A program made the position numbers and the translations under genes. A stretch of 33,476 nucleotides of DNA from Opitutus sp. GAS368 (GTDB lineage: Bacteria > Verrucomicrobiota > Verrucomicrobiia > Opitutales > Opitutaceae). A model generated the notes under the pieces. That model was not told the DNA's origin. It saw only the letters and a program-made list of their open reading frames with translations, and did not search any database. Below are positions 1 to 33,476 of the stretch, in pieces. Every line of letters begins with the position of its first letter. Within the stretch, counting starts at the first letter, position 1. The DNA lies in assembly GCA_945859965.1 (NCBI GenBank), contig CAMAPG010000005.1, positions 1 to 33,476 on the forward strand, read 5' to 3'.

Positions 1-480
1 CGCGCCCCACTGCAGGGCCTGCATCCCGCCCATCGAGGCGCCCGCCACGGCCAAAACCGTTTTCAAGCCCAGTGCCTGCGTCAGCAGCCGGTGATGCGCG
101 GCCACCATGTCGCGAATGCCAAACCGGGGGAAATCGGGTCCCGGTTGGCTCCGACTGTTGCTCGGGCTGGTCGTCAGCCCGTTGCCGATCGAGTCGATCA
201 CGACAATCCGAAAACGCTCCGGGTCGATGGCTTTTCCCGCGCCAATTAAAAAATCCAGGCGATGATGGTTCGATCCGATCGCGGTGAATCCGATGACGGT
301 GCGTTCTCCGCTGGGATCGGGAATCCCGTGCTCCACATAACTGATCCCGAAGTCCCGGATGACCTGGCCGGACTCGAGGGCGAAGTCACCCACCTCGTGC
401 CACCGATGCGGCGCATCCCTCTGCCCGGCGGCGAGGGCAGGGTGACGCCGGGCCACATGGCTGGGAGAGGATTCGCTCAC
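1..480 (-). CDS. MetX-like alpha/beta hydrolase (homoserine O-acetyltransferase family), C-terminus truncated by window start
   Basis: Minus-strand translation from GTG at 480: VSESSPSHVARRHPALAAGQRDAPHRWHEVGDFALESGQVIRDFGISYVEHGIPDP...AVAGASMGGMQALQWGA. The GASMGGMQALQW nucleophile elbow is typical of MetX-type acyltransferases. The start overlaps the upstream ADH stop by 4 nt (GTGA). Confidence 0.8.
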   Translation of the reverse strand, partial: MSESSPSHVARRHPALAAGQRDAPHRWHEVGDFALESGQVIRDFGISYVEHGIPDPSGERTVIGFTAIGSNHHRLDFLIGAGKAIDPERFRIVVIDSIGNGLTTSPSNSRSQPGPDFPRFGIRDMVAAHHRLLTQALGLKTVLAVAGASMGGMQALQWGA

Positions 481-1586
481 GAATCAAAAAGAATGACCGA
501 CCGGATCACTTCGCCACGCTTTAAGGCGGCGAACCCTTCGTTGATTTCCGAAAGGCCGATGCGGCGGCTGATGAGTTCCTCCAGCCGCAACTCCCCGTTG
601 AGATAGTGTTCCGCCAGCAGGGGGAAATCGCGCGCGGGACGGGCGCCGCCATAGGACGAGCGCACGATGCGTTTCTCCTGCATCAGGGAGCCCCAGCGAA
701 AGGAGAGGTCGTCGTTGATGCCCACCTTGCCCAGCCAAACGACCTGCCCGCCGGGTCGAACCGCCTCGACGGAGGTGCGGAAAGCTACCGGAGCGCCTGC
801 CGCCTCGAAAACGGCGTCGGCGCCGCGCCCCTGGGTCAACGATTGCACCACGGCCACCGGATCCTCGCGCAACGGGTTGATCACATGCGTCGCGCCAACC
901 GCGCGGGCGATGGCGAGTTTTTCATCCGAGAGATCCACCGCGATGATCTGTGCGGCCCCGGCCAGTCTCGCGCCCTGCACCGCGGATAGTCCGACGGCGC
1001 CACAACCGATGACCATCGCCGTTTCTCCTTGGTGCAGTTTGGCGATGCGGGTCACGGCGCCGACGCCGGTCATCACCCCGCAGCCGATGAGACATGCGAC
1101 ATCGAACGGAAGCGCATCCGGAACCCGGATGGCACTCTGGGCCGGCACCACGCAGTACTGGCTGAACGCACCCAGGTACATCAGGTTGTGCACCGGTGCT
1201 CCGTCGCCGGTCTTGTACAACACGCGGCCGTCGTACCCGCATGACTTCGGACGCTGCGCGACATAGGTTTCGCAAAGGATCGGCTGGTCCCGGTCGCAAT
1301 AGAAACAATGCCCGCAGTGCGGATTCCAGTGGAGGACGACGTGATCGCCCGCCGTGAGCAAGTGCACGTCCGCGCCGACGCGCTCAACGATCCCCGCGCC
1401 TTCGTGGCCGAGGATGATGGGCACGGGGCTGGCCAGCTGGCCTTCGATCACCTCGAGGTCGGTGTGACAGAGGCCCGCCGCCTGCATGCGCACGAGCACG
1501 TCACCCGGCGCGAGCTCGTCCGTCTCGACGGTTTCAATCGTCAGCGGAGCCCGGGTCTGACGCAGAACGGCAGCCTGGAAGCGCAT
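477..1586 (-). CDS. Zn-dependent alcohol dehydrogenase (MDR superfamily, class III-like)
   Basis: 369 aa; GHEGAGIVERVG, structural-zinc cysteine cluster HCGHCFYCDRDQPILC, Rossmann motif VIGCGAVGLSAVQGA. Confidence 0.92.
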   Translation of the reverse strand: MRFQAAVLRQTRAPLTIETVETDELAPGDVLVRMQAAGLCHTDLEVIEGQLASPVPIILGHEGAGIVERVGADVHLLTAGDHVVLHWNPHCGHCFYCDRDQPILCETYVAQRPKSCGYDGRVLYKTGDGAPVHNLMYLGAFSQYCVVPAQSAIRVPDALPFDVACLIGCGVMTGVGAVTRIAKLHQGETAMVIGCGAVGLSAVQGARLAGAAQIIAVDLSDEKLAIARAVGATHVINPLREDPVAVVQSLTQGRGADAVFEAAGAPVAFRTSVEAVRPGGQVVWLGKVGINDDLSFRWGSLMQEKRIVRSSYGGARPARDFPLLAEHYLNGELRLEELISRRIGLSEINEGFAALKRGEVIRSVILFDS

Positions 1587-1591
1587 GGCCG

Positions 1592-2464
1592 CTATTTCGC
1601 TGCAGCCGGTTTCTTTTCGTCGACGATGCTCGAACGGATTCTTTGGACGATGGCGGAGTGCTTGGCCGTGAGGTCCTCGCCGCTGCCACTCTTGATCGGC
1701 TCGGCGAGCTCAAAGTGACCGTAGGTGTCGCGGCCGCGGACCAGCATGCCGATCGGTTTCTTCGGACTTTCCTGGTGGACCTCGGTGCTGACGTAACGGA
1801 TCGCGAGCCCGATGCGCGGAGTGTCCTTCGATTGGTTGGGATTGGAGCCGTGGACAATCCAGATGTTGTGGAGCGACATCTCGCCCGGCATGAGGGCCAG
1901 GTCGACCGCGTTCTTCTCGTCGACCTCGACCGCGATTTCCTGCCCGCGGGACAGCGCGTTGTTCTGATTGTCGGTCTGGCGCTGCGGCATGGCCGGCGTC
2001 AAGTGGGTGCCGGGAGCGATCCGCATGCAGCCGGTGACCGGCTGGCTCGGGGTCAGGGCGACCCACGCGGTCACGACCTTCGGCGGGCTGAGTTTCCAGT
2101 ACGTTCCGTCCTGGTGCCAGCTGATGAAGGTTTTGTCCCCGATCATTTTCGTGAACCAATTCGTATTCCAGGCAATGAAGTTGGGCCCGAGGACGCTTTC
2201 CACCGAGGCGAGAATCCGGGGATGGGTGACGATCTCATGCACCCATGGGAGTATGAAGTGCGTTTCCGAGAAAACCTGGTAGCGCTCGCGCGGGGACATC
2301 GCCGCGAGACGCTCCCGGTTGCGGTCGGAGTATTCCATGTACGAGGCCAGAAACCGGGCGGTTTCGTGCGGTTCCAGCGCCGGGAGAGGGCAGAGGTAAC
2401 CGTTCTTTTCAAAGCTCAACCGTTGCGCTTCACTCAGGCGGCCGGACAGGGTGGGGGAGGACAT
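1592..2464 (-). CDS. Phytanoyl-CoA dioxygenase (PhyH) family Fe(II)/2-oxoglutarate oxygenase
   Basis: 290 aa; SWHQDGTYWKL (HxD) and distal LHNIWIVHGSNPNQSKDTPRIGLAIRY (H...R); PhyH-like overall pattern. Confidence 0.88.
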   Translation of the reverse strand: MSSPTLSGRLSEAQRLSFEKNGYLCPLPALEPHETARFLASYMEYSDRNRERLAAMSPRERYQVFSETHFILPWVHEIVTHPRILASVESVLGPNFIAWNTNWFTKMIGDKTFISWHQDGTYWKLSPPKVVTAWVALTPSQPVTGCMRIAPGTHLTPAMPQRQTDNQNNALSRGQEIAVEVDEKNAVDLALMPGEMSLHNIWIVHGSNPNQSKDTPRIGLAIRYVSTEVHQESPKKPIGMLVRGRDTYGHFELAEPIKSGSGEDLTAKHSAIVQRIRSSIVDEKKPAAAK

Positions 2465-2595
2465 GATTTTTTGGGGTTGGGGTGAACCGCGCAGACCAGG
2501 CTGCCGCGGCCCCCGTATCTTAGCGAAGAAGACAGGCGTTGACCATAGGGACTACCTGATAAGTGTATGGAGTTTATGACCGGTCGTTGACGTCG

Positions 2596-3273
2596 ATGAA
2601 CCGCTATCCCTGGAAACTTTTGCCTCGTTTGGCCTCGGAGATAGAGCATCACCGGCCAGAGGGAGCCCACGCGGATTTGGCGGCCTTGCTCCGGGTCACG
2701 TGGCAGCAGAGCGAAGGGGATGTGACGGTGTGGAAACTCCGCTGTGCCCAGATCGCCAGCATGTGCGTCCGGGGGGCGATGCTGGGCGGAGCTCCGAGCG
2801 ACGACTCAATGTACGGACTCTTGCGCCTGCTGCGGCGGCTGAGCTCGAAAAAAACGATGAAAGCCGTCCAGACGGCGATGCGCGCCTATCTGGACGAGCT
2901 GCTGGCTCAGGCGCGTCCCACCCAATTCACTACGATGGAGCGGATCGTCGCCGAAATGCGCCAGCGCATGCAGGAGACGCTCGGGGTTTCCCAATCGCTG
3001 GCGCAGTACAGCCAGCTGTTCGGCGTCAGCGAAGGACACCTCTCCCGCAGCTTTGCGGCGATTGCCGGGCAAAGCTTTCGCGCCGAACGCCGGCACATCC
3101 GGATGGCCGCGGCCTGCCAGATGCTCAGCGGCTCCAACCTGAAAATCGTCGCGGTGGCCCAGCGTCTCGGCATCGCCGATCCGTCCCAGTTCGTCGCCGA
3201 CTTCCGGGAGGAGTTTGGCGTCACCCCCGGCGAATACCGGAAAAACCATGCGGTCCTTGCAACCCAGCAGTGA
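2596..3273 (+). CDS. AraC-family transcriptional regulator
   Basis: C-terminal two-HTH domain: LAQYSQLFGVSEGHLSRSFAAIAGQSFRAERRHIRMAAACQMLSGSNLKIVAVAQRLGIADPSQFVADFREEFGVTPGEYRK. Longest ORF starts at 2563; the ATG at 2596 is an alternative. Confidence 0.9.
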   Translation: MNRYPWKLLPRLASEIEHHRPEGAHADLAALLRVTWQQSEGDVTVWKLRCAQIASMCVRGAMLGGAPSDDSMYGLLRLLRRLSSKKTMKAVQTAMRAYLDELLAQARPTQFTTMERIVAEMRQRMQETLGVSQSLAQYSQLFGVSEGHLSRSFAAIAGQSFRAERRHIRMAAACQMLSGSNLKIVAVAQRLGIADPSQFVADFREEFGVTPGEYRKNHAVLATQQ

Positions 3274-3388
3274 GCTCTGGGCGTGTCCTGATTTCTCCGG
3301 CTCTGCTCCCAATGAATGGTCCCTTTTCTCATATTCGTTCCCATTGCGCCCCTTGCCGTTCGAGAACCGTGGATCGGCGGACGATTCT

Positions 3389-3413
3389 GACTTTCACCTA
3401 TTAAGTGAAAGTC
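3389..3413. repeat. Near-perfect 25-bp palindrome GACTTTCACCTATTAAGTGAAAGTC (copy A)
   Basis: 9-bp perfect arms GACTTTCAC/GTGAAAGTC around CTATTAA; 11 of 12 symmetric pairs match. Copy B at 3504-3528 is its exact reverse complement. Confidence 0.95.
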
Positions 3414-3503
3414 TGTTATCAGCCACGGGGGAACCAAAGAGCGATGGAGCCGTGTCCTGACTGCTGGAAGCGGCGCCGGGAGAGGGCCGGCAGGGGCTGG
3501 ATC

Positions 3504-3528
3504 GACTTTCACTTAATAGGTGAAAGTC
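3504..3528. repeat. Near-perfect 25-bp palindrome GACTTTCACTTAATAGGTGAAAGTC (copy B, inverted relative to copy A)
   Basis: Exact reverse complement of 3389-3413, separated by 90 bp. Confidence 0.95.
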
Positions 3529-3803
3529 GAATCGGGTCGGTGGATCGATTCCCTCGGTCCGCCTTCGTGTCATTGTCCCTTTGTGGTGCACCTTCCGTAT
3601 TCTGAAAAATCACGGGATGCGGCCGCGGCAACGTTTCGATCGTCGCACTGCGTTCTCTGCTACTCGGAATCTCGAGCATGAGAACGATTACGAAAATGAG
3701 GGACGAGGATGATTTATACGGTCCGCCTGCGAAATTAGGCCACCACCCGTTTGCGCCATCGCTTGCGTTTAATTCCGGATTATCACGTCATTTTCCAAGA
3801 ACC

Positions 3804-5486
3804 ATGATGACCAGTCGTTTTTTATGGCCGGACCAGCGCGTGATCAGCCGTCTTGCCCGCTTGGGAATAGCGTTTCTGGCCATGGTCGCGGTCAGGCCGG
3901 GTTGTTTGGCAGGAAGTGCCGCCTTCCGGGACAGAACCGATGAAATCCGGGTGGTGGATGTTGCCAAAATAAAGCGGCCGGGTGCCACCGTCACCGGAGT
4001 GGAGTTGCTGCCGGCCGGCAGTTTCAGCTCCCCGGCGGGGTCCGAGATCTTTCCGGGTTTGCCGGCATTTTGTCGTGCGTGGGCCACCCTGCAGTCCGCC
4101 CAGGATTCAAACATCACCATCGAGGTGTGGATGCCGCGGGAAAAATGGAACGGACGATTCCTTGGGACGGGCAATGGCGGAGGAGGCGGGAAGATCGTCT
4201 ACGCCGCGTTGGCGGCGGGTTTGAAGTTCGGTTATGCCGTCGCCAATACTGATTTGGGCACGTCGCCCAATCCGGAGGCAGTCATCGATCATCCGGACCG
4301 CTGGAGGGACTTCGGAGGACGCGCGACGCATGAGATGACCTTGATGGCAAAGGCCATGGTGCAGGCCTATTATAACAAGCCTCCGCATCATTCCTATTTT
4401 GTGGGCAGTTCCACCGGCGGGCAACAGGCCCTGGCGGAGGCGCAGCTCCATCCCGACGATTACGATGGAATCATCGCCGGCACTCCGGGAAATAACCGCA
4501 CCCATTTGCATGTCATGTTTGTGTGGAATTGGCAGGCGTTGCACGAGAGTCCGGGCAGCGCATTCACCCCCGAGCAGGCGACGCTGGTCACCAACGCGGT
4601 GGTGAAGGCCCGTGCCGGGAAAGACGGGGGCGCGCCGGCGGACGATTTTTTGACGGACCCGCGAATGAGCCGGTTTAATCCGGAGACATTGCTGAAGCCG
4701 GCCAAGGGTGGAGTTGCCGGGGGCGCCTATCTGACCCGGGAGCAGGTGCGTGCCCTGCAAAAAATTTACGCGGGCCCCGTGAATCCACGGACGGGCGAGA
4801 GGATTTATACTCCGCCTCCCATGGGCAGTGAGCGGACCATGGGGCTGGTGGTCCCGGAGGATCCGCGGTCCGCCCCGCCGCATTCCTATTTGTTCAGGTG
4901 GGTGTTTGGCTCCGGATATGACTGTGCCCGGTTCGATTTTGACCGCGATCTCGACCGGCTGGATGAAGGGCTGGCGCCGCTCCTCAACGCGAATAATCCC
5001 GATCTCTCCGCCCTGCGGGCCCGCGGGGGAAAAATTCTGATGTATTCGGGCACGGCCGATCCCGTCACCCCGTTCCAGGATGCGGTCAATTATTACGAAC
5101 GCGTGATCGAAGCCCAGGGCGGGCTGGCCACGACTCAGGACTTCTTCCGTTATTTTATTGTGCCCGGTTTGGCCCATGGCAGCGGCGGACCCGGGCTGAA
5201 CGATTTCGGGCAAAAGCTCAGTTTGCACGTCCCGCTCGATGCGGGGCACCATGCCTTGATGGCGCTGGTGAAATGGGTGGAGGAAGGCGTTCCGCCGAAC
5301 GAGATCATTGCCACGGCTTTTATCCAGGGTGACCCGGCGAAGGGCATTCGTTTTCAGCGGCCCATTTATCCCTATCCGCAATTTCCCCATTATCGCGAAG
5401 GCGACGTCAACGCGCCCTCCAGCTACCGGGCGGTGGTTCATCCCCGTGGCCAGGTTTTGGTGCCTGCGGAACGCTATCTTAAATGA
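3804..5486 (+). CDS. Secreted tannase/feruloyl esterase family protein
   Basis: Longest ORF starts at 3678; ATG 3804 gives a signal-like N-terminus. YFVGSSTGGQQALAEAQLHPDDYDGIIAG, YSGTADPVTPFQDAVNYYE and FIVPGLAHGSGGPG match the Ser-Asp-His layout of this family. Confidence 0.88.
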   Translation: MMTSRFLWPDQRVISRLARLGIAFLAMVAVRPGCLAGSAAFRDRTDEIRVVDVAKIKRPGATVTGVELLPAGSFSSPAGSEIFPGLPAFCRAWATLQSAQDSNITIEVWMPREKWNGRFLGTGNGGGGGKIVYAALAAGLKFGYAVANTDLGTSPNPEAVIDHPDRWRDFGGRATHEMTLMAKAMVQAYYNKPPHHSYFVGSSTGGQQALAEAQLHPDDYDGIIAGTPGNNRTHLHVMFVWNWQALHESPGSAFTPEQATLVTNAVVKARAGKDGGAPADDFLTDPRMSRFNPETLLKPAKGGVAGGAYLTREQVRALQKIYAGPVNPRTGERIYTPPPMGSERTMGLVVPEDPRSAPPHSYLFRWVFGSGYDCARFDFDRDLDRLDEGLAPLLNANNPDLSALRARGGKILMYSGTADPVTPFQDAVNYYERVIEAQGGLATTQDFFRYFIVPGLAHGSGGPGLNDFGQKLSLHVPLDAGHHALMALVKWVEEGVPPNEIIATAFIQGDPAKGIRFQRPIYPYPQFPHYREGDVNAPSSYRAVVHPRGQVLVPAERYLK

Positions 5487-5526
5487 ATGCGATGACCCGT
5501 CGCCTGATCCGCTCGCACGAAGGAAA

Positions 5527-6777
5527 TTATTCGGGTGCCCCGGCCGGAATGAGCGGTCGGGTGGCGTCGATTTTCAGCCAGGCGAGGGAGGCGATGACCG
5601 ACATGATGGCGATCGGGACCAAGGGCGCGTTGTAGCTGCCAAACGCTGTCACGATGTAGCCGAATAACACGGTGGTGAGAAATGAACCGATTTGTCCCGC
5701 CGTGTTCATCGCGCCGGTGACCGACCCGGCGTGCTTCCCTCCGACATCGAGGCAGACCGCCCAGGCGGTCGGGAGGGCAAAATCCGAGCAACCATAAGCG
5801 AGGGCGAGGAAAAGCACGGTGAGATACTTGTCGGTCGTGCAGATCGTGGCGACGAGCAGCAGGGCGGTGACCGCGTAGGCACCGCATCCGATCAGGCGCC
5901 GGCCCCATTTCAGTCCGAGCCGCCGGACGAGGGCATCGCTGGCAAATCCGCCCGCGAGATTGGCGCAGGCGCCGAACGCGAAGGGCAGCCAGGAATACGA
6001 AACGAGATCCTGGCGGGTGAAACCGCGCCCATTCTGCAGGAAGGTATGCAACCAGGTCAGGAAGAAAAAACCGCACCACGCATAGGCGTGATACATGAGC
6101 AGGATCCACCATAGGTTGGGCTGCCGCAGGACGGTGCGCCACGGTAGGCCGTGGCTGGGGTCCTTTTCGCCAGTGGTACCGATTTCGGCGAGTTCCTCCT
6201 GGGAAATCCCCGCCTTTTCCTCAGGCCGGTCGCGAAACCAGGCGTACCAGACCGCGGCCCATACCACGCCGACGGCCCCGAAGATATAAAAGCAGGCCCG
6301 CCACCCATAGGCATGCTGGATCGGAATCACGAGCAATGGCGCAAGAACCCCGCCCAGCCGGCTGCACATCCACACGACACCCTGGGCCTTGGCCCGCTCC
6401 ACGACCGGGAACCACCGGGAGATGGCGACCGAAGAATTGGGATAGGCCCCGGCTTCACCCATGCCGAAAAAAAACCGGGTGAGGGCGAGCGGCCAGAAAC
6501 TCCGCATGGCGCCGGTGAGGGCGGTGAACACCGACCACCACACCACGATGCGCGCGAGCACGCGGCGCGGACCGATCCGGTCGCCCAGGGCGCCGCTGGG
6601 GATCTCGAATAATCCATAGGAGAAGACGAATGCGCCCAGGATCCATCCCCACTGTTCCAGGGTGAAGCCGAGGTCCTCCTGAATACTTTTGCCCGCAACG
6701 GAGATGCAAACGCGGTCCAAAAAAGTGATGATCGAAAGACTCGAGAGCAGCGCGAGCACGCGGTACCGGTATTTCAT
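5527..6777 (-). CDS. MFS transporter (anion:cation symporter / hexuronate-type)
   Basis: 12-TM-like hydrophobic pattern; FLDRVCISVAGKSIQEDLGFTLEQWGWILGAFVFSYGLFEIPSGALGDRIGPRRVL. Longest ORF start 6834; ATG 6777 (MKYRYRVLALL) is more likely. Confidence 0.88.
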   Translation of the reverse strand: MKYRYRVLALLSSLSIITFLDRVCISVAGKSIQEDLGFTLEQWGWILGAFVFSYGLFEIPSGALGDRIGPRRVLARIVVWWSVFTALTGAMRSFWPLALTRFFFGMGEAGAYPNSSVAISRWFPVVERAKAQGVVWMCSRLGGVLAPLLVIPIQHAYGWRACFYIFGAVGVVWAAVWYAWFRDRPEEKAGISQEELAEIGTTGEKDPSHGLPWRTVLRQPNLWWILLMYHAYAWCGFFFLTWLHTFLQNGRGFTRQDLVSYSWLPFAFGACANLAGGFASDALVRRLGLKWGRRLIGCGAYAVTALLLVATICTTDKYLTVLFLALAYGCSDFALPTAWAVCLDVGGKHAGSVTGAMNTAGQIGSFLTTVLFGYIVTAFGSYNAPLVPIAIMSVIASLAWLKIDATRPLIPAGAPE

Positions 6778-6971
6778 CGTCGGGGAATGAGGGCGGGGTG
6801 GTCGCAGCAGCAGGCTGCGGATCTTCAAAGGCAAACTCCTGGTCGAATGATTTGCACATCATTTCGCAGGGTTCGTTTCACCCTGGAATTTTGCTGCGTC
6901 CCAATTCCACCATGGGACAGCAGAGTCTGCCCGCGACTTAGCCAACCCTACCGGCTGATATTCGTGCACGC

Positions 6972-8303
6972 CTATTTATTTCTGAGAGGAGGAGCGGGAG
7001 CTTGCCAGACAGCGCCATTCGGAAAGCTGTAGTCACGCAAAGAGGCGGCTTTGATTTCGATGCTGTAGCCGGGCCGGTTTGGCGGCAAATACCGGCCGGC
7101 GCGGATGACACAGGGGTCGAGGAAGTGTTCGTGGAGATGATCCACATATTCGATCAGGCGGTTTTCCATCGAGCCGGAGACACAAACATAATCCCACATT
7201 TGCAGGTGTTGCACGTACTCGCACAGCCCGACGCCACCTGCATGCGGGCAAACGGGCACGCCAAACTTGGCGGCGAGCAGGTAGACCGAGAGTACCTCGT
7301 TCACGCCACCGAGCCGGCAGCTGTCGATCTGGCAAAACGAGATGGCGCGGGCCTGCAGCAATTGTTTGAAGAGCACGCGGTTCATCCCGTGTTCGCCGGT
7401 GGCGACGCCGATGCCCAAGGGCTCCAGTGCGCGCGCGATCGCCGCGTGTCCAAGCACGTCATCCGGCGAGGTCGGCTCCTCGATCCACCACGGGTTGACG
7501 GCGGCCAGCTCGCGCATTTTCGTGATGGCCTCGCCCACGTCCCAGCGCTGGTTGGCATCCATCATCAGCTTCCGCCCGGGACCGATCTCCCGCCGGATGA
7601 GCGCCGCACGGCGGAGATCGTCGGCATGGTCTGCGCCCACCTTGATTTTGAAATGGTTCCAGCCCGCCGCGATGCCCTCGCGGCACAGCCGGATGATTTT
7701 CTCATCCGGATAACCCAGCCACCCCGCGGAGGTGGTGTAGGCCGGGTAGCCGTCGCGTTCGAGTTCCGCCACGCGACGGGCCCGCGACGGAGCCTGGGCG
7801 CGCAGGAGTTCCAGCGCCTCGGCGGGAGACAGGGCGTCGGTCAGATACCGGAAGTCGATGCAGGCCACGAGTTGCTCGGGACTCAAATCGCAGAGCAGGC
7901 GCCAGAGCGGCTTGCCCTGTTGTTTGGCGTAAAGATCCCAGAGTGCGTTGACGACGGCGGCCGTGGCGAGATGGATGACACCTTTCTCCGGACCGAGCCA
8001 GCGGAGTTGGGAATCCCCGGTCACGCGTTTCCAGAATTCCCCGGGAGCGGAGGCGAACGTGGCGAGATCCTGCCCGACCACGAGGGGCCGCAGGCATTCG
8101 ACCGCCTGGCAGACCACTTCGTTGCCGCGACCGATCGTAAACGTCAGGCCATGGCCTTCGCCGCCGCCCTCCGTGGTCAGCACGACATACGCGGCCGAAT
8201 AATCCGGATCGGGATTCATGGCATCGGATCCGTCGAGCGAGCGGGAGGTGGGAAAGCGCAGGTCGATGACCCGCAGCTGGGTAATTTTCCCGGAATAATT
8301 CAT
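6972..8303 (-). CDS. L-fuconate dehydratase-like enolase superfamily enzyme
   Basis: Start at ATG 8303 ([42 protein letters not shown]); KIK motif FKIKVGAD, metal ligands MMDANQRWD / [10 protein letters not shown] / ATGEH, closely resembling characterised fuconate dehydratases. Confidence 0.85.
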
Positions 8304-8404
8304 ATTAAGGGAGGACCTGCGCTTATTCCGCGGTTGGACAACGGAAGGAGCGTGGCGGCCCGTGGGAACAAAGGTCAACTGACTGGGAGTGTTTGCAAAA
8401 TGGT

Positions 8405-8497
8405 TTGTCATTCTGAGCGCAGCGAAGAATCCAGTGAGATTCCGCCGTCGGCTTCGATGTTATCCAAGTGGATTCTTCGCTGCGCTCAGAATGACAA
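8405..8497. repeat. Inverted repeat with 29-bp arms around TCATTCTGAGCGCAGCGAAGAATCCA (SERSEES-type intergenic repeat)
   Basis: Left arm TTGTCATTCTGAGCGCAGCGAAGAATCCA (8405-8433), right arm TGGATTCTTCGCTGCGCTCAGAATGACAA (8469-8497): perfect inverted arms with a 35-nt loop. Confidence 0.95.
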
Positions 8498-8546
8498 CCG
8501 TCGGAAGAGGGGAATTTGCAAACGCGCCCTGTCGCTGACGGCCGGA

Positions 8547-9728
8547 TTACATCCCGAGGGAATCGAGATTTTTGCGCAGGCGGGCGAGCGCTGCCGCGTA
8601 CCGCGCGGGAATAAGGCCGTGTTTGTCCGGTCCCACATCGAGCAGCAGATTGGCGCCGCGCGTGGTCGAGGTGAGATACATGCCGAGCAACTCGGCGTCG
8701 GAGCGCGGCTGGTCGTGCTCGGTGTAGAACCAGTCGTCGCCGATGGGATCGCAGACCTCGCCGGGGATGTAATACTCCGCGCCGTCGACCGTGCGCCATT
8801 TGACATGGCCGGTGGCGGAGTTCGGGAGAAAACGCTCGATGGGCATCAGGTCAGTGGGCCACACGCGGTCGATGTTCATTTCGGAACCGTCGCCGATGCC
8901 GTGATTGTAGAGGATCACGGCGTTGGGCTGGCGGGCCGTGATGTGCTGGTAGAGACGCTGGCGGAAATCGCGAGGCAGGAGATGGGGGATGTCGATCCAC
9001 CATTCCGCCACAGGGCCATAATTATCCATCAACTCGGTGATCTGGGCCCAGTGGAAATCGAGGTATTGCTGGGTGACGAAAGCGGAGCTGCGTCCGTTTG
9101 GGACAGCATTACGGTGGAGGGGCAGTGGCGCGACATTGGGCGAAAGCGAGCCGAACCGGTTATGGTTGTCCCACGAGCAATAATAGAAACCGGGCTTCAC
9201 CCCGCGCTGCTCACAGGATTTGACGAAGGCGCCCACGACATCGGTTTTGTTGCCGGAGGTGCCGACATGGTAATCGTTGAGCCGGGTGGGCCAGAGGCAG
9301 TGACCAGCGACGTGTTTGGTGGTCAGGACCGCGTATTTCATCCCGGTGTCGCGCGCGATCGAGATCCACTGGTCGACGTCGAGCCGGTCGGGCGCGTAGG
9401 TGGTCGAAGGGTCGCTGCCGCTCGGCAGCTCGGCGCTGACAAACGTGCTCATGCCGAAGTGGATGAACATGCCGAACTTCATCGCCTCCCATTGTTGCAA
9501 GGCAGCGACGGACAGCCGCTGGGCCCCGGGCAACTTTGTCGTGTCATTGTCGCGGCTGCGCAGTTTCACGCCCGCGGCGATGGCGGGAATGGGTTTCTCC
9601 TCGGTGGCCTGCCCGCGCAGCGAGGAGCCGAGCGCGAGGGCGGCACCGCTCAAGGCGGAGGTCCGCAGGAAATCACGGCGGGAAAACGAGGAAAGCAAAC
9701 CAGGGGATGAGGGATGATGGGGTTTCAT
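8547..9728 (-). CDS. Alpha-L-fucosidase (GH29), Tat-type signal peptide
   Basis: ATG at 9728; FSRRDFLRTSALSGAALALGSSLRGQA; WEAMKFGMFIHFGMSTF; TKHVAGHCLWPT; MDNYGPVAEWWIDIPH (nucleophile Asp region). Confidence 0.9.
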   Translation of the reverse strand: MKPHHPSSPGLLSSFSRRDFLRTSALSGAALALGSSLRGQATEEKPIPAIAAGVKLRSRDNDTTKLPGAQRLSVAALQQWEAMKFGMFIHFGMSTFVSAELPSGSDPSTTYAPDRLDVDQWISIARDTGMKYAVLTTKHVAGHCLWPTRLNDYHVGTSGNKTDVVGAFVKSCEQRGVKPGFYYCSWDNHNRFGSLSPNVAPLPLHRNAVPNGRSSAFVTQQYLDFHWAQITELMDNYGPVAEWWIDIPHLLPRDFRQRLYQHITARQPNAVILYNHGIGDGSEMNIDRVWPTDLMPIERFLPNSATGHVKWRTVDGAEYYIPGEVCDPIGDDWFYTEHDQPRSDAELLGMYLTSTTRGANLLLDVGPDKHGLIPARYAAALARLRKNLDSLGM

Positions 9729-10966
9729 GAGTGGAATCCGGGCGGTTGAGGGGAGGGAGAAAAGGACGTGTGCCATGCATCCGCCTCCGCTTGGGCGCGG
9801 GCGGTCAGGGCTGCGATCGGTTCCCGCGTGTCGATCACCGCGATCACGAGGCGGTCGATCATGGCGGCGAGCAGGGCCCAGTGGGGTAGTCGGGGCAGTT
9901 CCCGCGCGTGGCGGTGACTCTGTTCCAGGGACGAGAAAAACGGGATGACGCGGTTCACCTCCGGGTCGTGCCACGTGGAGCGGCGGCAGCCGATTCCCCC
10001 GGCCAGGGTGAGGAGCTTGTCGTTGGCGCGGCTGGCGCAGTGGACGAGGAAGTCCTGCGCCAGGGTGGGATGGGGCGAGCCGGCGGCGACGCCGAGGAGC
10101 CAGTAAACGTTAAGCGAAGTGCTGGCGCCGCCGGGGCCGGCAGGGATCGGGGCAATCGCCACACGTCCTTTCATGTGCGACGCTGCATCCGTCTCACCCA
10201 TTGCGGCGAATCCGAACCAGTTCACCATCATCGCGGCTTCGCCACGGGCAAACGCCAGGCCGCTCTGCACGGAATCAAATTCGCGGCTGCGCGGGTGCAC
10301 TGCGCCCCGGTCCGCGAGCAGGGAGCGGTAGTAGTCCAGGCCGGCGCGGGCGGCGGGTTGATCGAGCAACAGCCGGCCCCGCGGATCGAAGAGCTCACCG
10401 CCGCGGCTCCAGAGCTGCAGGCAAAAATCATAGACCGTATTGTGACCGTCGGGAAACGCCGCGAAGACCGTGCCCCAGCGGTTTTCCTGTGGGGCGTTGA
10501 GGACGCGGGCCGCGGCGTGAAATTCCTCCCAGGTTGTCGGCGGGTTCAATCCCGCGCGGGTGAGGAGGTCGGTGCGATAGACCAGGCACTCGGGGCCGTC
10601 GTGGTAGGGCAGGCCGAGAATCGCCGGGTCGAAGCGTTGCGCGCGCAGCAGCGAGTCGGCCCAGCCCTGGGGATAATCCTCGGGCGGCTGAACCGCGAGA
10701 CGCGGGGCGAGGTCGAGGAGCGCGCCAGTGGCGTGCGCTTCCGCCAGCCAATCCGTGACGACGAACGCGGCATCCCACGTTCCGTCGCGCAAGCCGCCGG
10801 CGGAGAAAAGCGTGTCATGGAGCGGATGCAGGTCGAACGGCACCGCTTCGAGCCGGAGCGTGCAGCCGGTGTGGGAACAGAACGTCTCCCATTGTTGGGC
10901 AATCGCGGATTCGAACGGGCCGAACTTGCGGATGGCGATGCGAAAAATCTCGTGGCGGGACGGCAT
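9725..10966 (-). CDS. Family-1 solute-binding-protein-like protein, no evident signal peptide
   Basis: 413 aa; MPSRHEIFRIAIRKFGPFESAIAQQWETFCSHTGCTLRLEAVPF...LAEAHATGALLDLAPRL...GLPYHDGPECLVYRTDLLTRAGLNPPTTWEEFHAAARVLNA: sugar-type SBP fold starting directly at the N-terminus. Confidence 0.82.
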   Translation of the reverse strand: MPSRHEIFRIAIRKFGPFESAIAQQWETFCSHTGCTLRLEAVPFDLHPLHDTLFSAGGLRDGTWDAAFVVTDWLAEAHATGALLDLAPRLAVQPPEDYPQGWADSLLRAQRFDPAILGLPYHDGPECLVYRTDLLTRAGLNPPTTWEEFHAAARVLNAPQENRWGTVFAAFPDGHNTVYDFCLQLWSRGGELFDPRGRLLLDQPAARAGLDYYRSLLADRGAVHPRSREFDSVQSGLAFARGEAAMMVNWFGFAAMGETDAASHMKGRVAIAPIPAGPGGASTSLNVYWLLGVAAGSPHPTLAQDFLVHCASRANDKLLTLAGGIGCRRSTWHDPEVNRVIPFFSSLEQSHRHARELPRLPHWALLAAMIDRLVIAVIDTREPIAALTARAQAEADAWHTSFSPSPQPPGFHS

Positions 10967-10979
10967 GGGGACAGTGGCG

Positions 10980-12041
10980 TCAATGCCCGGCGGGCGGCGG
11001 TGCTGCGGCGTAATTGCCGTAAGTGATGAGGCCGACGGCGCCGAGCAGGAGCGCGATGGAAACCGTGACGAGGAGCTTCGTGCCCCGGCGGCATTTCCGC
11101 CACTCGCCGATGGCCACGCCGAAGCCGCAGCTCAGCAGGATCAGGATGATCATGTGGATGGCCCAGCTGGAGAACTCGAAGGTGCCCATCCGCACATGGC
11201 CGAGACCGTAGAAAAAAAACTGCAGGTACCAAAGCAGGCCGGTCAGAAGCGCGAGACCGTAGTTGCGCAGGAGACCGGAGCCGTCGGCGGTGCGGATGAA
11301 TTCGCCCCCCGTTTTTCGCCGCAGGGTGAGCCATCCGGCGTAAAGCAACGTGGTCGTGAAGGCACCGCTGTTGGAGAAAAGGTAGATGACATTGCCCTGG
11401 AAATGGCCGGCGCCATGCCGGGCGGCGATGGCCGCGATGGGTGCGCCGGCCTGCAGCGAGAAATTGAAGACGGCGGACAGCACGCCGGCGAGAATCACGA
11501 TGGGCAGGCCGGCCCGCGCGTTGAACGGCGCGGTCGCGGTGTCGGCCGCGAGTTCGCGTTCGCGGCGAAACCCGGCGTAACCCGTGACAAACATCGCGGC
11601 GCCGCCGAGCAGCACTCCGCCCACGACGATCAGCCCGGCGCGATGGGCGAGCGTTTCCCCGAACGTCCCCGCAAGCACCGGGGGGAGGAGGGTTCCCAGG
11701 ACGCATGAAATGCTGATCGCGAGCGCATAGGTCAGCGAGTACCCAATGTGACGGATCGCGAGACCGAAGGCGATTCCTCCGACGCCATAGACGGCGCCGA
11801 GCGCGTAGGAGGTGAGCATCGCGTCCTTGGGCGCCTCGGCGAGCACGGCACCCAGTGCCGGCACGGTGGCCCAGGCAAAGATCCACGGCAGCACCAGCCA
11901 GCAGGCGGCGGCCTGCACGAGCCAGTAGGTTTGCCAGCTCCAACGGTGAAGATAGCGCTGCGGCGCATAGCAGAGCGCGGCGCAGGCCGCGCCGACGGCG
12001 TGCAGCGTGGTGCCGAGGAAGGGGGAGGGGTCGAGGGACAT
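10980..12041 (-). CDS. RhaT-like (L-rhamnose/H+ symporter family) DMT-type permease
   Basis: 353 aa, about 10 hydrophobic segments; HAVGAACAALCYAPQRYLHRWSWQTYWLVQA resembles the RhaT N-terminus. Confidence 0.75.
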   Translation of the reverse strand: MSLDPSPFLGTTLHAVGAACAALCYAPQRYLHRWSWQTYWLVQAAACWLVLPWIFAWATVPALGAVLAEAPKDAMLTSYALGAVYGVGGIAFGLAIRHIGYSLTYALAISISCVLGTLLPPVLAGTFGETLAHRAGLIVVGGVLLGGAAMFVTGYAGFRRERELAADTATAPFNARAGLPIVILAGVLSAVFNFSLQAGAPIAAIAARHGAGHFQGNVIYLFSNSGAFTTTLLYAGWLTLRRKTGGEFIRTADGSGLLRNYGLALLTGLLWYLQFFFYGLGHVRMGTFEFSSWAIHMIILILLSCGFGVAIGEWRKCRRGTKLLVTVSIALLLGAVGLITYGNYAAAPPPAGH

Positions 12042-12160
12042 GGGATAAGCGCGAACTGAGCCGTGACGCTTCAGAGAAAGTCACCCCGTTCCGAGCGCAG
12101 CGAGAAACCTGGCAGTACACCGCGCGGCGGAGCCGCAGCCGAATTTCCCCATACCGGAAT

Positions 12161-12294
12161 TTTACAGGAGGAAGCGGAGGTAGCAGAGGAGACGAGCTTC
12201 CCACCGCTCCTGTTCAAAGCGGCCGATTCTGCCCGGCGCGCACCCGGAGTGCCTCTGGATCTCTGCTCTGCTTCCTTTGCGACCTCCTGTAAGA
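12161..12294. repeat. Imperfect inverted repeat (TTTACAGGAGGAAGCGGAGGTAGCAGAGGAGA ... CTCTGCTCTGCTTCCTTTGCGACCTCCTGTAAG)
   Basis: Reverse complement of about 12261-12294 (CTTACAGGAGGTCGCAAAGGAAGCAGAGCAGAG) matches 12161-12192 at most positions; lies in a non-coding gap of about 330 bp. Confidence 0.75.
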
Positions 12295-12375
12295 AAATGC
12301 CGTGGTGGCTGCTTGGGTGATCCGCAACTGCCAGTAACGTTTTCATTTGGTGGATTTCGTGGTTCACTCCGATGG

Positions 12376-13530
12376 TCAGGATCCGGCTTCGAGGGAAAAT
12401 TCCGTCTGGATCACCGCGGTGTGCTGGCCGACCCGGGGCGCCCCGCGCGTCGATGTGAAACGCTCGCCGTCGATCGTGATCGGGCAGCGCGTGGTACGCA
12501 GGGTGGGACCGCCCTCGCGGGTGATTTCCTGGACAAAATCGAGGGCGCGAAACGCCTCCGTCTTCCAGAGTTCCGGCCACGAAAGAACTTCGGCACACCA
12601 ATAGTCCGCGGCCTCGAGCCACGACAGCCAGTGGCGGGTCGGCATGGTTTTCAGATGATCCGCGATCAGCCGCTTGATTTCATCGCGGCGGCCGAACCAG
12701 GTCCCGGGATCGTCGTACGCGGCCAGGGCCGGCAGCCCGATGAGTTCGCCAAGCTGGGGAATCGAACCCATGGCGAGCGCCACGAATCCGTCGGCGGTCG
12801 CATAGATTCCGTAGGGTGCGCCGAGGTAGGCGTGCGCGTTGTTCACGGCGCTGCGCTGCGGGGTGGTGCCGCCGTCGTTGAGAAACGTGGTCGTGACTTC
12901 AAACTGCAAGTCGAGGATCGACTCCAGCAGACTCACCTCGACGAGACCGCCACGGCTGGTGATGCCGCGACGGACCAAGGCGGCGAGGATGCCCTGGACC
13001 AGATGCGCGCTCGCCGTGAGATCAGCGACGGCCAGACCGAAAGGGAGCGGCGGCTGGCCGGCGTCACCGTTGAGATGGGCCAGGCCCGAAAGCGCCTGCA
13101 CCAAAAGATCCTGGCCCGGCTTCGCGGCCCAGGGTCCGGTGCGTCCGTAGCCCGTGATGGCCCCGTAGACGAGCCGCGGGTTGAGCGCGGCGCACTCGGT
13201 TGGACTGAGGCCGAGGCGCTCCATGACGCCGGGGCGGAAATTCTGAATCATCACGTCGGCCCGCGCGATGAGTTGCTTCACCTGCGCAAGATCGCCCGGG
13301 GACTTCAAGTCGGCGGCAAAACTCTGTTTGTTGCGGTTGATTGAATGGAAAAGCGTGCTGTCGCCATCAAGCGACAGGTTGGAAATATACAGCTGCCGGC
13401 CGATATCGCCCGAGCCGGGCCGTTCGATCTTGATCACGCGGGCACCGAGGTCGGCCAGACGCGTCGCGGCCCACGGCCCGGCGAGAAATTGGGAGAAATC
13501 GAGTACGAGAAGACCTTCGAGGGGACGCAT
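12376..13530 (-). CDS. CoA-transferase family III (CaiB/BaiF)
   Basis: 384 aa; MRPLEGLLVLDFSQFLAGPWAATRLADLGARVIKIERPGSGD; NRNKQSFAADLKSP; GYGRTGPWAAKPGQDLLVQALSGL (catalytic Asp). Confidence 0.93.
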   Translation of the reverse strand: MRPLEGLLVLDFSQFLAGPWAATRLADLGARVIKIERPGSGDIGRQLYISNLSLDGDSTLFHSINRNKQSFAADLKSPGDLAQVKQLIARADVMIQNFRPGVMERLGLSPTECAALNPRLVYGAITGYGRTGPWAAKPGQDLLVQALSGLAHLNGDAGQPPLPFGLAVADLTASAHLVQGILAALVRRGITSRGGLVEVSLLESILDLQFEVTTTFLNDGGTTPQRSAVNNAHAYLGAPYGIYATADGFVALAMGSIPQLGELIGLPALAAYDDPGTWFGRRDEIKRLIADHLKTMPTRHWLSWLEAADYWCAEVLSWPELWKTEAFRALDFVQEITREGGPTLRTTRCPITIDGERFTSTRGAPRVGQHTAVIQTEFSLEAGS

Positions 13531-13535
13531 GGGAA

Positions 13536-14699
13536 TTAGGTGACGGACAGGGAATGGGTATGGAGCCGGTCGAGCTCCTGCAGGGCGGTGCGAGGTTCGA
13601 TTTCGCCGCGGAGGCAGCGGTGAACCACGGGCCCGGCGGGCTCCTGAAAAGCGTGAAGATAACCAGGATGGCGCGGCCGCAGAAAAGCGCGGTCGTGGGT
13701 CGGTAGGGTTTGCCGGAAAAAATCGCGGGTCAGGCGGTTGTTCTGCTCATCGAGCCAGGCGGCGCGGTGGCCGGGCTGCCCGCCGGATCGGGTGTAAAGC
13801 GTCCGCTGGATGGATTCGCTGGCGACGAAGGCGGCGTAGTCCGCGGCTAGTCGGGGATGGACGGTGCGGGCGGAGATGGCCAGGCCCGTGCCGCCGAGCG
13901 TGGTGGTGAGGGGAATGCCGGGGTTGTGGGTGGGGACCTCGCCGAAAACGAGGGGATGCGCGGCGTAACCGTCACGGGCATAGTTCGAATAGCCGTAGGG
14001 AAACAGGCAGTAGGCCAGCGTCTCGTTTTCCGCGCTGGCGAGCAGTTCGAGCGATTGGATGGGACTGCGCGCGAGGCAGGCGGTGGGGCACAGGGCCAGC
14101 AATTCGCGCAGGGTGGCGAGCGCCCACTCGCCGGCGCTCCGCTCGACGATGCAGGACTCGCTCGTGGCCGGGGTGGCGCCGGCAGCGAGGCAGAACCCGT
14201 AGAAATACATCAGGCAATAAATGGGAGCGGCGGGAATCTCGAGGCCGCCTTGGCGCGCCAGCGCGAGCACCTCGGGCCAGGTGGTTGGTGCAGGTAATCC
14301 GCGTCGTAGCAGAAGATCCGGACGCCAGGCCGACACCGGCGCTGCGGCGTCGATGGCCAGCGCCCATTGCCGCCGGTTCCAGGTGTAACTTACGTGGGAA
14401 CTGCCAACCGAGTGTCGCGCCTGGTCCGCGAGGAAATCGCCGGGCAGCCAGTCGTCGAGTGGCAGGAAAATACCGTGTTCGGCGGCGTAGCCGGTGAACG
14501 GATGATCGATCACGAGGAGATCGTAGGATTCCGCCAGCCGCTCGATGGGATATTCCTCGAATTGTTTGAGCGAACGTTTCTCCCAGTGAATTTCCACCCC
14601 GGGGTGAAGTTCCGCGAAGCGCTGCGCAGTGGCCTGCATGGGCACAAGCCCGCGGGTGTGGCCCCAGGTGATGCCGCGAAGAATGGCCGGATTGCTCAT
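13536..14699 (-). CDS. Family-1 solute-binding-protein-like protein, no evident signal peptide
   Basis: ATG at 14699 (MSNPAILRGITWGHTRGLVPMQATAQRFAELHPGVEIHWEKRSLKQFEEYPIERLAESYDLLVIDHPFTGYAAEHGIFLPLDDWL); ATGA overlap with the upstream Gfo/Idh stop. Confidence 0.82.
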   Translation of the reverse strand: MSNPAILRGITWGHTRGLVPMQATAQRFAELHPGVEIHWEKRSLKQFEEYPIERLAESYDLLVIDHPFTGYAAEHGIFLPLDDWLPGDFLADQARHSVGSSHVSYTWNRRQWALAIDAAAPVSAWRPDLLLRRGLPAPTTWPEVLALARQGGLEIPAAPIYCLMYFYGFCLAAGATPATSESCIVERSAGEWALATLRELLALCPTACLARSPIQSLELLASAENETLAYCLFPYGYSNYARDGYAAHPLVFGEVPTHNPGIPLTTTLGGTGLAISARTVHPRLAADYAAFVASESIQRTLYTRSGGQPGHRAAWLDEQNNRLTRDFFRQTLPTHDRAFLRPRHPGYLHAFQEPAGPVVHRCLRGEIEPRTALQELDRLHTHSLSVT

Positions 14700-15772
14700 G
14701 GGTGAAATTCCGGACGCACGCCTCCGCTGGCGCTGGACTGGTAGGCTGCCTCGACGACCGCCATCGTGTTGAACGCATCGGCCACGCGGGTGGGAAGTTC
14801 GGCGATTTCCCCATTGGCGAAGCGCATCACATCCGCCATGGGACCGATGAACGCGTGCGGGAACCACGCTCCCTCAAGGGGCACCGAGACCCACGCCGGC
14901 GGGCCGGATGCATCGCGGGAGCAGTACTCCAGCGTGTCGGGTTCGCCCGCCGGATAGTTCAGGAGAACTCCCAGTCCCGCCTTGATCGCTCCGCGCGTAC
15001 CCTCCCATTTCACGTAGCTTTCCTGGTGGGCGCGGCCAAAGTCATGGCCGTGATTGGTCGCAATGCCCGCCCGGCGGACATCGCCGTAGTCGAGCATCAG
15101 CTGCGTGCGCGTCGCCGCGAGGTTTGGCGTGGCCGGATGGCGGGTCGTTTTTGCCTGCACACCCTGCGGTTCGCCGAAGAACGAGCGGATCAAATCCACG
15201 TAGTGGATGCTGTGGTACAGGATCTCGACACGCGGCGCGCGCTCGAGAAACGTCCAGAGCTGCCAGGGCGTGAACACCGTTACCCGCACCTCGAGGTCAT
15301 GCAGTTCACCGATTGCGCCTTGGGTGATGAGACTCCGGGCGGCGAGGATGTTCGGCGCGTAGCGGAGCTGAAAATTCACGGCGGCGGTCAACTGGCGCTC
15401 GGCGCAGAGCGCGACGATCTCCCGGGCTTCGGCGATGGTTTCGCCGAGTGGCTTTTGGATGAGGACGGCCGCCCCGCGCGGCAGCACCTGGAGGGAAGCG
15501 AGAATGGCCGGGGCGGGAACCGCGAGATCGAAGACCGCGCCCGGCGGCGCGGAGGCGATGGCTTCGGAGAGCGTGGAACAGACGCGGGGAATGTGGAAAG
15601 CGTCGGCGAGGGCGCGTGCTTTTTCCGGGACCAGGTCGAAGATCGAGACGACGGAAAATCCCGCGATCCGGTAGGCGGGGAGGTGCGCCGTCTTGACGAT
15701 GCCACCGGCGCCGAGGCAGACGATGGGACGCGGCGCGGCCGGCAGAGCAGTTTGCTGGAGCAACGGAGGCAT
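14696..15772 (-). CDS. Gfo/Idh/MocA family oxidoreductase
   Basis: From ATG 15772: IVCLGAGGIVKTAHLPAYRIAGFSVVSIFDLVPEKARALADAFHIPRVCSTLSEAI...VLIQKPLGETIAEAREIVALCAE. The upstream part of the 457-aa ORF is out-of-frame MFS sequence. Confidence 0.9.
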   Translation of the reverse strand: MPPLLQQTALPAAPRPIVCLGAGGIVKTAHLPAYRIAGFSVVSIFDLVPEKARALADAFHIPRVCSTLSEAIASAPPGAVFDLAVPAPAILASLQVLPRGAAVLIQKPLGETIAEAREIVALCAERQLTAAVNFQLRYAPNILAARSLITQGAIGELHDLEVRVTVFTPWQLWTFLERAPRVEILYHSIHYVDLIRSFFGEPQGVQAKTTRHPATPNLAATRTQLMLDYGDVRRAGIATNHGHDFGRAHQESYVKWEGTRGAIKAGLGVLLNYPAGEPDTLEYCSRDASGPPAWVSVPLEGAWFPHAFIGPMADVMRFANGEIAELPTRVADAFNTMAVVEAAYQSSASGGVRPEFHP

Positions 15773-15773
15773 T

Positions 15774-17156
15774 TCAGGTGGCGTCCTTCGGCAGCCAGAG
15801 GGCGGCGATCGTGGCGGCGAAGGCGACGATGCTGGAGGCGAGCAGGGCCGTCCGGAAGTCGCCGACCGGAGCGAACCAGCCGAAGATGAGGGCGGCGATC
15901 GCGGCGGCAATCCGGCCGATGTTATAGCAAAATCCGGCGCCCGTGGTCCGCAGCAACGTGGGGAACAGCGGGGGCAGATACATTGTGAAAAGGCCAAGTC
16001 CGCCCGCGAAAAAGCCCGTGAACGGGAGCCAGAACCACGCCATGGCATGAAAGCCGCGCGGCACGGCAAAGGCGCCCGCCATGCCCAAGGCCAGGCCGCC
16101 CAGCATCACGGCGATCGCCCGGCGGCAGGAAAGGTGCACGGCGATCCAGCCGGCGAAAAAATTTCCGGCAATCGAGGCGCCATTGACGACGAAGAAGGAG
16201 ATGGAAATCCAGCGGGTGATTTCCGCGGGCGAGGCCCCGGACTGCCCGAGTAACTGGCGCAGGTGCTGGGGATGCCAGAAGAGGAACAGCCACCAGGCCG
16301 AGAGGCCGAGGGCACAGACCACGGTGGTGCGGAGGGTGACCGCCCCGACGGATCCCCGGAAGAGCGCGCCGAAGCCGGGTTTGGGTTCGGGCGCCGCCCC
16401 GCTCCGCTGCCACTCGGCTGGCTCGGGCACATGGCGCCGGATCCAAAAAACAAAAAGAGCCGGCAGGACTCCGATCAGGAACACCCAGCGCTCCCCTGGC
16501 GGATGGGGCAGGGTGTAGATGGCCGCCACGCACACGGTGGCGATGAGCACGCCGATATTGACGCTGCTCTGGAGCACCGCCGCCAGCCACGGCCGCCAGG
16601 CCTTGGGCCAGGTTTCCACGATCAACGACGCGCCCACGGCCCATTCGCCGCCGATGCCGAGCGCGGCAATGAAACGAAAGATCATCAGTTGCCACCACGT
16701 CTGCGCCGTCGCGCACAAGCCGGTGCAAATCGCATAGGTGAGCACGGTGAGCACGAGCGCGCGGCTGCGACCGATGATGTCGCCGAGCCGACCGAAGAAG
16801 GCGCCGCCGAGCGCCCAGCCGATGAGGAACGCGGCCTGGATGAACGCGCTTTTTTCCTGCACCGCGGGATCAGTCGGGCTGGCCACGTCGAGCAACTGCA
16901 CGACGAGCGGCAGTGCGATGAGCGTGTACAGGTGCATGTCGAGCCCGTCGAAGAGCCAGCCGAGCCACGCCGCGATTCCGGACTTCCACTGGGTGGGCGA
17001 GAGGTCGCGCAGCCGGGTGGCGGTGGATTCCGGGACGGTCGGAGATGAGGGGGTAGGGAGTGGGGAAAGGGGCACGGGCGGGGGAACGAACTCAATCGGC
17101 GTTACGGGCCGGGGTGGGCCGGTGACGCGCGCTTCACCAGCAGGAGATGTTCGCAC
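15774..17156 (-). CDS. MFS transporter (AAHS / sialic-acid-transporter-like)
   Basis: [66 protein letters not shown]. The first ~40 aa overlap the MaoC gene by 55 nt and are proline-rich, so the true start may be downstream. Confidence 0.88.
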
Positions 17157-17557
17157 GCAAGGACGACTTCGCCGCGCTGGTTGAGGGCTTCGACGAGTTC
17201 GACCACGATTCCGAGATCCGGCTTCCGGTAGTTGCGCTTTTCCTTGATCGTGGCGCGGGCCTTGAGCGTGTCGCCGATAAAGACCGGCTTGATAAAGCGC
17301 AGCCGGTCATAACCGTATGAGAGCGCGTCGGGGTTGATTTCCCCCGCGGTCAGCCCGACCGCGATGCTGAACACCAAAGTGCCATGTGCCATGCGCTGGC
17401 CGAATTCCTGCGTCTTGCACCATTCCGCGTCCATGTGGTGCGGGTAAAAGTCGCCCGTCTGGCCGGCATGCAGCACGATGTCGGCCTCGGTGATCGTCCG
17501 GCCGGAGGAAGTCCGGCCCGGGCCGACGACATAGTCTTCAAACTTAAGCGCGGGCAT
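17102..17557 (-). CDS. MaoC-like hotdog-fold dehydratase
   Basis: 151 aa; [49 protein letters not shown], the MaoC hydratase motif. Confidence 0.9.
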
Positions 17558-18311
17558 CGGGGCCTCCTCTCAAACCGGACTGTTTCGTGATTTCGAGGGC
17601 CGTGGTGCGCAGGACCGGCAGCGCCCGTTTCGTGAAGGCTTCGGGATTGCCCGGAGACAGGGAGGCAACCGTCAGCGCCGCGAGCCCGCCAACCTCGGGA
17701 TCGCCGACCAGCACCGCGACATCCGCGACTCCCCGCACCGTATCCTCGTAGGCGGCGCAGTATCCCTCGGCCCGTAGCCGGCCCAGTTCGCCGGCCGTGG
17801 GCACCGGGCCGTCCTTGGCCTGGCTTCTGGTCCACGCGTCTCGCGCAGCGTCGTCTAGATGGGCGAGTAGCAACCGGCCCGAGGCCGTCTGTCCCGCTGG
17901 CACCCGCGACCCCACTTCGATCGAGAGCCGCACGCGGCGATTGGCCAGCGTCTGCGCGACGATCACGAGTTCCCCGGCTTCGAGCAGGCTCAAATGGCAC
18001 GATTCGCCCAGACGGGCGACCAAGTCCTCCATCGGCTGCCGGGCGGCGCGCAACAGTTCGTCGACCGGCGAGTGCGTATGCGCGAGCTCAAAAAGGCGCA
18101 GTGAAAGCCGGAACGCACCCGAGGCAGGATCCCGCTGCAGGTAGCCGCGTTTCACGAGGCAGTCGGTGATGCGGAAAAGCCCGTTGGCCGTGTGGTCGCT
18201 GTGCTGCGCGAGCTCGGTCAGCGTGAGCGGGCGGCGCTGGCTGGCCAGTACCTCGAGAACATCGAGTCCGCGCTCCAGCGCAGGGACGGAATAGTCGGGT
18301 TTCTTCGACAT
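17544..18311 (-). CDS. IclR-family transcriptional regulator
   Basis: 255 aa; [72 protein letters not shown], then an effector domain. The stop overlaps the MaoC start. Confidence 0.92.
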
Positions 18312-18332
18312 AAATGAATGGTTGAGTCTTAT

Positions 18333-18362
18333 TTGCTAATAAAAGTCAAACTTGCTAATAAA
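18333..18362. promoter_or_regulatory. Two direct repeats of TTGCTAATAAA (18333-18343 and 18352-18362), candidate operator
   Basis: Exact 11-bp repeat, 19 bp start to start, in the divergent IclR/TonB-receptor intergenic region; followed by TTGACA at 18370-18375. Confidence 0.55.
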
Positions 18363-18423
18363 TATTTCGTTGACACGTCATGGGGCGTTTCCGCATTCAG
18401 TAAATCGAAACCTCCGACTACCC

Positions 18424-20664
18424 ATGATCAATCCTACCCTTGTAACCGTTCGAAGGACCGCCCTCGCGGCGGCTTTGCTTGCCCTCGTCTCTTGCCTGCC
18501 GCTTTCCGCGCAAACCGCTGCCACCGGGTCGCCCGCGGCCCCGCGCGCTGCCGATAATTCCGATCGCATCGCACTGTCTCCGTTCCTGGTTTCGGACGAT
18601 CGCCAGGACGGGTATGTTGAACAGCAAACCATGGCTGGCAGCCGCTCGTCCAAAAATGTGATAGAGATTCCGAGCAGCGTGGTGATCGTGAATCGCGAGG
18701 CCATCGATGACCTCGGCGCCATCACGCCGGTGGAGGCGATCAATTTCGGTGTGAGCGGCGTCAGCCAGGGCACCACGTATTTCGATGCGGTGAATATCCG
18801 CGGTTTCGGCATCAGTTTTTTTCTCCGCAACGGGGTGACCAAGACGACGTTCAAGACCAGCCCGATGTACGATGTCGAGCGGATCGAGGTTATCAAGGGT
18901 CCGGCGGCCATGCTGCTCGGGAACAACGTCAATCTCGGCGGCTCCGTGAATCTCATCTCGCGTCGGGCGAGCGCGACTCAGTCCGGCGACCTTCAGCTCA
19001 CCCTTGCGGAAAACAACTACTACCGGGCCGCCGCGACTTTGTCGGGACCGGCGGTCAAATCGGAGGATTTTAAACTTAATTATCGGATTACGGCTGGCTA
19101 TCTCAAGGGTGACCGGGACAAGGAGATCCAGAATGAAGACGAGCGGTTCATCGGCGGCGCCGTCGACATGTATTTCGGCAGCAATACCAGCATCCTGGTG
19201 AACGGGTATGTGTTTCAGAACGACGGTTATCGCTACTGGGACGACTTCCTGGATCTTTCGACGGCCTTGGTCTACCCGGGCGCGGCGGGCGGCAAGGGCG
19301 CCCTGCGGTGGGGCAAGCTCAACCCGAACTCGACGCGTACCTTTTCACCGGGGCGCCGCAAGGACGTGCTCTGGGAAAACAATGACAGCTACCTCGATGT
19401 CACCCTCCTGACGAAGCTGACCAAAAACGGCAATCTGCGGCTCTTTTATTCGGTCACCGCGCTGCGGGATGAACGCGACATCATGCGGGGAATCACGCTG
19501 CAAACGAACAACTACATGCTCAACCGGCAGTTTCTGCCGTTTCACTTCGAGCAGGTGGACCACAATTTCCAGGTTGATTATCTTCATCAATGGGAGCTGA
19601 AGAACGTCAAATTCAACACGACCCTGGGCGGTGACGGCTATAACACCAACTATCGGCAGGCGCTGTCGGTCAACACCGCTCCCGCGCTCGACACCCGTAT
19701 GACCACATTTCCGGATGAGAATGCGTTTTTCGCCCAGCCCCTCTCCGGAGTCGGGTCGCCTTTCACCACCGACAACGAGCAAAAGCCGACCCAGTACACG
19801 TATTACGTCCAGGAGGATATCTCGTTCTGGCAGGACCGGGTCCGTCTGGTCGGCGGCCTGCGTTGGATCACTCCTGGCGGCACGAATCGAAACCGGATCA
19901 CCAACGTGGTGTCAGATCGCGTCAACGCCACCCTCCGCGTGCACAAGTACGGGGTGGTGGTGAAGGTGCTGCCCACCGTTTCGGTATATTACACCAATGC
20001 GATCAACATCCGCCAGCAGGTGGGCTTCGTGGATCTCAATAGAGGAGGCGACCAGCTCGTTCCGCAGAAAAACGCCGAAGGCACCCTCGATGAAATCGGT
20101 GCCAAGTTTAACCAGAAACTGTCCGACAGACTGAGCGTCTTCGGCACCGTGGCTTATTATAAAATGTCGCTGAGCAACATCCGGATCAACCACCAGTTCC
20201 CCGACGGTTCGTTCGGCCAGATCCAGAACGCCCGCGATTCCTCCAAGGGCTGGGAATTTGATTCCGGCCTGAGGGCCAATGTGGGCGACGGCCATGCGGA
20301 CGTGATCTTCACGTACGCCAACGGGACCTCCGCCCCGGCGGCGGATTCGACCCTTCTGACCGACGGATTCGTGCCGATCAAGATCAGTGGAATCGCCAAG
20401 TATACGTGGACCAGCGGGCCGCTGAAAGGGTTCATGCTGGGCGCGGCGGTCATGGACCAGTCGGACTCCCGGGCAGGTAACTATATGATCGATCGTCCGC
20501 TGTCCGGCAACGCGTTTGCCCGCTATCAGTGGAGCCGGTGGGCCGTGCAAGTGAACGTGGAAAATCTGACCAACGCCCGCTATATCAGCGGCCTGATTAC
20601 CCAGGGCCTGGTGGAAGGCTCCGAACCGCGGCAGATCCGGATGGATGTTCGTTACCGCTGGTAG
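18424..20664 (+). CDS. TonB-dependent outer-membrane receptor
   Basis: Signal-like MINPTLVTVRRTALAAALLALVSCLPLSAQ; plug motif IPSSVVIVNREAIDDLGAITPVEAINFGVSGVSQG...IRGFGISFFLRNGV...VERIEVIKGPAAMLLG; C-terminal aromatic residue (DVRYRW). Confidence 0.93.
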   Translation: MINPTLVTVRRTALAAALLALVSCLPLSAQTAATGSPAAPRAADNSDRIALSPFLVSDDRQDGYVEQQTMAGSRSSKNVIEIPSSVVIVNREAIDDLGAITPVEAINFGVSGVSQGTTYFDAVNIRGFGISFFLRNGVTKTTFKTSPMYDVERIEVIKGPAAMLLGNNVNLGGSVNLISRRASATQSGDLQLTLAENNYYRAAATLSGPAVKSEDFKLNYRITAGYLKGDRDKEIQNEDERFIGGAVDMYFGSNTSILVNGYVFQNDGYRYWDDFLDLSTALVYPGAAGGKGALRWGKLNPNSTRTFSPGRRKDVLWENNDSYLDVTLLTKLTKNGNLRLFYSVTALRDERDIMRGITLQTNNYMLNRQFLPFHFEQVDHNFQVDYLHQWELKNVKFNTTLGGDGYNTNYRQALSVNTAPALDTRMTTFPDENAFFAQPLSGVGSPFTTDNEQKPTQYTYYVQEDISFWQDRVRLVGGLRWITPGGTNRNRITNVVSDRVNATLRVHKYGVVVKVLPTVSVYYTNAINIRQQVGFVDLNRGGDQLVPQKNAEGTLDEIGAKFNQKLSDRLSVFGTVAYYKMSLSNIRINHQFPDGSFGQIQNARDSSKGWEFDSGLRANVGDGHADVIFTYANGTSAPAADSTLLTDGFVPIKISGIAKYTWTSGPLKGFMLGAAVMDQSDSRAGNYMIDRPLSGNAFARYQWSRWAVQVNVENLTNARYISGLITQGLVEGSEPRQIRMDVRYRW

Positions 20665-20803
20665 GCACTGACCGGCAGGACGCGGCACGTCCCCAAGTAC
20701 GACCAGCCTTGAGCATTCGATTAATCATGATTGAAGTTCAGGGCTGGCCTGGCGCCGGCCGCCCCATTTTTGGAATGCACCCCATCAACGCCGCCCCCCG
20801 GCC

Positions 20804-22690
20804 GTGAGATCGACCCCGTTACCGCCCGCTCCGGCGCACCCGGACTGCTCGCAGGTTATTTACCGGGGCGGCCCTCTCCCGGGGTGGCTGGCGGCAGGCG
20901 CCCTGGTTTTTTTAACCGTGATGATGGCGGGTGCTGCCAGCGGGCAGGCGGCGGGAACTGAGACGAAATTCATCGAACGTGAGATGGTTCTGGACCGCCG
21001 CTATCTCAACTTGCCGGTGAAGGCGGATGCCCCGCGGCGCACGGTGAACATCATGGTCGGCGGCGAAATCGTGCGGGCCTTCGAGATCGAACTCGCGGGG
21101 GACCAGCCCGATTTCTGGGCTTTTACCGACGTGAGCGAATGGCGCGGCCAAAAGGCGACCCTCCGGCTGGATCCGATCGGCCGGCTCGCCAAACCCGAGC
21201 TGCAGGAGGATTCCGCGAAGCGGCGGCCTTCGCCGCAGGCGCTCGATGCGCTGCGTCTGTCCGATGAAATCGAGGACGCTGCGACCTTGTATCGCGAGCC
21301 CCTGCGCCCGCAGTTTCACTACACCACGCCGCGCGGGTGGTTGAACGACCCGCACGGGCTGATTTTTCACGAGGGCGAATATCATCTGTTCTACCAGCTG
21401 CAGCCATTCAGCATGAAGTCGCTCAACAGCGACAAGCACTGGGGGCACGCGGTCAGCCGCGATCTGGTCCACTGGCAGGAACTGCCGGTCGCGCTCCGGC
21501 CCGGTCGCGACGGGGGAATGTGGTCGGGTGGTTCGCTGATCGACAAAAAGAACACGGCGGGATTTCAGCAGGGCCCCGAACCGGCCATGCTCTTGTTTTA
21601 TACCGCGACGGGCCGCTCCGCGATGAATCCGAAGGCCGCCGAGCCTGGCGACTTCGTGCAGGGCATTGCGTATAGCAACGACCGCGGCCGTTCCTGGACG
21701 AAGTATTCCGGGAATCCCATTCTCCAGAACATCACTCCGCTCAACCGTGACCCGCATGTCTTCTGGCACGAGCCGTCGAAAAAATGGATCATGGTCCTTT
21801 ATGTGGGCGAGCCCATCTCGAATCCGGGCAATCACTACAAGGCCCGGATCCTGAGCTCGGAGAACCTGAAGGACTGGGTTTCCGAAAGCAGCATCGACGG
21901 ATTATTCGACTGCCCTGTCCTGTTCGAGCTGCCGCTGGACGGAAAGGCCACGGACACGCGCTGGATCATCCATTGCGCGAACATGAAGTACCGGGTCGGC
22001 CGCTTCGACGGGAAGACGTTCACGCCCGAAACCGACTTCATCGACTCGCACAAGGCCAACGTCAGCGAATCCGCCTACGCGGCCCAGATCTTCCGGAATC
22101 TCGACGAGCCGCGCACGGTCCAGCTAGCCTGGCTTTACGATGAAACCCCCGGGACGCGCCAGATGATGACGTTTCCCTGCGAGCTGACCCTCGTGACCAC
22201 GGCGGCCGGACCACGGCTGCGCTGGCAGCCGGTACGGGAGATCGAGCGATTGTATGGCCCGGCTCGTTCCTGGCGCGATTTGCCTATAACCCCGGACGGG
22301 CAGCTAGTGGCGCGCGCCCACGGCCGGCATCTTGAAATCAAGGCGCGGATCCAGGTTGGAAAAGCCACGGAGGTGCAGATCGCCGTTCGCGGCATTCCAA
22401 TCGTCCTCCATCCCAAATCCAAACAACTGACGGCGTTCGGTTACGCCGTTCCGCTCACACTGAAGGATAACCTGCTGCGGATCCGGATCCTCGTCGATGA
22501 GACCTCGCTGGAGATCTTTGCCGATGACGGGTTTGTCTACCTGCCGCTGAGCGTTCCCCTGGTGCCGGAGGATGACACCGTCAGCCTGAGCGCGCGGGGG
22601 GGCCAGGCCATGGCGGAGACTTTGGATATCGTGGAATTGAAATCGATCTGGCCGGAACCTGTAAACGCGCCGGCCACGGCGCAGCGCTGA
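20804..22690 (+). CDS. GH32 family glycoside hydrolase (levanase/fructosidase-like), secreted
   Basis: FHYTTPRGWLNDPHGLIFHEGEYHLFYQLQPFSMKS...HWGHAVSRDLVHWQELPVAL; RDP motif LNRDPHVFW; EC-like motif LFDCPVLFELP; C-terminal TSLEIFADDGFVYLPL. Confidence 0.92.
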   Translation: MRSTPLPPAPAHPDCSQVIYRGGPLPGWLAAGALVFLTVMMAGAASGQAAGTETKFIEREMVLDRRYLNLPVKADAPRRTVNIMVGGEIVRAFEIELAGDQPDFWAFTDVSEWRGQKATLRLDPIGRLAKPELQEDSAKRRPSPQALDALRLSDEIEDAATLYREPLRPQFHYTTPRGWLNDPHGLIFHEGEYHLFYQLQPFSMKSLNSDKHWGHAVSRDLVHWQELPVALRPGRDGGMWSGGSLIDKKNTAGFQQGPEPAMLLFYTATGRSAMNPKAAEPGDFVQGIAYSNDRGRSWTKYSGNPILQNITPLNRDPHVFWHEPSKKWIMVLYVGEPISNPGNHYKARILSSENLKDWVSESSIDGLFDCPVLFELPLDGKATDTRWIIHCANMKYRVGRFDGKTFTPETDFIDSHKANVSESAYAAQIFRNLDEPRTVQLAWLYDETPGTRQMMTFPCELTLVTTAAGPRLRWQPVREIERLYGPARSWRDLPITPDGQLVARAHGRHLEIKARIQVGKATEVQIAVRGIPIVLHPKSKQLTAFGYAVPLTLKDNLLRIRILVDETSLEIFADDGFVYLPLSVPLVPEDDTVSLSARGGQAMAETLDIVELKSIWPEPVNAPATAQR

Positions 22691-22691
22691 C

Positions 22692-24026
22692 ATGCCCACA
22701 CTCTTCCTCTATGGTTTTATCCTATGGACGGTGCTCCATTTCGGCACCGTGCTGGTGGCGGCGGCATCCCCCGCGCCGGCCGGAGAGGCCGCGCGCAACG
22801 CGCCTGCGACAGTGAAGGTGGTGGCCAACAACCATCCGGAGGTGCTCCTCGCCGATCCCCGCGTCCACCTGGACTTCGGCCCGGAGCGCCTGATTCTTGA
22901 GGACAACCTGCATCCGAGCATGCTGGTGACACGCAGCGGCACGATTGTCGTCCAATCCAAGGAGATGGTGGTTTCCCGCAACGACGGGGCGAGTTGGACC
23001 CGCTTGCCGCCGACCGGGCTCAGTCTCGAAGGCGGCGTCCTCCAGCTCCGCGACGGCTCGATTCTCGCCCTTGATACCTTTGTCCGGCCCGGAGCGCAGA
23101 GAGACACCGGGCAGGGGCAGCTTTATTTTTCGACCGACGACTGGCAGACCCTGCAAGGACCGGTGAACATCACCTTCGACCTGCCCGGGGTGAATTTCCA
23201 CGGATCCACGGATGATGGTGGCCGGCCGCACGCCGCCGTGCGCCTGCACCGCCGGATCGTCGAACTGCCCAACGGGGACCTGTTGACCACGATCTACGGC
23301 TGGTTCACGGGCGATGACGAGCCGGTGGGTTACATGTCCACCATGCATAAAACGCGCGTGGTCCTGGTGCGCTCGACCAATCGGGGCCGGCACTGGACGA
23401 TGGTCTCGACCGTGGCGGCGGACCGCACCGCGGGCACCGAAGGTTTCAACGAAGCGGTCCTGATCCGGCTGAACCAAGGCCCGCGGGCCGGCCGGCTGAT
23501 CTGCCAGATGCGGACCGGCCGGGAGTTGCGCGAGGCGACATCCGATGACGAAGGTCGCACGTGGAGCCTGCCGTCTCCGCGGGTTTATGCGGAGCTCGAT
23601 GTCTACCGCACCGAAAAATGGGTGGAAATGTTCCGCGGCGTGAAGGACAAGCACGGCCGGCTGATCGAGAACAATCCCGACGAACTCATCGGCGCGGTGG
23701 TGGATCCGGATTTGCAGGAACTGCGCAGCGGGGTGCTGGTCGCGTCGTTTGGAATCCGCGTGCCGCCGCGGGCCTGCTGGCCGCGCGCCGGGCATCCATG
23801 GAACGGCAATTATTTCGCCTTGAGCCTCGATCAAGGAACGACCTGGAGTCACGTCGTGCGGCTCACCTCTGGCGTGCTGACCGCGCATTACACCGCGATC
23901 GAAGAAATGCCGGATGCGAATCGGATCCTGTATGCCTACGACCTTGGCGACTGGAGCAGCGGGCGCGGCCGCTCGGTATTCGGACGGTTCGTGCAAATCA
24001 AGATTGACGGCAAAGCAACCCAATGA
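22692..24026 (+). CDS. BNR/sialidase-fold protein, paralog 1
   Basis: 444 aa with Asp-box-like motifs SRNDGASW, STNRGRHW, SDDEGRTW, SLDQGTTW; GTEGFNEAVL and GRLICQMRTGRELREATSDDEGRTW resemble the sialidase core. Confidence 0.85.
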   Translation: MPTLFLYGFILWTVLHFGTVLVAAASPAPAGEAARNAPATVKVVANNHPEVLLADPRVHLDFGPERLILEDNLHPSMLVTRSGTIVVQSKEMVVSRNDGASWTRLPPTGLSLEGGVLQLRDGSILALDTFVRPGAQRDTGQGQLYFSTDDWQTLQGPVNITFDLPGVNFHGSTDDGGRPHAAVRLHRRIVELPNGDLLTTIYGWFTGDDEPVGYMSTMHKTRVVLVRSTNRGRHWTMVSTVAADRTAGTEGFNEAVLIRLNQGPRAGRLICQMRTGRELREATSDDEGRTWSLPSPRVYAELDVYRTEKWVEMFRGVKDKHGRLIENNPDELIGAVVDPDLQELRSGVLVASFGIRVPPRACWPRAGHPWNGNYFALSLDQGTTWSHVVRLTSGVLTAHYTAIEEMPDANRILYAYDLGDWSSGRGRSVFGRFVQIKIDGKATQ

Positions 24027-24122
24027 GCGCGCCCTCCGCCCCAGGGCACCGCGCTGACCGTATTCGAAACCCAACCCCTCCTGCTTATAAAAATCCCCCG
24101 TTGGCCCCTCCCATTCCTGGCG

Positions 24123-25469
24123 TTGATCTCCGGATGCGCATCGCTGCTGGCCGCGCCCTCCCGGCCGCCGGGCGAGATCGATCCCTATAATCCGCCGACG
24201 CTGGATGTCGTCGCGAACAATCATCCCGAGGTGATTCTCGCCGATCCGCGGGTGAAGGTGAGCTTTGGTCCGGAGCAGTTGGTGATCAAAGGCGGTTTGC
24301 AGCCCTCCATGGTGATCACCAAGACCGGTGCGCTGGTGGTGCAATCGCAGTTGCCGGAACATTCCATCCCGGTCCGCCGCCAATCCTCGCACTGGGCGTT
24401 TGGCACGGTGATCTCGCGGGACAGCGGCGCAACGTGGACCCGGATTCCGCTGAAGGCCGGTGAAAATGGCCTCAATATGGAAGGCGGGGCCATTCAATTG
24501 CGCGACGGCTCGCTGCTGGCGCTCGACACCTATGTGGTCCCGGGCGAGCGGCCGGGCGAAGGGGTGGGGGAACGTTATGTTTCGACGGATGACTGGCAGA
24601 CATTGCAGGGGCCGGAGAAGATCACGCTGAATCTTCCCGGGGTTAATTTCCTGTCGTCGAAGGACGACATGGGGCGGCCGCATAACGCGGTGCGGTTTCA
24701 CCGCCGGATCCTGGAACTGCCCAACGGCGACTTGCTGACCACGCTTTATGGCTGGTTCGAGGGTGACAATGAGCCGGCGGGGTACATGCCGACGATGAAA
24801 AAGACGCGCGTTGTGCTCATGCGCTCGACCAATCGCGGCCGGCATTGGGTTCTCGTTTCCACCGTGGCGGTCGATCCCAAGGTGGGGACGGAAGGCTTCA
24901 ACGAAGCGGTGCTGGGACGCGTCAGCTCCGGTCCGCAGGCCGGCCGGCTGATCTGCAAGATGCGCACCGGGCGCGAGCAGCGCGAGGCGACTTCGGATGA
25001 CGAGGGCCGCACCTGGACGCCCGCCTATCCGCGGGTCTATGCCGACATCGATGTCTACCGGACGGAAAAATGGGCGGAGATGTTCCGCGGGGCAAAGGAC
25101 AAGAAAGGCCAGCCGATCGACAATAATCCGATCGAGCTCATCGGTGCGGTGGTAGACCCGGATCTGCTCGAGCTGCGCAGCGGCGTGATGGTCGCCACGT
25201 TCGGGGTACGGGTGCCGCCGCGCGCCAATTGGCCTCGGGCCGAGCATCCTTGGAACGGAAGCTACGTCGCGGTCAGCCTCGACCACGGCGCGACCTGGAG
25301 CCATGTCGTGCGGATGACCTCCGGGGTCCTGACGACGCATTACACCGCGATCGAAGAAATGCCGCAGGACAACCGGATCTACTTTGTCTATGATCTCGGC
25401 GACTGGCGCAGTGGCCAGGGCCGTTCCACCTACGGGCGCACGTTACAGATCAAGGTCGGGGCTCGGTGA
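24123..25469 (+). CDS. BNR/sialidase-fold protein, paralog 2 (start uncertain; no ATG at a plausible position)
   Basis: 448 aa from TTG 24123; Asp-box-like motifs SRDSGATW, STNRGRHW, SDDEGRTW, SLDHGATW; conserved block RVPPRANWPRAEHPWNGSY. The frame is open back to the TGA at 24024-24026. Confidence 0.83.
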   Translation: MISGCASLLAAPSRPPGEIDPYNPPTLDVVANNHPEVILADPRVKVSFGPEQLVIKGGLQPSMVITKTGALVVQSQLPEHSIPVRRQSSHWAFGTVISRDSGATWTRIPLKAGENGLNMEGGAIQLRDGSLLALDTYVVPGERPGEGVGERYVSTDDWQTLQGPEKITLNLPGVNFLSSKDDMGRPHNAVRFHRRILELPNGDLLTTLYGWFEGDNEPAGYMPTMKKTRVVLMRSTNRGRHWVLVSTVAVDPKVGTEGFNEAVLGRVSSGPQAGRLICKMRTGREQREATSDDEGRTWTPAYPRVYADIDVYRTEKWAEMFRGAKDKKGQPIDNNPIELIGAVVDPDLLELRSGVMVATFGVRVPPRANWPRAEHPWNGSYVAVSLDHGATWSHVVRMTSGVLTTHYTAIEEMPQDNRIYFVYDLGDWRSGQGRSTYGRTLQIKVGAR

Positions 25470-25489
25470 GTCCATCGCGAATCTCCATC

Positions 25490-27329
25490 ATGAACACCCG
25501 CCGTGATTTCATCCGCGCCGGCGCCCTCGGAGCCACGGCTTCCAGTCTCCTGCCGGCCCTGCTTCACGGCGCCCCCACCGCGGCCTCGTCGTCGGCCGGT
25601 CCCGGCCCGGCGCCGAAACGGTCGCTGCAGGCTCACCGCAACCTCTTCAACGGAGACTCCTGCGTCTTCTTTTATAATCCCGAGATCTACCAGCCGGAGG
25701 ATTTTACCCTCGTGCCCGAACCGGTGGATCCCGCCGCCGCACCCAACGTCCGTGCTCCCGCGCGTCCCGCAGTGCTCAAAGGAGGCCCATTCAAGGCGAA
25801 GACCATCCACCGTTACGTCGACACGCTCGCCGACAACGGCATCGACACCTTCCTCGTCAACGCCAATGCCAGTCGGGCCTGGTACCCGAGCAAAGTCATC
25901 CCGACGATCCTCGACGGGTATCAACGGGGTGACCGCGAGTTTTTCCGCGGTCACGCGATCTGCCAGGGTCTCACCGACAAGGCGGGAGAGGAGAAATTCA
26001 TCGACCGGATCATGTCGTTCATGAACCTCTATCAGGACCTGCTCGACGCAAAGGTCGACTGGCTCGCCGAAGCGGCCAAGGCCTGCCGCGCCCGCCAGAT
26101 TTCGCCCTGGGTCAGTATCCGGATGAATGATTTTCACGGGCACAAGAATATCGAAGGCAGCTTCTTCAATGTGCCGCTGCTGAAGGATCCGGCGATGCGC
26201 CTGCAGCGCAGCGCGTATTCGCCGACGATGCACGATCCGGCGTACCGGAACGGGCTGAACTATGAGAAGGCCGAGGTGCGCGCGCTCATGTTTGCCCAGA
26301 TCAAGGAGGTCGTGGAGGACTACGACTACGAGGGCCTCGAACTCGACTGGCTCCGCAATCCGCTCTGCTGCGAGCCCAACGCGACTCCGGCCACGATTGC
26401 GATGATGAGCGATTGGATCCGCGAAGTGCGCGAACTCACCCAGCGCCGCTCCCGCCGTACCGGCCGGCCTTATCCCCTGGGCCTCCGGATTCCGGGCAAG
26501 CTCGAGACCATGAAGAGCATCGGCCTCGACGTCGCCACGCTCTGCCGCGAAGGGACGCTCGATTTTGTCAGCCCCTCGAATTTCTGGTGCACGTCGTGGG
26601 AGATGCCGCATGACGACCTGCGCCGGGCGCTCGGTGACAGCGTGACCATTTACGGCGTGGTGGAGGACGGGGCGAACTTCCTGCCCGCGCGGTCGCCGGA
26701 GCACGGCCTGACCCAGAACATCCGTTACATCTCGGCCAGCCGGGAAATGCTGCATGCCAATGCGGCCGGCAAGCACGCGCTCGGCATCGATGGCATTGAA
26801 TGGTACAATTTCTATTGCACCGACCCCAACCGGCTCCCCGGCTTCACCTCGGATTACACGCCGCTGCGTGACATCCACCGGCCCGAATTCCTGCGCGGCC
26901 GGCCGAAGCACTACACGTTTTCCACCGGGGGGCGATTACGTGATTCATCCGCCGTTCGAAATCACTCCCCAGCTGCCCGTGACGCTCGACCCGGCGCGCA
27001 GTCACCCCTTTCGCCTGCCCATGGCTGCGGAACCCGCTGACACGGGCCTGGAACTTGTCATCCAGATCGTACTCAAGGCGGGTGTGACGTTTACGGCGCT
27101 GCCGGTTTCCTTCAATGGCTGCTGGCCGCGTCTCGAACACGCCGCCACCGACCGCCTGCTGTTCCCCTGCGGTTCGCTGACCCACCACACGCCGGAGCAT
27201 CGTGGCTACGACTTCCGTTTTCCTATCGCGCTGGTGCGTGAGGGGTGGAACGAGGTCGTGGTCGAAAACGGTGGAGCCCATCCGGTCACCATCGCCAGCA
27301 TCGATCTGGCCATCCGGCCCGCAGTCTAG
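25490..27329 (+). pseudogene. Tat-type secreted TIM-barrel-like (putative glycoside hydrolase) protein with an apparent frameshift at a G6 run
   Basis: MNTRRDFIRAGALGATASSLLPALLHGA...; reads to RPKHYTFSTGG then leaves frame at 26927-26932. The alternate frame continues GGDYVIHPPFEITPQLPVTL...NEVVVENGGAHPVTIASIDLAIRPAV to TAG at 27329. As written, the first ORF ends at 27040. Confidence 0.78.
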
Positions 27330-27381
27330 CGTTTCCCGTTACCAGTCCCGCGCCCGACTTTTGGTTAAAGATCCGAATTCC

Positions 27382-29964
27382 ATGAAGACATCCTTTCTCC
27401 TTCGCTGCCTGATTGTCTCCGTCCTGCACTGGCAGGCGCTGGCCTCGACCGTCCCACCGGCATCAGGCCAGCCCGCGCCGCCCCGGCTCGAAGACCTGAG
27501 GCAAAAACTCACCACGGCCGAGGACATCGGCGTTCGGTACGTAAACGATGCTCTGACCGACCGTTCGCTGTATGCTGTGCCCCTCCTTGTCCACACCGCG
27601 CTTGCCGATCCGGCGAACTGCGGCCGGCGGGCGGGAGGCTGGACGGTGAAAGGGGGGATCGCGGACGCGTACACGTATGCGGTGCTGCGCGATCTTCCCA
27701 TGCTGGGCAACCGCTCGCAGCTGGCGCAGCTTTCGTTCCGCAGCACGCAAACGGGCGTGGCGCGCGGCGCGCATGGCCTGGTGGAGATGCGCCTTTGTCG
27801 CGGCACGACCTCGGATGACCTGCCCCTGCGTATCCGGGTCGAAGATGGCCGGTTCTACATCCTTTTGCTCAATGGTGACATGCTCCTGGCCGGCGATCGC
27901 GAGAGGCCCGCGTTCACGATGTCGGCCGACGTGGTTTACACCCTGACCGTTCTGCTTTTTGAGAAAGGGGTGTATGCGCGTTTGACCGGCGCAAATGTGC
28001 CCGGCGGCGCCCTGGAACTCAGCGTTTCCGACCGCTATCGGTTTATTCCTGGCCGCCCGGGTTTTGGGCTCCGGCCCAACGCGCAGGCCACCGGCGGCGA
28101 ACTCGCGGTCTTCGACTGGAGTGTGACCGCAGTCGCTCCGGCGAAGAACCGCCGGCTGGCCGCGATCGGCGATTCGATCACCGCAGGTTCGGACCGGGAG
28201 CCCGAGGCGGATAGCTACGTGGCCGTCGCCACGCGCGCCCTCGGCCAGGCCCTTGTTTTCAACACCGGCAGTGGCGGCTCAACCACGGCGCTCGATCTCG
28301 GGCGTTTCCCTTACGAAATTGCCCCGTTCCGACCCGAGATTGTCTGGATCGAAGGCGGCACGAATGACATTGGGGCGGGTATTTCCGCGGACGTGGTTTT
28401 CCAGAACATGCAGCGCCAGGCCGAGCTCGTCACCTGGGGCGGGACGGCAGTATTTTCCACCGTGCCGCCACGCGGGCTTCCGACCGCCGCGCATTATGAC
28501 GAACTGGCACGACTCAACCGCCTCATCCGGGAAAGCGGACGGCCCGTGGTGGACCGTCATGCGCTGGTCAGCGACCCAGAGGATCCGCGGCAAATTCGCG
28601 CAGAATATCGCCACGCTGACGGCATTCATATCACGCGCCCCGGCCACCTCCGGATCGGTGAGGAGGCTGCTCGTCTCTTTCGCACGCTGCCTGCGGTCCC
28701 GCCAACGGTCGCCAATCTTCCCGAAGCACTCGTCGCGGATCCCCGCGTGCGCCTGACCTTCGGCGACGAACGACGGGTGATCGAAGGTGGCCTGCAACCG
28801 TCCATGCTGATCACCCGGAGCGGAACGATGATCGTGCAGTCGCATTTGCCCAACAAATCGTTTCCCAGCAAGCGCATCGCTTTTCACAGTGCGATGGCGA
28901 CCGTGGTTTCGCGGGATGGCGGAGCGACCTGGACCGGCATTCCGCTGAAAGCCGGCGAGAACGGCCTCAACATGGAAGGGGGCGCGGTCCATCTACGTGA
29001 CGGCAGCATTCTGGCACTCGACACGTATGTCACACCTGGGACCCAGCTAGGGGCGGGCGCCGGACACCTGTATGTTTCGAAGGACGAATGGCGCACCCTC
29101 CAAGGACCGATCGAGATCACTTTCGACCTGCCCGGGATCAACTTCGACGCGTCCACCGGCGACGATGGCTCCCGGCACATCGCGGCGCGATTGCACCGCC
29201 GGATCCTGGAGCTCCCGAACGGTGATTTGCTGACGACGCTCTACGGTTGGTTCAAGGGCGATGAGGAGCCCGTCGGCTACATGCCCACGATGAAAAAATC
29301 GCGGGTCGTCCTGCTGCGCTCGACCAATCGGGGCCGGCACTGGACCATGGTCTCGACCGTGGCCGTCGACCGCGCGGTGGGGACCGAAGGCTTCAACGAA
29401 GCCACGCTGGCGCGCCTCCCCGCCGGACCTCATGCCGGCCGGTTGATCTGCCAGATGCGGACGGGCCAGGAACAGCGGGAGACGATCTCGGACGATGAGG
29501 GCCGGACCTGGCGGCCGGCGTACCCGCGGGTGTATGCGGACCTGGATGTTTATCGCACGGAAAAGTGGGTGGAGATGTTTCGGGGGGTGAAGGACAAGCA
29601 CGGTCGGCCCATTGTGGACAATCCGGTCGAGCTCATCGGTGCCGTAGTAGACCCGGATCTGCTCGTGCTGCGCAGTGGCGTACTTGTCGCCTCGTTCGGG
29701 GTCCGGGTGCCACCGCGAGCCTGCTGGCCGCGCGCCGAGCATCCGTGGAACGGCGTTTACCTCGCGGTGAGCCTCGACCAGGGCAAGACGTGGACTCATG
29801 TCGTGCGGATGACGTCCGGGGTGCTGACGACGCATTACACCGCGATCGAGGAGACGCCGCAGGACAACCAGATTTTCTTTGCCCATGATCTCGGCGACTG
29901 GAGCAGTGGCCGCGGCCGTTCGACGCATGGGCGGACAGTGCAAATTGCGATCGAGGCCAAGTAA
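27382..29964 (+). CDS. Multidomain secreted protein: N-terminal jelly-roll-like region, SGNH/GDSL hydrolase, C-terminal BNR/sialidase-fold domain (paralog 3)
   Basis: SGNH blocks RLAAIGDSITAG, IEGGTNDIGAG, HADGIHITRPGH; then ALVADPRVRLTFGDERRVIEGGLQPSMLITRSG onward is colinear with the stand-alone BNR paralogs. ATG 27382 gives a signal peptide (MKTSFLLRCLIVSVLHWQALA). Confidence 0.88.
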   Translation: MKTSFLLRCLIVSVLHWQALASTVPPASGQPAPPRLEDLRQKLTTAEDIGVRYVNDALTDRSLYAVPLLVHTALADPANCGRRAGGWTVKGGIADAYTYAVLRDLPMLGNRSQLAQLSFRSTQTGVARGAHGLVEMRLCRGTTSDDLPLRIRVEDGRFYILLLNGDMLLAGDRERPAFTMSADVVYTLTVLLFEKGVYARLTGANVPGGALELSVSDRYRFIPGRPGFGLRPNAQATGGELAVFDWSVTAVAPAKNRRLAAIGDSITAGSDREPEADSYVAVATRALGQALVFNTGSGGSTTALDLGRFPYEIAPFRPEIVWIEGGTNDIGAGISADVVFQNMQRQAELVTWGGTAVFSTVPPRGLPTAAHYDELARLNRLIRESGRPVVDRHALVSDPEDPRQIRAEYRHADGIHITRPGHLRIGEEAARLFRTLPAVPPTVANLPEALVADPRVRLTFGDERRVIEGGLQPSMLITRSGTMIVQSHLPNKSFPSKRIAFHSAMATVVSRDGGATWTGIPLKAGENGLNMEGGAVHLRDGSILALDTYVTPGTQLGAGAGHLYVSKDEWRTLQGPIEITFDLPGINFDASTGDDGSRHIAARLHRRILELPNGDLLTTLYGWFKGDEEPVGYMPTMKKSRVVLLRSTNRGRHWTMVSTVAVDRAVGTEGFNEATLARLPAGPHAGRLICQMRTGQEQRETISDDEGRTWRPAYPRVYADLDVYRTEKWVEMFRGVKDKHGRPIVDNPVELIGAVVDPDLLVLRSGVLVASFGVRVPPRACWPRAEHPWNGVYLAVSLDQGKTWTHVVRMTSGVLTTHYTAIEETPQDNQIFFAHDLGDWSSGRGRSTHGRTVQIAIEAK

Positions 29965-30006
29965 CCGCTTTGAGTCGTACAGGCGCTCGTTTTAATCAGC
30001 TTCTTT

Positions 30007-30945
30007 ATGTCCCCGTTTTTGTCCCGGTTATCCCTTCTGATCGTGCTGGGCCTCCTGACGACGTCGCTGTCGGCGCAGGAATTGAATGCATTCTGGCAGG
30101 CGACGCGCGAGCGGCTGGCGCTCGAGCCCATGGAAGCGCAGGTCGAGGCCGTGGCTGAAGCGCTGCCCTACAAGAAATTCAAAGTCACGCTGCGGGGCCT
30201 TGATGGCGTGCGCTTCCGTGCCTTGCTGGCACTCCCCATCAAGGGCGAAGTCGCCCAGGCGACACCGTGGCCGGTCATCGTCACCGTCCCGGGTTACGGG
30301 GGCTTGCAACAGGGCATCGTGCTCGGCGAGTGCCAGCGCGGTTATGCGATTCTCCAGGTGTTTCCGCGTTCCCAGGGCGAGTCGACCGAACTTTGGAAAA
30401 TCGACGGTCCCGACAAGCTGACGTGGCGCCTCGATAAACCGGAGGGCGCCTATTATCAGGGGGCATATGCCGACGTGATCCGCGCGATCGACTTTGTCGT
30501 GACGCGGGCCGATCTGGACGCCCAGCGCATCGCGATCATGGGCACGAGCCAGGGAGGGGGGATTGCCCTCGCGGTCGGTGCGCTCGATTCACGCATCAAG
30601 GCCGTGGTCGCGCACGTGCCATTTCTCTGCGATTTCCGACTCGCCGCGAAAACGCCGGATTCGCTGGTGAAAAAGCTGCTCGATGCCGCCGGGCGCAACG
30701 ACGAGGCGGCGCTGGCCACACTGGATTATTTCGATCCCGCGCGGCTCGCCCCGCGATTGCGTGTACCGGTGCTGATGAGCGCGGGCGGACAGGACAAGAT
30801 CTGTCCACAGGCGGCCATCCAGTCGGTCTACGATCGGTTGCCAGGCAACAAGGGCCTGATGATTTACCCCGATCTGCCGCACACGTCCTGCCTGGATTTC
30901 TACAATCTCGGCTGGCCCTGGCTCGACCTGCATTTCCGCAATTAA
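30007..30945 (+). CDS. Alpha/beta hydrolase, acetyl xylan esterase / cephalosporin-C deacetylase (CE7-like), secreted
   Basis: 312 aa; signal MSPFLSRLSLLIVLGLLTTSLSAQ; VTVPGYGG, IAIMGTSQGGGIAL, LMSAGGQDKICP, YPDLPHTS. Confidence 0.85.
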   Translation: MSPFLSRLSLLIVLGLLTTSLSAQELNAFWQATRERLALEPMEAQVEAVAEALPYKKFKVTLRGLDGVRFRALLALPIKGEVAQATPWPVIVTVPGYGGLQQGIVLGECQRGYAILQVFPRSQGESTELWKIDGPDKLTWRLDKPEGAYYQGAYADVIRAIDFVVTRADLDAQRIAIMGTSQGGGIALAVGALDSRIKAVVAHVPFLCDFRLAAKTPDSLVKKLLDAAGRNDEAALATLDYFDPARLAPRLRVPVLMSAGGQDKICPQAAIQSVYDRLPGNKGLMIYPDLPHTSCLDFYNLGWPWLDLHFRN

Positions 30946-30950
30946 TTCGC

Positions 30951-32165
30951 ATGAAAATCACCGATGTCCGCACGACCCTGCTCACGGGTCCCTCCACCAA
31001 CGATCCGTTCCTGCGCGAAGCCCGCAAGCTGCGCAGCGCGGCCTTTATCGAGATCTTTACCGATCAGGGCACGATCGGGATCGGCGAGACGTATGGCGGT
31101 TATTTCTGTCCGGAGGCGGTTCCGGCGATCGTCGATTTTTTCAAACCGATCCTTGTCGGCCAGACCGTGGATGACATTCCGGAGCTCTGGCGTCGGATGT
31201 ATCACTGCGGCAATTTCTGGGGGCGCGTTGGCTTGGGTGCGATAGTGCTGAATGGCATCGAGGCGGCGCTCTGGGATTTGAAAGGCAAGCTGCTGGACAA
31301 ACCCGTCCATGAACTGCTCGGCGGCGCGAAACACAAGCGCCTGCCCTGTTATGCGACCGGCGGGCCGGCCAATTATCCGAAGGACAAGCTCGCGCAGAAG
31401 ATGGATTTTTATTTCTCCCTCGGTTTCCGCGGACTGAAAGTGGCGACCGGCAGCTGCCTGGACGGCGGAATCTGGTACACCCCCAAAGAGCCAAAGGAAG
31501 CGGCGGACTTCGAAGGCGATAAGATCGCCTTCATGCGCAAACACGGGGGGCCGGACGCCTGGCTCATGCTGGATGGCCACATGGGCAACAGTCCCACGAT
31601 CACCTGGACCGTCGAAACCGCCCTCGCAGTCGCGAAGGTGGCGGAGCCCTACAATTTGTTCTTCTTCGAGGAGCCACTGCACTATACCGATCCCTGGGGC
31701 TATGCCGAACTCTGCCGCGGGACCACCACGCCGATCGCCGGAGGCGAATGCCTGACTGCGACGTATGAATGGAAAGTGTTCGCTGAGCAGGATGCCTTCG
31801 ACATCGGCCAGCCGGATGCCTCCTTCACGGGTGGACTCGGCGAATTCATGGCCGTCGCCAAGATGATGGAAGCCCGCGGCCGAAAAGTGGCGACCCACGC
31901 CTGGGGCGCCGGTGGTTCGTTCATGCAAAATCTCCACGCCGGTTTTGCGGCGCCGAACACCTGCATCCTTGAGATCGCGCCGGCTTATGCCGGGCTGCAC
32001 TCCGAGGTGATCGACGGTGGCTTTATCATGAAGGATGGCTATGCGGTTCCGCCGGACCGTCCGGGTCTCGGTATCGTGCTCACCGATGAAATCAAGCGCC
32101 GCTATCCCTTCATCCCTGGCAGTGGCGAGTTCAACAGCGTCCCGGGCAAAATCCTTAAGGACTAG
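30951..32165 (+). CDS. Mandelate racemase/muconate lactonizing (enolase) superfamily enzyme, probable acid-sugar dehydratase
   Basis: 404 aa; MKITDVRTTLLTGP, NGIEAALWDLKGKLLDKPVHELLGG, LMLDGHMGN, FFEEPLHY, IAGGECLT, VATHAWGAGG. Confidence 0.85.
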   Translation: MKITDVRTTLLTGPSTNDPFLREARKLRSAAFIEIFTDQGTIGIGETYGGYFCPEAVPAIVDFFKPILVGQTVDDIPELWRRMYHCGNFWGRVGLGAIVLNGIEAALWDLKGKLLDKPVHELLGGAKHKRLPCYATGGPANYPKDKLAQKMDFYFSLGFRGLKVATGSCLDGGIWYTPKEPKEAADFEGDKIAFMRKHGGPDAWLMLDGHMGNSPTITWTVETALAVAKVAEPYNLFFFEEPLHYTDPWGYAELCRGTTTPIAGGECLTATYEWKVFAEQDAFDIGQPDASFTGGLGEFMAVAKMMEARGRKVATHAWGAGGSFMQNLHAGFAAPNTCILEIAPAYAGLHSEVIDGGFIMKDGYAVPPDRPGLGIVLTDEIKRRYPFIPGSGEFNSVPGKILKD

Positions 32166-32225
32166 TAAACACGGTCAGGCCTCTTCCCCCATCGCACTGA
32201 ATCGAGATCGTCGGCGTTTTTATTT

Positions 32226-33476
32226 ATGACCATCAAAGCTCCTGTCCCCGCGTTGGTTTTGTTTTTGTTCCTTGCCGGCCTGGCTCTGGCCACGCCAGCG
32301 CCGGTGGCGCCGAATGCCCCGGAAATCCTGCGTGCGGACCCGCGGGTCCGCCTGACCTTCGGTGCTGACGGAAAAGCGATCGAGGGCGGATTGCAGCCCA
32401 GCATGGTGATCACGCGCACCGGTGCGATCATCGTGCAGTCGCAGGTTCCGGATAAACCGTTTCCCAGCAAACGCATCGCCTACCACAGCGCGATGGAAAC
32501 GGTGATCTCGCGCGACCAGGGCGTAAATTGGACGCGTATTCCGCTCACGCCGGGCGAAAACGGTTTGGACATGGAAGGCGGCGCCGTGCAGCTGCGCGAT
32601 GGGTCCATCCTCGCGCTCGATACGTTTGTCACTCCGGGTCCGCAACCCGGCACGGGTGCGGGGCAGCTCTATTTTTCGACGGACGACTGGCGGACGCTGC
32701 AGGGTCCCGTGGACATCACCTTCGATCTGCCGGAGGTGAATTTTCATGGTTCCACCGATGATGGCGGCACCCCGCATGCGGCGGTCCGCCTGCATCGCCG
32801 CATTCTTGAGCTGCCGAATGGCGATTTGCTGACGACGCTCTACGGTTGGTTCAAGGGCGATGACGAATCGACGGGCTACATGCCCACCATGCACAAGACG
32901 CGCTCGGTGTTGGTGCGTTCGACCAATCAGGGCAGGCACTGGACCATGGTATCGACGATCGCGGTTGATCGCACCGTGGGCACCGAAGGTTTCGGTGAAC
33001 CGGTGCTGGTCCGGATAAACTCCGGAGCCCATGCAGGACGTTTGATCTGCCAGATGCGCACGGGACGCGAATTGCGCGAGGCGGTTTCGGATGACGAGGG
33101 CCGCACGTGGAGCAAGGCACAGCCGCGCGTCTACGCGGATCTCGATGTCTATCGCACCGAAAAGTGGGTGGAGATGTTCCGCGGGGTGAAGGACAAGCAC
33201 GGCCGTCCGATCGTGGATAATCCGGTCGAGCTCATCGGCGCAGTCGTAGATCCTGATCTGTTGGTGCTGCGCAGTGGCGTGCTCGTCGCATCGTTCGGGG
33301 TTCGCGTGCCGCCGCGGGCCTGCTGGCCGCGGGCCGAGCATCCCTGGAACGGCAATTACCTCGCCGTCAGTCTCGACCAAGGAAAAACCTGGAGCCATGT
33401 CGTGCGGATCACGTCCGGTATCCTGACGACGCACTACACCGCGATTGAAGAGACTCCACAGGACAATCAGATTTTT
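32226..33476 (+). CDS. BNR/sialidase-fold protein, paralog 4 (truncated by window end)
   Basis: MTIKAPVPALVLFLFLAGLALATPAPVAPNAPEILRADPRVRLTFGADGKAIEGGLQPSMVITRTGAIIVQSQ..., open to the window edge and colinear with paralogs 1-3. Confidence 0.88.
   Translation, partial: MTIKAPVPALVLFLFLAGLALATPAPVAPNAPEILRADPRVRLTFGADGKAIEGGLQPSMVITRTGAIIVQSQVPDKPFPSKRIAYHSAMETVISRDQGVNWTRIPLTPGENGLDMEGGAVQLRDGSILALDTFVTPGPQPGTGAGQLYFSTDDWRTLQGPVDITFDLPEVNFHGSTDDGGTPHAAVRLHRRILELPNGDLLTTLYGWFKGDDESTGYMPTMHKTRSVLVRSTNQGRHWTMVSTIAVDRTVGTEGFGEPVLVRINSGAHAGRLICQMRTGRELREAVSDDEGRTWSKAQPRVYADLDVYRTEKWVEMFRGVKDKHGRPIVDNPVELIGAVVDPDLLVLRSGVLVASFGVRVPPRACWPRAEHPWNGNYLAVSLDQGKTWSHVVRITSGILTTHYTAIEETPQDNQIF

Follow-up and report, generated by a model that had tools for sequence, protein, structure and literature searches.

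The residue roles of GH33 sialidases have been reviewed (PMC4747158), and the signature of that family is a GxGxG bulge on the inner strand of blade 3, described in a study that already anticipated uncharacterized families within the sialidase-fold superfamily (PMC2716378). AmGH181 from Akkermansia (Verrucomicrobiota) is an exo-sialidase that carries Gln in place of one triad Arg and Gln in place of the Tyr (PMC10067855). PVC bacteria carry dozens of sialidase-fold genes labeled exo-alpha-sialidase, sometimes without recognizable sialic acid catabolism; one planctomycete is reported to lack NanA despite having more than 80 genes annotated as GH33/GH177 (PMC11929135).

Here we analyze a window of 33,476 bases, a whole contig of a MAG (3.0 Mb, 338 contigs, 84% complete), with four propeller genes (copies A to D). 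These propellers are a separate, uncharacterized family that shares an ancestor with GH33 and is not GH33. The clade has no biochemically studied close relative, and literature on PF13088 and on Dfer_1899, the best fold match, yielded nothing useful.

An array of propeller genes

Judged from named homologues, the nearest relatives of the window lie in Opitutaceae. The right-hand part of the window runs from an IclR-like regulator through TonB-dependent receptor-like and GH32-like genes to propellers A and B and a frameshifted TAT-signal gene, followed by SGNH-propeller C, an AXE1 esterase, an MR/MLE enzyme, and propeller D (Table 1). The receptor-like protein was named from its sequence rather than by a family scan, and is presumably of that type. 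Four homologous Asp-box propellers had been proposed here in the first-pass annotation; the open reading frames and an alignment of the four agree with it, and each of the motifs ADPRV, (L/H)(Q/H)PSM, EGGxxxLRDGS, HRRI(L/V)ELPNGDLLTT, STN(R/Q)GRHW, GTEGF(N/G)E, MRTG, SDDEGRTW, HPWNG, and HYTAIEE is indeed present in all copies.

Table 1. Positions of genes and of selected copy B codons in the window
Feature	Coordinates	Strand	Remarks
TonB-dependent receptor-like outer-membrane protein (presumed)	18352..20664	+	In several loci, homologues adjoin family genes
GH32-like secreted protein	20804..22690	+	Upstream of copy A; homologue adjoins a family gene in locus L015
Copy A, secreted Asp-box beta-propeller, PF13088-like, 444 aa	22692..24026	+	
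Copy B, propeller, 448 aa from TTG	24123..25469	+	AlphaFold query
Copy B Leu59 codon, GH33 FRIP Arg column	24297..24299	+	L 41/48, R 4/48, other 3
Copy B Glu261, GH33 catalytic Glu column	24903..24905	+	Invariant, 48/48
Copy B Arg281, second GH33 triad Arg column	24963..24965	+	Invariant, 48/48
Copy B Arg363, end of blade-5 strand 2	25209..25211	+	Arg 44/47, Lys 3
Copy B Tyr407, GH33 nucleophile Tyr column	25341..25343	+	45/46
TAT-signal, TIM-barrel-like protein	25466..27329	+	Fold is a guess, no Pfam match
Copy C, 860 aa: signal peptide, N-terminal domain, SGNH/GDSL esterase, then propeller	27382..29964	+	
AXE1-family acetyl esterase	30007..30945	+	Recurrent neighbor of the family
MR/MLE (enolase-superfamily) sugar-acid dehydratase-like enzyme	30951..32165	+	Conserved partner
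Copy D, propeller cut by contig end	32226..33476	+	

The window copies are 69 to 71% identical to copy B over whole sequences and 71 to 79% identical pairwise over aligned codons (68 to 79% for the four copies overall), with copy-versus-copy E values of about 1e-193 to 1e-216 that place the likeness far above chance. NG86 dN/dS ratios between them are 0.11 to 0.20, indicating purifying selection and therefore maintained genes. In copy A, some 17 residues are missing from the blade-1 loop, after strand 2 of that blade. The copy B frame is open upstream as far as 24027, with a possible lipobox (ISGC), and the SGNH domain of copy C has intact GDSI, GTND, and DGIH motifs. Relative to its homologue in locus L024, the TAT-signal gene is frameshifted near 26920-26930.

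Searches with tblastn located the family elsewhere in this MAG as well: contigs C145 and C216 hold two members each, C192 has a partial one, and C86 also carries the family. The window contig stops inside copy D, and C192 opens inside a copy D-like gene. A plain continuation from one contig into the other was ruled out by 28 mismatches over 505 bases (94.5% DNA identity), and the C192 sequence is either another copy or a strain variant. It is fused to a second SGNH domain in the order opposite to that of copy C, where SGNH comes first, so fusions occur in two orientations. Because both contigs break inside this repeat, the propeller array is probably under-assembled and longer than the window shows. 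The copy D/C192 pair is also the youngest duplication (dS 0.24). The window copies belong to a 12-row clade of Opitutaceae and other Verrucomicrobiota (support 99), in which the sister of copy B comes from a different MAG (Loclat_bin-15473); most duplications therefore predate that split.

Predicted fold, clade, and distribution

An AlphaFold (AF2) model of copy B is a confident propeller (pLDDT 93, pTM 0.92), and the model and Foldseek together identify the six-bladed Asp-box architecture of GH33. The top Foldseek matches (E = 1e-16 to 1e-10) were 5hx0 (E = 1.1e-16), followed by GH33 sialidases. The model built for the long-BNR partner is moderately good (pLDDT 73), and its fold search again returned 5hx0 and sialidases, adding no clue to function. 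A PDB sequence search with a single copy found no match, whereas a family profile did: it matched 8axi weakly (E = 1.8e-4), the entry of AmGH181, and also gave weak matches to the exo-arabinanase 3a71 (E = 0.003) and the rhamnose-glucuronate lyase 7esk (E = 0.17). These last two matches, along with the sugar-acid dehydratase context described below, would suit a polysaccharide lyase or other non-sialidase acting on a uronic-acid polymer in the same funnel with Tyr as the base, in the manner of rhamnose-glucuronate lyases or GH93 exo-arabinanases. We consider this quite unlikely, as neither 3a71 nor 7esk is among the best 50 fold matches, which comprise 5hx0 and sialidases.

The propeller homologues form one clade apart from GH33 (SH-aLRT 99), and the clade and GH33 fall on opposite sides of the supported branch; the tree is a quick one with long branches, and its deeper branching order is uncertain. 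This placement and the additional MAG copies bear out the earlier proposal that the copies belong to a clade that is amplified and distinct from GH33. Inside the sialidase-fold superfamily, the family represents a distinct variant. All 48 members match PF13088 (BNR_2) at E ≤ 0.01 (best, 1.6e-14); the window copies score 28 to 34 bits, around the Pfam gathering cutoff of 31.4, and an NCBIfam search assigned no family.

Scanning 84,980 species genomes identified 51 loci, about 40 of which hold close members. Carriers are found in Verrucomicrobiota, Planctomycetota, and Bacteroidota (Larkinella, Niabella, and Pedobacter) and, more distantly, in Acidobacteriota. Within the window's phylum, only 8 of 388 sampled genomes have a family member at E ≤ 1e-20. 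This patchy spread over four phyla is consistent with horizontal transfer.

Active-site columns and the sialidase label

We fetched six FRIP-bearing GH33-type proteins and aligned them, profile to profile, with the 48-member family (probability 98.6%, E = 6e-16). F-R-I-P aligns with G-L-Q-P, confirming the Arg-to-Leu replacement that had been read from all four window copies. As a statement about every copy, this loss holds for the window but not for the family, in which four members have Arg in the column, including a paralogue on contig C145 of the same MAG. E261 and R281 (copy B numbering) align with the Glu and Arg found in the "NEC...MR" stretch of GH33, and the clade keeps both, as well as the Tyr. 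Other GH33 features are lost. The third triad Arg aligns with W377/N378 (W in 36/48, N in 44/47), and the 48 members have no conserved counterpart of the acid/base Asp in the blade-1 loop, where the alignment is less certain than in the strands. The GxGxG bulge is likewise missing; R-x-H-R-R stands in its place, and the inner strand of blade 3 reads R-L-H-R-R-I.

The clade has invariant acids and arginines of its own. In addition to E261 and R281, residues E257, R194, E198, D215, Y221, and R229 are invariant in all 48 members, E120 and Q60 are conserved in 47 and 44 of them, respectively, and many further conserved polar residues sit at the starts of blade strands. By its position, Arg363 of copy B is a candidate substitute for the third triad Arg. 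A noncatalytic, lectin-like glycan-binding propeller might be expected to lose the canonical acid/base Asp and two arginines, and copy A lacks a blade-1 loop. Such a role is nonetheless very unlikely given that Glu, Arg, and Tyr and about 10 invariant polar strand-start residues persist over four phyla, and that the propeller is fused to an SGNH domain with intact motifs.

The missing FRIP arginine itself carries less weight than the first-pass annotation gave it. A motif search of the MAG found 45 distinct Asp-box propeller open reading frames, three of which are partial and lack blade 1; in none does blade 1 begin with (F/Y)RIP. This MAG has 46 to 49 PF13088 matches, versus 0 to 20 in relatives. 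FRIP loss was accordingly rejected as a hallmark of the clade, and its use as an argument against sialic acid fails, FRIP absence being the rule in this MAG. Nor is a missing triad Arg decisive against sialidase activity, because AmGH181 is an exo-sialidase with an altered triad. Loss of the third Arg and of the Asp column, together with gene context, is stronger evidence against an ordinary sialidase. The earlier inference thus survives in its Arg loss, its distinct amplified clade, and its objection to the "exo-alpha-sialidase" label, which the first Arg, third Arg, Asp column, and gene context all leave unsupported; the FRIP loss is neither special nor decisive. Judged from these residues and neighbors, the substrate is likely to be something other than sialic acid.

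Gene neighborhoods, proposed substrate, and known families

Recurrent neighbors of the family are AXE1 esterases, MR/MLE enzymes, 2-hydroxyacid dehydrogenases, a longer second BNR type, and NANM-like Kelch proteins, although neighborhoods vary and many homologues stand alone. The MR/MLE and 2-hydroxyacid dehydrogenase pair lies beside the family in Verrucomicrobiota, Bacteroidota, and Acidobacteriota. An MR/MLE orthologue (63 to 89% identity) is present in 14 of 20 carrier genomes, the window's own included (13 of the 19 others), and, of seven checked, five have it no farther than about 3.3 kb from a BNR_2 gene; on C145, the gene is duplicated along with the propellers. The named solved relatives of this enzyme are mostly sugar-acid dehydratases. 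NanE was not found in the window MAG, at 84% completeness, and just one of 15 carriers has it above cutoff, marginally; none of 15 carrier genomes contains a NanA equivalog above its cutoff. An alternative route for sialic acid is available to Bacteroidota, so NanE absence is inconclusive for that phylum. Together, the SGNH fusion, acetylesterase, dehydratase, dehydrogenase, and undetected NanE and NanA point to an acetylated, sugar-acid-yielding glycan.

The NANM-like Kelch neighbor, seen in four loci with scores far below mutarotase cutoffs, is a weak pointer to a sialic-acid-like sugar. It would fit a true sialidase whose substrate is Neu5Ac, Kdn, or a modified nonulosonate and whose arginines are rearranged as in GH181, with R363, R191/R194, or Q60 binding the carboxylate. 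AmGH181 is active with Gln for one triad Arg (PMC10067855), and the clade keeps Tyr, Glu, and the second Arg, has additional conserved arginines in blades 3 and 5, and has Arg in the first-Arg column in one subclade. We still regard a sialidase as unlikely: two triad positions and the acid/base Asp column are lost, most carriers, like the window MAG, show no Nan genes above cutoffs, and the context includes the MR/MLE dehydratase and 2-hydroxyacid dehydrogenase.

From homology, predicted fold, residue conservation, clade, and gene context, we infer catalysis, residue roles, and a substrate, and we favor, with moderate confidence, secreted glycan-cleaving propellers that have a GH33-like funnel and a rebuilt pocket. 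Their likely substrate is a plant or algal glycan that is both acidic and acetylated, rather than a common sialoside. Cleavage would probably occur in the same funnel as in GH33, with Y407 and E261 of copy B as the nucleophilic pair and R281, the second triad Arg, among the residues that bind an acidic group. The pocket may have been rebuilt by replacing the first Arg with Leu, followed by a conserved Gln, and the third Arg with Trp/Asn, while R363 of blade 5 and the H-R-R motif of blade 3 (193-195) would supply new elements. Other invariant acids, namely E120, E257, D345, and D347, are candidates for the role of the missing acid/base Asp. The SGNH and AXE1 esterases probably deacetylate this glycan, while a derived sugar acid would be processed by the MR/MLE dehydratase, joined in related loci by a 2-hydroxyacid dehydrogenase. 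More tentatively, and somewhat short of an even chance, the clade could represent a new hydrolase or lyase family of the sialidase clan, in which Tyr/Glu would attack a non-nonulosonic sugar in the rebuilt pocket, with a dedicated acetylesterase/dehydratase pathway and horizontal spread over four phyla. A subfamily that keeps Tyr, Glu, and one Arg after losing the other determinants would reveal which residues set the substrate in the sialidase clan. It would also caution against ecological claims that infer sialic acid use from annotation alone.

Compared with known systems, the clade shares the six-bladed Asp-box propeller and aligned Tyr, Glu, and second Arg with GH33 retaining sialidases such as P. 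gingivalis PG_0352 and the M. viridifaciens enzyme, but it lacks the first (FRIP) and third triad Arg, the Asp acid/base column, and the GxGxG of blade 3, and it branches separately. The uncharacterized Dyadobacter protein of 5hx0 (Dfer_1899), although the closest match in fold, is only 17 to 19% identical to the clade and instead shares 31% identity with the long-BNR partner family. The PF13088 BNR_2 "sialidases" of PVC bacteria belong to the same superfamily and are expanded and FRIP-less in this MAG; among them, the clade forms a subfamily that is in the minority and bears a distinctive signature (HRR, MRTGR, HPWNG, and HYxAxEE). The inverting GH181 enzyme of Akkermansia is likewise an Asp-box propeller from Verrucomicrobiota whose arginine triad is altered, and a His directly precedes the Tyr/Gln position in both. 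In GH181, however, Gln fills that position, five residues after an invariant Asp (PMC10067855), whereas the clade has His-Tyr, no such Asp (the stretch reads VLTTHY), and no visible counterpart of the GH181 CBM-like domain.

Arginine variation and BNR_2 abundance

The propeller family varies at the FRIP column, the alignment column of the first triad arginine in GH33, because members at L138 (a locus of the same MAG), L052, L053 and L054 carry Arg there, within the motifs GRQPYLF and CRQPFLF. The MAG, 3.0 Mb in size, holds 46 to 49 BNR_2 (PF13088) matches, more than any of the 37 relatives searched (0 to 20 each). Further tandem BNR_2 arrays occur in it, e.g., the CAWPNLTVLPDG type on contig C76.

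Features outside and within the window
Feature	Location	Remark
TAT-signal gene, first piece	window 25490-26932	one frame
TAT-signal gene, second piece	window 26919-27326	next frame
Propeller-SGNH fusion	L137 (contig C192) 1-1864	
Long BNR partner protein	L041 6016-7872	others in L014, L046, L048
Family member with FRIP-column Arg	L138 (contig C145) 3347-4819	minus strand
NANM-like Kelch protein	L007 2712-3890	immediately 3' of family gene
BNR_2 matches of the MAG	L071-L100, L131, L141	contigs C76, C89, C319 and others

Conserved neighbors

Long BNR partners (motifs YRHLHPADLI and EGPTDAPIEMPDGS), which share 31% identity with 5hx0, a structure without known function, conservedly adjoin the propeller family (L014, L041, L046, and L048). 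NANM-like Kelch proteins also lie directly downstream of family genes in L030, L036, and L041; these neighbors, including that in L007, resemble cyclically permuted mutarotases, with scores below cut-offs.

Gene architecture in the window

The TAT-signal gene at 25466-27329 is broken by a frameshift, either a genuine mutation or an assembly error, whereas its homologue in L024 is intact. The end of the window and the start of the C192 fusion share 94.5% DNA identity; this fusion runs propeller then SGNH, the reverse of copy C. In copy A (22692-24026), ~17 residues are missing from the blade-1 loop, where GH33 enzymes have their acid/base Asp.
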